Source: Cyanobium sp. CZS48M
GTDB taxonomy: Bacteria; Cyanobacteriota; Cyanobacteriia; PCC-6307; Cyanobiaceae
Assembly (NCBI GenBank): GCA_030373145.1
Contig: JAUCZK010000003.1
Location: forward strand, 1 to 64,000
Length of the DNA stretch: 64,000 nt
Direction: 5' to 3'
Shown here: positions 1 through 64,000 of the stretch, one piece after another
How the letters are laid out: every line of letters begins with the position of its first letter
How positions within the stretch are numbered: the first letter of the stretch is position 1
Notes under the pieces: generated by a model
The model's database searches: none
The model's input: the letters and a program-made list of their open reading frames with translations, nothing else
What the model was told of the DNA's origin: nothing
Program-made: the position numbers and the translations under genes

Positions 1-53
1 CGATGTAGTTGCGTCAGTGTTCATAGAGAACGTTTGACTCGTGGCACAAGTAG
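1..53 (-). mobile_element. 5' end of a group II intron copy (partial, runs off the left edge)
   Basis: These bases match 3888-3940 at 49 of 53 positions, and the match stops abruptly at 53 and 3940. Read on the minus strand, both copies have CTACTT followed by GTGCCACGAG or GTGCTACGAG, which resembles the GUGYG start of group II introns, preceded by a shared 6-nt site (likely IBS1, the 5'-exon sequence the intron pairs with). The intron body would lie left of the window. It is inserted antisense to the transposase that follows and marks where that gene loses its N-terminal part. Confidence 0.6.
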
Positions 54-903
54 CCCTTGGGCTTCCGCGAAGCGGTTGGCAAAACCCTGCGGGGCTCGAT
101 CGATGAAACCGTCTCCGGCGCAGCGCGTTTTATCGCCCAGGTGAGCCTGTACTCCAACACCCTTGGGGTGGCGATTGCCCAAAACACCTACGCCACCGAT
201 GCCGGCGGCGAGATCGCGGCCTTGCGCCAGCTGTTGGATCGCGTTGATCTCAACGGCTTGCTGGTGCAGGCCGACGCCCTGCATGCCAACCGCCCTTTTC
301 CCTCTACCTCGAGCAGCGTGGCGCCGACTTTCTGATCGCGGTGAAACATAGTCGCCGCAGGGGGTTTCAGATCATCCAAGATCGGCTGACCTATGGCCGC
401 AAGGCGCCGTGGCAAACCAGTAACCGTGAACGCAAACGTGGCCGTGACCTCACATGGACACTGCGAGGCATGCCCGCCCCTGAGTGGGTGATAGAGAACT
501 GGCCCGGCAGCGCCGCGATCCTGGCGGTGCGCTGCAAGGGCACACGCGATGGCAAGCCCGTCGACGAGACCCGTTACAACGTCACGAGTTTGCGCACCAG
601 CGCCCTAGCCCGAAGGGCTTCCGCTTGCGGTAGGCGTTACTGCAGGACGTGCGGGACCGCTGGTCGATCGAGAACTCCTGGCACTGGCCCCGCGACACCC
701 AGCTCCGCGAGGACGCCCACCGCTACCGCGAAACAAACGGGGTGCGAATCCTGGCCACGCTCCGCAGCCTGGCCATGAATGCCCTGCGGCTCGATGGCTT
801 CTGGTCGATCACCGAGGGACTGGCCGCTCTGGCCCACGACATCAAGGGGCTTCTGGCACTGTTGGGCTGGCGAGAACAGCTGCGAGAGCTGAGCTCTGCT
901 TAA
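54..903 (+). pseudogene. ISAs1-family transposase, 5'-truncated and frameshifted
   Basis: Three reading frames in turn encode consecutive pieces of an ISAs1-type (H-repeat-like) transposase. About 57-300 gives VGKTLRGSIDE and QADALH; about 300-610 gives FLIAVKHSRR and YNVTSLRT; 637-903 gives DRWSIENSWHWPRDTQ and LREDAHRY, ending at a natural stop. The region upstream of the GKTLRGS block is absent, cut by the group II intron end at 53. One frameshift is near 300. The second lies at an insertion of about 24 nt near 612-636 that contains CCGCTTGCGG. No functional transposase can be made. Confidence 0.85.
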
Positions 904-1232
904 CTTCTAATGAGCCCTGATGCAGACCCCGCAGGACTTGTGCTGGATTGTCTTCATCAATCAAAGGGAGCCGATCCCCGGGCAACCAGCCCTGCTGAAG
1001 CGGACAGAGGCTCTGCAGTAAACGAGCAATCGAGCCGTGGCCGCACCACCTCCAGGCAGGCTGGAGGCGTGTGTAGGCGCAATGGTGTGGTAGCTCAGAT
1101 CACCCCATCGGAGGTGGCGCGGTCCATAACCTCCAGCAGCTCCTCCAGGACCTGCCTAAGGGATCTATGGGGAGGTTTTCAGAGAGCTGATTATGCCTCA
1201 ACCTGCCCCTACTTCTCTTGTATTGCAGTGCA
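904..1232. other. Non-coding stretch between the ISAs1 remnant and the DAC-like gene
   Basis: I see no convincing gene here. Open frames exist on both strands, but none gives recognisable protein sequence and they overlap one another. The stretch probably contains the right end of the ISAs1 element and the 3' flank of the minus-strand gene that ends at 1233. I could not identify terminal inverted repeats, and no hairpin followed by a T-run is obvious. Confidence 0.5.
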
Positions 1233-2495
1233 TCAGAGAACGATCTCCCCATGGCTGATCCCGCAGCCTGGCTCATGGGTAAATATCGTAACGTCACCGT
1301 CCTGAGAAACCACTAAGCCGATGGCACCCGGTTGGCTGGCGATGGCACCCGCCATGGATCGATGCCGATTGCCTCGGGTCTCCAGAAAAGTGGCGAGTGG
1401 TTCGGGAAGAGGATTATGGAATGAGGACAATTTGGCACTGAATCCTCTGATCCCGAAGTCTGTTCCCAAGATCGTGGCACCATCGGCTTCTGTGAGATCC
1501 GAGCAGTGTTGGCAGGCGTTATCCAGTAAAGCAAGTGTGGAGCGTAGTGCGGGTCTCACCTGCTCGCTGGCGTAGTGCTTGCCAGCTGCCGAAAATCTGC
1601 AGTTAGTCTCAATACTCTTGGGTGTTCCCGTGAACAGTTGGCGAGAGATTGCTTCCAGTCTGAGCATTAGGACAAGCTGATCAAAGATCTGTGAATCCGG
1701 GCTCTTGTACCAACGCCCCCCGTGAACTAGCATGTCTGTTTTGCATGATTCCGGCAGGAGGAGTACAGCACCGCCCCGTCGTGCCTTAAGCATTTTTCTG
1801 GCAATGCTCTCCAGTGTCTGGTCGTAGAGCCTGCAAGCAGACCTATTGATGATAGATCGGGTTTTGGCATCTTGAAGTGCCCAGTCATGAAGGGTGACCT
1901 GTGGCTGAGGCTGTTCACCATGAAGAAGAAGCGGATCCCGGCTCCCTTTTGGGTTGCAGACTTCATGAATAAGACTCTCTGTCTCTCGCACAAGAGGTAG
2001 GCCAGTAAATCCAAGTGAGCGCTCAAAGATCTCGCCTCGCCTGAACACTGCCTTTGACTCTCCAATCGTTAGGGAGATGATGCCAGGAGCCTCCACATCC
2101 ACCACGACCGACGGCTGATAGAGCTGGGGAGGTGGCACTGTAGATCGGGGCCTAGGCGCAGTTCCAATGATTGCTGGAAAAGACCCGTCTGCCTGAGTGG
2201 CTGCGATGACCAAGCAATGACTTTCAGGTCGGAATGCCGCACTGATAGCCTGCAGTTGTTTAGGTGTGAGTTCGATTTTTGCTGAGAAACGCTGGACGGG
2301 CCTCATGCGCTGGTGGTCCAGGTCGAAAGCCAATGCAAAACGTATGGTTCTGCCCTCGTACTGAAAAAGACTTGCCTTGTAAGCGATGTCCAAGGCCTGC
2401 TTGATTGTGGCCTGGGCCTTGCTGTCGACAAAACGCCCAATCAGAGCCTGTATTGATGATGCTGAAAGAAGCGAATCGACCCTAGCCATTCCCAT
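1233..2495 (-). CDS. DAC (DisA_N)-like nucleotide cyclase with an N-terminal putative sensor region
   Basis: About 420 residues from this ATG; the frame is open to 2624 but the extra 43 residues are not protein-like. The C-terminal third carries hallmarks of diadenylate cyclases: DGATIL at about 338-343 (the DGA motif) and RGNRHRSMAGAI at about 374-385 (the RHR motif), followed by a strand like that of DisA (GLVVSQDGDVTIF). Enzymes with both motifs make c-di-AMP from two ATP. The first 200 residues lack a transmembrane helix, unlike CdaA, and lack DisA's C-terminal DNA-binding part; they resemble the sensor regions placed ahead of DAC domains in standalone cyclases (a DACNV-like assignment is from memory). 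Base composition is clearly less GC-rich than the core genes. No effector gene is adjacent. DAC membership is fairly sure; activity is inferred. Confidence 0.7.
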   Translation of the reverse strand: MGMARVDSLLSASSIQALIGRFVDSKAQATIKQALDIAYKASLFQYEGRTIRFALAFDLDHQRMRPVQRFSAKIELTPKQLQAISAAFRPESHCLVIAATQADGSFPAIIGTAPRPRSTVPPPQLYQPSVVVDVEAPGIISLTIGESKAVFRRGEIFERSLGFTGLPLVRETESLIHEVCNPKGSRDPLLLHGEQPQPQVTLHDWALQDAKTRSIINRSACRLYDQTLESIARKMLKARRGGAVLLLPESCKTDMLVHGGRWYKSPDSQIFDQLVLMLRLEAISRQLFTGTPKSIETNCRFSAAGKHYASEQVRPALRSTLALLDNACQHCSDLTEADGATILGTDFGIRGFSAKLSSFHNPLPEPLATFLETRGNRHRSMAGAIASQPGAIGLVVSQDGDVTIFTHEPGCGISHGEIVL

Positions 2496-2511
2496 CACTT
2501 GACTTGCGGAG

Positions 2512-2559
2512 TTAGAGGCGATGCTGCTCGTAGAATGGTGAGCATCTGAACAGATACAT
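2512..2559 (-). other. Possible 15-codon leader ORF upstream of the DAC-like gene
   Basis: On the minus strand GGAGGAGG lies 7 nt before an ATG at 2559-2557, opening a 15-codon frame (MYLFRCSPFYEQHRL) that stops at 2512, 16 nt before the ATG at 2495. This is the best ribosome-binding site in the neighbourhood, whereas the 2495 start has none. It could couple translation to the downstream gene, or be chance. Confidence 0.25.
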
Positions 2560-2624
2560 GATCTTGCCTCCTCCAAGGCCCCTGTGCCAGGTCGCCAATG
2601 CAGCCGGCTTTGAAGGGCTGCCAT

Positions 2625-2962
2625 CAGCCGTGGCGGCGCCTCCAGGTCGGCGCTGGTGATCCCTGGGGGGTTAGGGGGCCTGCATCTGGTTGGCGGCCTT
2701 GACCAGCCTCTGAAGCCCGCGAACGCGGGTACGGGTGGTGATCGACGGGTTCACTGCTTTCTGAGGTAGCTCTGATCAAAACACCTAATCCCTAAAATCT
2801 AGTCTCATTCTCATCTATGAGACGATACTGAGCAGATCATGTCCTCAATTCGCTCACGGCAGTCCTTGCAAAAACGTTCAGGTGGTTCCCGCCGTGCGTT
2901 TTGCCTTGATTCCTGGATGACTATCGACCATTAAACTCACTCTAATATTGTACTACGCTGGA
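2625..2962. other. Intergenic stretch with a gene-tail fragment and two hairpins
   Basis: No intact gene. On the minus strand 2775-2671 encodes 34 in-frame codons ending in TAA (from SELPQKAVNPS to KAANQMQAP), GC-rich and protein-like, opening directly after a TGA; it may be the remnant of a gene 3' end that I do not recognise. A small perfect hairpin (CCCGC/GCGGG) lies at 2716-2729. The right part, about 2780-2960, is AT-rich and precedes the IS5 fragment. Confidence 0.35.
2802..2823. promoter_or_regulatory. Inverted repeat in the AT-rich region upstream of the DAC-like gene
   Basis: GTCTCAT and ATGAGAC form a perfect 7-bp inverted repeat with an 8-nt centre that itself contains TCTCATC, a near copy of the arm. 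It sits in the most AT-rich stretch of the island, about 300 bp ahead of the DAC-like start, where a promoter or operator could lie. No -35/-10 pair could be assigned with confidence. Confidence 0.25.
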
Positions 2963-3244
2963 TCAGGTATTTGCTCCCGTACCATCCAGAGATTTATCAG
3001 GGCAAAGCAACTTCAGTTTGAGGTCGTTGTTGCGGATGCCCCGGTAGAATACCTTCCGGAAGCCAAACTGGCATTTGATGATCCGAAAGGGATGCTCCAC
3101 TTTGGCACGAAAGTGGGCCTTCGCCGTCTCAGTCAGATCCAGAAGCCTGCCCTCTGGTGTCTCTGGAAGCACTCTGCGCTGGCCGGGCTTCATGGCAATC
3201 CTGAACTCAGCATCGCAGTCCTGGACATCGCCTCGTTTCTCGCC

Positions 3245-3934
3245 GGGTAGCCCCGGGGAACTTCCCCCCGAGGATCCCACAGATCCGTACGTGACACTCT
3301 CGCGTCATACGGCTCCTGTTATCCCAACATTGCTGCCATCAACAAGTGATGCCATTGGCTCCACTTGTTGATGGCAGCGCGTTGTTCTTTGAACCACTCG
3401 CACTCCTCCCAGCGAACTGGTTGATGCTTTGGCTCAGTTTGGATAACGCAGCCGCTTCGCTCCAGAGCCATTACAGCTCCTTCAGCACTACTACGGGCTG
3501 CTCCGCCCCTGCCATGGGTATTGGTATTCGCCCTCGTGGTTGTGGCCACTTGTAGCTTTCCCTTAGCACCCCATGTCAGGTTCCCACGTTCCGTATCGAG
3601 GCCTGCGATGAGCTCATGCCGCCTGAACACCGGCTACCGCGTGGACCGTAAGGAGGTAACGTCCCACTCTTCCGGGCACCGCCTACCTGCGCCCGTTTTG
3701 ACAGCTTCTAGAAGACTTTTCGATGCGTCTTCAGCGGTTCGCTCTTGCTCATCTTCTCATCGCTCACCTGACGGATCAAGTCCGCCTTTTCCCCATCGCT
3801 CACCACCACGCCTCTTAAGCGCAGCAGCATGGGGTGGCTTGGAGCCTGCCCCTGCAGGCCGGCACCGGGAGGCCAAACTCCCATCCTCGATACAGTTGCG
3901 TCAGTGTTCAAAGAGAACGTTTGACTCGTAGCAC
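3245..3934 (-). mobile_element. Group II intron without a reverse transcriptase
   Basis: The key evidence is a 34-nt domain V at 3282-3315 (minus strand). It starts GAGCCGTATGAC with the AGC triad, has a GAGA loop of the GNRA type, and returns through GTCACGTACGGATC with the usual bulge; one G-A mismatch weakens the lower stem. A domain VI-like hairpin follows at about 3250-3278 and ends GGGGCTACCC, close to the IS5 3' exon. The 5' end GTGCTACGAG is at 3934. Its 5' exon CTACTT (3935-3940) can pair with AAGTGG near 3546-3551 as an IBS1/EBS1 match with one G-U pair. No reverse-transcriptase or maturase frame exists inside, so mobility would need a helper. The 3' boundary is approximate. Confidence 0.7.
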
Positions 3935-3950
3935 AAGTAGGCGAAGCCTT

Positions 3951-3980
3951 CTGCACAGCAGTGGAACCACTGCTGTGCAG
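3951..3980. repeat. Perfect 14-bp palindrome next to the intron 5' exon junction
   Basis: CTGCACAGCAGTGG and its exact complement CCACTGCTGTGCAG are separated by AA, giving a very strong hairpin. It lies 10 nt outside the CTACTT site at the intron boundary. Part of one arm also encodes the QQWF block of the IS5 transposase, so the second arm probably arose by a rearrangement or inverted duplication. Confidence 0.7.
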
Positions 3981-4184
3981 GGGGGTCCGCAGCATCACTT
4001 CCAAACAATCGGCGGAAGACCTCCTTTACTGGACGGATTGTAATACACGGGCTCGATCAAGGCCAGAAACGCTTCCCAGGGAACCGTGGACTCCATCTCA
4101 TCCAAGAAGAGCTGGCGACGCGTCCTCCTGTTGGCAAAGATCTGCTCATAGTCCGTAAAGCCCAGCTGGAGGGGCCGGCCATCC

Positions 4185-4288
4185 GTTCTAGTTTTAGTCT
4201 TGGATCTGGATTGATTTTAGCGGATTTTTCAGGGGTCCCCTAAAATAGGAACTGAAACAAAGCTGAAACGCACCTGTACCAAGCCCAA
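4185..4288. other. Right edge of the island, downstream of the amylase gene
   Basis: AT-rich non-coding sequence between the IS5 remnant and the leftward amylase gene. It contains AGGGG-T-CCCCT near 4232-4242, which may be an IS end or a weak terminator for the amylase. No matching copy is seen at the other end of the IS5 remnant. Confidence 0.3.
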
Positions 4289-5770
4289 TCATCTCTTCTC
4301 CAGCGCCACCCACATCCGCGCACTGCGCGGAGGCAGATGGAAGGTATAGCTGGGGCCCTGAATTTCCGGCAGCAGTGAGTCGGTGAGCATGTCGCGGTAG
4401 GGATGGTTCCATTGGAAGCGAAAGCGCGTGTCCACGGCGATGGAGCGCTGCTGTGCGCATTTGTTGATGGCCACGATGCCGTCCTCATGGCGGCGCCACA
4501 GCAGGGTGCAGGCATCAGCGGCGAGCATCTGCATAGGCTTGCCCTGCATGCGGTTGTGGAAGGCGATCATGCGGCGCAGGCGATCACGGTTCCACACATT
4601 CCGCCAGCGGCCGTTGTTGGAGCGCCCGGCCGACTGATCATCAAACACCAGGGGGGTGCCGCCATCGCGACCCATGATGTACACAGAGGCCAGATCTTCA
4701 TCCACCGACGAGTTGGCGTCCTGATCGAAGAGCAGCGAGCGGAAGGTCCCGTTGTAGGGCATGTCATGGCTGATCACCATCGTGACGGCACGGTTGTTGG
4801 CCAGGGCATCGCCCCTGGCATGGGGGTCAGCCAGATCCGAAAGGGGACGACCCAACGAGAAGGCCTGCCTGAGGGCATGGAACAGCGGAAAGTCATAGGC
4901 AGCGAAAGACTCAGGCAAGTCCCGCAGGTAGGGCTCGAGAAACTGCTGATAGTCGGCTGAGCTGGCCCCAGCTGAGGTGATGATCTCGGCGAAGAGATGG
5001 GAGTTCCTAGCCACCTGCTCTGGGATGAACGCCTTGATCGCGCCGGTGGGCATGTGCTTGGCGGCATCGATGCGGAAACCGCGGATGCCGAGGTCATAGA
5101 GCGCCTGCACGTACTGTCTGCGCTGCTCATTCACCCAGGGTTGGCCCGGATCGGTATCGAGCAGATCGGGCAGACCGGAATCAGGCTCCGGGCCGCAGAG
5201 GCGATCACGCCTCACCGAGTCGGCATTGCCGTAGTCGCGGATGCAGGCGGCAGGGTGGAAATCCTTGGGGCCGAACAGGCCATCGAGCCGGCCAGTGCTG
5301 TTGCCATAGAGGATCTGCCGGCTCCAGTACGGCTGCCGGTCCTGATACTCCCTCAAGGTGAGATCACCTGGGAACACCGTTGCGCCGTTGCGCTCATTGG
5401 CCATGTGGTTGACCACCACATCCGCGTAGGTCCTGACGCCCCTGGCCTTGAGCGCCGCAATCGCCAGCACCAGGGTGTCCCTGTTGCCATTGCAGTGGTC
5501 GATCACGCGGAAATCCTGGGGCTGATACCGCTGCCACCACTCACAACCCCCTGTTCGAGCTGATTTCAGCGGGGGAGACACCAGCACCGCCCTATAGCCC
5601 GCAGCCGCAATCGCTTGGGCCTTCTCGGCGACATCCGCATAGGACCAATCAAACGCCTGCAGGATCACCTCCGCCCTGGCCGCAGTGCCCATGCCCAGCA
5701 GCCCTCCCCCGGCTGTAGCCAACGAAACCACAAGGCCCGTGATCGAACTTGTCAACCAACGCAGCTTCAT
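4289..5770 (-). CDS. Exported alpha-amylase, glycoside hydrolase family 13
   Basis: A 493-residue GH13 enzyme that hydrolyses alpha-1,4-glucans. The start at 5770 gives a signal peptide (positive MKLR, hydrophobic core, cleavage after TAARA near 34), so the enzyme acts in the periplasm or outside. GH13 motifs are in order: DVVVNH (region I), GFRIDAAKH with nucleophile D235 (region II), FAEII with acid/base E262 (region III), VISHD with D336 (region IV). A frame extension to 5809 would overlap the SDR gene stop and lacks a signal-peptide shape. The start follows the SDR stop by 10 nt, so the two genes are probably cotranscribed. Complete length for a small secreted alpha-amylase. Confidence 0.9.
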   Translation of the reverse strand: MKLRWLTSSITGLVVSLATAGGGLLGMGTAARAEVILQAFDWSYADVAEKAQAIAAAGYRAVLVSPPLKSARTGGCEWWQRYQPQDFRVIDHCNGNRDTLVLAIAALKARGVRTYADVVVNHMANERNGATVFPGDLTLREYQDRQPYWSRQILYGNSTGRLDGLFGPKDFHPAACIRDYGNADSVRRDRLCGPEPDSGLPDLLDTDPGQPWVNEQRRQYVQALYDLGIRGFRIDAAKHMPTGAIKAFIPEQVARNSHLFAEIITSAGASSADYQQFLEPYLRDLPESFAAYDFPLFHALRQAFSLGRPLSDLADPHARGDALANNRAVTMVISHDMPYNGTFRSLLFDQDANSSVDEDLASVYIMGRDGGTPLVFDDQSAGRSNNGRWRNVWNRDRLRRMIAFHNRMQGKPMQMLAADACTLLWRRHEDGIVAINKCAQQRSIAVDTRFRFQWNHPYRDMLTDSLLPEIQGPSYTFHLPPRSARMWVALEKR

Positions 5771-5780
5771 GGCATCACCA

Positions 5781-6446
5781 TCACCAGGGCAACACCTCAC
5801 CGTTGGCATGCCAGAATGTGCCTGAAGTCTCCAAGATGAGGGCGTTGATGCGCTCCAGCAGGCCCCGCACCGACTGCTCCGGCGTGATGCCGTTGGCCGT
5901 GAATCCCGTCATGCGGGTGCTCACCAGGCCGGGATGAAGGATGGCCACGGCGATGCCCCGCGGCTTGAGGTCCAGGGCCAGCGACTTGCCCGCCATGCAC
6001 AGCGCCACCTTCGACATCCGGTAGCCATAGGAGCCGCCGGAGCTGTTATCGGCAATCGAGCCCATGCGGCTGCTCATCAGGCTCACCTTGGAGCCGGCAT
6101 GCAGATGATTCAGCAGGGCGCGGGTGAGCTGCAGCGGGGCCACGGCATTGACCTCGAACTGGCGCAGCAGGCTCTGGCCGTCGAGCGTCTCCAGGCTCGT
6201 GGATTCATAGACGCCGGCGTTATGGATCAGGCCGTCGATCGACAGATCCCCCAGCCGCTCCACCAGGGAGGCGATCGCAGCGGCGGAGGTGATGTCCACC
6301 CCGGCTTCGATGCGCACCCCCAGCGCCTCCAGCTCCGCTGAAGCTGTGCGGCAGACCGCCACCACCTCATCGCCGCGGGCCTTCAACTGCCGGCAATACT
6401 CGGCGCCGATGCCACGGTTGGCTCCGGTGATCAGGTAGATGGCCAT
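5781..6446 (-). CDS. Short-chain dehydrogenase/reductase (SDR family)
   Basis: A 221-residue classical SDR using NAD(P)H. The Rossmann glycine motif TGANRGIG is at 7-14, the HNAG motif at 75-78, a serine pair at 125-126 and the catalytic YRMSK at Y142-K146, so the active site is complete. The closest general type is the C-factor/CsgA-like group of short cytosolic SDRs, but the substrate cannot be read from sequence. It lies directly upstream of the amylase and probably shares its transcript. Confidence 0.85.
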   Translation of the reverse strand: MAIYLITGANRGIGAEYCRQLKARGDEVVAVCRTASAELEALGVRIEAGVDITSAAAIASLVERLGDLSIDGLIHNAGVYESTSLETLDGQSLLRQFEVNAVAPLQLTRALLNHLHAGSKVSLMSSRMGSIADNSSGGSYGYRMSKVALCMAGKSLALDLKPRGIAVAILHPGLVSTRMTGFTANGITPEQSVRGLLERINALILETSGTFWHANGEVLPW

Positions 6447-6511
6447 GGTGCAAACGAGCGGTGGGGTCTGGTGGCTGGATCGTATGGGGTGGGCCCGCCA
6501 TGACGATGGCC

Positions 6512-7252
6512 TCAGGCCATCAGCAGCTGGTAAGCAGCATGGATGCGGTGGAAATCGTCAACGGCTCCGCCCTGGTCGGGATGATGGGTTTTCGCCAGGC
6601 GGCGGTGCGCCCGCTTGATCGCCTCACGCGGGGCCCCCCACTCCAGCCCCAGCAGCGCCAGGGCAGCGGTCCGTTCGGGGTCGGGGCTGTCCTCGGCCGG
6701 CGCCGGGGCTTCAGCGGCCTGCTCAAGGGTGGCGATGCGCTCCAGCAGGTCATCGACCAGCCGCAGGGGCGCAGTCGAGAGCCATTCGGGCGCGCGCACG
6801 CCATGGATGGCGAAGGCCAGCCGCACCGCCAGGCGGGGTTTGTTCTGGGGTCCACGCAGGGCTTGACGCAGAGCACTGCCCAGACCGGGTTGGCGGCGTT
6901 CCAGTTCCTCCTCCAGTTGGGCACGCGGATCGCTCCACTGGCTGCGCAGGTGCTCCTGCAGGCCGCGCAGGCCGCTGAAAACCAGCCTGTCCCCCAGCCG
7001 CGCCGAGGCTCCCACCCGCAGCTCCCGCCAGCGGGGGTGACGGGCGAGCGCCTCACCCCAGAGCCGCACCTGCTCGGCACTGACCGTGCCCCTGACGGCA
7101 GGCTCGGGGGTCTGCTGGCGGAAGAGCTGCTGGCGCAGCAGGACCACCTCCCGGCGCAGGGCTTCGTTTTCGGCGAGCAGGGCGTCGATGTTGGCGGTGA
7201 CCTGGGTGCCCCGGGCGGGGCCGCGGGCCCAGCTGCGCGGATCAAACCCCAT
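6512..7252 (-). CDS. DnaJ-like J-domain protein
   Basis: 246 residues with a J domain at the extreme C-terminus (about 190-246) rather than the N-terminus: AHRRLAKTHHPDQGG contains the HPD tripeptide (224-226) that stimulates Hsp70 ATPase. An N-terminal coiled coil (LLAENEALRREVVLLRQQL, about 24-42) and an Arg/Leu-rich middle precede it. The zinc-finger and Gly/Phe regions of true DnaJ are absent, so this is a type III co-chaperone with a dedicated DnaK client or location. Start chosen at the first Met of the frame. Confidence 0.8.
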   Translation of the reverse strand: MGFDPRSWARGPARGTQVTANIDALLAENEALRREVVLLRQQLFRQQTPEPAVRGTVSAEQVRLWGEALARHPRWRELRVGASARLGDRLVFSGLRGLQEHLRSQWSDPRAQLEEELERRQPGLGSALRQALRGPQNKPRLAVRLAFAIHGVRAPEWLSTAPLRLVDDLLERIATLEQAAEAPAPAEDSPDPERTAALALLGLEWGAPREAIKRAHRRLAKTHHPDQGGAVDDFHRIHAAYQLLMA

Positions 7253-7279
7253 GCTCAGGACGACAGCTCAGGCCCAGAT

Positions 7280-7528
7280 CTAAAACACCTGATGGCGGCG
7301 CACCTGGATGCGTGGCTCCACCTTGAGGTCTTTGTTGTGCAAATCCATGCCCCGCACGGCTGCCACTTCACCCTGGATGCCTTGGGCCGCCAGCTGTTCC
7401 ACCAACTGTTTGATCAATTCATCTTCCACCCTGTTCTGATCAAACCCACTGGGGGTGAGATCCGCCAGAAAGCGACCGATGCGTGAGGCCACCACCGAAG
7501 AAGAATTCGCGACCTTGATCACAATCAT
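7280..7528 (-). CDS. Small conserved cyanobacterial protein of unknown function
   Basis: 82 residues, soluble, with an alternating charged/hydrophobic pattern (KVANSSSVVASRIGRFL, VEDELIKQLVEQLAAQGIQGEV). I recall similar short proteins in other cyanobacteria, but no function is known to me. It ends 27 nt before the J-domain gene, in the same direction, so the two may form one unit. No transmembrane segment or signal peptide. Confidence 0.65.
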   Translation of the reverse strand: MIVIKVANSSSVVASRIGRFLADLTPSGFDQNRVEDELIKQLVEQLAAQGIQGEVAAVRGMDLHNKDLKVEPRIQVRRHQVF

Positions 7529-7659
7529 CAGCGGGACAGCTTCACTCGAGAAGGATTGTATCGCAAATGCCGTAGGTCGTCACTCATGGCATGCCGCCGA
7601 TCCAAACCAATGCAATCCAATCACTGAAGATCGTTGATCTTCATTCGAGGGAGTTGAGG

Positions 7660-7677
7660 CTACGGCCTTAGCCGTAG
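7660..7677. terminator. Hairpin overlapping the stop codon of the 7668-8414 gene
   Basis: CTACGGC and GCCGTAG form a perfect 7-bp stem around CTTA, which includes the stop codon of the minus-strand gene. No T-run follows on the minus strand, so simple Rho-independent termination is not supported; it could stabilise the mRNA end or belong to a family of short palindromes. Confidence 0.35.
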
Positions 7678-8414
7678 GTGGAGATGGTGGAGAGGCGCTG
7701 GAAGGATGGATCCGCCATGCCATCCACCCGGAACGACGACCAGGTGACGCTGGGGGCTGGATCTTCGGCCAGGCGCGGAAATTCGATGCGGCGACGCTGG
7801 TAGGTGAGCCCCACACAACTGAGATCGTCGTCATCGGCCATCAGCGACCAGAGCAGACGCAGATCTCCGCGGTCGTAGGACCAGGGCTCATCCATCGGAA
7901 TCGGCTCCGCCAGTACTCCCGCAGCGAAGCGAACAGCGCAGAGTCGCTCCGAAGCCAGGTAGTGACCATCTTCGGTGGGATAAAACCAACAGGTGTCGTT
8001 ACTCAACTGCTGCAGCGGCACCGCATCAAGCCAGCGGGTGCCGGCAGGAGAATCAGTGCTCAGGTCCGCGACGTTGAACTCCAGCAGATGGACCTGCAGC
8101 CACAGCCTGGCCGCATCAAAGTGGGGGATGACGGCATCACAGAGCAGCCGATCCTTCGTGGGACCACTGTCGGGTGAACGGGCGAAAGGATCGAGGCCGT
8201 CGGCCGTGGCCTGTCCATCGCGAACAAGGTCATCCAGGCTGCCGGACCAGTCGCGCGGGCAGCGCAGGATGAGCAGGGACCGCGCTGCACTCAGGCAGCT
8301 CTGATGATCGGCGATCACCTGGTCCCAGCCGCTGGGCTCCCCCCCATCAAGGGGAGGAGTGAGGCTGAAGGTGAACGCCAGCTTTGAGGTCATGGGCGGA
8401 GCTGAGGCCGTCAT
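7668..8414 (-). CDS. Protein of unknown function, 248 residues
   Basis: A soluble, acidic, Trp-rich protein with no motif I recognise. It contains WFYPTEDGHYLASERLCAV and RGDLRLLWSLMADDDDLSC, suggesting a globular domain with a conserved core. No signal peptide is evident; an internal Met at residue 8 is an alternative start. Codon use fits the neighbouring core genes. Its last codons and stop form one arm of a hairpin (7660-7677). Confidence 0.6.
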   Translation of the reverse strand: MTASAPPMTSKLAFTFSLTPPLDGGEPSGWDQVIADHQSCLSAARSLLILRCPRDWSGSLDDLVRDGQATADGLDPFARSPDSGPTKDRLLCDAVIPHFDAARLWLQVHLLEFNVADLSTDSPAGTRWLDAVPLQQLSNDTCWFYPTEDGHYLASERLCAVRFAAGVLAEPIPMDEPWSYDRGDLRLLWSLMADDDDLSCVGLTYQRRRIEFPRLAEDPAPSVTWSSFRVDGMADPSFQRLSTISTYG

Positions 8415-8446
8415 GACGGAGAGACTGTCACCTGTGGAAACGGCGA

Positions 8447-8593
8447 TCAGCCCAGACCCACCTGGCCGAGGATGCCCTGACCGGTGAGGAGCTCGGTGGC
8501 GAGGCCGATGACGAAGCCGAGCATGGCCAGACGGCCATTCCAGGTTTCAGCGAAGGCCACGAAACCGAAGCGGGAGGTGGTGGAGTCAGCCAT
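8447..8593 (-). CDS. hli: High-light-inducible protein (Hli/SCP)
   Basis: A 48-residue frame starting MADSTTSRFG and containing FAETWNGRLAMLGFVIGLATE, the single-helix chlorophyll a/b-binding signature with the Glu, Asn and Arg that coordinate chlorophyll and pair helices. Hli proteins sit in the thylakoid membrane, bind chlorophyll and carotenoid, and protect or assist assembly of photosystem II under light stress. It is a monocistronic-looking leftward gene with a 70-90 nt upstream gap. I did not find a clear HLR1 (RpaB-binding) repeat in that gap. Confidence 0.9.
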   Translation of the reverse strand: MADSTTSRFGFVAFAETWNGRLAMLGFVIGLATELLTGQGILGQVGLG

Positions 8594-8677
8594 GGGTGGT
8601 GAGCGAGGTGCTTTGCGTAGCGTAACACAAACCTTTGAGGATTGTTAAGAGGCGGTCAAAGTCCAGCGAGGCCGTAC

Positions 8678-8959
8678 TCACGGCTCAGTGCTGCTGCTGC
8701 CCGTATCCCGGCTCACGTCCACGCCGAAGGGCGCAAACAGGAAGACCATCTCGCCAAGGCGCTCCTGGTGCCCGTCGAGGGCGAACACCCCGCCGGAGAC
8801 GAAGTCGGCCGAGCGCTGGGCCTCCTCAGGCGGCATCGAGCCGAAGTTGAGCACCACGGTCTTGCGCTCGCGCACCGCCTGGACCGCCTGCAGCACGTCC
8901 TCGAAGCGGTGCGGTTCCATCAAAACGACTTCGGAAGGCAAGTCGGAAAACCGATCCAT
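8678..8959 (-). CDS. Short SepF-like (DUF552) protein
   Basis: 93 residues from the ATG at 8959, almost exactly one SepF core domain: VVLMEPHRFEDVLQAVQAVRE, VVLNFGSMPPEEAQRSADF, VSGGVFALDGHQERLGEMVFLFAP. SepF polymerises and tethers FtsZ to the membrane. Usual cyanobacterial SepF (Cdv2) is close to twice as long, with an N-terminal membrane-binding helix and linker that are missing here, so this may be a second, domain-only copy or a soluble partner. The start lies 4 nt after the stop of the PAP/fibrillin gene, suggesting translational coupling. The upstream extension to 9022 would overlap that gene. Confidence 0.75.
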   Translation of the reverse strand: MDRFSDLPSEVVLMEPHRFEDVLQAVQAVRERKTVVLNFGSMPPEEAQRSADFVSGGVFALDGHQERLGEMVFLFAPFGVDVSRDTGSSSTEP

Positions 8960-8963
8960 GCCA

Positions 8964-9539
8964 TCACGGTGCCATGGGCGGCCCAGCGGCGCCAATCGGT
9001 TCAGCCAGGGCGAGCAGGTCATCGCAGCGCAGCTCCCCGCGCCGGCGCAGGGCGAAAAGGGTGCCCGCCTGTCCCCGGCAGACCCGCAGCTCCTGATCCA
9101 GAACGGTGATGTCCAGCCAGGCCGGGTAGCTCTGATTCACCTGCCGCATCAGCCGCAACGGCACCGGTCCCAGGGCCGGGCCGATCCAGCCGCCCCGCTC
9201 GAAGCTCACCGACACCCGCTGGGGCCCCTCAATCGAGATCCCCGCCAGCACGGCAATGCCGCCCAGACCCGAGAAGGCGCCGGCGGGGCGCAGCAGATTC
9301 ATGGCCCGCCCCCGGGACGGGGCCAGCACCTGAAGGTTGTCGAGCCACGGGGCCACCCGCAGGTACGGAGCCCGGCTGCTGCTCCAGCGCAACTCCCACA
9401 CCCCCTCCAGGGGCTGCGGCCGCGCCTGGAGATCAGCGGGCGACTCCCGCTCCAGCGTCTCGATCAAGGAGCGAATCTGCTGATCACCAAGGGCGGCGGG
9501 GTCGCGCAACCCTTCAAGCAACTGGTCGCGGGGAGTCAT
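8964..9539 (-). CDS. PAP/fibrillin family protein
   Basis: 191 residues with the plastid-lipid-associated protein (fibrillin) pattern: an N-terminal helical part, LEGVWELRWSSSRAPYL at about 44-60, and a beta-rich lipocalin-like core ending DITVLDQELRVCRGQAGTLFALRR. Family members associate with thylakoid lipids and photosynthetic membranes; the exact ligand is unknown. No signal peptide. Followed at once by the SepF-like gene on the same strand. Confidence 0.8.
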   Translation of the reverse strand: MTPRDQLLEGLRDPAALGDQQIRSLIETLERESPADLQARPQPLEGVWELRWSSSRAPYLRVAPWLDNLQVLAPSRGRAMNLLRPAGAFSGLGGIAVLAGISIEGPQRVSVSFERGGWIGPALGPVPLRLMRQVNQSYPAWLDITVLDQELRVCRGQAGTLFALRRRGELRCDDLLALAEPIGAAGPPMAP

Positions 9540-9666
9540 GGCACCAAGGGAGTGAGTGGAGATCCTGGGGGCGGGGGAGTGTGTAGAGTGAACGTTGATT
9601 TTTCGATCACTGGTGAGAGCAACACTTCCAGCCGTCGACGGATCCGTTCAAGTTATTTAAAGTTAC

Positions 9667-10011
9667 ATGACAATCTACGTAGGCAACCTCTCGTTCGATG
9701 CCGAGCAAGAGGATCTCCGTGACCTTTTCAGTCAGTACGGAGAAGTGCGCCAGTGCAGCCTGCCCCTTGACCGGGAAACTGGACGCAAGCGCGGTTTCGC
9801 ATTTGTGGAACTGGCCAATGACGCCGAAGAGCAGAAGGCCATCGACGATCTTCAGAACGTCGAATGGATGAACCGGATGATCCGGGTGAACAAAGCTGAA
9901 CCCCGCGGCGGCGGCGGCGGTGGCGGCAACCGTGGAGGCGGTGGCGGCGGCTACGGCGGCGGTGGTGGTGGTGGCTACGGCGGTGGCGGCGGTGGCCGCA
10001 GCCGTTACTGA
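9667..10011 (+). CDS. rbp: RNA-binding protein, single RRM with glycine-rich tail
   Basis: 114 residues. The RRM occupies about 1-80, with RNP2 as IYVGNL (3-8) and RNP1 as KRGFAFVEL (about 42-50). It is followed by a Gly-rich tail with Tyr and Arg (GGGGYGGGGGGRSRY). Cyanobacterial Rbp proteins of this type bind mRNA, many are induced by cold, and some target mRNAs to thylakoids. The gene has its own strong terminator (10068-10094) and is flanked by leftward genes, so it is probably monocistronic. The 127-nt upstream gap is AT-rich near the start and likely holds the promoter and 5' leader. Confidence 0.92.
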   Translation: MTIYVGNLSFDAEQEDLRDLFSQYGEVRQCSLPLDRETGRKRGFAFVELANDAEEQKAIDDLQNVEWMNRMIRVNKAEPRGGGGGGGNRGGGGGGYGGGGGGGYGGGGGGRSRY

Positions 10012-10067
10012 GTTGCCACTCAGGCCCCGGCTTCAGATCAGGCTCGCCTGACTGAAGCCTTTGATGC

Positions 10068-10094
10068 AACCCCGCTTTGGCGGGGTTTTTTATT
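10068..10094 (+). terminator. Rho-independent terminator after rbp
   Basis: AACCCCGC-TTTG-GCGGGGTT followed by TTTTTATT: an 8-bp GC-rich stem with a T-run, the best intrinsic terminator in the window. A second, weaker hairpin (CTTCAG/CTGAAG arms at 10031-10057) precedes it. Confidence 0.9.
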
Positions 10095-10145
10095 GGCTAC
10101 CCGAGAGCTGGCTGCCCAATGTTGGGCAGCCGAGCGGGTCGAGGA

Positions 10146-10538
10146 TCACTCCTCCCCTTCGTCCTCAGCACCCACGGGCACCAGGCGGATCTGCTTGCGG
10201 CCGATCTTGAGTTCGAACTCATCACCGGGCTTGAGGTCGAGCAGGGCGGTGTAAGCCTTGCCAACCAGCAGATTGCCGTTGCCTTGAACCGTGGCGATGT
10301 AGCTCAGCTTGCGGCCACCTTTGCCGGCGGCCTGGCCACCGCCGGTGGAGCCGAGGTTGACGCCCTTGGCCTCCAGCAGAGCCTCGTAGAAGGCGGTGAA
10401 ATTCAACCGCTCACTGCCGTCCTTCTTGGTGCTGACATAGCCAGCGGAGCGCACCAGTTCCGATTTGCTTACCTCACCCAGCTCCTTGACCTTCGCGAGC
10501 AGATCGGCACCCGTCAACATGGCATTGTTCGAGAACAT
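10146..10538 (-). CDS. AbrB-like transcriptional regulator (cyAbrB)
   Basis: About 130 residues. The N-terminal part (MLTGADLLAKVKELGEVSKSEL, VRSAGYVSTKKDGSERLNFTAFYEALLEAKGV) and the C-terminal SpoVT/AbrB-like strand region (GKAYTALLDLKPGDEFELKIGRKQIRLV) match cyanobacterial cyAbrB proteins, which bind DNA widely and affect nitrogen and carbon responses. The start is uncertain: ATGs at 10550, 10538 and 10520 are all in frame and none has a strong ribosome-binding site; the conserved sequence begins at the 10520 ATG. The acidic tail EDEGEE is typical. Confidence 0.85.
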   Translation of the reverse strand: MFSNNAMLTGADLLAKVKELGEVSKSELVRSAGYVSTKKDGSERLNFTAFYEALLEAKGVNLGSTGGGQAAGKGGRKLSYIATVQGNGNLLVGKAYTALLDLKPGDEFELKIGRKQIRLVPVGAEDEGEE

Positions 10539-10730
10539 CACCGCCAACATACTGAATGGCGTGGGTTGGTTGAGGTTGACGGCCAAAGCAACCCGACTGG
10601 CCCAGTTCAGTTCCAGCAAAGATCCGCTCCATCGCGCATTCCCGGTCATGACATCCTGATGGCGATCCGCTCAGTCATGGCCGAGAAGTTTCAGGATCCT
10701 CTCTGCACCGGCAAGACCCCTGCGATCCGT

Positions 10731-12182
10731 TCAGTGAGACTGGCCGCGGCGAGGGCGCTGAAACCAGATACAGCCGGCTCCCCCCAGCAGAATCATCAGG
10801 ATCAGCGGCGCTTCACGCCAGATTTGATAGGTCGTGGCTCGCTTCAGCCGCTCCAGTTTGAACATCCCCAGCTGCGGACGTCCCGGCGGTAAGGCCGCGC
10901 GTACCAACCCCTGGCTGTCGATCACCAGGCTGGGTCCCGTGTTGGCGCTGCTCACCAACCAGCGGCCCACTTCGATGGCCCGCAGCTGGGCCAGGGCCGT
11001 GAACTGATCCCGCAGCAGGGCTGGATAGGGATCGAGATTGGCGCTGGCCAGCAACCAGCTCGCCCCCGCCGCGCTGGCCTGGCGCAGGCCCTCGCCACTG
11101 GCCAGTTCGTAGCAGATCGCCACCGCCGGATTGCCGCCATGGCGTCTCAGCAAGCGCGACGGTGGCCCAGGCTCCACGCCCCCCACGGCCGAGAGTCCGC
11201 CCCAGCGCCAGAGGCCTGCCAGAGGCACCCATTCGCCCAGGGGCACCACCCGCGCCTTGTCCACCCAGCCAGAGGCCTCCCTCGCTCCTGGCTCGAAGCG
11301 CAGCACACTGCTGCGCAACTCCTCCCCCTCCAGGCGGAAGCCGCCACTGAGCACCTCCGCATCGGCCTCGGGCATGGCCTGCCCCAGCACCAGCGTTCCC
11401 TCCGGCAGCAGCAGGGGCACCCCCAGGACGGCCGCCTGCTGCCGGGCCCGGGCGATCTGCAGCAGCAGATCCCGTTGGCGCTCGGGCTGAAACTTCTCGC
11501 GGGTGGGCACTGCCGGTTGCAACACCAGCACCCGGAAGGACTCGCCGTGCTCGGCTCGCTCCGGCCGCAACTGGCTCCAGCCCAGGCCATGGCTGAACAG
11601 CAGCAGGGCCAGCAGCCCGAGCCCCCAACCGCGGCGGCTGGCCGCAGGGGCCACCAGGGTGCGCCAGCAGCACCAGCCGATCAGCAGTTGAACGGCCGCC
11701 ACAAAACCGGATCCCCCCAGCGCCGCAAGCCCGGCCAGGGAACGGTCGGCGGGCAGGGGGGACGTGCCCAGGCCGATCCAGAACAGTGGGCCGGCGGCCA
11801 GCAGCACCTCCGCCAGACCCCAGAGCCCCGAGGCCAGCAGCGCCGTGGCCAGGCGGCTGGGGCCGAAGCGGTGCACCAGCCAGCCCCAGCCGGCCAGCAG
11901 CAGCCCCCCGGCCAGGCCACAGGCCAGCCACAGCGTCAGACAGATGGGCAGGCTCAGGGGGCCCGGAACACCGATCCAGTCGAGGGGGTGCAGCCAGAGC
12001 AGCCAGCGATGGCTCACCAGCACCGCTGCGGCGCCCCACAGGCCTGCGCCCACCGGGGAGGCCCCCCAGAGGGGCACCAGGGCCAGCCAGAGCAGGGGAG
12101 GCAGACCCAGGGGCGCCAGGGAAAGGCCCGCCAGGGCGCCGGCCAGGGCGGTGATCACCCTGAAGCGCCGGTCATCTCCCAT
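10731..12182 (-). CDS. lnt: Apolipoprotein N-acyltransferase
   Basis: About 483 residues. The N-terminal half has six or more hydrophobic helices (about 8-190); the C-terminal half is a nitrilase-type domain facing the periplasm. The Glu-Lys-Cys triad is visible as LLPEGTLV, WVDKARVVPLGEW and AICYELASGEG. The enzyme adds the third acyl chain to the N-terminal Cys of lipoproteins using a phospholipid donor. A final helix (APLILMILLGGAGCIWF) closes the protein. It is divergent from the phasin-like gene with only 50 nt between starts. Confidence 0.9.
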   Translation of the reverse strand: MGDDRRFRVITALAGALAGLSLAPLGLPPLLWLALVPLWGASPVGAGLWGAAAVLVSHRWLLWLHPLDWIGVPGPLSLPICLTLWLACGLAGGLLLAGWGWLVHRFGPSRLATALLASGLWGLAEVLLAAGPLFWIGLGTSPLPADRSLAGLAALGGSGFVAAVQLLIGWCCWRTLVAPAASRRGWGLGLLALLLFSHGLGWSQLRPERAEHGESFRVLVLQPAVPTREKFQPERQRDLLLQIARARQQAAVLGVPLLLPEGTLVLGQAMPEADAEVLSGGFRLEGEELRSSVLRFEPGAREASGWVDKARVVPLGEWVPLAGLWRWGGLSAVGGVEPGPPSRLLRRHGGNPAVAICYELASGEGLRQASAAGASWLLASANLDPYPALLRDQFTALAQLRAIEVGRWLVSSANTGPSLVIDSQGLVRAALPPGRPQLGMFKLERLKRATTYQIWREAPLILMILLGGAGCIWFQRPRRGQSH

Positions 12183-12232
12183 GGCCTGCGCCGGCATGCA
12201 ACGACATCATCAGATGGTCAGCGCTTGCCGCC

Positions 12233-12574
12233 ATGGACCGGGACAATCTGCTCCAGCAACTGATCCTGCGTGGACTGGGCACCAGTTCCCTGGTGGCCGA
12301 CCGCCTGCGCAACGTCACCCAGGACTGGGTGAGGAGTGGCCGCCTGGATCCCGGCGAAGCCACGGTGCTCGTTGACGACGTGATGCGCTCGCTGCGCGGG
12401 GAGAACCCCGAGCTGGAAAAGAAGGCCGAGCGCACCATGGAGCGCAACATCGATCATTTCCTCCAGGATTTCGGGCTGGCCCGCCAGCGCGAGGTGGATG
12501 AGCTGCGGGGCCGCATCGACCGCCTGGAGCAACTGCTGCGCAACCGGCGTGAAGCGGCTGAAGTGCCCGACTGA
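12233..12574 (+). CDS. Phasin-family-like small helical protein
   Basis: 113 residues, almost wholly alpha-helical, starting [25 protein letters not shown] and ending in a coiled coil ([24 protein letters not shown]). This layout fits the short cyanobacterial proteins annotated as phasin-family or PHA-regulator-like. No PHA synthesis gene is in the window, so a role in PHA granules is not supported here; it may simply be a helical scaffold. Divergent from lnt. Confidence 0.65.
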
Positions 12575-12639
12575 AACGGCCTCCGGCGCTGGCAGAATCT
12601 CCCCCAGCTCCCTTCGGCCCGGCCGCCCTTCTCCGACCC

Positions 12640-13308
12640 ATGCGTGACATCCTGATCAGCACCGGCGTCTGCGTCGCCTGCCTGCTGCTGGCCCTGGCCA
12701 GTCAGTTGATCTCCCCCAGCACGGTGGAGGCCAGCGGCAACGGTGCCGTGAGCACGGCCTCGCAGACCAGCAGATCCCTCAGTTCCGTTGCCGTGGCAAC
12801 GGCCAGTCCCGCCGCCCCCAGCGGCCGGATCGAGCTGGACCCCGACGATCCCAATCCTTCGCTGTTCACCATGGCCTCCGACAGTCCCAACGACTCCTCC
12901 CCTCTCAGCGACGCTGCTGTGGCCCAGGCCGGAGCTGCCGGTCTGGGTGGCGAACTGGTGGCCGCCAAGGAAGTGGTCACCCCCAGTGGCCTGCGCATCA
13001 CCGATCTGGTGGTGGGCGAGGGCGCCGAAGCCGTCAGCGGCCAGGCGGTCCAGGTCAACTACCGCGGCACCCTTGCCAACGGCACGGAGTTCGACAGCAG
13101 CTACGGCCGTGGCCCCTTCTCCTTCCCCCTGGGCGGCGGTCGGGTGATCAAGGGCTGGGATGAAGGCGTGGCCGGCATGAAAGTGGGCGGCAAGCGCAAA
13201 CTGGTGATTCCCCCGGATCTGGCCTACGGCGAGCGGGGGGCCGGCGGCGTCATTCCCCCCAACGCCACCCTCACCTTCGAGGTGGAACTGCTGGGCGTCG
13301 GCGGCTGA
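12640..13308 (+). CDS. FKBP-type peptidyl-prolyl cis-trans isomerase, membrane-anchored or exported
   Basis: 222 residues. An N-terminal hydrophobic segment ([21 protein letters not shown], about 4-24) is followed by a low-complexity Ser/Ala-rich linker to about 100. The FKBP domain (about 115-222) shows [45 protein letters not shown] and [15 protein letters not shown]. It catalyses proline isomerisation during folding in the periplasm or lumen. Cyanobacterial homologues are often thylakoid-lumen proteins; location here is inferred. Confidence 0.9.
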
Positions 13309-13378
13309 GCTCCGGCTTCGCTCGTTAGGATGAGACCACCGGTGGATCGCCGGTCAAGCTGTTCATGGTCACATCAAT

Positions 13379-13447
13379 CACAGACCCGGGTCCCAGAGCC
13401 GGCGCGCTTTTCTCGACGTGCCGCCGGCACTCAGCTCCGGGTCTGTG
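13379..13447 (+). promoter_or_regulatory. Long inverted repeat in the sodB leader region
   Basis: CACAGACCCGG (13379-13389) and CCGGGTCTGTG (13437-13447) are an exact 11-bp inverted repeat, with further GC-rich complementarity inside (two GCCGGC blocks). The structure ends 62 nt before the sodB ATG. If the transcript starts upstream, the sodB mRNA carries a strong leader fold. No known riboswitch class is recognised and no T-run follows. Confidence 0.4.
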
Positions 13448-13509
13448 CCGTGCCGCTTGAACCGGAGGCCCCCATGGGCTCCGCCCGTTGTCCCCTTCGT
13501 TGAACTTTC

Positions 13510-14109
13510 ATGGCTCACACGCTGCCTGCTCTCCCTTACGCCATCAACGCGCTCGAGCCCCATATCTCCCAGAACACCCTCGAGTTTCATCACGGCAAAC
13601 ACCACGCCGCCTACGTCGCCAACCTCAACAAGTTGCTGGACGGCACTGACCTTGACGGCAAGAGCCTTGAGGACGTGATCACCGGTGTGGCTGGTGATGC
13701 CTCCAAGGCCGGGGTGTTCAACAACGCCGCCCAGGTGTGGAACCACAGCTTCTACTGGCAGTGCATGAAGCCCGGTGGTGGTGGTCAGCCCAGCGGTGCC
13801 CTCGCCGAGAAGATCAACGCTGATTTCGGCAGCTTCGAGGCCTTCGTGGAGCAGTTCAAGGCGGCTGGCGCCACCCAGTTCGGCAGCGGCTGGGCCTGGT
13901 TGATCCTCGATGGCGGCACCCTCAAGATCACCAAGACCGCCAATGCGGATCTGCCCCTGGCCCACGGTCAGAAGGCTCTGCTCACCATGGATGTCTGGGA
14001 GCACGCCTACTACCTCGACTACCAGAACAAGCGCCCCGATTACATGACCACCTTCCTTGACAAGCTGGTCAACTGGGACTTTGTGGCCGCCAACCTGGCC
14101 GCCGCCTGA
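13510..14109 (+). CDS. sodB: Superoxide dismutase, Fe type
   Basis: 199 residues, full length. Metal ligands are H27 (FHHGKHH), H79 (VWNHSFYW), D161 and H165 (DVWEHAYYL). The residues around them ([13 protein letters not shown]) match iron enzymes rather than the GGHWNHSFFW of manganese enzymes. No signal peptide, so it works in the cytosol, converting superoxide to peroxide and oxygen. It stands alone, convergent with queA, behind a structured leader (13379-13447). Confidence 0.95.
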
Positions 14110-14121
14110 TTCACCTGGCCC

Positions 14122-15261
14122 TCAAGGGCGCGCCGCCTCCAGCACGGCGTCGGGGGGGATCCACATCGCATCGCCGTAGGAGAAGAAGCGATAGCCCTGC
14201 CGCTTCGCTTCTTCGTAGACCTCCAGCAGCCTCGGCCGTCCGATCAGGGCACTCACCAGCAGCAGCAGCGAACTGCGCGGCAGGTGGAAATTGGTGAGCA
14301 GTCCCTGCACCAGCTGGAAGCGGAATCCCGGCTGGATCACCAGATTCACCGGCCCGCGGAAGGTCACCAGGCGGCCGCCATGCAGCGCCGCCACCCCTTC
14401 GAGACTGCGCACACTGGTGGTGCCGACGGCGATCACCCGCCCGCCCCGCAGCTGGCAGGCGGCCACCGCTTCCACCAGCTCCTGGCTGATCTCCACCCAC
14501 TCGCTGTGCAGATCCAGGCTGGAGAGGTCCTCCTCCTCCAGGGGCCGAAAGGTGCCGATGCCCACGTGCAGCGTGGCAGTGGCGATGGCCACGCCGCGGG
14601 CGCGGATCGCCTTGAGCAGTTCATCACTCAGGTGCAGGCCAGCCGTTGGGGCGGCCACAGCACCGGGCCGGGTGGCATAGCGGGTCTGGTAGCGGCTCTC
14701 CTGCTCAGGATCCGGATGCTGGATGTAGGGCGGCAGCGGCATCGCGCCGTAGCGCTGCAGCAGCGCTTCAATCGAGGCGGCATCGACGCAGCCGGGGGGG
14801 AAGCGGATCACCCGCCCGCCGCTGGATGCATCGAGGGCCACCACCTCCAGGGGCAGGGACGGCTGACCGGCGGCTTCGAGCTGAAGCAACTCGCCGGGTC
14901 GCACCCGCTTGGCCGGCCGCACCAGGCAGATCCAGCAGCACTCGCTGGAGGCCACGGCGGCCTCGTGGGGAACGGCGCTGTCGTAGGGCTGCAGCACCAG
15001 CACTTCCACGGCACCCCCGCTGGCGCGGCGGGCCTGCAGCCGTGCCTTGAGCACCCGGGTATCATTGACCACCAGCAGATCACCCGGGCGCAGCTCCGCC
15101 TGCAGATCCCAGACACTGAGATGCCTGAGCTGCTCCTGGCTGCGGCCTAGAGCCAACAGCCGCGCACTGTGGCGCGGCTCGGCTGGGGTCTGGGCGATGA
15201 ACGACGGCGGCAGGTCGTAGTCGTAGCTGGAGAGCCGCAGATCAGCAGACGGGTCGCTCAG
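14122..15261 (-). CDS. queA: tRNA preQ1(34) S-adenosylmethionine ribosyltransferase-isomerase
   Basis: QueA moves the ribosyl part of SAM onto preQ1 in tRNA anticodons, making epoxyqueuosine. The body is complete (LLVVNDTRVLKARL, YQTRYA, PTAGLHLSDELL, VGTTSVRSLEG, NFHLPRSSLLLLVSALIG). The essential N-terminal block LSSYDYDLPPSFIAQTPAEPRHSARLLALG lies upstream of the first TTG at 15156, and the frame from the preceding pdhC stop (15313) contains no ATG, GTG or TTG. The most plausible start is CTG at 15261 (379 residues, usual length). No clear ribosome-binding site precedes it, so coupling to pdhC is possible. Last gene of the lipB-aas-ylqD-pdhC-queA series. Confidence 0.9.
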   Translation of the reverse strand: MSDPSADLRLSSYDYDLPPSFIAQTPAEPRHSARLLALGRSQEQLRHLSVWDLQAELRPGDLLVVNDTRVLKARLQARRASGGAVEVLVLQPYDSAVPHEAAVASSECCWICLVRPAKRVRPGELLQLEAAGQPSLPLEVVALDASSGGRVIRFPPGCVDAASIEALLQRYGAMPLPPYIQHPDPEQESRYQTRYATRPGAVAAPTAGLHLSDELLKAIRARGVAIATATLHVGIGTFRPLEEEDLSSLDLHSEWVEISQELVEAVAACQLRGGRVIAVGTTSVRSLEGVAALHGGRLVTFRGPVNLVIQPGFRFQLVQGLLTNFHLPRSSLLLLVSALIGRPRLLEVYEEAKRQGYRFFSYGDAMWIPPDAVLEAARP

Positions 15262-15312
15262 GGCTGCAGGGCCCGCTGGGGCCGAGGAAACAACAACAAC
15301 ACAGTCAGACGA

Positions 15313-16650
15313 TCAGAGGGCGAGGCTTTCAGGGGCTGTTTCGATCAGCTGGGCCAGGTCCTTGAGGAAGGCCGCGGCGTGGGTGCCGTAAATGACCCGG
15401 TGATCGGCCGTGAGGTTCACCTGCATCTGGCGCCTGACGGCGATCGAGCCGTCCTTGCCGGCCACCACGGCGGGGCGGGAGGCCGCCACCGCCAGGATCG
15501 CCCCGGTGCCCGGCGGCAGGATCGCATCGAAGCGATCGACACCGAACATGCCCAGGTTGGAGAGGGTGAAGGTGCCGGTGCTGTACTCCTCGGGTTTGAG
15601 CTGCTTGGAGCGCGACCGGGCCACCAGGTCAGCCCAGGAGCGCGAGAGGCTGTAGAGATCGGTGCGATCAGCCGCGGCCAGTACCGGTGTGATCAGGCCA
15701 CCGTCGTCCATGGCCACCGCCACCGCCACATTGATGGCGGGGGGATAGACCATGCCAGCCTCGCTGTAGGCGGCATTGACCTGGGGATGGCGAGCGAGCA
15801 CCACCCCCACCGCCTTGGCCAGCAGGGCCGTCATGGTGACGCCCTTGCTCTTCACCGACTTGGCGAAAGCATCAAGCCGGTCGGTGGTGATCGTGTAGCC
15901 CACGTGGAAACAAGGCACCGCCAGGCTGGCGAGCATGTTGCGATTAACCGCCGCCTGCAGGGTGTTGAAGGCCACGGTGTCGCCGGGCTGGCCGAAGGCC
16001 TGGCCCACGGGAGCCGGCGCCCCTGAGCCGGTGCTGGAGCCGTTGGCGGAAGCGCTGGCAGGGGCGGCCGTGACCGCCGCTGCTGTGCCCTCCGCCACGC
16101 GGGGCACAGCAGCGGCCTGGCCGGCGGCGCGCTCCACGTCTTCGGCCTGGATGCGGCCATGGGGGCCACTGCCCCGCAGGCTCTCAAGGGCCACACCGAG
16201 CTGACCGGCCAGCTTGCGCGCCCGCGGTGTGGCCACCAACCGCCCGCCGGCGGCCACCACCACGGGGGCTGCTGCGGGCACTGCTGCCACAGGGACCGGA
16301 GCAGGAACCACAACAGGAGCAGCGGGAGGGGTTGGCACCGCAGCTCCTGCCGCCGTAGCCGCGGCAGGAGCTGCCGGCGCCGAAGCCTGAACCGCCGCGA
16401 TCTCCGCTTCGGTTTCAACGATCAGACCGATGGTTTCACCCACCGGGGCCGTGCCGCCGGAGGGGAGGAGCACCGAGGCCAGGAAGCCCTCCTGGAAGGC
16501 CTCCACGTCCATGTCGGCCTTGTCCGACTCCACCACCAGGACCGATTCGCCCCTCTCGACGCGATCGCCTGGCTTCTTCAGCCATTCCACGATCTTGCCC
16601 TCCGTCATCGTGGAGCTCAGGGCGGGCATGAAGATTTCGTGGGTCGCCAA
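15313..16650 (-). CDS. pdhC: Dihydrolipoamide acetyltransferase, E2 of pyruvate dehydrogenase
   Basis: 445 residues. The lipoyl domain (1-75) has the lipoylated lysine in VVESDKADMDV. Then come an Ala/Pro-rich linker, a peripheral-subunit-binding domain (VATPRARKLAGQLGVALESL, GSGPHGRIQAEDVERA, about 135-175) and the catalytic domain to the end. The active-site block reads LTADHRVIYGTHAAAFLKDL; Tyr in place of the usual Asp of DHRVxDG is, as I recall, normal for cyanobacterial and plastid E2. It transfers acetyl groups to CoA. Upstream on the same strand is lipB, the enzyme that starts lipoylation of this domain. Confidence 0.92.
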   Translation of the reverse strand: MATHEIFMPALSSTMTEGKIVEWLKKPGDRVERGESVLVVESDKADMDVEAFQEGFLASVLLPSGGTAPVGETIGLIVETEAEIAAVQASAPAAPAAATAAGAAVPTPPAAPVVVPAPVPVAAVPAAAPVVVAAGGRLVATPRARKLAGQLGVALESLRGSGPHGRIQAEDVERAAGQAAAVPRVAEGTAAAVTAAPASASANGSSTGSGAPAPVGQAFGQPGDTVAFNTLQAAVNRNMLASLAVPCFHVGYTITTDRLDAFAKSVKSKGVTMTALLAKAVGVVLARHPQVNAAYSEAGMVYPPAINVAVAVAMDDGGLITPVLAAADRTDLYSLSRSWADLVARSRSKQLKPEEYSTGTFTLSNLGMFGVDRFDAILPPGTGAILAVAASRPAVVAGKDGSIAVRRQMQVNLTADHRVIYGTHAAAFLKDLAQLIETAPESLAL

Positions 16651-16718
16651 AGTCCTGATCCCAATGCAGGCTGCGTCGGGATTTTACGTGCGACCCCTCC
16701 CTGGGCGCCGCTGGGGGT

Positions 16719-17162
16719 TCAGCCCCCCTCGATCGCCTCCACCACGCCGTCACGCACCAGCACGGCCACCTGCAGTTTCTCCACCAGGTTGTCGCCCACC
16801 TTGATCTTGCAGGTGCCCTCGATCTGGCCCTGGTCGACGATCTGATCGAACTCCAGATCGCGCACCTGGCGCTGCTGCTCGATCAAGGTGCGCTTCTGCT
16901 CCTCGAATTCGGCCCGCTTGGCCGCCACCTGCTGCTGCACGGAGGCCACCTGCTCCTGCACGCGGGGGTCGAGCGGGTTCAGGCTCTGGCGGCGGATCTC
17001 ATCCACCAGCTGCTGACCCTCCTGCTCCAGCTGGGAGAGCTGCTGGTCGCTGTTGCTCACCGCGGCACTCAGTTCCCGTTCGGCGTCCTCCTTCCAGCGG
17101 GGGGTGACCACGGCCCGCACGGTGATGGTGCGCTTGATCGTGAGGGTGTGGCCGTCAGTCAT
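16719..17162 (-). CDS. YlqD family protein
   Basis: 147 residues: a short beta-strand start (TLTIKRTITVRAVVTPRWKED), a long central coiled coil (about 28-105, QLEQEGQQLVDEIRRQ to IEQQRQVRDLEFDQI) and a C-terminal strand region (TCKIKVGDNLVEKLQVAVLV). This matches the YlqD family of cyanobacteria and firmicutes, which has no established function. It sits between the acyl-activating enzyme and pdhC in the same direction. Confidence 0.75.
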   Translation of the reverse strand: MTDGHTLTIKRTITVRAVVTPRWKEDAERELSAAVSNSDQQLSQLEQEGQQLVDEIRRQSLNPLDPRVQEQVASVQQQVAAKRAEFEEQKRTLIEQQRQVRDLEFDQIVDQGQIEGTCKIKVGDNLVEKLQVAVLVRDGVVEAIEGG

Positions 17163-17231
17163 GGGAGAGGAATCGCAATGACCAGGCTCTCAGCCCAGCG
17201 GCCTGCGGTCAACCGAGGGAGCTGGCGGCGC

Positions 17232-19223
17232 TCAGCCCCCGTAGATCAACTCGATCGCCGCTCCATCGCGCGCGGTGATGCGATCTCGGCGCTGCTTGAG
17301 GGTCTGGGTGAGCAAGCCGTTCTCGATCGAGAACGGCTCCACCAGGGCCACCCCGGCCAGGCGCTCGTCGGGCCGCGAGCCTTGGCGGGCCTCCAGCAGG
17401 CGGTTGAATTCGCCACTCAGCGCCTTGAGCAGGGCCGCATCGGCCTTGGCCACGCCTGATCCATCGGCTGAGCCATCGGCGCTGGTCCCTGGGACGGGCA
17501 GCTGGAGAGCCCTGGCAAAGGCGGCCAGGGGGTCAGCGCGGGGCACCACCAGGGCGGCGAGCTGGCGACGGTCCTGGCCCACCAACATCACCTGCTCCAC
17601 CAGAGGATGGGCCACCAGGGCCTCCTCCAGGGGACCCGGCTCGATGTTCTCGCCACTGCTGAGCACGATCGTGTCCTTGGCCCGGCCGGTGAGCACCAGG
17701 GTTCCATCGGCCAGCAGATGGCCCAGATCGCCGGTGTCGAACCAGCCGTCACCATCCAGCACCGCGGCGGTGGCCTCGGGCTTGCCGAAGTAGCCGGCCA
17801 TCACCTGGGGACCGCGGGCGAGCACCCGCCCGCGCTGCCGCCAGGCCAGCGGCACGCCGCTCTCAGAATCGACGATGCGCAGTTCCGTGTCCGGCAGGGG
17901 CTGCCCCGCACTGCCCCGGCGGTTGCGCCAGGGGCGACGGCAAGCCAGCACCGGGCTGGTTTCGGTGAGGCCGTAGCCCACCAGCAGCTCGATGCCGATC
18001 GCCTCGAAGAAGCCATCCACGTGCAGGGCCAGGGCGCCACCGCCGCTGATGGCCGTGCGCAGGGCACCGCCCGAGAGCTGCTGGCGCACCTTGGGCCAGA
18101 GCAGGGCGGAGGCCAGGCCGTGACCCGGCCAGCTCAACAGCCAGCCCAGGCCAGCGGCCAGCCGCCCCAGCGGCGGCTGGGGCTCCAGGGTGAGGTCGAG
18201 GGCGCGCCGGCGCGACTGGCCATGCCAGCGACTCAGCCGCAGGGCCTGACGGATCAGCCCCTGGCGGGAGGGGGGCATGGCCTCGAGGGCATCCTCGAAA
18301 CCGGCGAGAAGGGCCTCCCACAGCCTCGGCACGCTGATCATGTACTGGGGCCTCACCCGCTGCAGGTCGGGGCGCAGGTGCTTGAGGGTGGTGTAACTCT
18401 GGCGGCAGCCACAGGAGAGCAGGAAGTATTCGGCGGTGCGCTCGTAGGCATGCCAGATCGGCAGCACGCTGAGCACGCGATCGGCCGGCCTCGGCGCCAC
18501 CGCCACCCCCAGGGTGCGCAGCTGGTGCAGCAGGTTGGCCTGGCTGAGGGGGACCCCCTTGGGGCGGCCGGTGGTGCCTGAGGTGTAGAGCAGGGTGGCC
18601 AGGCGTTCAGGGCCCTGTAGCGGCGCGGGGGGCGCCTCGGCATCCTCACTGCGGCCCAGCGCCTCGAAGGCGTCCCAGCTCAGTTGCCGCGTCCCGAGAC
18701 TCGAGGGAGCACTGCCATTGCCGGCGGGGGCCTCATTCTCCAGCAGCACCACGAAGCGCAGCCGATCGAGGGCAGCGGGCTCCAGGCCCAGGCGCTCCAG
18801 CAGGGCCGCCGATTCCACCACCAGCCCGACGGCGCCGGAGTCGTCAAGGATATAACGCAGTTCCTCGAGGGGGGCGCTGCTGCCGCGCACCGCGTCGGCG
18901 GCGGCGCAGCCCATGATCCCCTGGTCGGCCAGCAGCCAGCGGGGGCTGTTCTCCGCGAACAGGGCCACCACCTCCCCCTCCCTCAGGCCCAGCAACGCGA
19001 AGGCCGCAGCCGCCCGCTGGATGCGGGCGTTGAGCTCGCGGTAGGAGAGCTGCTCCGGCGGACGGGCATGGGGTGCATCAAGGGCGATGGCCTCCCCATG
19101 GCGCTGGGCGAGGACGGGCCAGAGGCCTTCGAGTCCCTGCAGACCGCCCCAGTCGGCGCGCTGGGCCAGGGCCTGCTCATCGAGCCGGTCCCCCGACCAG
19201 AGGATCGAGGCGGTGCCGTCCAT
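17232..19223 (-). CDS. AMP-forming long-chain acyl-CoA/acyl-ACP synthetase
   Basis: 663 residues of the ANL adenylate-forming superfamily. Visible blocks are the phosphate-binding loop YTSGTTGRPKGVPLS, YGLTETSPVLACRR, DTGDLG (GWFDTGDLGHLLADGTLVLTGRAKDTIVLSSGENIEPGPLEE). The frame runs on to 19364, but that overlaps lipB; the ATG at 19223 gives a normal N-terminus. In cyanobacteria the single enzyme of this type is acyl-ACP synthetase (Aas), which reactivates free fatty acids released from membranes; CoA specificity cannot be excluded. Starts 30 nt after the lipB stop. Confidence 0.88.
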   Translation of the reverse strand: MDGTASILWSGDRLDEQALAQRADWGGLQGLEGLWPVLAQRHGEAIALDAPHARPPEQLSYRELNARIQRAAAAFALLGLREGEVVALFAENSPRWLLADQGIMGCAAADAVRGSSAPLEELRYILDDSGAVGLVVESAALLERLGLEPAALDRLRFVVLLENEAPAGNGSAPSSLGTRQLSWDAFEALGRSEDAEAPPAPLQGPERLATLLYTSGTTGRPKGVPLSQANLLHQLRTLGVAVAPRPADRVLSVLPIWHAYERTAEYFLLSCGCRQSYTTLKHLRPDLQRVRPQYMISVPRLWEALLAGFEDALEAMPPSRQGLIRQALRLSRWHGQSRRRALDLTLEPQPPLGRLAAGLGWLLSWPGHGLASALLWPKVRQQLSGGALRTAISGGGALALHVDGFFEAIGIELLVGYGLTETSPVLACRRPWRNRRGSAGQPLPDTELRIVDSESGVPLAWRQRGRVLARGPQVMAGYFGKPEATAAVLDGDGWFDTGDLGHLLADGTLVLTGRAKDTIVLSSGENIEPGPLEEALVAHPLVEQVMLVGQDRRQLAALVVPRADPLAAFARALQLPVPGTSADGSADGSGVAKADAALLKALSGEFNRLLEARQGSRPDERLAGVALVEPFSIENGLLTQTLKQRRDRITARDGAAIELIYGG

Positions 19224-19252
19224 GGTCGCGTCGCATGCGTGGCCCAGGCTTA

Positions 19253-19930
19253 TCACCGCCACGGCCATTCCGCGGGTTCCGGTGGCCGGAGCTCCAGGCC
19301 GAACCGCCGGGCCAGGGCCTGGCGCAGCAGGGGCTGAACCGTGGCGATCGTCAGCCCCGGGCACCAGTCGACCAGGCGCGTCACCCCATGGCCCGTCAAT
19401 CCGCAGGGAACGATGGCGCCGAAGCCCTCCAGCGGACAGCTCACATTGAGGGCCAGGCCGTGCTGGCTGATCCAGCGGCGGGCACCCACACCGATGGCCG
19501 CCACCTTGCGCCCCTCCAGCCAGACCCCGGTGAGGCCCTCCAGCCGCTCTCCCCTCAGCCCGAGGGCCGCCAGCACCTCCAGCACCGCCGCCTCCAGCTC
19601 ACGCAGGTAGAGGTGGAGATCACCACCATGACGCTGCAGGGCCAGCACCGGGTAGGCCACCAGCTGACCGGGCAGGTGGTGGGTCACTTCGCCGCCCCGG
19701 TCGATGCGAAAGAGGGGGGCGGGGGGATCGCTGGGATCGAAGCCCAAGAAGCGCTCGCTGGCGCCGCGGCCCAGGGTGTAGCAGGGGGGGTGCTGCAGCA
19801 GCAGCAGAGCTTCCGGGCCATCGGGGTCGCCCAAAAGGCGCTCCTGCCACTGCCGCTGCCACGTCCAGGCCTGCTCAAACGGCACCGGCAGGGCAGGTTC
19901 AACAAGGATTGCGTCGAGGGCCGGAGTCAT
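19253..19930 (-). CDS. lipB: Octanoyl-ACP:protein octanoyltransferase
   Basis: 225 residues from the ATG at 19930. LipB blocks: [76 protein letters not shown]. The Cys in VPCGL is the acyl-thioester nucleophile and the Lys of GRKVAAIG the activating base. It moves octanoyl groups from ACP to lipoyl domains; pdhC, three genes downstream, encodes such a substrate. Divergent from hpf. Confidence 0.93.
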
Positions 19931-19983
19931 GCGCAAACCGCTTCCTACAGTTGGATCGGAACGACCAGCGAGGGGACTGATCC

Positions 19984-20571
19984 ATGAAGCTGTTGATTCA
20001 CGGCCGCAATCTCGATGTCACACCGGCTATCCGTGATTACACGGAAGCAAAGCTCGGTCGTGCCATCAATCATTACGAAGGCCTGGTCAAAGAAGCTGAT
20101 GTTCATCTCTCCGTGGCGCGCAACCCCAGGGTGGCGCAACAGACTGCCGAGGTCACTGTTTATGCCAATGGGATGGTGATCCGCGCCCAGGAACGCAGTG
20201 AGAACCTCTACGCCAGCATCGACATGGTGGCTGGCAAGCTGAGCCGTCAGCTGCGCCGCTACAAGGATCGCCTCAGTGATCACCACGGAGCCGGATCCCC
20301 GGCCAATGGCGTTGACGATACCGAACAGCCCAGCCTGGAGGGAATTCTTCCCGATGATCTGATCGGCAACCGGGAGCCGACCCTGCCGGCACCGGCGGTG
20401 CGGCGCAAGTACTTCTCGATGCCGTTAATGAGCCTGGATCAGGCCCTGCACCAATTGGAGCTGATCGACCACGATTTCTATGTGTTCCGGGAGGAATCCA
20501 GCGGTGGTCTCCAGGTGGTCTATCGCCGCAACCATGGTGGATTCGGTGTGATCCAGCCCAAAGACTCCTGA
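19984..20571 (+). CDS. hpf: Long-form ribosome hibernation promoting factor
   Basis: 195 residues. The N-terminal S30AE/YfiA domain (1-100: [65 protein letters not shown]) binds the 30S decoding region. After a linker, the C-terminal domain (about 138-195: [46 protein letters not shown]) mediates dimerisation of 70S ribosomes into inactive 100S particles. The cyanobacterial orthologue is LrtA, induced in the dark. Divergent from lipB with a 53-nt gap. Confidence 0.93.
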
Positions 20572-20595
20572 CCCCTCCTGAATCGCCCCAGCCCC

Positions 20596-21279
20596 GTGAC
20601 GCGTGACTCCAGGCTCAGGGGACCCCTGCCCGATCTGGCCCCACTGATCGAGCATGCCCTCCTTGATCCCCACCGGGGCCTGGAGAGCGTGCAGCAGGCC
20701 TGTGATCAGGCTCGCCACTACGGCTTCGCGGCGGTGTGCGTCTCCTCCCGCTGGGTGGCCGCCGCCCGGGAGCGGCTGGGGGGAGCCGGCAGCGTCAAGT
20801 TGGTGGCGGTGGTGGCCTTCCCCTTTGGGGCGGTGCCGGCGTCGATCAAGCGGGCGGAAGCGGAGGCGGCCGCCAGCGCCGGCGCCGACGAACTCGATGT
20901 GGTGCCCGATTTCGGTGCCCTCGCCGATGGTGACGGCGGCTCGGTCTACCAGGAGCTGGGCTCGATCGTGGAGCTCGGTCTGCCGGTGAAGGTGATCCAG
21001 GAGGTGGGGCGGCTGGATCCAGCCGCCCTGGAGCTGCTGGTGGAGGCCTCGATCGATGCCGGGGCCGCCTTCCTCAAGACCGGCAGTGGCTTCGGCCCGG
21101 CGGTGACCCCCGAGCAGGTGAGCCACCTGCGCGAGCTGTCCCGGGGACGGGCGGGGATCAAGGCGTCCGGTGGCATCGCCGGGTTGGAGCAGGCCTTTGC
21201 TCTGGTGGCCGCCGGTGCCACACGACTGGGCACCAGCCGCGGCATCGCCCTGATCGAGGCCATGCGCGCCCCGGCCTGA
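20596..21279 (+). CDS. deoC: Deoxyribose-phosphate aldolase
   Basis: 227 residues from a GTG start. DERA fold signatures: LIEHALLDP, AVCVSSRWV, KLVAVVAFPFG, ADELDVVPDFGAL, VKVIQEVG, FLKTGSGF and IKASGGI. The Lys in FLKTGSGF is at the Schiff-base position and that of IKASGGI is the assisting lysine. It splits 2-deoxyribose 5-phosphate to acetaldehyde and glyceraldehyde 3-phosphate. Its TGA overlaps the recO ATG (ATGA-type junction), so the pair is translationally coupled. Confidence 0.93.
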   Translation: MTRDSRLRGPLPDLAPLIEHALLDPHRGLESVQQACDQARHYGFAAVCVSSRWVAAARERLGGAGSVKLVAVVAFPFGAVPASIKRAEAEAAASAGADELDVVPDFGALADGDGGSVYQELGSIVELGLPVKVIQEVGRLDPAALELLVEASIDAGAAFLKTGSGFGPAVTPEQVSHLRELSRGRAGIKASGGIAGLEQAFALVAAGATRLGTSRGIALIEAMRAPA

Positions 21280-22106
21280 TGCCCGAGGAATCGCTGGAGG
21301 GTCTCTCGCTCAAATGCGGTCCCCTGGGGGAGCACGACCGGCTGCTCACCCTGCTCAGCGACAACGGCGGCCTCTGCCGCCTGGCGGTGCCGGGCGCCCG
21401 ACGCCCCCGCAGCAGCCTGGCGGCGGCGGTGCCCCTGTCCCTGTTGCGGCTTCAGGTGGGCGGTGGCCGCGGCCTGCGGCGGGTGCGCCAGCTGCGGGTG
21501 ATCCACAACTTCAGCCAACTGGGACAGCGCCTGGAGACCCTTGCCGCCGCCCAGTCGCTGGCGGAGCTCTGCCTGCAGCTGGTGGCCGACGGCGATGGGC
21601 TGGCCGGAGCCCTCGACGACCTCACCCTGCAGCTGCGCCGCCTGGAGCTGGTGGTGTCCGAGCGCCAGGACTCCCTCGAAGCCCTGGCGCTCGCCGTGCA
21701 GGGACATGTGCACCTGCTGGCGCTGGGGGGCTACGGGCTGCCGCTGCAGCGCTGCGCCCACAGCGGCGAGCCCCTGGCGCCCCCCCTGGGCAACCGCGGC
21801 TGGCGCTGCAGCCTGCTGCCCAGTGAGGGACTGGTGATCGGCGCGGTGGCCGGGGCGATGCTGGTGCTGAACGGATCGGAGCTGGCCCTGCTGCAACGGC
21901 TGCCGCGTCCCGCCCTGCCCCGCTGCCGCGACGGCACCTTGATGGGACCGGCCTGGGTCTGGCTGCGGCTGCTGCAGCTGGTGCAGATGTGGTGCCAGGA
22001 GCACCTGGGCCGGCGGGGCAAGGCCCTGGGACTGCTGCAGGGCTGCTTCAGCGCCGAGGGTCAGGAGCGCCATGGCGCTGCGCCATCATTGCCGCCGAAC
22101 GACTGA
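21279..22106 (+). CDS. recO: DNA repair protein RecO
   Basis: 275 residues. The N-terminal OB-fold (SLKCGPLGEHDRLLTLLSDNGGLCRLAVPGARRPRSSLAAA, about 6-45) and a helical C-terminal domain match RecO, which helps RecR load RecA on SSB-coated single strands in gap repair. The zinc-binding cysteines of some RecO proteins are mostly absent, as is common. The final 35 nt overlap the start of the transporter gene. Confidence 0.85.
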   Translation: MPEESLEGLSLKCGPLGEHDRLLTLLSDNGGLCRLAVPGARRPRSSLAAAVPLSLLRLQVGGGRGLRRVRQLRVIHNFSQLGQRLETLAAAQSLAELCLQLVADGDGLAGALDDLTLQLRRLELVVSERQDSLEALALAVQGHVHLLALGGYGLPLQRCAHSGEPLAPPLGNRGWRCSLLPSEGLVIGAVAGAMLVLNGSELALLQRLPRPALPRCRDGTLMGPAWVWLRLLQLVQMWCQEHLGRRGKALGLLQGCFSAEGQERHGAAPSLPPND

Positions 22107-23520
22107 CACCTGGAGCGGATTGTCCCGGCCGACCGCCACCCCCCCTCCGGAACCCTCCGAGGAGACCAGCCCCGCCGCTGGAGAGGCCAGCGGCTCGCGC
22201 ACCGACGGGCTGCAGGCCGTGCTGGCCCTCCCCGACTTCCGCAGGCTCTGGCTGGGGCAGGTCTTCTCCCAGCTGGCCGACAAGTTCTACATCGTGCTGA
22301 TGGTGTTCCTGATCGCCCAGTACTGGGTGACGGACACCCCCCAGAACAACATGGTGCTGGCCGAGGCGGCGGCCAGCCTGCGGCTGGATTTCGAAACCCG
22401 CGCCCAGATGATCACCCTGCTGGCCACGGGGATCTACGTGGCCAACACCGTGCCGGCGATGCTGCTGGGCACCGTGGCCGGTGTCTGGGCCGACCGCTGG
22501 CCCAAACGCCAGGTGATGGTGGCCTCCAACGCTCTGCGGGCCGGCCTCACCCTGCTGGCCCCCCTGGCGCTGTTGCCTGGCCCCCAGTGGCTGGGGCTGA
22601 CCTGGGGCTACTGGGGCCTGGTGGCCATGACCTTCCTGGAGTCGGTGCTCACCCAGTTCTTCGCGCCGGCCGAGCAGGCCGCCATTCCGCTGCTGGTGCC
22701 GAGGCCGCGCATGCTGGCGGCCATGTCGCTGTATCAGGCCACCAGCATGGGGGCCACGATCGTGGGCTTCGCCCTCGGCGATCCGGTGCTGCGGCTGCTG
22801 CGCTCCAACCTCAAGGCCATCGGCATCGGTGGCGGGGAATTCGTACTGCTGCCGCTCTGCTACGGCCTGGCGGCCGTGTTCATCAGCACGATCCAGATGG
22901 AGGAGCCAGAGAAGGTGGAGCGGGGCACCAGCGTCTGGAGTGAGATCGCCGAGGGCATCGAGGTGCTGCGTGAGCGGGCCAGCGTCAGGCGGGCCCTGCT
23001 GCAACTGGTGCTGCTCTACAGCATCCTGGCGGCCCTCTATGTGCTGGCCATCAGCCTGGCCTCGGCCATCGAAGGGCTCGGTCCCACCCGTTTCGGCACC
23101 CTGCTGGCCATGAGCGGCGTGGGCATGGCCTGCGGCGCCCTCGGCGTAGCCCAGCTGGGCCAGGGCCTCAACCGCCGGCGCATGGCCTCCACCGGCCTGG
23201 CGATGATCGCCTTCAGCTTGGTGATGCTGGGCCAGGGACGGGGCAGCCTGCTGCTCACCCTCGGCCTCTGCGGCCTGCTGGGCATCGGCGCGGCGCTGGT
23301 GGCGATTCCGTCGCAGACCACCATCCAGGACGACACCCCGGAGGAGATGCGCGGCAAGGTCTTCGGCCTGCAGAACAACTTGATCAACGTGGCCCTCAGC
23401 CTGCCCCTGGTGCTGGCCGGGGCGGTGGTGAGCCGCTACGGCCTGATGCCGGTGCTGTGGGGCCTGGCGGCGGTCACCCTGATCGCCGCGCTGATCGAGA
23501 AGCCCTGGCAGCGCTGCTAG
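22072..23520 (+). CDS. Major facilitator superfamily transporter
   Basis: 482 residues with about 12 hydrophobic helices. LWLGQVFSQLADKFYIVLMVFLIAQYW is helix 1, and VWADRWPKRQVMV holds the MFS loop 2-3 motif (G-x-x-x-D-R-x-x-R type). The first 45 residues are a Pro/Ser-rich soluble extension. GGAG sits 4 nt before the ATG at 22072; a TTG at 22120 would avoid the recO overlap. General resemblance is to the MFS_3/EntS-type exporters; the cargo is unknown. A glycosyltransferase follows 28 nt later. Confidence 0.8.
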   Translation: MALRHHCRRTTDTWSGLSRPTATPPPEPSEETSPAAGEASGSRTDGLQAVLALPDFRRLWLGQVFSQLADKFYIVLMVFLIAQYWVTDTPQNNMVLAEAAASLRLDFETRAQMITLLATGIYVANTVPAMLLGTVAGVWADRWPKRQVMVASNALRAGLTLLAPLALLPGPQWLGLTWGYWGLVAMTFLESVLTQFFAPAEQAAIPLLVPRPRMLAAMSLYQATSMGATIVGFALGDPVLRLLRSNLKAIGIGGGEFVLLPLCYGLAAVFISTIQMEEPEKVERGTSVWSEIAEGIEVLRERASVRRALLQLVLLYSILAALYVLAISLASAIEGLGPTRFGTLLAMSGVGMACGALGVAQLGQGLNRRRMASTGLAMIAFSLVMLGQGRGSLLLTLGLCGLLGIGAALVAIPSQTTIQDDTPEEMRGKVFGLQNNLINVALSLPLVLAGAVVSRYGLMPVLWGLAAVTLIAALIEKPWQRC

Positions 23521-23548
23521 CGTTCCCGCCAGGACGAGGCCTGAACCG

Positions 23549-24772
23549 TTGGCCCACATTGCGTGGCTGGGCAAGAAGTCCCCCTTCTGCGGCAACGTCA
23601 CCTACAGCCTCTCCACCACCGAGCGGCTTCGGCAACACGGCCATCAGGTCAGCTTCATTCATTTCGACACCCCTGCCACCGGCCTGGGGCGCTCCTGGGA
23701 TCCGAATCAGCCGGTGGAGGCCAACCAGCAGCGCAGCCCGGTGGCCAGCGATCTCTGCGGGGAGCGAACCGCAGATGTGGCCCTGTCCTACCTGGTGAAG
23801 TCCCAGGTGTACACGATCCCCTCGCCGGGGGCCCAGCGGGAGCTGCGCGAATCCCTGGAGCGCCTGCGCCCCGACCTGGTGCACGCCAGCCTCACCCTCT
23901 CCCCCCTGGATTTCCGCCTGCCTGACCTCTGCCAGCACCTGGGGGTGCCGCTGGTGGCCACCTTCCATCCCGCCTTCGACGCCGGTCTGCGCAACATCAC
24001 CGCCGGCACCCAGCAGCTCACCTACCAGCTCTACGCCCCGGCCCTGGCCCGCTTCGATCGGGTGATCGTCTTCTCCGAACTGCAGGCCGAGGTGCTGGCG
24101 CGGCTGGGGGTGCGCGAGGAGCGCCTGGCGGTGATCCCCAATGGAGTGGATCCAGACCTCTGGTGCCCCCCCGAGCCGACCACACCCTCGCGGGAACTGG
24201 TCAGCCTCCGGGGCCGCCTGGGCCAGCGCCGCGTCTTCCTCTACATGGGACGACTGGCCACCGAGAAGAACGTGGAAGCGCTGCTGCGGGCCTGGCGGCT
24301 GGTGCGGCCGGCGGGCTGCCTGCTGGTGATCGTCGGCGATGGCCCCCTGCGCCAGGCCCTGCAAGGCAACAGCGACGAGCAGGACGTGCTCTGGTGGGGC
24401 TACGAAGCGAACCTGCAGCAGCGGGTGGCCCTGCTGCAGGCTGCCGATGTCTTCCTGCTGCCCTCGTTGGTGGAGGGGCTCTCCCTGGCCCTGCTGGAGG
24501 CGATGGCCAGCGGCACCGCCTGCGTGGCCACCGATGCCGGCGCCGACGGCGAAGTGCTGGAGGGAGGGGCCGGCATCGTCATCAGCACCCAGGGGGTGAC
24601 CACCCAGCTGCGCACGCTGCTGCCGGTGCTGCGCGATCAGCCGGTGCTGACCGCCGAACTGGGTCGCCGGGCCCGGGAGAGGGTTCTGGAGCGCTACACC
24701 CTGGCCGGCAACATCGAGCAGCTGGAGGGTCTCTATGCCGAGCTGGTACCCCAGGGCAGCCTTGCCTCCTGA
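23549..24772 (+). CDS. Glycosyltransferase family 4
   Basis: 407 residues from a TTG start. GT-B fold with the GT4 C-terminal signatures: VIPNGVDPDLW, FLYMGRLATEKNVEALLRAWRLV, LLVIVGDGPLR and the E-x7-E donor motif in LPSLVEGLSLALLEAMASG. Such retaining enzymes transfer sugars from nucleotide donors to lipids or polysaccharides. In cyanobacteria close relatives include sulfoquinovosyl- and glucosyl-transferases for glycolipids, but the acceptor cannot be assigned. Faces the acyltransferase gene tail to tail. Confidence 0.85.
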   Translation: MAHIAWLGKKSPFCGNVTYSLSTTERLRQHGHQVSFIHFDTPATGLGRSWDPNQPVEANQQRSPVASDLCGERTADVALSYLVKSQVYTIPSPGAQRELRESLERLRPDLVHASLTLSPLDFRLPDLCQHLGVPLVATFHPAFDAGLRNITAGTQQLTYQLYAPALARFDRVIVFSELQAEVLARLGVREERLAVIPNGVDPDLWCPPEPTTPSRELVSLRGRLGQRRVFLYMGRLATEKNVEALLRAWRLVRPAGCLLVIVGDGPLRQALQGNSDEQDVLWWGYEANLQQRVALLQAADVFLLPSLVEGLSLALLEAMASGTACVATDAGADGEVLEGGAGIVISTQGVTTQLRTLLPVLRDQPVLTAELGRRARERVLERYTLAGNIEQLEGLYAELVPQGSLAS

Positions 24773-24790
24773 AGCTCAGCCACGTTGGCC

Positions 24791-26149
24791 TCAGCCTGAG
24801 CCGATCGTCGCCTCCAGGCGCTCGCGCAGCTCAGCGGTGAGCCGGTCGACGGCCCCGCGGCGGTCGCGGCGGTAAGTGCCGCTGCTCTGGCCCACATCGA
24901 TGGGCTCCGCCACCACCATCCGCACCCGCCAGGGGCCCAGGGCTGGCGGACGCTCCTCCTCGCGGCCACGGATCCAGGCGATGACCCGCCAGAGGATCAT
25001 CAGCACTTCGCCGTAGCGATCGATGCTGGGCTTCTCGGCCACATAGGAACCGCCCAAGGTGGCGACGTGCTCCACCAGGCGCATGTGGCCCATGCGGATG
25101 TCCGCTTCCTGCGCCGACCAGTCGGCCAGGCTCCGCTCCACCTCGGAGAGTTCCTCCAGGTCGTCGCGGTAGATGCAGGCCCAGCCCGCCTGCTCGATGC
25201 GGCGGCAGCGCTCCTCCACACTGCCCCGGGCAGAGAGCTGGAAGTGGGCCTCGGCCACGGCCAGGCCCTGCTCGCGCAGGCGGTTCAGCCGCCCGGGAAA
25301 CTCGCCCGCAGGCGCGGCATCACTGGGGAGATCACCGGACTGATAAAAGCCCTCCAGCAGCGAGAGCAGCCGCTCCGAGAGGCTGATCAAGCGGCGATAG
25401 CGGTGCTCTTCGGCCTGGTGAGCATCGGCCGACAACGGGGCGGGCGCCGTGGTGGCGCCCAGCAGGTCCTCCAGGCGCCCCAGCAGGCGATCGATCGCCC
25501 CCCAGTCGTCGCTGGTGGAGAGGTACTGAAGCCCGATCGGCACGATCAGCACCCGCTCCTGGCGCCCCTCCGCCGCCAGATCCTCACAGCACCAGAAGGC
25601 CATCTGGGCCAGGCCGGGCTCAAGCGGACTGAGCAGCTCCCCGTGGTTGTTGGTGGCGCCTTCCGGGGCGATCGCCAGGGGGAAGGGGCCGTGGGCAACG
25701 AGGCCTCGGGCCGTCTTCAGGGCGAGCCTGTCGAGCTTGCCCCGCTGGATCGGGATGCCGCCCAGCTTCGAGAGGATCCAGCCGGCGGCCTCCCCCGCCC
25801 AGAGCGGGATGCCGCGGTCGTAGAGGAACTGGCTGTGGACCGGACCCTTCAACTCCAGTCCATGGCGCCGGGCGGCCCGCGGCACCTCCCGCCAGAGCAA
25901 CTGGGCCATCACCAGCGGATCGGTGGTGCTGGGGTGGCGAAAGGCGATCAGCAGGCGGCTGCGGCCGCCCTGGGCCTCGGCAAACAACTGCGCGAGGTGC
26001 TCAACCCCGCTGGTCTCCACGTGCACCAGACCCCGCGAACGCAGCAGCCATGGCAAAGCTGCCCGGCAGAGCCAGAGCACCCAGCGCTTGTAGTCCGGCG
26101 GGATGAAGCGAAGGGCCGGTTGGGCGGCCTGGATCCCTGCGCGGGGCAT
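24791..26149 (-). CDS. PlsC-like 1-acyl-glycerol-3-phosphate acyltransferase domain protein
   Basis: 452 residues. The acyltransferase core is in the first half: LLIAFRHPSTTDPLVM has the HX4D catalytic pair and FPLAIAPEGATNNHGE the substrate-binding PEG block. The second half (about 240-450) is a helical extension with no known motif, making it longer than housekeeping PlsC (about 210-250). A membrane-associated acyltransferase on glycerolipids or a related lipid is likely; the exact acceptor is open. Ends 7 nt after the SOD start, probably cotranscribed. Confidence 0.8.
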   Translation of the reverse strand: MPRAGIQAAQPALRFIPPDYKRWVLWLCRAALPWLLRSRGLVHVETSGVEHLAQLFAEAQGGRSRLLIAFRHPSTTDPLVMAQLLWREVPRAARRHGLELKGPVHSQFLYDRGIPLWAGEAAGWILSKLGGIPIQRGKLDRLALKTARGLVAHGPFPLAIAPEGATNNHGELLSPLEPGLAQMAFWCCEDLAAEGRQERVLIVPIGLQYLSTSDDWGAIDRLLGRLEDLLGATTAPAPLSADAHQAEEHRYRRLISLSERLLSLLEGFYQSGDLPSDAAPAGEFPGRLNRLREQGLAVAEAHFQLSARGSVEERCRRIEQAGWACIYRDDLEELSEVERSLADWSAQEADIRMGHMRLVEHVATLGGSYVAEKPSIDRYGEVLMILWRVIAWIRGREEERPPALGPWRVRMVVAEPIDVGQSSGTYRRDRRGAVDRLTAELRERLEATIGSG

Positions 26150-26155
26150 GGGCGA

Positions 26156-26866
26156 TCAGGAGGCGGTCAGGTGGGCGGCGTAGCGATCAGAAATCACTGA
26201 CCAATCCACCACGGACCACCAGGCCTCGAGGTAGTCAGCGCGGCGGTTCTGGTACTGGAGGTAATAGGCGTGCTCCCAGACGTCGTTGGCCAGCAGCGGC
26301 GTGCCCGCCACCGGAGCCAGGTCCATCAGCGGATTGTCCTGGTTGGGGGTGGAGATCAGCTGGAGCTGACCGGCGGAATCGCTGATCAGCCACACCCAGC
26401 CGGAGCCGAAGCGAGCCAGGCCGGCGGCCCGGAAGGCGGCGCGGAACTGCTCGATCGAGCCGAAGTCGCGAATCAGGGCCTCCTGCAGGGCCGCGCTGGG
26501 CTCACCGCCCTGGCCGGGGCGGGTGAGCGAGGCCCAGAAAAACGAATGGTTCCAGTGGCCACCGGCGTTATTGCGCACCGCCGCCGGGGCCCCAGCGGCC
26601 CGCGCCAGCAGCGCTTCAAGGCTGAGGCCCTCAAGGGCCGGATCCCTGGCCACGGCGGCATTGAGGTTGTCCACATAGGCCTGGTGATGGCGGTCGTGGT
26701 GAATCGACATCGTGGTGGCATCGATCGCCGGCTCCAGGGCATCGGCCGGATAGGGCAGGGCAGGAAGCGTGAAGGCTGGCGCCGCCGCCCAGGCCCCCGG
26801 GCCAGGCCAGAGCAGCAGCACCAGCAGCAGAGGCACGGCCAGCAGGGCGCCAAGGATCCGTCGCAT
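26156..26866 (-). CDS. sodA: Exported superoxide dismutase, Mn type
   Basis: 236 residues with a clear signal peptide or anchor (MRRILGALLAVPLLLVLLLW, cleavage near AWA-AAP at about 28). Ligands are the His of IHHDRHH, the second His of GGHWNHSFFW, and Asp and His of [12 protein letters not shown] before the second ligand is characteristic of manganese enzymes. It would remove superoxide in the periplasm or thylakoid lumen, complementing the cytosolic Fe-SOD at 13510. Confidence 0.9.
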   Translation of the reverse strand: MRRILGALLAVPLLLVLLLWPGPGAWAAAPAFTLPALPYPADALEPAIDATTMSIHHDRHHQAYVDNLNAAVARDPALEGLSLEALLARAAGAPAAVRNNAGGHWNHSFFWASLTRPGQGGEPSAALQEALIRDFGSIEQFRAAFRAAGLARFGSGWVWLISDSAGQLQLISTPNQDNPLMDLAPVAGTPLLANDVWEHAYYLQYQNRRADYLEAWWSVVDWSVISDRYAAHLTAS

Positions 26867-26883
26867 CGGTTCAGCCCAGCTGT

Positions 26884-27639
26884 TCAGGGCTCAAGTATGG
26901 ACAGCTCGGCGCAGCAGGCGGCAAAGGCGGCGGCTGGATCGGCGGCGGCACTGATCGGCCGGCCGATCACCAGCCGGCTGGCTCCGGCGCTGAAGGCGGC
27001 CGCAGGACCCATCACCCGCCGTTGATCGCCCGCCGGCGCTCCGGCAGGGCGCACGCCGGGGGTCACCAGAACGAAGGGCTCGGGGTGGACCCGGCGCAGC
27101 TCCGCCACCTCCTGGGGGGCGCAGACCGCCCCGCCAATCCCAGCCGCCACCGCCAGGGCCGCCAGGCGGGGCACGTAGACCTCCGGTGCTTCCTCCACCG
27201 CCAGCTCGGTCCTGAAGCGCGTCGCCTCCCAGCTGGTGAGCACGGTGACCGCCAGCAGGGTGGGGGTATCGAGATGCTCCTGGGCCGCGCCCTCGAGGGC
27301 ACCGGCCTGGGCGGCCGCCAGGCCGTCATGGCCCGCGCAGGCATGGACCGTGATCAGCTCAGCCCCGAGCCGCGCGGCACTGCGACAGGCGCCGGCCATG
27401 GTGGCGGGGATGTCGTGGAACTTGAGATCGAGGAACACCCGCAGGCCCTGGCCGCGCAGCTGGCGCACCACGTCCGGGCCGGCGGAGCAGAACAGCTCAA
27501 GCCCCACCTTCACCCAGCGCAGATCAGGGATCGAGGCCACCAGGGCCAGGGCCGAGGGGGCATCAGGCCGATCGAGGGCGACGATGATCCTCTCGGCGGC
27601 AGCTCCGCTGAGCGGAGACAACGACGTGGTGAGGCTCAT
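26884..27639 (-). CDS. pyrF: Orotidine 5'-phosphate decarboxylase
   Basis: 251 residues. The active-site signature [11 protein letters not shown] (about 72-82) carries the charged Asp-Lys-Asp network; IIVALDRPD begins the barrel and VTPGVRP plus LVIGRPI form the phosphate-binding end. It makes UMP from OMP. Its start overlaps the tyrS stop by 4 nt (ATGA), so it is translated coupled to tyrS. Confidence 0.95.
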
Positions 27640-28886
27640 GGCACCAGCCGCACAAAGGTTTTCTTGCCCAGTTGCAGCACCTTGCCCTCCAGCTCCGAGG
27701 CGGCACTGAATTCAAGGGTCAAGTCGGTGAGCTTCTCACCATCGAGGCGCACCCCGCCGCCCTGGATCTGACGCCGCGCCTCACTGCTGCTGGCGCAGAG
27801 GCCCAGGGAACTGAGCAGATGGAAGGCCTTGGCGGGAAATGGGATGGCAGCAAGGGAGGCCTCCGGCACCGTTTGGGCCTTCATCTCCCCAGCCACCAGA
27901 TTGGCGGCATCGGCCTGGGCGGCGCTGGCGGCCTCGAGGCCATGGCGCGACGCCGTGATCGCCAGGGCCAGGGTCTTCTGGCGCTCCCGCGGGCTGCTGG
28001 GCCAGTGGGCCGGATCCAGGTCGGTGAGCAGGGTCAGATAGTGATCAGCCACCGCGTCGGGCACCTTCTCCAGCTTGGAGTACATCGCCAGCGGCCCCTC
28101 GTTCAGCCCCACGGTGTTGCCCAGGCTCTTGCTCATCTTCTGCACCCCGTCGAGCCCCGGCAGGATCGGCAGCAGCAGACCGAACTGGGGCCGCTGGCCG
28201 AAATGGCGTTGCAGGTCACGGCCCATGGCCACGTTGAATTTCTGATCGGTGCCCCCCAGCTCCAGGTCGGAGGCCACGGCCACCGAGTCGTAGCCCTGGA
28301 GCAACGGATAGAGGAACTCGTGCAGGGAGATGGGGGTGCCGGAGCCATAGCGGTTGGCGAACTCCTCCTTGGCCAGCATCTGACCCACGGTGGAGGTGGC
28401 CAGCAGCTCGATCACCTGGGGCAGGTCAAGGCCCGCCAGCCACTCACTGTTACGGCGCACCTCCAGGCGGCCCGGAGTTGTGAAATCAAGCAGGGCCCGC
28501 TCGGGGGGCTGGCCCAGACCCAGCTGGGTCAGGTAGGTGTCGGCATTGGCCTCCACTTCGGCCGCGCTCAGCTGCACCCGGGTGGCGCTCTTGCCGCTGG
28601 GATCACCGATGCGGGCGGTGAAGTCGCCGATGATGAGCACGGCGGTGTGGCCGGCGTCCTGGAAGGCCCGCAGCTTGCGGAACAGGATCGAGTGACCCAG
28701 GTGGATGTCGCTGCCGGTGGGATCGATGCCGAGCTTGATGCGCAGGGGCCGCTCGGCGCCGGCGGCCTGCTGCAGGCGCCCGGCCAGGGATTGATCCGGA
28801 TCCGCCGACTCCCCGGCGGGGAAGAGGTCAGCCAGTCCCCGCTCCAGCCAAGGCGGCAATGCCTGCCCCATCGGTGCACCCTTCAT
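27636..28886 (-). CDS. tyrS: Tyrosyl-tRNA synthetase
   Basis: 416 residues, class Ic. The HIGH-like motif is in [17 protein letters not shown] is present in QKMSKSLGN, and the C-terminal S4 RNA-binding domain covers about 345-416 ([22 protein letters not shown]). It charges tRNA-Tyr. The N-terminal and KMSKS features match the TyrZ-like bacterial form. First gene of a tyrS-pyrF pair. Confidence 0.95.
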
Positions 28887-28958
28887 TGGCGCGGATCGTA
28901 GGCAGCCGAGCGGCGGGCTCTGGCACTGGAGTCAAGGCTCTGGCGCTGAGATCCTGGT

Positions 28959-29285
28959 TCAGGCGCCGCTGGCTTCCAGTTCGCGCTTCATCCGCTCCAG
29001 GGTCTGGTTCATCTGGCTGAACATCTGCTCGGGCGTCATGCCGAACTGCCCCAGCTGGGTGCGCAATTGCTCCACGGTGAGCTTCGCCTGGAAGTCTTCG
29101 GAGAGCTCAAACCGTTTCATGAACACCTGATAGCGGCCCATCAGGCCCTCCATCTGGTCGATGAACAGCTTTTTGCCTTCCCGGTCGAACTTGCCGTAAT
29201 CGCCCCCCAGCTGGGTCATCTGCTGGTAATCGGTGAACAGCCGTTTGGCTTCGTCCTGAACGATTTCGGATTCGAAGAAGGCCAT
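28959..29285 (-). CDS. DUF1825 family protein
   Basis: 108 residues, highly charged and helical (MAFFESEIVQDEAKRLFTDYQQMTQLG, YGKFDREGKKLFIDQMEGLMGRYQVFMKRFELSEDFQAKL). This is the conserved DUF1825 protein of cyanobacteria and chloroplast-bearing lineages; no activity is established. Alone, leftward, with a 131-nt gap to the divergent HhH gene. Confidence 0.88.
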   Translation of the reverse strand: MAFFESEIVQDEAKRLFTDYQQMTQLGGDYGKFDREGKKLFIDQMEGLMGRYQVFMKRFELSEDFQAKLTVEQLRTQLGQFGMTPEQMFSQMNQTLERMKRELEASGA

Positions 29286-29416
29286 GGGGCGTGCCAGGCA
29301 TGAGGCGATGACGACGATTCTGGGGGCCTCCGCCGCCTTGGGCGAGTACGGATTGGCGTAACACTCCCGCCACAGCCGCTAACTTCGCCCCAGTTGCGCG
29401 GAGCTGGGCCACCGCC

Positions 29417-30133
29417 ATGGCCAAGGGGCACTGGTTGGATCCCCTCGCCCGCAGCCTGTTGGAGGCCACGGGTCAGATCCCCCGTGCGCCAGACCCGCCA
29501 AAGTCCAAACCAACCAAGGCGGAACCGTCAAAGCACGAGGCCCCTCAGCCGCAGGCCAGGGCCGACGAGAGCGTTGAGCGTGAGTTGCTGGCCCTCAAAC
29601 TCGCCCAGAATCCGGGCCTGCGGCTGACGAACGCCCAGCAGGTGATCCAGGCCGCTGCCCTGGGCTGGCGCCTGGATGTGAACCGCGCCACCGCCGCCGA
29701 CTGGCTGCGCCTGCCGGGCTGCACCCCCACCCAGGTGGATCTGCTGCTGCGTCTGCAGAGCGGTGGCGTGCAGCTGAGCGGGCCGGAGGATCTCCAGAAG
29801 CTGCTGGGCGTCGAGGCGGGGCTGATCCGCAGCTGGACGCCGCTGCTGGAGTTCCGTTGGTATGGCGACGCGCCGGCGACGCAGCCGCCGACCCTGGATC
29901 TGAACCGCTGCAGGGCCGAGCAGCTCCAGGGCCAGCTGGCCCTGGAGGAATCGCGCTGCCGGCGCCTGCTGCAGGAGCGCAGCCGCGCCCCCTTCCGCGA
30001 CCTGGCGGATCTGCAGCAGCGCCTGCAACTACCGGCCGAGCTGGTGGAGGGTCTGATCGGGCGGGTGAGCTTCGGCCAGGGCCCCATCGGCCCGGAGTTG
30101 CCGAGGCCGCCCCGGCCGCCGGCCTCCCGTTGA
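29417..30133 (+). CDS. ComEA-like helix-hairpin-helix protein
   Basis: 238 residues. After a Lys/Pro-rich N-terminal linker, two helix-hairpin-helix regions can be read: LDVNRATAADWLRLPGCTPTQVDLLLRLQ (about 93-121) and LDLNRCRAEQLQGQLALEESRCRRLLQ (about 158-184), both in the style of ComEA DNA-binding domains. No signal peptide, so it is not a classical periplasmic ComEA; a cytosolic DNA-binding role is likely. The GIY-YIG gene starts 2 nt after its stop. Confidence 0.75.
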   Translation: MAKGHWLDPLARSLLEATGQIPRAPDPPKSKPTKAEPSKHEAPQPQARADESVERELLALKLAQNPGLRLTNAQQVIQAAALGWRLDVNRATAADWLRLPGCTPTQVDLLLRLQSGGVQLSGPEDLQKLLGVEAGLIRSWTPLLEFRWYGDAPATQPPTLDLNRCRAEQLQGQLALEESRCRRLLQERSRAPFRDLADLQQRLQLPAELVEGLIGRVSFGQGPIGPELPRPPRPPASR

Positions 30134-30135
30134 CC

Positions 30136-30756
30136 ATGGCCAGCGGGCGCCAGCAGGAGCTGTTCCAGGGCGCCCCCCTGGCCAGCGGTGATGGTCTGGG
30201 TCCAACGGCGCCGCCGCTGCTGCGGCAGCAGCTGCTGGAGTGGCAACAGCGCCTGGCTGACTTTCAGGCTCCCCTGTTCGACGGCAGCGCCAGCGAACAC
30301 CAGCAGGGCACGCTCTTCGGCGCCGAGGCCAGCAGCGGCAGCCATGGGGAGCCCCAGGAGCGGGCCGCCCGTTTCGATCCCCTGGCCTTCGAGGCCCAGA
30401 ACCTGCAGTTCTGGCGCTGGCCCGATCCGCCCCAGCTGGGCCCTGCCCTCTACCTGGTGATGGACCGGCCACCACGGCTGGCCGCGCCGCTGCTGCTCTA
30501 CGTGGGCGAGACCGGCCAGGCCGACCGGCGCTGGAAAGGTGAGCACGACTGCAAGGGCTACCTGGCGGCCTACGGCGAGGCCCTGGGCCAGGCGGGCCTG
30601 GAGTGCCGCTGCAGCATCCGCTTTTGCTGCGATGTGCCGGCGGCTGTGCGGCCCAGGCGGGCCCTGGAGCAGGCCCTGATCCGTCGCTGGCAGCCCCCTT
30701 TCAACAAGGAGACCCGCCAGCGCTGGAGCACCCCGTTCACCGCTGATCCCGTCTGA
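30136..30756 (+). CDS. GIY-YIG nuclease family protein
   Basis: 206 residues. The first 90 are a linker rich in Gln and Leu; the GIY-YIG core follows as ALYLVMDRP then LLLYVGETGQADRRWKGEH (the YLV...YVG pair and catalytic Arg), and a late Glu lies in RRALEQALIRRWQPPFNKE. A complete active-site set suggests a single-strand-cutting DNA nuclease, but no UvrC or intron-homing domains are attached. Probably cotranscribed with the HhH protein just upstream. Confidence 0.75.
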   Translation: MASGRQQELFQGAPLASGDGLGPTAPPLLRQQLLEWQQRLADFQAPLFDGSASEHQQGTLFGAEASSGSHGEPQERAARFDPLAFEAQNLQFWRWPDPPQLGPALYLVMDRPPRLAAPLLLYVGETGQADRRWKGEHDCKGYLAAYGEALGQAGLECRCSIRFCCDVPAAVRPRRALEQALIRRWQPPFNKETRQRWSTPFTADPV

Positions 30757-30794
30757 GCGCCGTCGCTACGATCGCGGCCCGATGACCGGCCCCC

Positions 30795-32270
30795 ATGCAG
30801 TTCAGCTGTCCGTCCACCCCGCTGGCCGAATGGAGCGGTGACACCCTCGGTGTTGGCCTGTTCCAGGGTGAGACTGGCGAGCGCCTGGAGGCCCTCGAAG
30901 CCCGCTTCGGCCCCGGTCTGCAGGCCCTGCTGGAGCGCCAGAGCTTCAAGGGCAAACCCGGTGACTGCCTCAGCCTCACCCAGCTGCAGCCCGCTCCCCT
31001 GCGGCTGGTGCTGGTGGGGCTGGGGGAACCGGGCCGCTTCGATCTCGAGGCCCTGCGCAACGGTGCCGCCGCCATCGCCAAGGCCGCGGGCCCCGGCAAG
31101 GAGCTGGGCCTGGCCCTGCCCAGCGAGGGCCTGGAGCCCCGCTCAGCGGCGCGGGCCATGGCCGAGGCCGTGCGCCTCAGCCTTTACACCGATCAGCGCT
31201 TCCGCAGTGAGGCCGACGCCAAGCCCATCCCCGAGCTGGTGAGCCTGCTGGGCCTGGCCGAGGGGGCCGCCGCCGGCCTCGAGAGCGTGGCCGCCACCTG
31301 CGCCGGCGTGGAGCTGGCGCGGCAGCTGGTGGCGGCTCCACCGAATGTGGTCACCCCCCAGGCGCTCGCTGACACTGCCGCGGCCATCGCCGGGGAGTTC
31401 GGTCTGGAGCTGAAGGTGCTGGAGCGCGCCGACTGCGAAGCCCTCGGCATGGGGGCCTACCTCGGCGTGGCCCAGGGCTCCAGCCTGCCCCCCAAGTTCA
31501 TTCATCTCACCTATCGCCCCTTGGGAGGCTCCAGCCGGCGGCTGGTGCTGATCGGCAAGGGACTCACCTTCGACTCCGGCGGCTACAACCTCAAGACCGG
31601 CGGGTCGCAGATCGAGATGATGAAGTACGACATGGGCGGCAGCGCCGCGGTGCTGGGGGCAGCCCGGGCGATCGCCGAGCTGCGGCCGGCGGGCGTGGAG
31701 GTGCACGTGATCGTGGCCGCCTGCGAAAACATGATCAGTGGCGAGGCGATCCACCCGGGCGACATCCTCACCGCCTCCAACGGCAAGACGATCGAGGTGA
31801 ACAACACCGACGCCGAAGGCCGCCTCACCCTGGCCGATGCCCTGGTGTATGCCGCCAGGCTGGAACCCGATGCCGTGGTGGATCTGGCCACGCTCACCGG
31901 AGCCTGCGTGATCGCCCTGGGCGACGAAATCGCCGGCCTCTGGTCCCCCAGCGACACCCTGGCCGCAGCGCTGCTGGAGGCGGGCCGCAGCGGTGGGGAG
32001 GCCTTCTGGCGGATGCCGATGCAGGCCTCCTACAAAAAAGGTCTGAAGAGCCCGGTGGCCGACATGAAGAACACCGGCCCCCGCCCGGGCGGGGCCATCA
32101 CCGCCGCGCTCTTCCTCCAGGATTTTGTCCCTGCTGATCTGGCCTGGGCCCACCTGGACATCGCCGGCACGGTCTGGAGTGACAAGGGGCGAGGCCTGGA
32201 CCCCGCCGGCGCCACCGGCTTCGGCGTCCGCACCCTGGTGGAGTGGGTGAGCAGCGGGGGCGCGGCTTAG
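30795..32270 (+). CDS. pepA: Leucyl aminopeptidase (M17)
   Basis: 491 residues. The two-metal active site is visible: GKGLTFDSGGYNLKTG (Lys and Asp ligands), MKYDMGGSAAVLG, and the signature NTDAEGRLTLADAL. The C-terminal catalytic domain spans about 180-491; the N-terminal domain is variable. Cytosolic hexameric exopeptidase that turns over peptides. A small membrane-protein gene follows 33 nt later. Confidence 0.93.
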   Translation: MQFSCPSTPLAEWSGDTLGVGLFQGETGERLEALEARFGPGLQALLERQSFKGKPGDCLSLTQLQPAPLRLVLVGLGEPGRFDLEALRNGAAAIAKAAGPGKELGLALPSEGLEPRSAARAMAEAVRLSLYTDQRFRSEADAKPIPELVSLLGLAEGAAAGLESVAATCAGVELARQLVAAPPNVVTPQALADTAAAIAGEFGLELKVLERADCEALGMGAYLGVAQGSSLPPKFIHLTYRPLGGSSRRLVLIGKGLTFDSGGYNLKTGGSQIEMMKYDMGGSAAVLGAARAIAELRPAGVEVHVIVAACENMISGEAIHPGDILTASNGKTIEVNNTDAEGRLTLADALVYAARLEPDAVVDLATLTGACVIALGDEIAGLWSPSDTLAAALLEAGRSGGEAFWRMPMQASYKKGLKSPVADMKNTGPRPGGAITAALFLQDFVPADLAWAHLDIAGTVWSDKGRGLDPAGATGFGVRTLVEWVSSGGAA

Positions 32271-32302
32271 GGTTGGCACCGCTGACGCCGGACTTCGACG
32301 CC

Positions 32303-32572
32303 ATGGCTGCTCAGAAGATTCGCTGGTACATCCGGGCTCAGCTGGGGGTCCTGCTCCTGCCGCTGGGTCTCTGCCTGGTGGGCGAGGCCATCACCCGCCG
32401 CACCCTCCAACTGGCGGTGCTCAATCAGAAGCTGGCCGCACCGGGCCCCTGGTTCTGGTACGGAACCCTCGGCCTGATCTGCGTCACCGCCGGTGTGGGC
32501 CTGATGGTGGAAAGCGGCCTGCTGCGTGGCTACCCCCGCAACCCGCGCCAGGGGGCCGGCACCCCCAACTGA
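32303..32572 (+). CDS. Small two-helix membrane protein of unknown function
   Basis: 89 residues from the ATG at 32303. Two hydrophobic segments are visible: LGVLLLPLGLCLVGEAI (about 14-30) and FWYGTLGLICVTAGVGLMVES (about 51-71), with a positive N-terminus and a Pro/Gly-rich tail. I do not recognise a family. It probably shares the pepA transcript. Confidence 0.65.
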   Translation: MAAQKIRWYIRAQLGVLLLPLGLCLVGEAITRRTLQLAVLNQKLAAPGPWFWYGTLGLICVTAGVGLMVESGLLRGYPRNPRQGAGTPN

Positions 32573-32593
32573 GCTGTTGCCACTGGGCAGGGC

Positions 32594-32827
32594 TCAGGCT
32601 GCCACCGGCCTCGCCGTTGTTCCCATCAGCGCCTGGCCGTCCCGGCCCTTCGCGGCGCTGGGGTTGTCCAGCAGGCTGCCGGGCTCCTCCAGCTCATGGA
32701 TCTGCCAGCGGGCCCTCTCCCCGAACGAGGCCAACAGACGATCGAGGTCATCCACAGCCTGCTTGGGACTGGTGTAAGGCCCGATGTGGCGAGTCACCAG
32801 ACCATCCCGGATCGTCAGCAGATACAT
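32594..32827 (-). CDS. Small soluble protein of unknown function
   Basis: 77 residues from the ATG at 32827 (MYLLTIRDGLVTRHIGPYTSPKQAVDDLDRLLASFGERARWQIHEL). A short strand-helix-strand fold seems likely, and the pattern suggests a real protein, but the family is unknown to me. A longer frame to 32836 adds three residues only. It is 102 nt downstream of msrA on the same strand. Confidence 0.6.
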   Translation of the reverse strand: MYLLTIRDGLVTRHIGPYTSPKQAVDDLDRLLASFGERARWQIHELEEPGSLLDNPSAAKGRDGQALMGTTARPVAA

Positions 32828-32929
32828 ACAACCCACTCAACATCGACTCCATATCGATTTACCGTAGGCGGCTTGGCTTGATCTGGGAAGAGCCGGTGGT
32901 CACCGCTTGCCAGCCAGCCGTTGCGGCCT

Positions 32930-33619
32930 TCAGCTTTTGGGGCCCCAGGGCAGCGAACCCCGGGCCCTGGATCCCCAGACCTGATCCAGCCGCCGGTCGC
33001 GGCCACAGGACCAGCGGTAATAGTTGTACTGGACCTTGTTGCGCTCGGCGTAGTTCTGGTGATAGGCCTCGGCGGGCCAGAAGCGCTCCAGCTCGCGGAT
33101 CTCCACCTTGATGGCGCCGGGCTTCACCCCCAGCTCCCGGGCCGCTGAGGCCAGGCTGGCTTTGGCCTGATCGCGCTGGGCGGCGCCACGGCTGAAGATC
33201 ACGGGCCGGTAGCTGGGGCCTCGATCGCAGAACTGACCACCGCCATCCAGGGGGTCCACATTGCGCCAGTAGGCGCGCAGCAGCGTGGGCAGGCTGATCC
33301 GGGCCGTGTCGAAGCGGACGAGCACACTTTCGATGTGGCCACTGCCGCCGGCCGTTACCTGGCGATAGGTGGGGTTCTTGAGGCTGCCGCCGCTGAAGCC
33401 ACTGACCGCCTCCACCACCCCGGGCAGGGTTTCGAGATCGTGCTCAAGGCACCAGAAGCAGCCGCCAGCCAGCACCGCCTCCTCGACGGCGGCCAGTGCC
33501 GGGGCGGCCGGGAGCAGCAACAGCAGCGTCAGCAACAGTGGTGCCAGCAGCAGCGACAGGGGCTGCAACAGGGGCTGCGGGGGGTGATGACCCTGAATTC
33601 GCCTGGGCGATGGCGTCAC
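32930..33619 (-). CDS. msrA: Peptide methionine sulfoxide reductase MsrA, exported
   Basis: 229 residues. An N-terminal hydrophobic segment with ALA-A cleavage site (about 22-43) predicts export. The catalytic motif GGCFWC follows at about 52-57, then [17 protein letters not shown] and [12 protein letters not shown]. It reduces methionine-S-sulfoxide in oxidised proteins. It overlaps the lpxB stop by 4 nt and so ends the envelope gene series. Confidence 0.9.
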
Positions 33620-34803
33620 GTCTGGGATTCCGTCAGCTGATCGAGGATCTCACAGGCCGCTCGGCGGGTCACGCCAGGCTCGCCCAGCAGAGCTCGCAGT
33701 CGGCCGTAGCCCTCCAGCATCCGGCTGCGCTCGGGGCTCGGATCCAGCAGGGGCAGGGCCGCGGCCACGATCGCCTCGGGGGTCAGGTCGTCCTGGAGCA
33801 GTTCCGGCACCAGTCGCTCCCCAAGCACCAGGTTCACCGGTGAGATGTGGGGCACGTTGAAACCCAGCAGCCGCTGGGCCACGAAGGCGGTGACACGGCT
33901 GAGGCGATAGCCCACCACCTGGGGCACACCGCGCAGGGCCAGCTCCAGATTCGCTGTTCCCGATTTGGTCAGGGCCAGATCGGCGGCGGCGCAGAGGACC
34001 GGCTTGAGGGCATCGGCGCGATCGGCCGGAACCACCGTGGCCTCGACTCCGGCCCGCTCCAGCTGTTCCGCCAAGGGCTCCTCAAAGCTGGCCAGCCCGG
34101 CGGGCAGCATCACCCGCAGTCCAGGCCGCTGGCGCTGTAATCGGGCCGCGGCCGCGGCCAGGGAGGGCATCAGGTAACGCATCTCCTGCGGCCGGGAGGC
34201 GGGCAGCAGTAGAAGCAGTTGCTGGCCGGGGGCCAGGCCCAGCTCCTGGCGAGCCTGATCCCGGCTGGGCGGGGAGCCGAGGGTGTCGAGCAGGGGATGG
34301 CCGACCCAGGTGACCCGGGCACCGCGGGAGGCATAGAAGCTGGCTTCCTCGGGGAAAATCGCCAGGATGCGGTCGGTGAAACCGATCAGGCGGGTGGTTC
34401 CCCCCTCCCCCAGGCGAAAGGCCCATTCCTGGGGAGCGATGTAGTAAGTGATCGGCACCGCCGGGAAGCGATGACGGATGCGGCGACCGAGGCTCACGTT
34501 CGCCCCCATGTAGTCGATCAGCACCACCCCATCGGGGGGAGAACTGGAGAGCCAGTGGCCCACCCGCCGCTGCAGCCGCAGGGTGGGCAGCACCAATGGC
34601 AGCGCCTCCCAGAGGCCGATCGCCCCCATCGGCGCGGTGTTGGCCAGCAGATGGGAGCCCGCCTGGCGCATGCGCTCACCGCCGAGGGCATCGATCTGGA
34701 GGGGCAGATCCCGCCGCTGGGCTTCGGCGTGGAGGGCCCTGATCAGCAGGCCGCCCTGAAGATCCCCGGACACCTCACCGGTGCTGATCAGCAGCCGCAC
34801 CAT
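33616..34803 (-). CDS. lpxB: Lipid-A-disaccharide synthase
   Basis: 395 residues, GT19 family. Conserved blocks: [49 protein letters not shown] and [23 protein letters not shown]. It joins UDP-diacylglucosamine and lipid X to form the lipid A disaccharide at the inner membrane. Starts on the last base of lpxA. Confidence 0.94.
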
Positions 34804-35636
34804 CAGCGCTGGTGGGGCAGGGGGCCGCGGCGTCCTGGGGCGATCGAGGCCTCAAGGAAGCTGCAGAGTTCTTCGGAGGCCGGCAGGAGGGTTTCGGCGC
34901 GGATGTGCGCCAGGGCTTCCGCCAGCACCTCATGGCTGCGGTAGAGCCGGTTCCACACCGCCAGCAGCTGTTTCAGCTCGGCTCCGCCCTCCCTGTCCAC
35001 CAGGCCATTGCGCTTGAGCCCGATCCGGTTGAGCCCGCGCAGGCGGCCGGGGTGCCCCTCCACGATCGCGAAGGGGGGCACATCGCGGTCGATGCGGCTC
35101 ATGCCCCCCACCATCGCCAGCTTGCCGATGTGGACGAACTGATGGATGCCGAGCACCCCACCGATCACCGCCCGGTCGCCGATCACCACGTGGCCGGCGA
35201 TCGCCACGCTGTTGGCCACCACGATCCGGTCGCCCAGCAGGCAGTTGTGGCCCACATGGCTGTAGGCCATCAGCAGATTGCCGTTGCCCAGGCGGGTCTG
35301 CTCACCATCGGCGGTGGCCCGGTTGATCGTGACGCACTCGCGGATGGTGTTGTCGTCGCCCATCACCACCTCGGTGGGGGCGCCGCCGTACTTGAGGTCC
35401 TGGGGCTCAAGGCCGATGCAGGCGCCGGGGAAGATGCGATTGCCAGAGCCCATCGTCACCCGACCATCGATCACCACATGGGGACCGATCTGACAGCCGG
35501 CGCCCAGCTGCACGTCAGGGCCAATCACCGAGAAGGGGCCGATCTGAACGCCCTGGCCAAGCTGGGCGCGGCTGTCGACCACCGCGGTGGGGTGAATCGT
35601 GGTTTCCAGGGCTGTGCTGGTCATGGCCTCAGTCAA
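34803..35636 (-). CDS. lpxA: UDP-N-acetylglucosamine acyltransferase
   Basis: 277 residues, mostly hexapeptide repeats of a left-handed beta-helix ([26 protein letters not shown] and following turns), with the catalytic His region in [14 protein letters not shown]. It performs the first acylation of lipid A synthesis. The start overlaps fabZ by 8 nt. Confidence 0.95.
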
Positions 35637-36090
35637 CCAGGGAGAACATCAGTTCCCCAGAGCACACCAGGTTTCCATCCACGGTGACTTCTGCTCTCAC
35701 TTTGCCGAACCGTTTGCGTTTGAGACTGAGCAGTTCGCAGCTGATGAGCAACTGATCACCGGGCACCACCGGCCGTCGGAAGCGCACCCCATCGATGCCG
35801 GCAAACACGAACAGGCCCTTGGGCAGCTCCGGCATCTGGGTGACGATCAGGCCACCCACCTGGGCCATGGCCTCCACGATCAGCACACCGGGCATCAGCG
35901 GCCGGCCGGGGAAATGGCCCTGGAACTGGGGCTCGTTGAGGGTGACGTTCTTGAGGGCCACCGCCCGTTTGCCCGGTTCGTACTCAATCACCCGATCCAC
36001 GAGCGCAAAGGGATAGCGGTGGGGCAGCAGGTTGAGGATCTGCTCGGAGGTGAGCAGGGGAACAGGTGCGCCAGCGGGAGTCAAGGACAA
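35629..36090 (-). CDS. fabZ: (3R)-hydroxyacyl-ACP dehydratase
   Basis: 153 residues, hot-dog fold. [14 protein letters not shown] holds the catalytic His and [25 protein letters not shown] the catalytic Glu region and dimer helix. It dehydrates hydroxyacyl-ACP in fatty acid synthesis and shares substrate with LpxA, which explains the conserved placement between lpxC and lpxA. Confidence 0.96.
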
Positions 36091-36096
36091 CGGGCT

Positions 36097-36948
36097 TCAG
36101 ATCGAGCGGGGTGGAGCGGCGAGGGCCGCCGCCAGGGCAGTGTGCAGCCCGTGGGATCCACGGAAGGCGAAGACCTGGGCCTGGGGCAAGCCCGCCAGCG
36201 CCAGGTCCCCCAGCAGGTCCAAGAGCTTATGGCGCACCGGTTCCTGGGGGAAACGCAGGGGCGGGTTAACCCAGTGATCCCCATCACAGACCAGAGCGCT
36301 CTCCAGATCCCCGCCCTGGATCAGGCCGGCGGCGCGGAGTTGATCGATCTGCTCGCGAAAGCCGAAGGTGCGGGCCGGCGCGATCTCCTCCACGAAAGCG
36401 GCTGGGGTGAGCTCCAGGGAGAAGAGCTGGCGGCCGATGGCGGGCTGGCTGAATTCGATCGCGGCGCCGATCCGGGGAGTGTCGCTGGGCAGGGCCGTGG
36501 CGAAGCTCTGGCCCTGCTGGAGGGTGATCGGAGCGTCCAGGGGTCGCAGGGGCACCCGGGGGCCCAGATGCTGCAGCCCCGCTGAGGCGATGGCCTCGAC
36601 CCAGGGCAGAGCGGAGCCGTCGAGCAGGGGAATCTCCTCTCCCTCCACCAGCAGTTCCACATGGGAGAGCCCGGTTCCCGCCAGGGCCGCCAGCAGGTGC
36701 TCCACCGTGGCCAAGCGGCGCTGATCGAGGCGCAGGGCCGTGCACAGCTGGGTGTCACACACCTGCGACGGATGCAACGCCACCGGCTCCAACGACGGCG
36801 CATCCAGCCAGCCCACCACATAGCCGGCACGCTCGCTGGGCTGAAGCCGCACCCGGCAGGGGCTGCCGCTGTGCAGCCCGACGCCGGAGCACTCCACCGC
36901 TGTGGCCAGGGTCCAGGCCTGGCTGTAGTCCTCAGGCCAGAGGGTCAC
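36097..36948 (-). CDS. lpxC: UDP-3-O-acyl-N-acetylglucosamine deacetylase
   Basis: 283 residues from a GTG start. Zinc-site blocks are TVEHLLAALAG (His) and VRHKLLDLLGDLAL (His and Asp), with GVGLHSG near the N-terminus. It commits sugar nucleotides to lipid A. The GTG overlaps the bamA TAG by one base. Confidence 0.94.
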   Translation of the reverse strand: MTLWPEDYSQAWTLATAVECSGVGLHSGSPCRVRLQPSERAGYVVGWLDAPSLEPVALHPSQVCDTQLCTALRLDQRRLATVEHLLAALAGTGLSHVELLVEGEEIPLLDGSALPWVEAIASAGLQHLGPRVPLRPLDAPITLQQGQSFATALPSDTPRIGAAIEFSQPAIGRQLFSLELTPAAFVEEIAPARTFGFREQIDQLRAAGLIQGGDLESALVCDGDHWVNPPLRFPQEPVRHKLLDLLGDLALAGLPQAQVFAFRGSHGLHTALAAALAAPPRSI

Positions 36949-39239
36949 TAGAACTTCCAGCCCACACCGAGGTTGAAGCGCCAGTCGCCGGTGAACCCTT
37001 CGCTGGCCACCTCCAGCCGCAGGGGACCCACCGGTGTGGTGACGATCAGACCGGTGCCCACGGAGAAGCCGCTGCCGGGCTTGTCGAGCAGCGAACCGGG
37101 GTTACCGGGCACCCCCGACTGGCTGCCGAAGGCGGTGCCGCCATCCACGAACAGCTCACCGCTGACGATGCTGAACAGGGGGAAGCGGTATTCGATCGTG
37201 GCTTCCCCGAAGCTGCGACCCACCCCCATGTCGCAGTCGGCGTAGCCGCGCACGGAGTTGGAGCCCCCCAGACAGAAGGCTTCGTAGGGAGGCAGATCAC
37301 CGATGTTGGTACCGGCCGAGAACTGGAAGGCCAGCGTCTGCTTGCAGTCGGGAGTTTCACCGGGCTTGGGCCGGCAGCCCTTGTAGAACTTCAGCCAGTT
37401 GACCGGAATGAAATAGCTGTAACTGGCCCTCAGCCGGTTGAAGGTGGGTGAATCGGGGCCCACGGAGACGAACTGCTCGGTGCCGAGGGTGAGGAAGGAG
37501 CCGGAGGTGGGATTGCGGGGGTCGTTGAGGTTGTTGCGGGTGGCAGCCACCCGCACCGCTAGCAGCTGGTTGCTGCGGGCGCAGTTGTAGGCGATGCAGA
37601 TCACATCGTTGATCGGGGCATCCGAGCCGTCAAAATTGTTGGTGCTCACCCCGAAACGACGGTTGGCACCGGTGAAGTTCATCGGGGTGACCTCCTGGGC
37701 GCTGGCGCCGAGCACCACGCTCCAGAGCGCGCGCTTGAACGGATTGCCACCGTTGAGGGGGCGCACAAACTGGATATTGCCGCCAGCGCGCTGGATGGCA
37801 ACGGAATTGCCTTCGTAATCAAACCAGCTGTTGCTGGGCGACTGCGACTCGGCTTCTGACACCGAGCGGAAGGTCTTGCTCTCGGGGTTGTTGTTGTTGT
37901 TGATGTTGTAGGCAACGCTGGTGCCCGGTGCCTTGTAGAAGTCGGAGACGGTGTTGATGTTGCCGTTGTTCTGGCTCTGGAAGATCTGGGGAACATCGCG
38001 GCTGAGGAACACCCGTGCACGGAAGGCCGTGCGGTAGGCGTCGCCCTTGATCCAGGGATCCGTGAAGGAGATGTCGGCCAGGCCACCGAACTGGCCATAG
38101 GTGAAATTGACCCCAAGATCCCAGGCCCGACCCAGCAGGTTGCTGTCCTGAAGCTGGATCTGACCAAACACCCCCTGGCTCTGGCTGTAGCCGAGGCCGC
38201 CGGAGAGGGACCCGGACGACTGCTCGACGATGCCCAGCACGATCACCACGTCGCCGGGCTTGGCCGGCACAGGGCGCAGGGTCACCTTGATGTCACCGAA
38301 GAGGCCGGTGCCGTAGAGACGCTTGATGTCCTCCTCAAGGTTGCGGCGGTTGAAGCTTTCCCCCGGCTTGATCGAGATCTCACGGCTGACGACCCAGGGC
38401 TTGGTCTTGCCACGGATCGGCTCTCCCTTGTCGTTGGTGGCCGATCCTTCCTTGTTGAGGAACTGAACCTCCACCCCCTCAACGGTGCCCTCCCGCACCG
38501 TCAGCAGCACCGTGCCATCGGGACTGACCCGGTTGGGTCCGGTCACCCGCGCCAGGGAATAGCCCTGATCGGAGTACCACTTCTGCAGCTCCTGCATGCG
38601 GGACTGCAGGGTGTTGAGGTTGAGGGTCCGGCCGTAATCCGCAGCAAAGGTGTCCGCCAGCACCGTGGGGGGCAGCTTGACCTTGGCGGCGTCGAACTCC
38701 ACCTTCTGCAGCACCGGATTGGCGGTGGTGATCACCACCACCTGCACCCCGAGGGGGCCATCCACCGGCTGGATGCGCACATCCGAGAACCAGCCGCTGG
38801 CATAGATAGCGGAGAGATCGGTCTGCAGCTCGCTGCGGGTCACCCGGCTGCCGGGCCGCACCACCATGGCGTCGTAGACCGCCAGCTCCAGCCGCTCGCG
38901 CTCGGGGTGACCTTCGAGGCCCTGGACCACCACTTCACTGACCAATACCCGCGGTTCATCGGGCTTGGGCGGGGTGATGCTCTCAGGGTTGAGCGAGCTG
39001 GGGGGCTCGCCAGCGGGCGGAGTGACCGGCGTCTCGGCCGGGACAGGGACGGGGGTGCCGGCCTCCGGGGCGGGCGCTGCCGGTTCCGGTTCGCTAGCGG
39101 GGGCTGGTTCGGTCGCGGGGGAGGGCTCGGCGGCCTGGGCCACTTCGGCAGGCGGCTGGCTCTGGGCGGCGGCCCGCAGGGGACTCAGCAGCGCCAGCAG
39201 CGCCAGCAGCGGCATCCCCAGCCAGAGGCGGAGTGCCAT
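36948..39239 (-). CDS. bamA: Outer-membrane assembly factor BamA / Omp85
   Basis: 763 residues from the ATG at 39239, which gives a signal peptide (MALRLWLGMPLLALLALLSP, cleavage after AAAQ). A Pro/Glu/Ala-rich stretch (about 28-90) precedes POTRA domains (about 95-345: VLVSEVVVQGLEGHPERERLEL, VEFDAAKVKLPPTVLADTF, VSREISIKPGESFNRRNLEEDIKRLYGTGLFGDIKV). The C-terminal barrel ends in the aromatic FNLGVGWKF. It inserts beta-barrel proteins into the outer membrane. An upstream frame to 39365 is not protein-like. Three POTRA domains, as usual in cyanobacteria. Confidence 0.93.
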   Translation of the reverse strand: MALRLWLGMPLLALLALLSPLRAAAQSQPPAEVAQAAEPSPATEPAPASEPEPAAPAPEAGTPVPVPAETPVTPPAGEPPSSLNPESITPPKPDEPRVLVSEVVVQGLEGHPERERLELAVYDAMVVRPGSRVTRSELQTDLSAIYASGWFSDVRIQPVDGPLGVQVVVITTANPVLQKVEFDAAKVKLPPTVLADTFAADYGRTLNLNTLQSRMQELQKWYSDQGYSLARVTGPNRVSPDGTVLLTVREGTVEGVEVQFLNKEGSATNDKGEPIRGKTKPWVVSREISIKPGESFNRRNLEEDIKRLYGTGLFGDIKVTLRPVPAKPGDVVIVLGIVEQSSGSLSGGLGYSQSQGVFGQIQLQDSNLLGRAWDLGVNFTYGQFGGLADISFTDPWIKGDAYRTAFRARVFLSRDVPQIFQSQNNGNINTVSDFYKAPGTSVAYNINNNNNPESKTFRSVSEAESQSPSNSWFDYEGNSVAIQRAGGNIQFVRPLNGGNPFKRALWSVVLGASAQEVTPMNFTGANRRFGVSTNNFDGSDAPINDVICIAYNCARSNQLLAVRVAATRNNLNDPRNPTSGSFLTLGTEQFVSVGPDSPTFNRLRASYSYFIPVNWLKFYKGCRPKPGETPDCKQTLAFQFSAGTNIGDLPPYEAFCLGGSNSVRGYADCDMGVGRSFGEATIEYRFPLFSIVSGELFVDGGTAFGSQSGVPGNPGSLLDKPGSGFSVGTGLIVTTPVGPLRLEVASEGFTGDWRFNLGVGWKF

Positions 39240-39342
39240 GGGCCGGGGCCGGGCCTCGGAGAAGGCATAGCTGGGGTGGGCGTTTGGGATGACACCCATG
39301 GTTCTCCGGGTCACAGCGGCGACGCCGCAAATTGACGTGACC

Positions 39343-40098
39343 TTACCGGTAGACGCTGGGCCCATGGATCACCCCTTGGACCCGTTTGAGGACCTCCCCA
39401 TAGGCCTCGATCACCCCGCCGAGGTCCTGGCGGAACCGGTCCTTGTCAAGAATGCGCTCCTTGGCATCGGCCACATCGAGATCCCAGAGCCGGCAGGTGT
39501 CGGGGCTGATCTCATCGGCCACCACCAATTGGCCGTCAGCGGTGAACCCCAGCTCCAGCTTGAAGTCCACCAGTTGCAGTCCGAGGCCGGCGAACAGCTC
39601 CAGCAGCAGCGCATTCACCCGGCGGGCCAGGGCCTCCAGCTCCAGGCGCTGCTCCCTGCTCACCAGGGCCAGCCGCTCCAGGCGGGCCTCGCTCAGGAAG
39701 GGATCCTCGTAGGCGTCGTCCTTGTAATAGAGGTCGAGCAGCGGGGGGTCGAGGGGGGTCCCTGGGGCGATCGGCATCTGCTTGCACAGCGATCCGGCCG
39801 CCACGTTGCGGATCACCACCTCCAGCGGAATCACCCGCACGGGCCGCACCAGCATCCACTGATCGCCCTGCACCCCCAGGTAATGGGTGGGCACCCCCGC
39901 GCGCTGCAGGTGCTCGAACAGCAGGGCCGAGATCCTGCAGTTGAGGGGACCCTTGCCCTTCAGCTGGGCCTTCTTGAGGGCATTGAAGGCGGTGGCGTCA
40001 TCCTTGAACTCCACGGCCAGCAGATCGCTGCGGTCGGTCTGGAAGACCCGCTTGGCCTTGCCTTCGTAGAGAAGCGGGCCCAACTGATAGGCGGTCAT
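39343..40098 (-). CDS. purC: SAICAR synthetase
   Basis: 251 residues. Signatures: [14 protein letters not shown] (ATP-binding start), [42 protein letters not shown] and [10 protein letters not shown]. It adds aspartate to CAIR in purine synthesis. It overlaps the upstream secreted-protein gene by 4 nt. purD is divergent 1.1 kb upstream. Confidence 0.95.
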
Positions 40099-41195
40099 GG
40101 GGTGGTGGGCTCAGCGGTTTCGGGGGCGGAGGGGGCATGGCCTCCTGGCTCGCGCGGAGAGCGCAGGCGCTGCTCCAACACCTTGTTGCGCTCCGCTTCG
40201 GAGGGATCATCGCGCCGCAGTACCCATTCGGCGTAGGTGTCGTCGATGCGGCGGCTGAGGCGCAACCGACGCTGCCTGGCCGGTTCCGGATCGCCCCCCT
40301 CGAGGCGCTGCAGGGCCTGCTGGTCATCGAGCAACTGGGCCGCCAGCCCCCAGGCGCCGCCGGCGGCGGCCTGATCCAGGGCCATCTCCATCAGGGCATT
40401 GCGCTGGGCAAGGGGAAGGTTGTCAAGCAAGGCCACCGCCAGCTTCAGCCGCTCCGCCGCCACCACTCCCGGCAGGCGCCCGGCCAGCAACACCTCAGCG
40501 GCTTCCTGCCGGCGACCCATCGCCGCGAGATGGGAGGCGAGCACATCGAGGGCCGAGCGGGTGTCGAGGGTGCCGTCGTCCCGCAGCCGCACCGGCAGGG
40601 CCATGGCCTCCAGACTGCTGCGCTCCCCGGCGGCCAGGCGCCGCAGGGCTTCGGCCGCCCGGCGGTGGTTGAGGCCGGCATTGGCCGCCCGCCACTGCAG
40701 GGTCAGCCACTGCTGCCGCTCCAGGCCCGGACCAGGCCCGTAGCGGTCCAGCACCGACAGGGCCGCCTCCGGCGCCAGGCAACTGATCAGGGCATTGGCA
40801 TTGGCCAACACCACCGGCAGGGGCTCGGGGGCAGGACGCAGGGCCACCAGCCGGTCCTTGAGCTGGCGCAGGCGCACGGGCAGATCAAAACGGGCGGCGT
40901 CCTGACAGGCCTGCTCCAGCAGTGGCAGCTGATCCGATGCCAGGGCGGCGGCAAACACCGACTCCTCCATGGGCAGCGCCGGCATGGGCAGCACCGGCAG
41001 GGGCCCAGCCGCCGCCGGGATCGCAACGGGCGCCTGCGGCTGCGGCGGCTGCGTTTGAGCGCGACTGCCCCCTGGAGGGCAGAGACCCAGCAGCAGCAAC
41101 GTCAGCAGACCCGCCCATCGCCCCGCCCAGCGGGCCAGGCCAGGGCACGGATGCGCTGCAGCGGGAACCACCGGCAAGTAGAGAAGGAATGACAC
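40095..41195 (-). CDS. Secreted alpha-helical repeat-like protein of unknown function
   Basis: 366 residues from the GTG at 41195, chosen because it gives a signal peptide (about 28-48, [20 protein letters not shown]) and avoids overlap with the divergent purD. The mature part is all helical with repeated Leu/Ala patterns resembling solenoid repeats ([60 protein letters not shown]). No enzyme motif. It is coupled to purC by a 4-nt overlap and heads a series that includes bamA and lipid A genes, so a periplasmic envelope role is an inference. Confidence 0.7.
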
Positions 41196-41259
41196 GGCTG
41201 GCGGTCCACCGGGGGTCAACCTAAGGGAACCGATTGGCCACTTCCGCCGCTCCGGCCCC

Positions 41260-42588
41260 ATGACAGCTTCGGTCCGCTCCTCTGACCCCACCTCCGCCGA
41301 GGCCAGCGTTCGGCACCTGCTGGTGGTGGGCTCCGGCGGCCGCGAGAATGCCCTGGCCTGGGCCCTGGCCCGTTGCCCGGGGGTGGAGAGGGTCTGGGTG
41401 GCCCCAGGCAATGGCGGCACGGCCCAGCTGGAGGGCTGTGAGCCCCTGGACATCCGCGAATCCGACCAGGAGGGTCTGCTGCGGGCGGCCCTGGAGCTGG
41501 GGGTGACGCTGGTGGTGGTGGGACCGGAAGGTCCTTTGGCCGACGGCCTGGCGGATCACCTGCGGGCCGGCGGCCTGGCGGTGTTCGGACCAGGGGCCGA
41601 CGGGGCCCGGCTGGAGGCCAGCAAGCAGTGGGCCAAGGCCCTGATGCTGGAGGCGGGTGTTCCCACCGCTGGTCACTGGTCCGCCTCCAGCCGCAGTGAG
41701 GCCCTGGCGGTGCTGGAGCGGGTGGGGAGGCCCCTGGTGATCAAGGCCGATGGACTGGCGGCCGGCAAGGGGGTCACGGTGGCGGAAAGCCTCGAGGACA
41801 GCCGCGCCGCCATCGAGGAGATCTTCGCCGGACGCTTCGGTGACGCCGGCCAGAGCCTGGTGCTGGAGGAGCGGCTGAGCGGCCCTGAGGTGTCGGTGTT
41901 CGCCCTCACCGATGGCCGCTCGATGGTGCTGCTGCCGCCGGCTCAGGATCACAAACGCATCGGCGAGGGCGACACCGGACCCAACACCGGCGGCATGGGG
42001 GCCTACGCCCCTGCGCCGCTGCTGGACGCCGCCGCCCTGGAGCAGGTGCGCCGTGAGGTGCTGGAGCCCACCCTGGAGGCCCTGCGCCAGCGGGGCATCG
42101 ACTACCGGGGGGTGATCTACGCCGGGCTGATGCTCTGCAACGAAGGCGGCGCCCAGGTGATCGAGTTCAACTGCCGCTTCGGGGATCCCGAATGCCAGAC
42201 CCTGATGCCCCTGCTGGGGGGTGAACTGGCGGCGGTGCTGCTGGCCTGCGCCCGGGGGAGTCTGGAGCAGGCGCCGCCTCTGACCATCGCCGCAGGCTGC
42301 AGTGCCTGCGTGGTGGCCGCCGCCGAGGGCTACCCCGGTGAGGTGCGCCGGGGGGATGCGATCCACAGCCCAGCGCTGAGCACCCCTCAGCGGCAGCTCT
42401 TCCATGCCGGCAGCCGCCTGGAGGAATCGGGCGCCTGCGTGACCGCCGGCGGCCGGGTGCTGGCGGTGGTGGCCCAGGCGGAGGATTTCGACTCAGCCTT
42501 CGCCAGCGCCTATGCCGCCATGGATCAGGTGCATTACAAAGGCATCACCTTTCGCCGCGACATCGGCCATCAGGTCCGGCGCCCCTAG
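41260..42588 (+). CDS. purD: Phosphoribosylamine-glycine ligase
   Basis: 442 residues, ATP-grasp. Blocks: VVGSGGRENALAWALA, VVVGPEGPLADGLAD, LVIKADGLAAGKGVTV, EERLSGPEVSVFAL, DHKRIGEGDTGPNTGGMGAY and EFNCRFGDPECQTLMPLL. It makes GAR, the second step of purine synthesis. nblS starts 27 nt downstream on the same strand. Confidence 0.96.
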   Translation: MTASVRSSDPTSAEASVRHLLVVGSGGRENALAWALARCPGVERVWVAPGNGGTAQLEGCEPLDIRESDQEGLLRAALELGVTLVVVGPEGPLADGLADHLRAGGLAVFGPGADGARLEASKQWAKALMLEAGVPTAGHWSASSRSEALAVLERVGRPLVIKADGLAAGKGVTVAESLEDSRAAIEEIFAGRFGDAGQSLVLEERLSGPEVSVFALTDGRSMVLLPPAQDHKRIGEGDTGPNTGGMGAYAPAPLLDAAALEQVRREVLEPTLEALRQRGIDYRGVIYAGLMLCNEGGAQVIEFNCRFGDPECQTLMPLLGGELAAVLLACARGSLEQAPPLTIAAGCSACVVAAAEGYPGEVRRGDAIHSPALSTPQRQLFHAGSRLEESGACVTAGGRVLAVVAQAEDFDSAFASAYAAMDQVHYKGITFRRDIGHQVRRP

Positions 42589-42615
42589 GGTGCCAGGGAC
42601 GCTTCACTTCCAGGC

Positions 42616-44676
42616 GTGAACGACGCCTTGCCACCCTCCACCCCCAGCCCCGACAGCGCCGGCGCCAGCCCGTTGCCCCTGAGCTGGTGGGGACAACTGA
42701 GACTCTGGTGGGCGGAATTCAGTCTCCAGACCAAGCTGCTGGCGGTGGCCACCCTGGTGGTGAGCCTGATGATGACCGGCATCACCTTTTTCGCGCTCAA
42801 CAGCATCCAGATGGATGCACGCATGAGCGACACCCGCTTCGCCCGGGATCTGGGCCTGCTGCTCTCGGCGAATGTGACGCCGCTGGTGGCGGAGGGCAAC
42901 GACCGGGAACTGGCGATGGTGGCGGAACGCTTCTGGCGCTCCAGCCGCAGCCTGCGCTACATCTTCTTTGCCGATCCCGAAGGGGTGATCTATCTCGGGA
43001 TCCCGATCAGCGCCACCAACGGCGGCAGTGAACTGCTGCTCAGCCGCAAGCTGGAACTGCCCGCCGAGCTGCAGCGTCGGCCCCAGAATCCCCTGATCCG
43101 GCAGCACCTCAGCCCCGATGGCCAGGTGACCGATGTGTTCGTGCCGATGGTGAGTGAGGGTCGCTACCTCGGGGTGCTCGCCCTCGGCATCAACCCCAAC
43201 GAAGCGGTGCTGGCCAGCGCTGCCCTCACCCGCGAGGTGACGGTGGCGGTGTTCATCTCGATCTGGGTGCTGGTGATCCTGGGGGCGGTGTTCAATGCGC
43301 TCACGATCACCCGCCCGGTGAAGGAGTTACTGCGCGGGGTGCGCGCCATCGCCGGTGGCGATTTCGAGGCCCGCATCGCCCTGCCGGTGGGTGGCGAACT
43401 GGGGGAGCTGCTCAATGGCTTCAACGACATGGCCTCCCGGCTGGAGGTCTATGACGCCGCCAACATCGAGGAACTCACCGCCGCCCAGGTGAAGCAGGAG
43501 AGCCTGATCGCCACCATGGCCGATGGCGCGGCCCTGCTCGATGGCGAAGGACGGATCGTGCTGGTCAACCCCACCGCCCGGCGCCTGTTCCGCTGGGAAG
43601 GCCGCAATCTCGAGGGCAGCGAACTGGGCAGTGAGCTACCCGATGTGCTGGCGATGGAGCTACAGGGGCCGCTGGATTCCCTGGTGAACGGTGAGAAGGA
43701 CAGCACTGATGTGCGCTGCAGTTTCGGGGAGCCGCCCCGCACCCTGCGCATCGTGCTGCAGACGGTCAAAGATGCCGCGGGGGAAAGCCTCAAGGGCATC
43801 GCCATGACGGTGCAGGACCTGACGCGGGAGGTGGAGCTCAACGCCGCCCAGAGCCGCTTCATCAGCAACGTGTCCCATGAACTGCGCACACCGCTGTTCA
43901 ACATCAAGAGCTACGTGGAGACGCTGCACGACCTGCGCGATCAGCTCAGCGAGGAGCAGACCCAGGAGTTCCTGGCGATCGCCAACGCCGAGACCGACCG
44001 CCTCACCCGACTGGTGAACGACGTGCTCGATCTCTCACGGCTGGAATCCGATCGCACCTGGGCGCTTGAGCCCCTGGAGTTGCGTCCGGCCATGGAGCAG
44101 ACCCTGCGCAACTACCGCCTCAACGCCGAGGACAAGGGGGTGCAGCTGGACCTGGAGGTGGACGCTCAGCTGCCCAGTGTGCGGGGCAACTGGGATCTGC
44201 TGCTGCAGGTGCTCGACAACCTCGTGGGCAACGGACTTAAATTCACCCCGGCCGGGGGCCGCCTGATGCTGCGGGCCTACCCTTGGCCCGATTCCTGTCA
44301 TCTCGATCCAGCCAACCAGCCGGCGCTGGATGTCCCCAGCTGTGAGCTCAGCTCACCCTTGCCGAGGCTGCGCGTGGAGATTGCCGACTCGGGCGCCGGC
44401 ATCTCCAGGGAAGATCAGCTGCGCATCTTCGAGCGCTTCTACCGGGTGGAGAACGCCGTTCACACCGAAGCGGGCACAGGGCTGGGGCTCTCGATCGTGC
44501 GAGGGATCCTCGAGAAGCACGGCACGGCGATCCAGATGGCCAGCGAGCCTGGGGTGGGCACCACCTTCTGGTTCGACCTGCCCCTGGAGCAGGCCGACAG
44601 CGATGAATTGATGGTGGAAGGAGAGCGCCGCTCCCAGCAGGCGCGACTGGCGGAGCCCAGGCTGGCCGGGGTCTAG
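42616..44676 (+). CDS. nblS: Sensor histidine kinase NblS (Hik33 type)
   Basis: 686 residues from a GTG. Order: soluble N-terminus, TM1 (about 40-62), extracytoplasmic sensor region, TM2 (about 207-228), HAMP (about 230-285), PAS domain (about 290-395, MADGAALLDGEGRIVLVNPTARRLFRW), HisKA with phospho-accepting H421 (SHELRTPLFNIKSYVETL), HATPase_c with DNLVGNGLKF, DSGAGIS and GTGLGLSIV. This layout and the H-box match NblS/Hik33, the conserved cyanobacterial kinase that acts with RpaB on high-light and stress genes such as hli. The purD-nblS-kaiC order fits other picocyanobacteria. Confidence 0.92.
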   Translation: MNDALPPSTPSPDSAGASPLPLSWWGQLRLWWAEFSLQTKLLAVATLVVSLMMTGITFFALNSIQMDARMSDTRFARDLGLLLSANVTPLVAEGNDRELAMVAERFWRSSRSLRYIFFADPEGVIYLGIPISATNGGSELLLSRKLELPAELQRRPQNPLIRQHLSPDGQVTDVFVPMVSEGRYLGVLALGINPNEAVLASAALTREVTVAVFISIWVLVILGAVFNALTITRPVKELLRGVRAIAGGDFEARIALPVGGELGELLNGFNDMASRLEVYDAANIEELTAAQVKQESLIATMADGAALLDGEGRIVLVNPTARRLFRWEGRNLEGSELGSELPDVLAMELQGPLDSLVNGEKDSTDVRCSFGEPPRTLRIVLQTVKDAAGESLKGIAMTVQDLTREVELNAAQSRFISNVSHELRTPLFNIKSYVETLHDLRDQLSEEQTQEFLAIANAETDRLTRLVNDVLDLSRLESDRTWALEPLELRPAMEQTLRNYRLNAEDKGVQLDLEVDAQLPSVRGNWDLLLQVLDNLVGNGLKFTPAGGRLMLRAYPWPDSCHLDPANQPALDVPSCELSSPLPRLRVEIADSGAGISREDQLRIFERFYRVENAVHTEAGTGLGLSIVRGILEKHGTAIQMASEPGVGTTFWFDLPLEQADSDELMVEGERRSQQARLAEPRLAGV

Positions 44677-44698
44677 CGGGAGATCGGGAGGACAAGCC

Positions 44699-46243
44699 CT
44701 AGTAGGTGTCCTCGCCTTCGATGCTGAGGGCGATGCGCGAGAGCTCCACCCGCTCGTCGGTGCTGACGCGGTGGGGAACCCCACTGATGATGCGCTCGAA
44801 ATTGGAGAAGGAATCCTTGATCTCCGGGCCATTGCCGGTGATCACAAATTCGCGGATGCCCTTGTCGTGCCAGGAGCCACGCATCTTGAACACGTTGATG
44901 GCACGGGCCATCTCCCCCCGAATTTCCACATACTGAAGCAGCAGGATGGTATCTGTGATCGTGGAGATGTGGGAGTCGGTGATGGAATGACTGCCCATGA
45001 ACTCCTCCGATGTGTTGGTAAAGAAGCCAGCGATCTCCTCCTGCTTGGCATAGCCGGTAACACCGATCACAAACTGGCGGAAGGCATTGTGGCTGACGCC
45101 CCTTGAGAGCGCCGAGAGGGAATCGATGGCCATGCGCGCTGGCTTGAACTCAGCGATCTCGGTTTTGATGATCTGCAGGTGATCTTCCAGGCCGGTGGAT
45201 TCTGGGTAGGCGCAGATGATCTTGAGCAGGCCGTCCTGCTCCATCTGCTCAAAATCAATGCCCCAGCTGGTGGCATTGCGCAACAACTGAGAGCGCGACT
45301 CCTCATAGGCAAAGAGGATGGCGCGTTCCTTGTTATTGTAGGCGTCTTCAACGAACTTGCTAACCAGCAAGGTTTTACCCGTGCCGGTGGCACCGGTGGC
45401 AAGGATGATCGAATCCTTGAAGAAACCACCACCGCACATCTCATCAAGCCGCGGCACACCCGAGCTGAGACGCACGGTTGAGGAGCGCTGGGTGAGCTGC
45501 ATCGCCCCGAGGGGGAAGATGGCGACGCCATGGGCTCCCATCGTGAAAGGGAATTCACCCTTCATGTGGGTGGTCCCACGCAGCTTGAGAATTTCCACGG
45601 TGCGCCTGCGCCGCTCACCCTCCAGCACATTGCGCAGAATGATTACATTATCAGAAACGAATTCCTCAACGCCATAGCGGGCGATAGGGCCGTATTCATC
45701 AATCCGCTCAGTGGTCATCACCGTGGTGACACCGATTTCCTTGAGTCTGGCGATCAAGCGAAAAATCTCACGACGCACCACCGACACGGCATCGTACTGC
45801 TGGAAGACAGCGGTGATCGAATCAATGGCCACCCGCTTAGCTTTATATTTACGAATGGCGTAGTTGATTCTCTCGATCAACCCGGAAAGATCAAAATTAC
45901 CGGCCACATCCTGGCCGTCCGGGTCGGGGGAGGCATCCAGAATAAAGAGTTTATCCTGAGCCACCATATCCTGCAGATTCCAGCCAAAACTGGCGGCATT
46001 GCGGATGATATCGAGGGGAGATTCCTCGAAGGTCACGAAGATTCCAGGCTCGTCAAAGTGACGGATGCCGTTGTGGAGAAAATGAAGGGAAAATACTGTT
46101 TTTCCAGTACCCGACGTGCCACTGATCAACGTGGAGCGACCGATCGGCAACCCCCCCTGACAGATGTCATCCAGGCCCTCCACCCCCGTCGGCAGTTTCT
46201 GCAGCTTCATGCTGGGCTGGCTGACGGCATTGAAATCCTGCAT
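44699..46243 (-). CDS. kaiC: Circadian clock ATPase/kinase KaiC
   Basis: 514 residues with two RecA-like domains. CI has Walker A GTSGTGKT (42-49) with following catalytic Glu pair (VTFEESPL region); CII has GATGTGKT. The autophosphorylation pair is S427-T428 in DSHISTITDT, matching S431/T432 of Synechococcus elongatus. KaiC sets the clock by slow ATP hydrolysis and a phosphorylation cycle. An internal ATG at 46210 is an alternative start. Separated from kaiB by 76 nt containing a small hairpin. Confidence 0.97.
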   Translation of the reverse strand: MQDFNAVSQPSMKLQKLPTGVEGLDDICQGGLPIGRSTLISGTSGTGKTVFSLHFLHNGIRHFDEPGIFVTFEESPLDIIRNAASFGWNLQDMVAQDKLFILDASPDPDGQDVAGNFDLSGLIERINYAIRKYKAKRVAIDSITAVFQQYDAVSVVRREIFRLIARLKEIGVTTVMTTERIDEYGPIARYGVEEFVSDNVIILRNVLEGERRRRTVEILKLRGTTHMKGEFPFTMGAHGVAIFPLGAMQLTQRSSTVRLSSGVPRLDEMCGGGFFKDSIILATGATGTGKTLLVSKFVEDAYNNKERAILFAYEESRSQLLRNATSWGIDFEQMEQDGLLKIICAYPESTGLEDHLQIIKTEIAEFKPARMAIDSLSALSRGVSHNAFRQFVIGVTGYAKQEEIAGFFTNTSEEFMGSHSITDSHISTITDTILLLQYVEIRGEMARAINVFKMRGSWHDKGIREFVITGNGPEIKDSFSNFERIISGVPHRVSTDERVELSRIALSIEGEDTY

Positions 46244-46255
46244 GGGACTTTGAGA

Positions 46256-46272
46256 CTAGATTCAAAATCTAG
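46256..46272. promoter_or_regulatory. Small inverted repeat in the kaiB-kaiC gap
   Basis: CTAGATT-CAA-AATCTAG, a perfect 7-bp AT-rich stem 13 nt before the kaiC ATG at 46243 and in the only gap of the kai operon. It could mark an internal kaiC promoter or protein-binding site, or affect kaiC translation. No T-run on the coding strand. Confidence 0.35.
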
Positions 46273-46319
46273 GACCCAGGCTGACGCAGGGGGAAAAAGG
46301 CCAGGATGATCTAAAGAAT

Positions 46320-46658
46320 TCAGGCCTCCTCAGACTCGTCCATCAACTCGTCAGCGATCTGGCGGTCGGTGAGCTCGTCGTAGAGGAGATCGAGACCGAT
46401 CAACACCCGCTCGCGATCGGAGAGATCGCCGATGATCCGTCGCACCGGTGGCGGCAGGATCTTGGCCAGGGTGGGAGTGGCCAGGATCTTGTCTTCCTCC
46501 GCCAGCTGTGGATTCTTGAGCACGTCGATCACCTTGAGGGCGTACACACCCTTAAATTCCTGCTCAAGAATGAGGCGCAAGGTCTTGAGGGCCCGCATTG
46601 AATTGGGGGTGTTGCCAGCAACGTACAGCTTGAGAATGTAGGTTTTCTGGGGACTCAT
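46320..46658 (-). CDS. kaiB: Circadian clock protein KaiB
   Basis: 112 residues: thioredoxin-like, fold-switching clock protein ([63 protein letters not shown]). It binds phosphorylated KaiC and sequesters KaiA. The ATG overlaps the kaiA stop by 4 nt, giving tight coupling. The acidic tail (ELMDESEEA) is slightly longer than in S. elongatus KaiB. Confidence 0.97.
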
Positions 46659-47536
46659 GACTGCACCTGGGAGGCGGTGACGACCCTGGCCACCAATCCA
46701 TCGCTGGTTGAGGTCTCGGGCGGAAGGGAGCGGCGGTACATTTCGCAGAGATGGGCCATGACATCGAGCAGGGCCAGGCGATAATCCTTGAGAAAATCCT
46801 GTTTGTGGCCTTCCAGCTGCAGCTTTTTCCAGAAGTCGTCGATCATGTCCACGTGGATTTCCACTGTTTTGGTAATGGGTAGATCACTGAAGAAAGCCGT
46901 GTTCACAAAGCTTTCCAGCGCTTTGTTGGCGGCGACTGGATCACGAAAGTAGCTGATCAGCAGATCCCGGTAGGTGCGATGGAGGGAGCGCAGCAGCACT
47001 TTTCGCTCGGCGGCGGGAAGATTGCGCAGAAAGCGGGAGGAATCACGCTTGTAAAACACCCCCAGGTAGCCCAGCCGCTCGCGCAGGCGATGGGGCAGCC
47101 TCCAATTGGATTGATCGTGCACTTCAGAACTGGAGTCGCCGTCTGGGAGGTCTTCCCACGCACCCGCCGAACTTCTGCGGCGCAGGCAACGGGAAATGGC
47201 GGCATCGAGGCTGTAGCTGAGCTGCTCCATCTGGTCTGGGGGGAGATGCACCTCGTCCTGGAAGAACTCCATGGGCCCGCTGAGCTGACCCAGCACCACC
47301 GCCGGCAGGATCCGGCCCTGGGCCCGCAGGCGCTGAAAGGCCTCGATCGAGAGCACCCCTGGCTCCAACAGAACCGCATCGAACTGTTCCCAGCAACGCT
47401 CCAGCTCGGCCGCGGGATCCGGCCGCAGACCCAGCTCCATCAACTCATAACGACCCTGGGGCAACCAGGTGCTGCAGGCCAGGCGCAACTGCTCATCTCG
47501 GATCAGCGAAGCCACGGTGAGCGCCGGCTGGGTCAT
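46655..47536 (-). CDS. kaiA: Circadian clock protein KaiA
   Basis: 293 residues from the ATG at 47536; the open frame runs further upstream but is non-homologous there and overlaps rplU and rpmA. The N-terminal pseudo-receiver domain (about 1-135) is followed by the C-terminal helical KaiC-binding and dimer domain (about 175-293: [52 protein letters not shown]). It stimulates KaiC phosphorylation. Full length, unlike Prochlorococcus where kaiA is lost. Confidence 0.96.
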
Positions 47537-47710
47537 GGGGAAGGAACAGCGGCATCGCCCCAGCGACCTTAGTGTTGACGAGGCGGCAGGCGAAGAGGGA
47601 TAGTCTTCTCTTGTCAACCCAATGGTTGTGCGAGAGGTCTGAACAGTGTTGGGTGAATGGCGGCGCAGGCCGGCTTCTCCTCCACTGGCCTGTCCACGCC
47701 CCCTGAGCCC
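47537..47710. promoter_or_regulatory. Divergent kaiA / rplU promoter region
   Basis: 174 nt between the divergent kaiA and rplU starts. GTTGAC (47574-47579) and GTCAAC (47613-47618) form a spaced inverted repeat. The stretch must contain promoters for the clock operon and the ribosomal protein pair; exact -10 and -35 boxes cannot be fixed by eye. Confidence 0.4.
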
Positions 47711-48115
47711 ATGAGTCAAGCCACCGAGAGCCCCGCTCCCGAGAGTCCAGCCACCGCAACGGAGCGCACCCCCGCCGGCGCCGATCTCTACGCGATCGCC
47801 GAGGCCTCCGGCCAGCAGTTCTGGTTCCAGCCGAACCGCTACTACGACCTCGACCGTATCCACGCCGAGGTGGACGAGACGGTGACCCTGGAGAACGTGC
47901 TGCTGGTGCGCGATGGCCAGGGCACCAACCTGGGGCATCCCTTCGTGAGTGGTGCCACCATCGAGCTCAAGGTGCTGGCCCATCGCCGTGGTCCGAAGAT
48001 CCTGGTGTACAAGATGCGCCCGAAAAAGAAAACCCGCCGCAAGAACGGTCACCGCCAGGAACTCACCCGGGTGATGGTCCAGTCGATCAGCGTCAATGGC
48101 AAGGCGATCGCCTGA
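47711..48115 (+). CDS. rplU: 50S ribosomal protein L21
   Basis: 134 residues from the ATG at 47711. The L21 core spans about 30-134 (DLYAIAEASGQQFWFQPNRYYDLDRI, GHPFVSGATIELKVLAHRRGPKILVYKMRPKKKTRRKNGHRQ). The first 25 residues are a Ser/Pro/Glu-rich extension. Pairs with rpmA as usual. Confidence 0.95.
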   Translation: MSQATESPAPESPATATERTPAGADLYAIAEASGQQFWFQPNRYYDLDRIHAEVDETVTLENVLLVRDGQGTNLGHPFVSGATIELKVLAHRRGPKILVYKMRPKKKTRRKNGHRQELTRVMVQSISVNGKAIA

Positions 48116-48166
48116 GCGCAGCGCTTCAGCCCACCCTGAATTCCCTCCACCAGCCCCCCACCCCCC

Positions 48167-48433
48167 ATGGCCCACAAGAAAGGCACAGGCTCCACACGCA
48201 ACGGACGCGACTCCAATTCCAAGCGACTCGGCGTCAAGCGCTATGGCGGTGAGACCGTCACGGCCGGCTCCATCCTTGTGCGCCAGCGGGGCACCTCGGT
48301 GATGCCTGGCGTCAACGTCGGTCGCGGCTCCGATGACACCCTCTTCGCCCTGGTGCCGGGAGTGGTGAGCTTTGAGTCGATCAAGCGCGGTCTGCGGGCC
48401 CGCAAGCGCATCCACGTGGCCGCAGCGGCCTGA
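48167..48433 (+). CDS. rpmA: 50S ribosomal protein L27
   Basis: 88 residues: [55 protein letters not shown]. The basic N-terminus reaches the peptidyl-transferase centre. It lacks the cleaved N-terminal peptide seen in Firmicutes. Confidence 0.97.
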
Positions 48434-48448
48434 GTTCAGCGAGGCCCA

Positions 48449-48482
48449 CCAGGCCAGGGAGGTGAACCCCTCCATGGCCTGG
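48449..48482. terminator. Strong hairpin between rpmA and the methyltransferase gene
   Basis: CCAGGCCA...TGGCCTGG with an inner GGGAGG/CCTCC pair forms a long stem in the gap between two convergent genes, so it could act in both directions. No T-run is present on either side, so it is a candidate only. A short direct repeat (TGGTCAATCCATC) follows. Confidence 0.5.
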
Positions 48483-48498
48483 TCAATCCATCCACTGG

Positions 48499-49296
48499 TC
48501 AATCCATCAACCGGTAGGCCCGGGTGGTGATCAGCAACGGGTGGAAGACCTCCAGAAAGCGGCTCTGAAGGGTGCGAAAGAAGCGCTCCACCAGGGCCGG
48601 ATCATCGAAGTGAAAGGGATATTCCCCGGCAAAGCCCTGGAAGAAATACCAGTTGAGCAGGGCTGTGGCCCCAGGTCCCATGCGGGCGGCGAACTGCTCC
48701 AGCTGAGCGGCCGGATCACTGAGATGCTCCAGCACATCCAGGCAGACCACCGTGTCGAAATGCCTGGGCAGGCCTGGATCACTGAGGTCGCGGCACACCG
48801 TCAGTCGATCGCTGAGCCCGAAGTGGGCGGCCCGCTCGGCCACGAAGGCGCGGTTGTGGGGGTTGAGGTCCACGAACCAGACCCGCTCCACCACCGCCAT
48901 CGACGCCGCCGCTAGGGCGTGGGTGCCGATGCCGCCACCGAAATCCAGCACGTGGCCGCGGGCGAAGCGGGCCTGCAGGCGCAGGGTGTCGGCGATGTAG
49001 TCCGCACTGCCCAGGTGCCAGGCGGCCAGCTCCAGCAGGTGTCCGGTGCCCACGGTCTGCTCATAGAAGGCCTCCACTCGCTGGGGATCGAAGCCCACCG
49101 CACCGGGATGCAGCGAGGCCAGATCCGCGCAACTCCGCGGCAGGCGCAGCTCCAGCTGCTCGGCGCTGAGACCCAGATAGGAGGCCAGCTGCTGGCGCAG
49201 GTCAAAACCATCGCCGAGAAAGTTCTCCACCTCCAGGGTCGCCGCTGGACCAGGCACGGCCACGGGGCAGGACAGGGGGCTCACACCGTCAGGCAA
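48499..49296 (-). CDS. Class I SAM-dependent methyltransferase
   Basis: 265 residues from a TTG start. Rossmann motif I is HVLDFGGGIGTHALAAA (about 114-130), motif II acidic in VWFVDLNPHN, and motif IV is DTVVCLDVLEHLSDP. The N-terminal 100 residues are helical and likely form the substrate lid. The substrate is unknown; general resemblance is to small-molecule methyltransferases (Methyltransf_11/12). Confidence 0.8.
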   Translation of the reverse strand: MPDGVSPLSCPVAVPGPAATLEVENFLGDGFDLRQQLASYLGLSAEQLELRLPRSCADLASLHPGAVGFDPQRVEAFYEQTVGTGHLLELAAWHLGSADYIADTLRLQARFARGHVLDFGGGIGTHALAAASMAVVERVWFVDLNPHNRAFVAERAAHFGLSDRLTVCRDLSDPGLPRHFDTVVCLDVLEHLSDPAAQLEQFAARMGPGATALLNWYFFQGFAGEYPFHFDDPALVERFFRTLQSRFLEVFHPLLITTRAYRLMD

Positions 49297-49325
49297 ACCG
49301 GTTCGTTGCTGGGACTCATCTCAGG

Positions 49326-49977
49326 CTACGGCGGCCCCTGATCCTCCAGTTCCATGCCGGCACCAGGCACCTCCAGCCAGCGGCGCAGCCAGGCCACCAG
49401 CAGATAAAAGGGCAGGGTGTCGAGCAGAGCCGCCACCAGCTTGAACAGGTAGCCGCTGGCGATGAAGCTGCCCAGTTGGGGCAGCACCGCCTGCTCGGCC
49501 CGCAGGGGCAGCACATGGGCGGCGTAGTGACTGATCAGCACCACCGCCGTGGTGTCCACCAGCTGGCTGATCAAGGTGGAGCCGTTGTTGCGCAACCACA
49601 GGGCCCGGCCGCCGCTGAGACGCTTCCAGAAATGAAAGAGCCGCACGTCGGTGAACTGGGCGGCCAGGTAGGCCACCATCGAGGCCCGGCAGGATTCCCC
49701 CCAGCCAGAGGATCAGCACGATCCAGCCATTGAGCAGCAGCCCCACCCACACCAGCTGACTGGCCCGCCGCTCCCCCCAGATTTCGCTGATCAGGTCGGT
49801 GCAGAGGAAGGTGATCGGGTAAGGCAGGGCTCCCACCGCCACCACGATTGGCCAGCCCGCGATCGAGCCGAGGGTGAGAAAGCGCGTGAGGCCGAGGATG
49901 TTGAGCATGCCCATCGTGCCCAGGAACAGGCCGGCCAGCACGAGAAAAGCCAGGTCACGGCGCTGCTGGAGGGTCAC
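49326..49977 (-). pseudogene. Queuosine precursor transporter (YhhQ/QueT type), internally deleted and frameshifted
   Basis: The N-terminal frame (from the GTG at 49977) encodes LGTMGMLNILGLTRFLTLG, VAVGALPYPITFLCTDLISEIWG and VLILWLGGILPG. The C-terminal part is in another frame from about 49685: MVAYLAAQFTDVRLFHFWKRLSGG, LWLRNNGSTLISQLVDTTAVVLI. Intact relatives have some 30-40 more residues between ILPG and SMVAYL; here that piece is gone and the frame is lost at the junction. The two parts are otherwise well conserved, so the event is recent or a sequence error. Function would be uptake of preQ0/preQ1 for queuosine. Confidence 0.8.
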
Positions 49978-50045
49978 GGGCGACGAAGCGAAACGGGGGC
50001 TCGCCCCAGCCTGCCGGCCCCGGCCCCGGATGCAACAGTGCCCCC

Positions 50046-50966
50046 ATGACCACCCCCGGCAGCCGCCCCAGCGCCCACAAGCCCCAGGCGCCCTGCGGGT
50101 TCCTGATCCTCGACAAGCCGGCCGGCCTCACCTCCCACGACTGTGTGGCGCGGGTGCGCCGCCGTTACGGGCTCAAGCGTGTGGGCCATGGCGGCACCCT
50201 CGATCCGGCCGTGACCGGCGTGCTGCCCCTGGCACTGGGGTCGGCCACCAGGCTGCTGCCCTACCTCGATGGGGCCAAGGCCTACCGGGGAATGATCCAG
50301 CTGGGCCTTTCAACCGACAGCGACGACCTCAGCGGCAGCGTTCTGCAGCGCCGGCCGCTGCCGCCCCTCAGCCGGGAGCTGCTGGAGGCGGCCCTGGCCC
50401 CCTTCTGCGGTCCCATCCTGCAGCGACCGCCGCAGGTGTCGGCCGTGCACGTGCAGGGAGAGCGGGCCTACGCCAGGGCCCGCCGCGGCGAGCACTCGGA
50501 ACTGCAGGAGCGGGCCGTCACGATCGAGAGGCTGGAGCTGCTGAGCTGGGACCCCAGCTCAGGGCGACTGGAGCTGGAGCTGCGCTGCAGCGCCGGCACC
50601 TATGTCCGCTCCCTGGCCAGGGACCTGGGTGAGGCCCTCGGCTGCGGCGGGGCCCTGGCCGAGCTGCGTCGCACCGAAGCCCTGGGTTTCCCCCTCAGCG
50701 CCGCGGTGCGCTTCGAGGAGCTGGAAGCCGAGCCGCCGCCGCCGCCCCTGGCTCCCCTGCTGGCCCTGGGTCACTACCCCAGCGTCAGCCTGGAGCCCGC
50801 CGATCTGGTGAGCTGGCGCTGCGGCCGGCGTCTGGTCGGCCCCGAGCACCTGGGGGAGGACCAGGTGGTGGTGGTGCTGGATCCGGATGGCAACCTGGCA
50901 GGGATGGCCAGGGCCACTCCAGACGGCTGGCTTCAGCCCCGGCTGGTGCTGGAGGCCACTGGCTGA
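50046..50966 (+). CDS. truB: tRNA pseudouridine(55) synthase
   Basis: 306 residues. The catalytic Asp is in [20 protein letters not shown], preceded by [27 protein letters not shown] is the TruB C-terminal block and a PUA-like tail follows. It makes pseudouridine 55 in the tRNA T-loop. Separated from yebC by 26 nt. Confidence 0.95.
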
Positions 50967-50992
50967 TCCAACCCATCCTCGATCGATCCCCC

Positions 50993-51766
50993 ATGGCCGG
51001 CCACAGCAAGTGGGCCCAGATCAAACGTCAGAAAGCCGTGGTCGATGCCCGGCGGGGGGTGGTCTTCACCCGCCTGGGGCGGGAGGTGACGGTGGCGGCT
51101 CGCAACGGCGCTGATCCAGCCGGCAATTTCCAGCTGCGCACTGCCATCGACAAGGCCAAGGCCGCCGGCATGCCCAGCGCCAACATCGAGCGGGCCATCG
51201 CCAAGGGATCCGGCCAGGGCGGCGGCGAGGCCGATCAGTTCGAGGCGGTCCGCTACGAGGGCTACGGCCCCGGCGGGGTCGCGGTGCTGGTGGAGTGCTT
51301 CACCGACAACCGCAATCGCACCGTCGCCGACCTGCGTCTGGCCTTCAGCAAGCAGGGGGGAAACCTGGGGGAGAGCGGCTGCGTCGGGTATCTCTTCGAG
51401 CAGCAGGGGGTCGTGCGGCTGGAGCCGCCGCTGCCCGGTGAAGAGGCCCTGCTGGAGAGCCTGCTGAGCCTGGAGGAACAGGGTGGTCCGCCGGTGCTGA
51501 GCTACAGCCTGGAGGGGGAGAACGCCGAGGTGTTCTGCGCCTACTCCCAGCTGGAGGCCCTGCAGCACCAGCTGAGGCAGCAGGGCTGGCCCGTGCACGA
51601 CTGGGAGTTGCGCTGGATGTCGTCCACCCCCTGCCGGCTGGAGTGCGAGGAGCAGCTGCGTCGCTGCTTGCGCATGCTCGATGCCCTCGAGGAGCTCGAT
51701 GACGTGCGCAGCCTTACCTCCAACCTGGAGGCCGACGCCGAGCTGCTGGATGCGGTGATGGGCTGA
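50993..51766 (+). CDS. YebC/PmpR family protein
   Basis: 257 residues: [85 protein letters not shown]. Members act as DNA-binding regulators or as ribosome factors that ease translation of difficult motifs. Complete three-domain length. The stop lies in a hairpin shared with the next gene's end. Confidence 0.93.
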
Positions 51767-51777
51767 GCACTCAGCCC
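51760..51777. terminator. Hairpin spanning the convergent yebC and nagB-like stops
   Basis: GGGCTGAG-CA-CTCAGCCC is a perfect 8-bp stem containing the yebC TGA and the end of the leftward gene. The stops are only a few bases apart. No T-run, but the position suggests a shared end signal. Confidence 0.5.
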
Positions 51778-52544
51778 CCCAGGGCTGCGCGATCCACGAG
51801 CAGACGCAGGCCCGGATGGCCCTGCAGCCAGCTGGCCGGCAGCGAGGGTGCCGGCGGCTCGCTCAGCAGTCGCGCCAGGATGCCGGCCTTGGTGGCACCA
51901 CTCACCACCAGCAGGATGCGCTCGGCCCCGAGGATCTGCTCCAGGCCCAGGGTGATGGCTCCAGCTGGTACCCGGCCTGGATCCCCGCCGAAGGCCGCCG
52001 CGTTCTGGTGGCGGGTGGCGGCGCTGAGGCGGAGGCTGCGGCTGGGGGCATCGGGGCCGCAGGGGGGCTCGTTGAAGCCCACATGGCCGTTGCTGCCCAG
52101 CCCCAGCAACTGCAGGCCAATCCCTCCAGCTGCCGCCACGGCTTCGGCATAGCGACTGGCCTCGGCGGCCGGATCCGCCGCGAGGCCATCGGGGAGCTGC
52201 AGCCGTGCGGACTCCAGGCTCAGGGGAGTGACCAGACGGCAGGCCATCTCCGCGGCAAACGAGCCCGGTTGCGTCGGCCCCAGCCCCACGTATTCATCGA
52301 GGTTGAAGCTGCGCCAGCGCTCTCGGATGGCCGTGAGCTGCTCGGCCGGCAGGTCCAGCAGCCGTGTCACCAGGGCGGCGTAAACGGTCTCCATGGTGCG
52401 GCCGGTGGCCAGACCCAGGGGGCGCTTCAACCCGTCGCTGAGCTCCTGGTGCAGCAGTTCAGCGACACGCCCGGCCAGGGTCGATGGATGTTCGAAGCAC
52501 TCGAAGCGGCCGGCCAACCAGGCGGGAAGAGCAGACGAGGGCAC
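51771..52544 (-). CDS. nagB: Glucosamine-6-phosphate deaminase-like protein
   Basis: 257 residues of the NagB/6-phosphogluconolactonase superfamily. ATGRTMETVYAAL binds phosphate, SFNLDEYVGL holds the catalytic Asp, and LGLGSNGHVGFNEPPCGPDA carries the active-site His and the NagB-type GFNEP block, which separates it from gluconolactonases. It would convert glucosamine 6-phosphate to fructose 6-phosphate and ammonia. No nagA or transporter is near. Confidence 0.87.
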   Translation of the reverse strand: MPSSALPAWLAGRFECFEHPSTLAGRVAELLHQELSDGLKRPLGLATGRTMETVYAALVTRLLDLPAEQLTAIRERWRSFNLDEYVGLGPTQPGSFAAEMACRLVTPLSLESARLQLPDGLAADPAAEASRYAEAVAAAGGIGLQLLGLGSNGHVGFNEPPCGPDAPSRSLRLSAATRHQNAAAFGGDPGRVPAGAITLGLEQILGAERILLVVSGATKAGILARLLSEPPAPSLPASWLQGHPGLRLLVDRAALGG

Positions 52545-52597
52545 CGGAGGCGGGCGTGGTGATCAGCTGATCCGCCGCTGCAGCGGCGGATCGATGC

Positions 52598-53983
52598 TCA
52601 GGAGCCTCGCCCAGCGACGGCTCCTGACGCCAGGGGGCCGGAGCCGGCCCGCAGCGGTTGCACCTCAACACCGCGGTAGTAGTGCTGCAGGATCTGCTCG
52701 AATCGGCGGCCCTGCCGGGCGAGGGCATAGGCCCCCCACTGGCTCATGCCCACCCCGTGGCCGAAGCCGCGGCCCACGGCGATGATCACCGGCGAGGGCG
52801 GAGCCAGGGGGCGCGGCGGGGGCGGCGAGAGCAGGGAACCCAGCCCCACCGGCAGCGGCGTGGCGCCGGAGAGGGGCGGGGCATTGAAGCTGAAGGGGGC
52901 GGCCTCGAAACGCACCAGGGTGCTGCGCAACCCCAGCCGGCTGCGCAGCTGAGCACCGGTGAGCACCAGGGCTCCACTCGGTCCGATCACCCGTGCCTGG
53001 CGCACCCGGCCGCTGCCCGTGGTGGAGAGCACATCAATGCGGCTGACGCCGCCGATCTCGGCAAAGGCGCCGGCCAGAATCTGGGGGGAGAGGGTCTTCT
53101 CCCAGCGGGCCACGGGGCTGGAGTCGTCGTAGTCGGGGACGCTCACCAGGTAGGGCAGCTGGCGCGACCAGAGGTCACCACTGTTCTCGGTGCTGCCGCC
53201 GCTGCTGCTGTGGAAGACGGCATTAATCAAGCTGTTGCCGTGCATCAGCACCAGGCCCTGGGTGCTGCGCACCGCCTCGCGGGTGGAGGCGGTTTCCGCC
53301 TCGAGGCCCTTGTAGGCCTGGCTGGTGACTGTGGCGTGCAGATCAAAGGGGGCCGAGGGTTTGCGGTGGCGCAGGGCATAGGTCCGCGCCGCCACGGCCT
53401 GGGCCCGCAGGGCCTCCAGGGGCCAGCTGGCGGGCATCTCACTGCCCACCACGCTGGGCAGATAGGTTTCCAGCTCGATGACGTTGATGGCCCGCAGCTT
53501 CGCGGCCTCCACCTTCACCTGCAGCCGGCCCCTGTAGCGGCGACTCTCGATCTGCAGGCTGGCGAAGCCAGCCGAATCGGGCAGGGGCTCCAGCCAGAGC
53601 TCGCTGAGGCTGAGGCTGCCGGAGCTGCCCTGGGTCACCGCCGAGGGTTGGGCCTGAATCCGGCCACCCACCTGGCTGAGGGCGAGGGTGGCACCAGCGG
53701 GCATCCTCAGCAGCTCCCCACCCCTGGCATCGCGCAGGCGCAGGCCGCTGCTGCCCGCCACCCGGATCGACGGCAGGTCCAGCAGCAGCACCCGCAGCTG
53801 GGGATTGGTGGAGCGGCTGGCCAGCAGGGGTTCGAGTCCGCCGGCGGCCACCACATCCTCGGCCTCGTCCTGGGCCACGGCCGGGGCAGCCGCCAGCAGC
53901 CCTGACCCCAGCAGCAGCGCCTGGGGCAGCAGGGCCGCGGCCAGGGCCATGGAGCGGATCCGAGCGGTCTTGGGAACAGCCAT
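52598..53983 (-). CDS. SpoIID/LytB domain protein, exported
   Basis: 461 residues from the ATG at 53983. Signal peptide: [38 protein letters not shown]. The SpoIID-like domain (about 150-440) shows [39 protein letters not shown] and [18 protein letters not shown], the conserved lytic-transglycosylase-like fold acting on peptidoglycan. In cyanobacteria its role is cell-wall remodelling by inference. A Pro-rich loop ([13 protein letters not shown]) lies in the C-terminal part. Divergent from rnz. Confidence 0.85.
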
Positions 53984-54096
53984 CAACAGCGGCAGCCATG
54001 CAGTGTGCGCGCCATTGTGACCAGCACATCCCCAAGGCGCCAGAGCCACCCTGGACAGAGCCTGACGTGGCAGCATGCGCCAAAGGGTCAGCCGGA

Positions 54097-55059
54097 GTGC
54101 AAGTCACCTTCCTGGGCACCAGTTCGGGTGTACCCACCCGTTCCCGCAATGTCTCAGCGGTGGCTCTGCGCCTGCCCCAGCGGGCCGAGCTCTGGCTGTT
54201 CGACTGCGGCGAGGGGACCCAGCACCAGTTCCTGCGCAGTGAGCTGAGGGTGTCGCAGCTGCGGCGCATCTTCATCACCCACATGCACGGCGACCACGTC
54301 TTCGGCTTGCCGGGCCTGCTGGCCAGCCTCGGGCTGGCCGGGGCCTGCAGCGGCGTCGATCTCTACGGCCCCGATCCCCTGCGCGACTACCTCGAGGGTG
54401 TGCTGCGCACCTCCTCGACGCGGATCGGCTACCCCCTGCGCACCCACCGGGTGCACAGGGCCGCCCACGAAGGAACGGTGCTGCTCGACGACGACGACCT
54501 GCTGGTGCGCTGTACGCAGCTCACCCACCGCATCCCGGCCTACGCCTACCGGGTGGAGCAGAAGCCACGGGCCGGTCGCTTCGACATCGACAAAGCGCGC
54601 GAGCTGGGCATCCCAGCGGGGCCGATCTATGCCGAGCTCAAGGCCGGTCGGGAGGTGTGCCTCGACGACGGACGAATCATCCGCGGCGAAAGCCTCTGCG
54701 GCCCCGATCGCCCGGGTGCCAGCGTGGTGTACTGCACCGACACGGTGTTCAGTGAAGCGGCGGTGGAGCTGGCCCGCGGAGCCGATCTGCTCATCCACGA
54801 ATCCACCTTCGCCCACAACGAAGCGGAGATGGCCTTCCAGCGCCAGCACTCCACCAGCACCATGGCCGCGCAGACAGCGGCTCTGGCGGGGGTGAAGCAA
54901 CTGGTGCTCACCCACCTCAGTCCGCGCTACGTGGCCGGCAACAGCGTCACCCCCGACGACCTGGTGAACGAAGCCCGGGCGATCTTCCCGAACACCCTCG
55001 TGGCCAAGGACTTTCTCAGCCTGGAGGTGAGCGCCGCAGGCGATGGCCAGGCCCCCTGA
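54097..55059 (+). CDS. rnz: Ribonuclease Z
   Basis: 320 residues from the GTG at 54097, preceded by GGA; the frame runs further upstream but is not conserved there. Metallo-beta-lactamase fold: [22 protein letters not shown], the signature [15 protein letters not shown], the flexible-arm region, and HLSPRY. It trims the 3' ends of tRNA precursors. Complete catalytic set. Confidence 0.94.
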
Positions 55060-55176
55060 GGAGCCGCCGGGCAACGGTGATCGCTGCAACAGTTCTTGAT
55101 TCCCGGCCAGCGGGCCCTTTGCCCGTGATACAAGGTCTCAGGTGCGGTGCCTACCGCCTTTTCGCCGGCTCCCTTC

Positions 55177-55719
55177 ATGGCCTCTTTGCTTCCCACTGCC
55201 CTTCGGGCGGTTGTCCGGGCCCTTCGGGCGGTTGCCCGGACCCTGGTGGTTCTGCCCCTGGCGCTTCTGCTCAGTCTTGGCTTCTGCGTGACGGCCGCCC
55301 AGGCCGCCCAATGGGACACCGCCACCCTCACGGTGCCTGGTGACCCTGACGGCAACCTGGTCACCTTCAGCGAAGCGGAGATCAAGGGGGGCCGCAAGCT
55401 CTTCAACGACAGCTGCGGCACCTGCCACGCCGGCGGCGTCACCAAGACCAACTACAACGTGGGCCTCGATCCCGAGACCCTCTCTCTGGCCACCCCCTCG
55501 CGTGACTCGGTCGAGGCCCTGGTGGACTTCATCAAGGACCCCACCTCCTACGACGGCGAGTACAGCATCTCCGACGTGCACCCGAGCATGCGCAGCAGCG
55601 ATGTGTTCGTCAAGATGCGCGACCTCGACGATGACGACCTGCGGGTGATCGCCGGTTACATCCTGGTGGCCCCGAAGGTGAGCGGCACCCAGTGGGGCGG
55701 CGGCAAGGTCTACTTCTGA
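55177..55719 (+). CDS. psbV: Photosystem II cytochrome c-550
   Basis: 180 residues. A signal peptide directs it to the thylakoid lumen (LVVLPLALLLSLGFCVTAAQA cleaved before AQWDTATL). The haem is bound at CGTCH, with the distal His in DVHPSMRSSD; the ending GGGKVYF is typical. It stabilises the oxygen-evolving cluster. A GTG at 55147 would add 10 residues. The signal-peptide region contains a 21-bp tandem duplication (about 55199-55242) encoding two ALRAV units. Confidence 0.95.
   Translation: MASLLPTALRAVVRALRAVARTLVVLPLALLLSLGFCVTAAQAAQWDTATLTVPGDPDGNLVTFSEAEIKGGRKLFNDSCGTCHAGGVTKTNYNVGLDPETLSLATPSRDSVEALVDFIKDPTSYDGEYSISDVHPSMRSSDVFVKMRDLDDDDLRVIAGYILVAPKVSGTQWGGGKVYF
55199..55242 (+). 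repeat. 21-bp tandem duplication inside the psbV signal-peptide coding region
   Basis: CCCTTCGGGCGGTTG occurs twice, 21 bp apart, with CCGG after each copy. It adds seven codons in frame (RALRAV-type units) and lengthens the positive n-region of the signal peptide. Confidence 0.75.
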
Positions 55720-55725
55720 ATCCGA

Positions 55726-55739
55726 CTGGCTGAAGCCAG
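55726..55739 (+). terminator. Hairpin after psbV
   Basis: CTGGCT-GA-AGCCAG, a perfect 6-bp stem 7 nt after the psbV stop. It is followed by a CT-rich run rather than T's, so it is a weak terminator candidate. Confidence 0.35.
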
Positions 55740-55825
55740 CTCCTCCTCCATGCCGTGGTCCCTCCCCTGGGCCCGCGGCTTTGTGTTGGGCCCGCTCAGG
55801 GCCACGGCCAGCGATCGGCTCAGCG

Positions 55826-56209
55826 TCAGGCCGCCTGCGCCAGATCGGGGGGACTCACATTGGCGGCATCCATGCTTCCGGGCTGCTTGCTGTACCACCA
55901 CTCCTGCAAGGCCGGGGAGAGGCGCTGGGGGAAGAGGGTGAGCACGGTGCAGGTGGGTCTGGCGCCGGGCTGCAGCAGCTCCACGGCGTAGGAGGGGCAA
56001 CGTCTGGAGGCCAGGTCGGCCACAAAGCGCCGGCCGATGCGACGCCAGCTGGGCTCCTTGCTGCGCCAGGCCAGGCGGCAGCAGGGCCAGGGCAGCTCAT
56101 CGCGATCGAACAGGCGACAGCAGGGACCCAGCACCCGGAAGCTGTACTGGCCACCCGGGCTGCAATGCTCGCTGCCGGGCTCCATCAGGGTATCCACCAA
56201 CGCGGGCAT
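55826..56209 (-). CDS. Cys-rich small protein of unknown function
   Basis: 127 residues from the ATG at 56209. Cysteines are frequent (CCRLFDRDELPWPCCRLAW, SRRCPSYA, RPTCTVL) and could bind a metal or cluster. I do not recognise a family. The longer frame to 56254 reads straight through the petF terminator and encodes part of it as ATLRGGFF, so it is unlikely. The 56209 ATG itself touches the T-run and has no ribosome-binding site; ATG at 56185 is another option. Expression is uncertain. Confidence 0.5.
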   Translation of the reverse strand: MPALVDTLMEPGSEHCSPGGQYSFRVLGPCCRLFDRDELPWPCCRLAWRSKEPSWRRIGRRFVADLASRRCPSYAVELLQPGARPTCTVLTLFPQRLSPALQEWWYSKQPGSMDAANVSPPDLAQAA

Positions 56210-56210
56210 G

Positions 56211-56233
56211 AAAAAGCCACCCCGAAGGGTGGC
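56211..56233 (-). terminator. Rho-independent terminator after petF
   Basis: On the minus strand GCCACC-CTTCGG-GGTGGC is followed by TTTTT, a compact stem with a C(UUCG)G-type loop. It lies 40 nt past the petF stop and would end its transcript, just before the start of the Cys-rich ORF. Confidence 0.85.
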
Positions 56234-56273
56234 AGAGATGGGATCTGGATTCAAGCCATGCCAGGCCTGAGGC

Positions 56274-56573
56274 TCAATAGAGCTCTTCTTCGGCGTGGGT
56301 CTTGATGGTGCAGTCGGAGGTGGGGTAAGCCACGCAGGTCAGCACGAAGCCGGCTTCGATCTGGTCGTCGTCGAGGAAGCTCTGGTCCGACTGGTCGACG
56401 GTGCCGGTGGTGAGCTTGCCGGCGCAGGTGGAGCAGGCGCCAGCGCGGCAGGAGTAAGGCAGGTCGATGCCCTGCTCCTCGGCGGCATCAAGGATGTACT
56501 GATCGTCGGGAACCTCGATGGTCTTGTTGAGTCCCTCGCTCTCGTTGATGAGGGTGACCTTGTAGGAAGCCAT
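56274..56573 (-). CDS. petF: Plant-type [2Fe-2S] ferredoxin
   Basis: 99 residues. Cluster ligands are in [14 protein letters not shown] (three Cys) and [12 protein letters not shown] (fourth Cys). The acidic surface and [37 protein letters not shown] are typical of photosynthetic Fd1. It carries electrons from photosystem I to FNR and other reductases. Probably monocistronic, with its own terminator. Confidence 0.96.
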
Positions 56574-56615
56574 GGAAAGGATTGGGGCTCACAGACTCCT
56601 GAGTGTTCAGGGCCT

Positions 56616-56722
56616 GTAGGACCGCACTGTCCTACATCGGACCGGGGCGCTGCCGGCGCTCCTGGCAGCGCAGCGCCGGAAGCCCAATCAAAGGGTGGGC
56701 ACGCATAAGCGTGATTTATGCG
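56616..56722. other. Structured gap between petF and prmA
   Basis: Two hairpins are visible. GTAGGAC/GTCCTAC is at about 56616-56635, near where a petF promoter or leader should lie. CGCATAA/TTATGCG at 56702-56722 includes the prmA stop codon and may end the prmA transcript. A GC-rich self-complementary run lies between them. Confidence 0.4.
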
Positions 56723-57657
56723 ACATCTCCTGGGATCACAGCCCGGCACCACTGGATCTGCAGCAGTCCCCAGACGCCCTGAGAGGCCACCAGCTCGGCG
56801 CTCCAGCCCTCCAGAGCCAGCAGCCGGCAGAGCTCCTCGGCCTGGTCCACCAGCAGGCCGCTGAGCAGGCCAACGCCGGCTGGTGCCAGCAGGGAGCGGA
56901 ACTGGCCGGCCAGTTCGGCGATCACCGGCGCCAGGATGTTGCAGAGCAGCAGATCGGCCGGTCCGGCCTCCCCCAGCAGAACCGCCAGCTCCAGGGCCGA
57001 TCCCTCCACCACCTGCAGCGGCCCGCCGGGCCGCACGGGACAGCCGTTGAGCTCAGCGTTGCTGGCCGTGGCCCGCACCGCCAGGGGGTCGGTGTCGGCC
57101 GCGGCCACGCAGCGGGCCCCCAGGCGCAGGGCACCAAGGCCGAGGATGCCACTGCCGCAGCCCAGATCAGCCACCCGCTGATCAATCGGCGCCAGCCGCT
57201 CCATCGCTTCAAGGCAGAGGCGGGTGGTGGGATGACTGCCGGTGCCGAAGGCGCTGCCGGGATCGATCCGGATCAGCTCACGGCCGGCGTGCTCCGCCGG
57301 CGGCTCCAGCCAGGCGGGCAGGATCAGCAGGCGCTCGCCCACCGGATCGGGCTGCCAGTGGCGCTTCCAGCTGAGGCTCCAGTCCTCCTCGTCCTGCAGC
57401 GCCCAGGTCAAGGGGGGCAGGGCGATGGCGAAGGGCTCGGTGAGGCGCTGCAGCTCCTCGGCCAGCCGCAGCCGCTCCGGCTGGGGCCAGTCGACCTCTG
57501 GCAGCCAGGCCACCAGCTGATGGTCCCTGGGCTGATCAGGGCTGAACTGGATGGCCACCCGGCGGATGCCGAGGGAGGGCAGCTTCCAGAGCAGCGATTC
57601 CTCCAGCTCGGGAGGAGCCTCCATCTCCAGACGCCACCAGCGGGGAGCCGGGGACAT
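56716..57657 (-). CDS. prmA: Ribosomal protein L11 methyltransferase
   Basis: 313 residues. GTGSHPTTRLCLEAM and VADLGCGSGILGLGALRLGA form the SAM site, LLCNILAPVIAELA the catalytic NxLAxxI block. It trimethylates L11. The start lies 11 nt after the serA stop on the same strand, so the two are probably cotranscribed. Confidence 0.94.
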   Translation of the reverse strand: MSPAPRWWRLEMEAPPELEESLLWKLPSLGIRRVAIQFSPDQPRDHQLVAWLPEVDWPQPERLRLAEELQRLTEPFAIALPPLTWALQDEEDWSLSWKRHWQPDPVGERLLILPAWLEPPAEHAGRELIRIDPGSAFGTGSHPTTRLCLEAMERLAPIDQRVADLGCGSGILGLGALRLGARCVAAADTDPLAVRATASNAELNGCPVRPGGPLQVVEGSALELAVLLGEAGPADLLLCNILAPVIAELAGQFRSLLAPAGVGLLSGLLVDQAEELCRLLALEGWSAELVASQGVWGLLQIQWCRAVIPGDVA

Positions 57658-57668
57658 GGCAGCGGCGC

Positions 57669-59255
57669 TCAGAGCGTGACCGGATGGGCTTCCTGGATGC
57701 CATTGATCTCGTGGATCGAGATCAGCAGGCTGGGGGGGATCGGATCGTCGAGGCTGAGCACCATCACCGCATCGCCGCGGACGATGCGGCGGCCCACCTG
57801 CATCGAGGCGATGTTGACGTTGTGCTCGCCCAGCAGCGAGCCGATGTTGCCGATGATCCCGGGCATGTCGCGGTGGCGGGTGATCAGCATGTGCCGGGTG
57901 GGCATCACGTTGACGGGGAACTCATCGATGGTGGTGATGCGCAGGTCACCGTCGGCGAACACCGCTCCGGTGACGCTGTGGCTGCCCTGGCCGCCGCGGC
58001 AGGTGAGCTGCAGCGAGCCGCCGGCGAAGTCGCGACTGGCGTCGTCCTTGACCTCCAGCACGTGGATGCCGCGGCTGCGGGCTTCGATGCCGGCATTGAC
58101 GTAGTTGATGCGATCGCCGAGGGCGCTGGAGAGCAGGCCCTTGAGGGCGGCCACCACCAGCGGCTGGGAGGGATGGTGGGCGAATTCGCCCTGGAGCCGC
58201 ACCTCCAGGTCCTGGATCGAGCCCCCGGCCAGCTGACTGAGCAGCAGCCCGAGGGTTTCGGCCAGCTGCAGGTGGGGCTTGAGCCGCTCCATCACCTCCG
58301 GGGTCAGACCGGGGATGTTCACGGCGCTGCGGGCGGGCAGCCCCAGCAGCACGTCACGGATCTGTTCGGCCACATCGACCGACACGTTCTCCTGGGCTTC
58401 CTCGGTGGAGGCACCCAGGTGGGGGGTGAGGATCAGGCGGTCATCCACCCGGCGCAGGGGGGAGTCGGCCTCCAGGGGCTCGTTGCCATAAACATCGAGG
58501 GCGGCGCCGGCGATGGTGCCGGAGCTGACGGCCTCGGCCAGCGCCTTCTCATCGACGATGCCACCGCGGGCACAGTTGACCAGCCGCGCCGTGGGCTTCA
58601 TCGTCGCCAGCAGCTCGGCGTTCACCAGGTTTTCGGTGTCGGGGGTGCGGGGCAGGTGCAGGCTGATGAAATCGGCTTCGGCGAAGAGCGGACCGATCGC
58701 CATCAGGCGCACCTGCATCACCTGGGCGCGCTCGGCGGAGATGTAGGGGTCGTAGGCCAGCACCTCCATGCCCATGGCCTTGGCGACGCGGGCCACGTGG
58801 GAGCCGATCTTGCCCAGCCCCACCACGCCGAGCTTTTTCTTGTAGAGCTCATTGCCGACGTACTTCTTGCGCTCCCAGCCGCCGGCCATGGTGCTGACGT
58901 GGGCCTGGGGCACGTGGCGGGAGAGGGCCAGCATCATCGCCAGCGCATGCTCGGCGGCCGCGATCGTGTTGCCCTCCGGTGAGTTCACCACCAGCACGCC
59001 CCGCTGGGTGGCGGCCTCCACATCGACGTTGTCGACGCCGACGCCGGCGCGGCCGATGATTTTCAAGCGAGTGGCGGCCTCGATGATGGCGGCGGTCACC
59101 TGGGTGCCGGAGCGGATCATCAGGGCGTCGTAGTCGCCGATGATCTGTAGCAACTGCTCCGGGGCCAGCCCCGTTCGCACATCCACCTGGGCCACCTGGG
59201 AGAGGATGTCGATACCCGTCTGGTCGATGGGATCAGAAACCAGAACCTTTGTCAT
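57669..59255 (-). CDS. serA: D-3-phosphoglycerate dehydrogenase
   Basis: 528 residues from the ATG at 59255. NAD site: LGVVGLGKIGSHVARVAKAMGM. Catalytic Arg, Glu and His regions: NCARGGIVDE and TPHLGASTEEAQ. After the allosteric substrate-binding domain, a C-terminal ACT domain (about 455-528: HMLITRHRDMPGIIGNIGSLLGEHNVNIASMQVGR) gives serine feedback. First step of serine synthesis. The extra N-terminal frame to 59336 is not protein-like. Confidence 0.95.
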   Translation of the reverse strand: MTKVLVSDPIDQTGIDILSQVAQVDVRTGLAPEQLLQIIGDYDALMIRSGTQVTAAIIEAATRLKIIGRAGVGVDNVDVEAATQRGVLVVNSPEGNTIAAAEHALAMMLALSRHVPQAHVSTMAGGWERKKYVGNELYKKKLGVVGLGKIGSHVARVAKAMGMEVLAYDPYISAERAQVMQVRLMAIGPLFAEADFISLHLPRTPDTENLVNAELLATMKPTARLVNCARGGIVDEKALAEAVSSGTIAGAALDVYGNEPLEADSPLRRVDDRLILTPHLGASTEEAQENVSVDVAEQIRDVLLGLPARSAVNIPGLTPEVMERLKPHLQLAETLGLLLSQLAGGSIQDLEVRLQGEFAHHPSQPLVVAALKGLLSSALGDRINYVNAGIEARSRGIHVLEVKDDASRDFAGGSLQLTCRGGQGSHSVTGAVFADGDLRITTIDEFPVNVMPTRHMLITRHRDMPGIIGNIGSLLGEHNVNIASMQVGRRIVRGDAVMVLSLDDPIPPSLLISIHEINGIQEAHPVTL

Positions 59256-59402
59256 GACCCGGGGCACAGAGAGAGGTGGTCCGGAGAATTCCAGACGCTG
59301 CCGGGGGTGAAGTGTAGTGAGCGGTGGCCACGGCACCCCCCACCAACGCCGAGAATCAGACCTTTAGGGCGCTCGGTCTTGGGACTGTCGGTGGTGGTGG
59401 TG

Positions 59403-59882
59403 ATGAAGGACCGGCGCAAGCTGCAGCGGTTGCGCGATCAGCTCACTGAACTCCGGCCCGCCCCGAGGGTGCTGATGGCCCTTGGGGAAGGGGAGGCCAG
59501 CATCGATTCCGTCGAGATGCTCAATCCGGCCCTGGCCCGGCAGAGGCGGCAGCGCAGCATGGTGCGCTGGCTGATGCCGTTCGGCTTCTTCGCCGGACTG
59601 ATGTTCACCTTCATCACCGACCTTCATACCTTTTCCTTCGCCGGCACCTACGGCGAACCCGTGATCGGCGGACTCCTGGGCATGGGCTCCGGCTGGATGG
59701 GCAGCTACGCCGCCGCCGCCAGCGTCCGCTCCGAGGCCGACGACCGCATCCGCAGCCTGCGCAACCGCCTGGAGGAAGGCAGCTGGTTGCTGCTGGTGGA
59801 GAGCAGCCCGGGGCAGGAGATTCCCTGGCTGATGATTCAGCAGGCCGGTCCCCAGGCGGTGGTGCGCCTGGGCGAAGGATGA
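59403..59882 (+). CDS. Conserved-looking membrane protein of unknown function
   Basis: 159 residues from the ATG at 59403. A charged N-terminal part (MKDRRKLQRLRDQLTEL) precedes two hydrophobic segments (WLMPFGFFAGLMFTFITDL, GGLLGMGSGWMGSYAAAA) and a soluble tail (WLLLVESSPGQEIPWLMIQQAGPQAVVRL). It overlaps the PSII S4 gene by 4 nt, a pairing that hints at a photosynthesis-related role (inference). Earlier in-frame starts to 59307 exist. Confidence 0.7.
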   Translation: MKDRRKLQRLRDQLTELRPAPRVLMALGEGEASIDSVEMLNPALARQRRQRSMVRWLMPFGFFAGLMFTFITDLHTFSFAGTYGEPVIGGLLGMGSGWMGSYAAAASVRSEADDRIRSLRNRLEEGSWLLLVESSPGQEIPWLMIQQAGPQAVVRLGEG

Positions 59883-60673
59883 GCCGCACGCCCCCCGGCG
59901 CCGAGCTGCTGCGCGGCAGCCACGATCCCGACGCCCTCGAGCCGCTGATCGCCCTGGCCGAGCAGGCCCTGCGCGACTGGCAGCCCCACTGGTCGGGGTT
60001 CCTCTCCGCCGTGGTCCGGGAGGAGGCGATGGAACGCCTCGGCAGCCTCAGCGAGCTGCAGCTGGAGGCCGTGGGCGGCAGGCCCCAGGCCGAACGCTGC
60101 CGGCTGCTGCTGCTGCGCCACGACCTGGCCGATGGTTCTCCCTCCCCAGTGGCGCCCCTGGCGGGGCTGGAGGTCAGCGGCAACTTCCTCTTTGATCCAG
60201 CCGAGCCTGGCGATGTGCGCAGCGCCCTGCTGGCCGCCGGTGCCCTCGACGGGGAGCTGGGCGATCTCTGGCTGCGCGGCGACCGGGGCGCCCAGGTGAT
60301 CGTGGCCCCCGAGCTGGCCAACCGCCTGGGGGGGGGCAAGGCCCTGGTCCGAAGCGTGGAGGTGGAGCTGGAGGCCAGGGAGCTGGATCAGCTGCAGCCG
60401 CCCACCAGGCCCCAGCCCCGCCAGCTGGCCACGGTGGAGGCATCCCTACGCCTGGATGCGGTGGCCTCGGCGGGGTTCGGCATCTCCCGCAGCCGCATGG
60501 CCGAACTGGTGCGCAGCGGCGCCACCCGCGTGAACTGGCAGCCGGTGACCACCCCCAGCCGTGACCTCAGAACCGGGGACCGCATCCAGCTGGAGAACCG
60601 CGGCGAGCTGACGGTGATCTCGATCCAGTCCACCAAGCGCCAGCGCTGGCGGCTGGAACTTCAACGCCATTGA
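59879..60673 (+). CDS. Photosystem II S4 domain protein
   Basis: 264 residues. The C-terminal S4 RNA-binding domain (about 185-250: LDAVASAGFGISRSRMAELVRSGATRVNWQ, RTGDRIQLENRGELTVI) follows a YlmH-like N-terminal part (about 75-180, FLSAVVREEAMERL upstream). Known from cyanobacteria and chloroplasts as the PSII S4 domain protein, thought to act in PSII repair or RNA handling. Coupled to the preceding membrane protein gene. Confidence 0.87.
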   Translation: MSRTPPGAELLRGSHDPDALEPLIALAEQALRDWQPHWSGFLSAVVREEAMERLGSLSELQLEAVGGRPQAERCRLLLLRHDLADGSPSPVAPLAGLEVSGNFLFDPAEPGDVRSALLAAGALDGELGDLWLRGDRGAQVIVAPELANRLGGGKALVRSVEVELEARELDQLQPPTRPQPRQLATVEASLRLDAVASAGFGISRSRMAELVRSGATRVNWQPVTTPSRDLRTGDRIQLENRGELTVISIQSTKRQRWRLELQRH

Positions 60674-60778
60674 GAGGCGGCAGGGCCGACTGCTAGGTTG
60701 CCTTCTCCGATCCTGGCGGCACCGAAAAGGAGCCAACCTCGCAGGATCGTATCGACGGAACTTCCAGGTTCCGAACCC

Positions 60779-60850
60779 GGGCGATTAGCTCAGAGGTAGA
60801 GCACTACCTTGACACGGTAGGAGTCACTGGTTCGATTCCAGTATCGCCCA
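60779..60850 (+). tRNA. tRNA-Val (anticodon GAC)
   Basis: A complete cloverleaf: acceptor GGGCGAT/ATCGCCC, D arm GCTC-AGAGGTA-GAGC, anticodon arm CTACC-TTGACAC-GGTAG with anticodon GAC, short variable loop, T arm ACTGG-TTCGATT-CCAGT, discriminator A. CCA is not encoded. It reads GUC and GUU. It lies between the PSII S4 gene and murD. Confidence 0.96.
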
Positions 60851-60877
60851 CTGAATCCTCTGCCCCAGGAGTTCAGA

Positions 60878-62269
60878 ATGTCCAGCTCGTCACACCCCTT
60901 GGCGGTGGTGATCGGTCTTGGGCGTTCCGGCTGCGGCGCAGCCCGCCTTCTGCAGGCCAGCGGCCAGCGGGTACTGGTGCTGGAGAGCCGCCGCAACCCG
61001 GAGCTGGAGCAGCAGGCCACCGCCCTGCGCGCCGCGGGGGTGGAGGTGCAGCTGGGGCGATCCCTGAACGGCGAGTGCTTCACCCAGCTCCAGCCAGGCC
61101 GTGACCGGGTGGTGGTGAGCCCAGGCATCCGCTGGGATCATCCGGTGCTACAGGCCCTGAGGGATCGGGGCGTGGGGGTCTGCGGCGAGATGTCGGTGGC
61201 CTGGGAGGCCAGTGGCGCCATCCCCTGGATCGGCATCACCGGCACCAACGGCAAGACCACCGTCACCCATCTGGTCAGTCATCTGCTCAACCACGCCGGG
61301 CTCGATGCACCGATGGTCGGCAATGTCGGGATCTCGGCCGCCGAATTGCTGCTGGAGCGCCAAGGGCCCGCAGCCAGCCCACCCGACTGGCTGGTGGTGG
61401 AGCTGAGCAGCTACCAGATCGAAGCGTCGGCGGAACTGGCACCACGCCTGGGGCTCTGGACCACCCTCACACCCGACCATCTGGAGCGGCACGGAACGCT
61501 GGAGGCCTACCGGGCGATCAAGCGCCGCCTGCTGGAGAACTGCGGCGAGCAACTGCTCAATGGCGATGACGCCGACCTGCGCGCCCATGCCGGCAGCTGG
61601 GGGCGGGCCAGCTGGGTCACCGCCGGCGGCCGCGATCAGCTGGGTGCAGGCCTTCAGCCCAGTCTCTGGATCGACGACGGGGTGGTGACGGCAGCCTCAG
61701 GGCCCCTGTTCCCGGCCACCGCCCTGGCCCTGCCCGGGGCCCACAACCGTCAGAACCTGGTGCTGGCCGCCGCCGCCGCCCTCAGGCTGGGGCTGGAGCC
61801 GGCTGTGATCGAGGCCGCCCTGCGCAGCTTCCCCGGGGTGCCCCATCGCCTTGAGCAGATCCGCCTGCTGGATGGCGTGCGCTGGTTCAACGACAGCAAG
61901 GCCACCAACTACGACGCCGCCGAGGTGGGCCTCACGGCCGTGGAGGGGCCGGTGGTGGTGCTGGCTGGGGGTGAGATCAAGCAGGGTGATCCCGGGGCCT
62001 GGCTTCGGGCCCTCGGGCAGCAGGCAGCCGCTGTGGTGCTGTTCGGCGCGGCCCGGCAGGCCTTCGCCGACCTGCTGAGCGGCAGCGGCTATGGGGGCAC
62101 GGTGCAGTTGGTGGAAGGCCAGGCCCAGGGTGTGCCCCTGGCCCGGCAGCTGGCCCACCGCCTCGGCTGCCCCACGGTTCTGCTCTCACCGGCCTGCGCC
62201 AGCTTTGATCAATACAAGGATTTCGAAGCCCGCGGCGACCATTTCCGCGCCCTGGTGGACGCCCTCTGA
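60878..62269 (+). CDS. murD: UDP-N-acetylmuramoyl-L-alanine:D-glutamate ligase
   Basis: 463 residues. VVIGLGRSGCGAARLL begins the UDP-binding domain; WIGITGTNGKTTVTHLV is the P-loop; VVELSSYQIEAS, LTPDHLERHGTLEAY and RWFNDSKATNYDAA are the Mur ligase blocks. It adds D-Glu to UMA in peptidoglycan synthesis. The ATG lies 28 nt after the tRNA. Confidence 0.96.
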   Translation: MSSSSHPLAVVIGLGRSGCGAARLLQASGQRVLVLESRRNPELEQQATALRAAGVEVQLGRSLNGECFTQLQPGRDRVVVSPGIRWDHPVLQALRDRGVGVCGEMSVAWEASGAIPWIGITGTNGKTTVTHLVSHLLNHAGLDAPMVGNVGISAAELLLERQGPAASPPDWLVVELSSYQIEASAELAPRLGLWTTLTPDHLERHGTLEAYRAIKRRLLENCGEQLLNGDDADLRAHAGSWGRASWVTAGGRDQLGAGLQPSLWIDDGVVTAASGPLFPATALALPGAHNRQNLVLAAAAALRLGLEPAVIEAALRSFPGVPHRLEQIRLLDGVRWFNDSKATNYDAAEVGLTAVEGPVVVLAGGEIKQGDPGAWLRALGQQAAAVVLFGAARQAFADLLSGSGYGGTVQLVEGQAQGVPLARQLAHRLGCPTVLLSPACASFDQYKDFEARGDHFRALVDAL

Positions 62270-62304
62270 ACGGCCCCAGGACGCGGGACGTTCCACCCCT
62301 GCGT

Positions 62305-63033
62305 TCACAGCAGCCCAGTGCTGGCCTCCTCACGGGGCGAGAGGGGTGCACCGATCTCCCAGGAGGCCAGGTACTGCTGGATGAAGATCGCCGCCAGGGG
62401 AACGGTCACCAGCAGCGGCAACAGGCAGAACAGTGCCGAAATCAGAATCAAAGGGATGATTATCAACTGATAACCAATAAGTCCTATTGCGCTAGGCCCA
62501 GAAGATAAATCATTGAAGCAAGCCCAGAAGGCGGGCCAGAGCGGCTCCTCAGTGGTGAACACTCGCCGCACGTAGATGGGGGTGAGCGCCATCACGATCA
62601 GGCCTGGAATCACGCACAGCAGAATGCCAAGTCCGGTGGCGACGGAAACCAGCAACCCGGCCAGCACGTAGCGGCGGGGGTTGGCGCGCAGCAGGGCCAG
62701 GCTCTCCCGGTAGTTCAGATGATGTCCCGTGGCGAACCAGAGGGCCGGCAGGGCGGAGATCATCACCCCCAGCAGGCCCCCCACCACCTGATAGAGGAGC
62801 GTGAAGGGCAGGTTCAGTGCCGACGCCACCAGCTGGGTAACGCTCTCGCGCAGATCAGCCGAGACACCGCCCGTCACCGCCGTGGCGATCAAGGTGATGA
62901 GCAGGCTGATCACCACCGAGACCACCGCCAGCGCGATCACCGTGAGCTGCAGGGCCAGATAGGTGCGCCAGTGGGTTTCAAACAGGTTCCAGGCCGACTG
63001 GAGGGTGGGTTTCGGTGCGGCTGACTGGCCCAT
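62305..63033 (-). CDS. Multi-helix membrane protein of unknown function
   Basis: 242 residues from the ATG at 63033; the longer frame to 63141 starts with non-conserved sequence. At least four to five hydrophobic segments are visible (LALQLTVIALAVVSVVISLLITLIATAV, GGLLGVMISALPALWFA, LLVSVATGLGILLCVIPGLIVMALTPIY, IIIPLILISALFCLLPLLVTVPLAAIFI). It resembles the broad family of bacterial membrane proteins with a glycerophosphoryl-diester-like membrane domain or DUF975 style, but no enzyme motif is present. Confidence 0.75.
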   Translation of the reverse strand: MGQSAAPKPTLQSAWNLFETHWRTYLALQLTVIALAVVSVVISLLITLIATAVTGGVSADLRESVTQLVASALNLPFTLLYQVVGGLLGVMISALPALWFATGHHLNYRESLALLRANPRRYVLAGLLVSVATGLGILLCVIPGLIVMALTPIYVRRVFTTEEPLWPAFWACFNDLSSGPSAIGLIGYQLIIIPLILISALFCLLPLLVTVPLAAIFIQQYLASWEIGAPLSPREEASTGLL

Positions 63034-63167
63034 CGCCGTCGTCTCGTCAGGTTGTTCCAGATGTTGTCTAGGGCGGGGGTGCGCCCAGGCCAACCCAACC
63101 GACACAAACCCGCTCGATACAATCAAGCTTCCCTGACCCAACGGCCCTGCAGGGCACCCCAGGCGAG

Positions 63168-63629
63168 ATGGCTTACTGGTTGATGAAAAGTGAGCCGGAT
63201 GTGTTTGGCATCAGCCATCTCGAGCGCGACGGCAGCACCCTTTGGGATGGCATCCGCAATTACCAGGCGCGCAATTTCATGCGCAGCATGACGGTCGGCG
63301 ATCAGGCCTTTTTCTACCACTCCAACACCAAGCCCCCGGGCATCATCGGCCTGATGGAGGTGATCGAAACGGGGCTGATCGATCCCAGCCAGTTCGATCC
63401 GGCCTCGAACTACTTCGATGCGGCCTCCAGCCGCGAAGCCCCCCGCTGGGACTGCGTGCGCCTCGCCCACCGGCGCACCTATCCCCAGCTGCTCAGCCTG
63501 GAGGCGTTGCGCAGCACCTTTGATGAGCAGGAGCTGCCGGTGGTGCGCCGGGGCAATCGCCTCTCGATCCTGCCGGTGCCCGAGGCCACGGCCCTGCGGC
63601 TGCTGGAACTGCTGGATCCCGGCCGATGA
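63168..63629 (+). CDS. EVE domain protein
   Basis: 153 residues, a single EVE (PUA-like) domain: YWLMKSEPDVFGISHLERDG, WDGIRNYQARNFMRSMTVGDQAFFYHSNTKPPGIIGLMEV. EVE domains bind modified bases in nucleic acids; standalone forms are common in bacteria and plants. The TGA overlaps the next ATG by 3 nt. Confidence 0.92.
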   Translation: MAYWLMKSEPDVFGISHLERDGSTLWDGIRNYQARNFMRSMTVGDQAFFYHSNTKPPGIIGLMEVIETGLIDPSQFDPASNYFDAASSREAPRWDCVRLAHRRTYPQLLSLEALRSTFDEQELPVVRRGNRLSILPVPEATALRLLELLDPGR

Positions 63630-64000
63630 GCCCTGAGCCCCGAGGACCCGGGGCCCGGCTGGCGGATGGAGCCCGCGAGGCCATGGCCGCGATCCAGGCC
63701 ATGCGGGGCTGGTTGAGGCAGGGACGCAGGGCTTACGGGCAAGCCCCCTGGCTGTTCAGTGGCTTCACGCTGATGGGCGGCAGCGCCCAACTGCTGGGCC
63801 AGTCGTTGCAGAACTGGGCCAGTGATGCCCTGGCGGTGGGGGAGGAACCCGTGGCGGTCTCGATGACCCTGATGCTGGCCGGGTTGCTGCTGAGCGTGGG
63901 AAGCCTTCTCTGGCTGAATGTGGGGCTGCTGCGGGGGGCCTGGATTGCCCTGGGCGGGCGACCGCCCCGGCTGGCCGAACTGGTGCGCTGGCAGACCGCC
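63626..64000 (+). CDS. Membrane protein, cut by the right window edge
   Basis: An open frame from the ATG at 63626 (ATGA overlap with the EVE gene) through the last base, 125 codons so far. The N-terminal 40 residues are soluble; hydrophobic segments follow (WLFSGFTLMGGSAQLLG, VSMTLMLAGLLLSVGSLLWLNVGLL). The coupling and codon use support a real gene. The family is not recognised and the C-terminus is unseen. Confidence 0.7.
   Translation, partial: MSPEPRGPGARLADGAREAMAAIQAMRGWLRQGRRAYGQAPWLFSGFTLMGGSAQLLGQSLQNWASDALAVGEEPVAVSMTLMLAGLLLSVGSLLWLNVGLLRGAWIALGGRPPRLAELVRWQTA

Follow-up and report, generated by a model that had tools for sequence, protein, structure and literature searches.

On the minus strand of the window (the whole 64,000-nucleotide stretch of Cyanobium sp. 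CZS48M analyzed here), positions 3936 to 3242 are occupied by a 695-nt group II intron that has no reverse transcriptase (RT) of its own. Quite likely it belongs to a mobile family of group II introns in the Cyanobiaceae, as a non-autonomous member without an ORF. Its domain I-VI layout has been kept and the RT gene has gone from domain IV, a deletion shared by copies located at unrelated sites in other genera. The hairpin of a 24-nt dispersed repeat immediately precedes the intron, which lies inside a dead transposase gene that, judging by its protein, we take to be IS5-like. What is unusual is not the missing RT; it is the ends of the family, 5'-UUGYG...GC-3', and its target.

Domains of the intron

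An Rfam cmscan of the window gave two matches, both on the minus strand and in the expected domain order: RF01999 (group-II-D1D4-2) at 3882-3766 (112.5 bits, E 2.1e-22, gathering threshold 36), corresponding to the core of domain I (D1), and RF00029 at 3317-3242 (48.6 bits, E 1.8e-6, gathering threshold 40), corresponding to domains V and VI (D5/D6). A sequence-only reading of this DNA had already pointed to a group II intron with an AGC triad in domain V. The triad is indeed present, and domain V is accompanied by a domain I; the strand, minus, is a correction to that reading. Domain V occupies 3315-3282, as delimited by Rfam and by comparison of copies. The G of its triad (3313) faces an A (3284, in CGGAUC), where the usual partner is U. 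This G.A opposition is common to the window intron and RT-encoding relatives, and the pattern was found in at least 119 stretches in genome contigs from several phyla; in viral contigs it was found in 2 stretches versus 61 with the usual U. Because RT-encoding relatives share it and it occurs in several phyla, we ruled it out as a sign of decay. Domain VI and the 3' end span 3281-3242 (Rfam and copies), where A 3248 is, by analogy, probably the branch point and G 3243 is the penultimate base. A hairpin at 3378-3332, recognized as a self-inverted match and by alignment with RT-bearing copies, lies in the shortened domain IV, where it replaces most of the RT gene.

As the sequence-only reading had stated, the open reading frames of the window include no RT-like frame within or around the intron. 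An RT or maturase, which an autonomous group II retroelement encodes, was found neither in the intron nor in the assembly. The other hallmarks of group II introns, i.e. domain I, domain V with its catalytic triad and domain VI, are present. The boundary consensus GUGYG...AY is absent, the intron reading UUGUG...GC; this alone does not exclude a group II intron, because deviations are known.

Boundaries of the intron

Copies with differing 3' flanks are identical through ..ACCCGGC, and the intron therefore ends at 3242 rather than at 3245, the end originally proposed. The original 5' boundary, 3934, likewise had to be moved, to 3936: the TT before GTGCTACG is part of the insert, so that the first two intron bases are UU (3935-3936), at the place where relatives have GU. 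Uninterrupted homologues lacking the TT were found at four loci, namely the L012 site, the L014 site, the gene flanking the intron ends on contigs C4 and C8 (the C4/C8 gene), and L048 as compared with L011 and L036; for the first three, the comparison covered 30 fetched loci, 112 of 400 genomes having matched. At the L012 site, in a conserved gene, 13 homologues are two bases shorter, and in 12 of these the gap coincides with the junction TT (..TTC or TAC|AACGAC); in the remaining one, L287, the two-base gap was placed a few bases off the junction. For the L014 site a single uninterrupted counterpart, L283, was available, and six rows of the C4/C8 gene that contain the repeat and no intron are likewise two bases shorter. 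In addition, two RT-bearing introns lie head to tail in genome G204 (L314, around 2900) with the junction ACCCGGC|TTGTGCC. From the uninterrupted homologues and the tandem junction it follows that the intron is UUGUG...GC.

It is very improbable that the intron begins at GTGCTACG and that the TT is exon sequence. This would account for the 15 distinct 5' flanks of the family, which all read ..TT|GTG (TT|TTG in L024), and AGGUAG in the EBS1 loop could alternatively pair with CTACTT. However, the TT is absent from the uninterrupted homologues at all four loci, the second tandem copy begins TTGTG directly after ..GGC, and the relatives L039, L016, L021 and L023 start with GTGTGYC in the same register. 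As far as mobility is concerned, the sequence comparisons refute such a start through the uninterrupted homologues and the tandem copy. The register of these four relatives also led us to drop two other views of the TT, as a 5'-terminal insertion before GUGYG and as untemplated bases added at each insertion. Intron finders relying on GUGYG...AY will place such introns two bases off, as happened in the sequence-only reading.

Pairing with the 5' exon

A D1 hairpin at 3695-3673, CGGGC-GCAGGUAGGCGGU-GCCCG, contains in its loop the sequence GUAGGC (plus-strand positions 3681-3686), which is predicted to pair as EBS1 with six of the six bases of IBS1, GCCTAC (3937-3942). Hairpin and exon pairing are kept across copies, and the homologous loops use the same register: GCCCAA with TTGGGC in L039, GUAGCC with GGCTAC in L014 and, with two wobbles, GCAUGU with ATGTGC in L016. 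The loop of L037 pairs poorly with its own exon. AAGTGG, which had been put forward as EBS1, is unlikely to have this role and was rejected in favor of GUAGGC.

The insertion target

The intron is directly preceded by a 24-nt two-hairpin dispersed repeat (3960-3937, minus strand), the last six bases of which are IBS1. Most 5' flanks in the family end in this element, which reads roughly [C/T]GCTNCGC[G/A]GAAGxCNNNGyCTAC. When up to three mismatches were allowed, the pattern gave 220 matches versus 22 for a reversed control, both summed over listed rows from 28 hand-picked genomes, and it was present in 26 of the 28. Complementarity between x and y holds in 47 of 48 distinct contexts and involves four kinds of pair; this count merges none but identical contexts and includes intron-carrying flanks. 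The element also occurs inside intron copies. Further copies were seen at window positions 74-51 (minus strand), in L041, L042, L048 and others, often within genes. Two near-perfect inverted repeats, one at the edge of the 24-nt repeat (3951-3980) and one in domain IV (3332-3378), look sharpened in the window copy.

Among the 14 aligned rows of the C4/C8 gene shown, eight lack the element and six have the element without the intron. Given these rows, the simplest order of events would be that the element came first and the intron second. At the L012 site the intron lies in ordinary gene sequence lacking the element, and the hairpin at L015 differs in sequence; for this reason a hairpin plus IBS1 seems to be the target rule, with the 24-nt element as a ready-made supplier. 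The target types known according to passages of PMC4424553 are homing sites, terminators and attC; PMC1525189 lists a group II intron of P. putida that is located in REPs in two of nine cases.

ORF-less copies and RT-bearing siblings

A search of 400 genomes of the family with the intron gave matches in 26. The shortened domain IV recurs in six more copies without an ORF (L011, L012, L017, L018, L020 and L038), spread over five other Cyanobiaceae genomes, and this form occupies unrelated sites in several genera. In other relatives domain IV contains an RT gene whose end lies immediately before D5. For the RT of L013, the domains listed are RVT_1 and GIIM and include no endonuclease domain; in NCBIfam it corresponds to group_II_RT_mat (448 bits, cut-off 300). 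Because the ORF-less domain IV aligns with both margins of the RT region, we read it as a deletion within the RT gene. Domain IV of the window intron has four bases more than that of its ORF-less kin, which improve its hairpin.

Several other arrangements were observed among the relatives. At nine loci (L100, L112, L123, L149, L171, L173, L181, L188 and L227) D5 lies only ~510-565 nt behind the D1 anchor, and RT-less relatives therefore seem to be common in this group across phyla. At a contig start, in positions 1-65 of L017, the end of one intron (3') is fused to the middle of a different, ORF-less copy, possibly an intron within an intron. L013 and L036 (both G204) are identical introns with near-identical 5' flanks and different 3' flanks, which makes recombination through the intron likely; both lie antisense in a gene that is presumably IS66-like.

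With the family RT as query, 10 of the 400 genomes had a match at E 1e-30. ORF-less copies occur in six genomes. One of these, G168, combines the ORF-less L012 with the RT-bearing L037 and has an open RT copy; G285 has a C-terminal piece; the genome of the window (G000), G059, G069 and G111 are not among the ten at that threshold. A search of 386 genomes of the phylum at E 1e-60 gave no match, which is not a sign of absence. The assembly of the window's own genome (2.77 Mb, 37 contigs) contains no second RF01999 match and no RVT_1 match; other contigs hold pieces of the family. Contig C15 has a 5' end fused to a maturase C-terminus plus D5, and holds the only match to an RT of the family, a piece of 54 residues; contig C24 has a D5/D6 remnant; and contig C8 starts with a maturase-like C-terminus followed by D5/D6. 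The end of contig C4 and the start of contig C3, i.e. of the window, both lie inside an intron and break off at the same base. Contig-end comparison and flanks identify window positions 49-1 (minus strand) as the 5' end of a second family intron cut by the contig end. The C4 end and the C8 start appear to belong to a single intron, the body of which the assembly lacks. Repeated introns break assemblies at such points, so full-length copies may have been lost from it; that introns run into contig ends suggests assembly gaps as the place of the RT-bearing copies.

Joint change of the first and penultimate bases

The first and penultimate bases of the intron change together in 35 distinct introns, a set found mostly via the D5 pattern CGGATC and thus not a fair sample of group II introns: 17 have U1 with a penultimate G, 14 G1 with A and four G1 with C, with zero exceptions. 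The ends were readable by script in 36 introns, of which L138 (T, A) was removed, given that the locus does not include its 5' end (start -42) and the base had been taken from other sequence; L103, L111 and L150 have no usable 5' end. L190, which the script missed and which is not among the 35, reads TTGTGAACGCG and ..ACCCGGC by eye and agrees with the rule. Hosts of U1 introns include Cyanobiaceae, Actinomycetota, Acidobacteriota, Thermodesulfobacteriota and a Pseudomonadota MAG. An RT search of viral contigs gave four loci, of which two repeat the L252 intron and one adds a new readable end pair (L303, G1 and A).

On the RT protein tree, with 21 sequences of which 19 carried an end-base label, the label requires four changes, and well supported branches force at least three of these. 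Short DNA rows, 37 in number and without L138, gave a second tree with eight changes, at least four of them forced; as one trait had been entered twice there, only the change count of this tree was used. Judged from these trees, the label would have switched independently at least three to four times. A sign test on four supported independent pairs gave p 0.125, where 0.05 is unreachable with four pairs; this test and the change counts 10 and 9 still include L138. As we see it, the weight of the co-switch in these sequences rests on the zero exceptions and not on the sign test.

A contact between the first and penultimate bases is cited in passages of PMC3669008 and PMC4238363. Ends UUGCG..GU are given for UHB.I2 in passages of PMC7923331, and passages of PMC6867995 mention UUGCG as a rare 5' site in plant introns. 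No report of the joint change was found in the literature searched, which left most subscription journals outside. On balance, we favor the view that one of the co-switching lineages has in-gene 24-nt hairpin repeats as an additional class of target and sheds RT-less, trans-mobilized satellites like that in the window. If true, the joint change would supply covariation from nature in favor of a contact for which mutants have been the argument until now. It makes the second-step contact of first and penultimate base testable with natural pairs. At L007 1-344 lies a deletion form that combines a U1-type 5' end with a CGGUUC-type D5, so that two intron lineages may have been joined in it.

Condition of the window copy and its probable supply of maturase

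The 5' part of the transposase gene (4239-3950, minus strand) is frameshifted and is 87.7% identical to a copy on contig C5; the 3' part (3241-2802, minus strand) is 85.0% identical. The C5 copy is open; the window gene lacks 460 bp at the intron and has a broken frame. A transposase rescued by splicing is thereby ruled out, and because the exon context is dead nothing selects for splicing at this site. When the window intron is scored on a consensus fold derived from seven members of the family, 181 of 184 scorable pairs are intact and 3 broken, with gaps at 5. The corresponding figures are 184-187 intact and 1-5 broken for the three RT-encoding members of its subclade, and 178 and 7 for L039; since the fold was built from the same seven sequences that it scores, these numbers show only that the window copy is no worse than its kin.

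It seems unlikely to us that the ORF-less form spread in earlier times and that the copy in the window, its splicing lost, is now just a fossil within a broken IS element, even though the host gene is frameshifted and lacks the 460 bp, other pieces in the genome (C15, C24) are clearly decayed, and the copy lacks one base in D1 and has a few window-only changes. Its three broken pairs compare with one to five in RT-bearing members of the same subclade, and over conserved columns it is 97% identical to L012. A non-autonomous family member is indicated by the ordered Rfam domains, the 181/184 pairs and the six further ORF-less copies; by RT-bearing siblings with RVT_1 and GIIM, one of them alongside an ORF-less copy (G168); and by the uninterrupted homologues at four loci, the tandem junction and the EBS1/IBS1 register. 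Against this stand the dead exon context, the poor exon pairing of L037 and the scoring of the fold on its own sequences. The window copy is a real RT-less satellite of a mobile family and can probably splice with help. The sequence-only reading had left a choice between a maturase elsewhere and decay. A trans-acting maturase is the likelier, because the core is as intact as in RT-encoding relatives, the ORF-less form occurs at unrelated sites and RT genes of close relatives exist; decay fits C15 and C24 better than the window copy.

Splicing and movement would depend on the endonuclease-less RT/maturase of RT-bearing siblings acting in trans, and EBS1 GUAGGC would read GCCTAC at the end of the repeat, where the intron would reverse-splice. 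Against a supply in trans stands the lack of an RT in the window's own assembly and, at E 1e-30, in G059, G069 and G111. It is nevertheless rather likely that the genome is not RT-less and that an RT-bearing sibling between contigs C4 and C8 serves the window copy. The C4 end and C3 start break off in the intron at an identical base, C8 opens in a maturase-like C-terminus followed by D5/D6, and the C4-end and C8-start flanks fit one gene in homologues; on the other hand, C8 shows only a short C-terminal piece, the rest of that RT not being found. Such a sibling would complete the explanation by supply in trans, not oppose it. Repeat-targeted, RT-less copies of this kind would make a clear example, in bacteria, of retroelements that are not autonomous and live off their siblings.

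Comparison with known systems

The 24-nt repeat resembles REP and small dispersed repeat (SDR) elements, which are tiny palindromes with compensating stems found in genes and in other elements, but it occurs in Cyanobiaceae and is used as an intron target. SDRs of Nostoc were reportedly described by Elhai in 2008.

Group IIC introns, according to passages of PMC4424553 and PMC7923331, have an endonuclease-less RT and insert behind terminators or attC hairpins with the hairpin 5' of IBS1, as here; the target of the window family, in contrast, is a 24-nt in-gene repeat. In class C a hairpin directly 5' of IBS1 takes the place of IBS2; the family shares the hairpin before the intron, in most cases with an AGNC/GNCT stem, and may still have an EBS2. 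The class C 5' consensus given in passages of PMC4028801, GUNYGCCNRGCAUGG, is not found in the family, which reads UUGUGYCACGAG. In a PDB search with the family RT, IIC RTs rank first, which is only a hint at class.

UHB.I2, as described in passages of PMC7923331, resembles the window family in its ends, UUGCG..GU, and in lying directly behind a hairpin (attC). Unlike the window intron it belongs to the CL1/IIB class, has its own RT and comes from a hypersaline metagenome; the co-switch of end bases is not discussed in those passages. C.te.I1 and fungal rRNA introns share with our intron a non-standard 5' boundary (passages of PMC4424553), but they splice upstream of an intact GUGYG, whereas here the first base of GUGYG is U. 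Other ORF-less bacterial group II introns treated in passages of PMC4424553 likewise have no RT frame, and close RT-bearing relatives may act on them in trans; what distinguishes the present case is a single domain IV deletion found in five genus groups, in introns with the ends UUGYG..GC.
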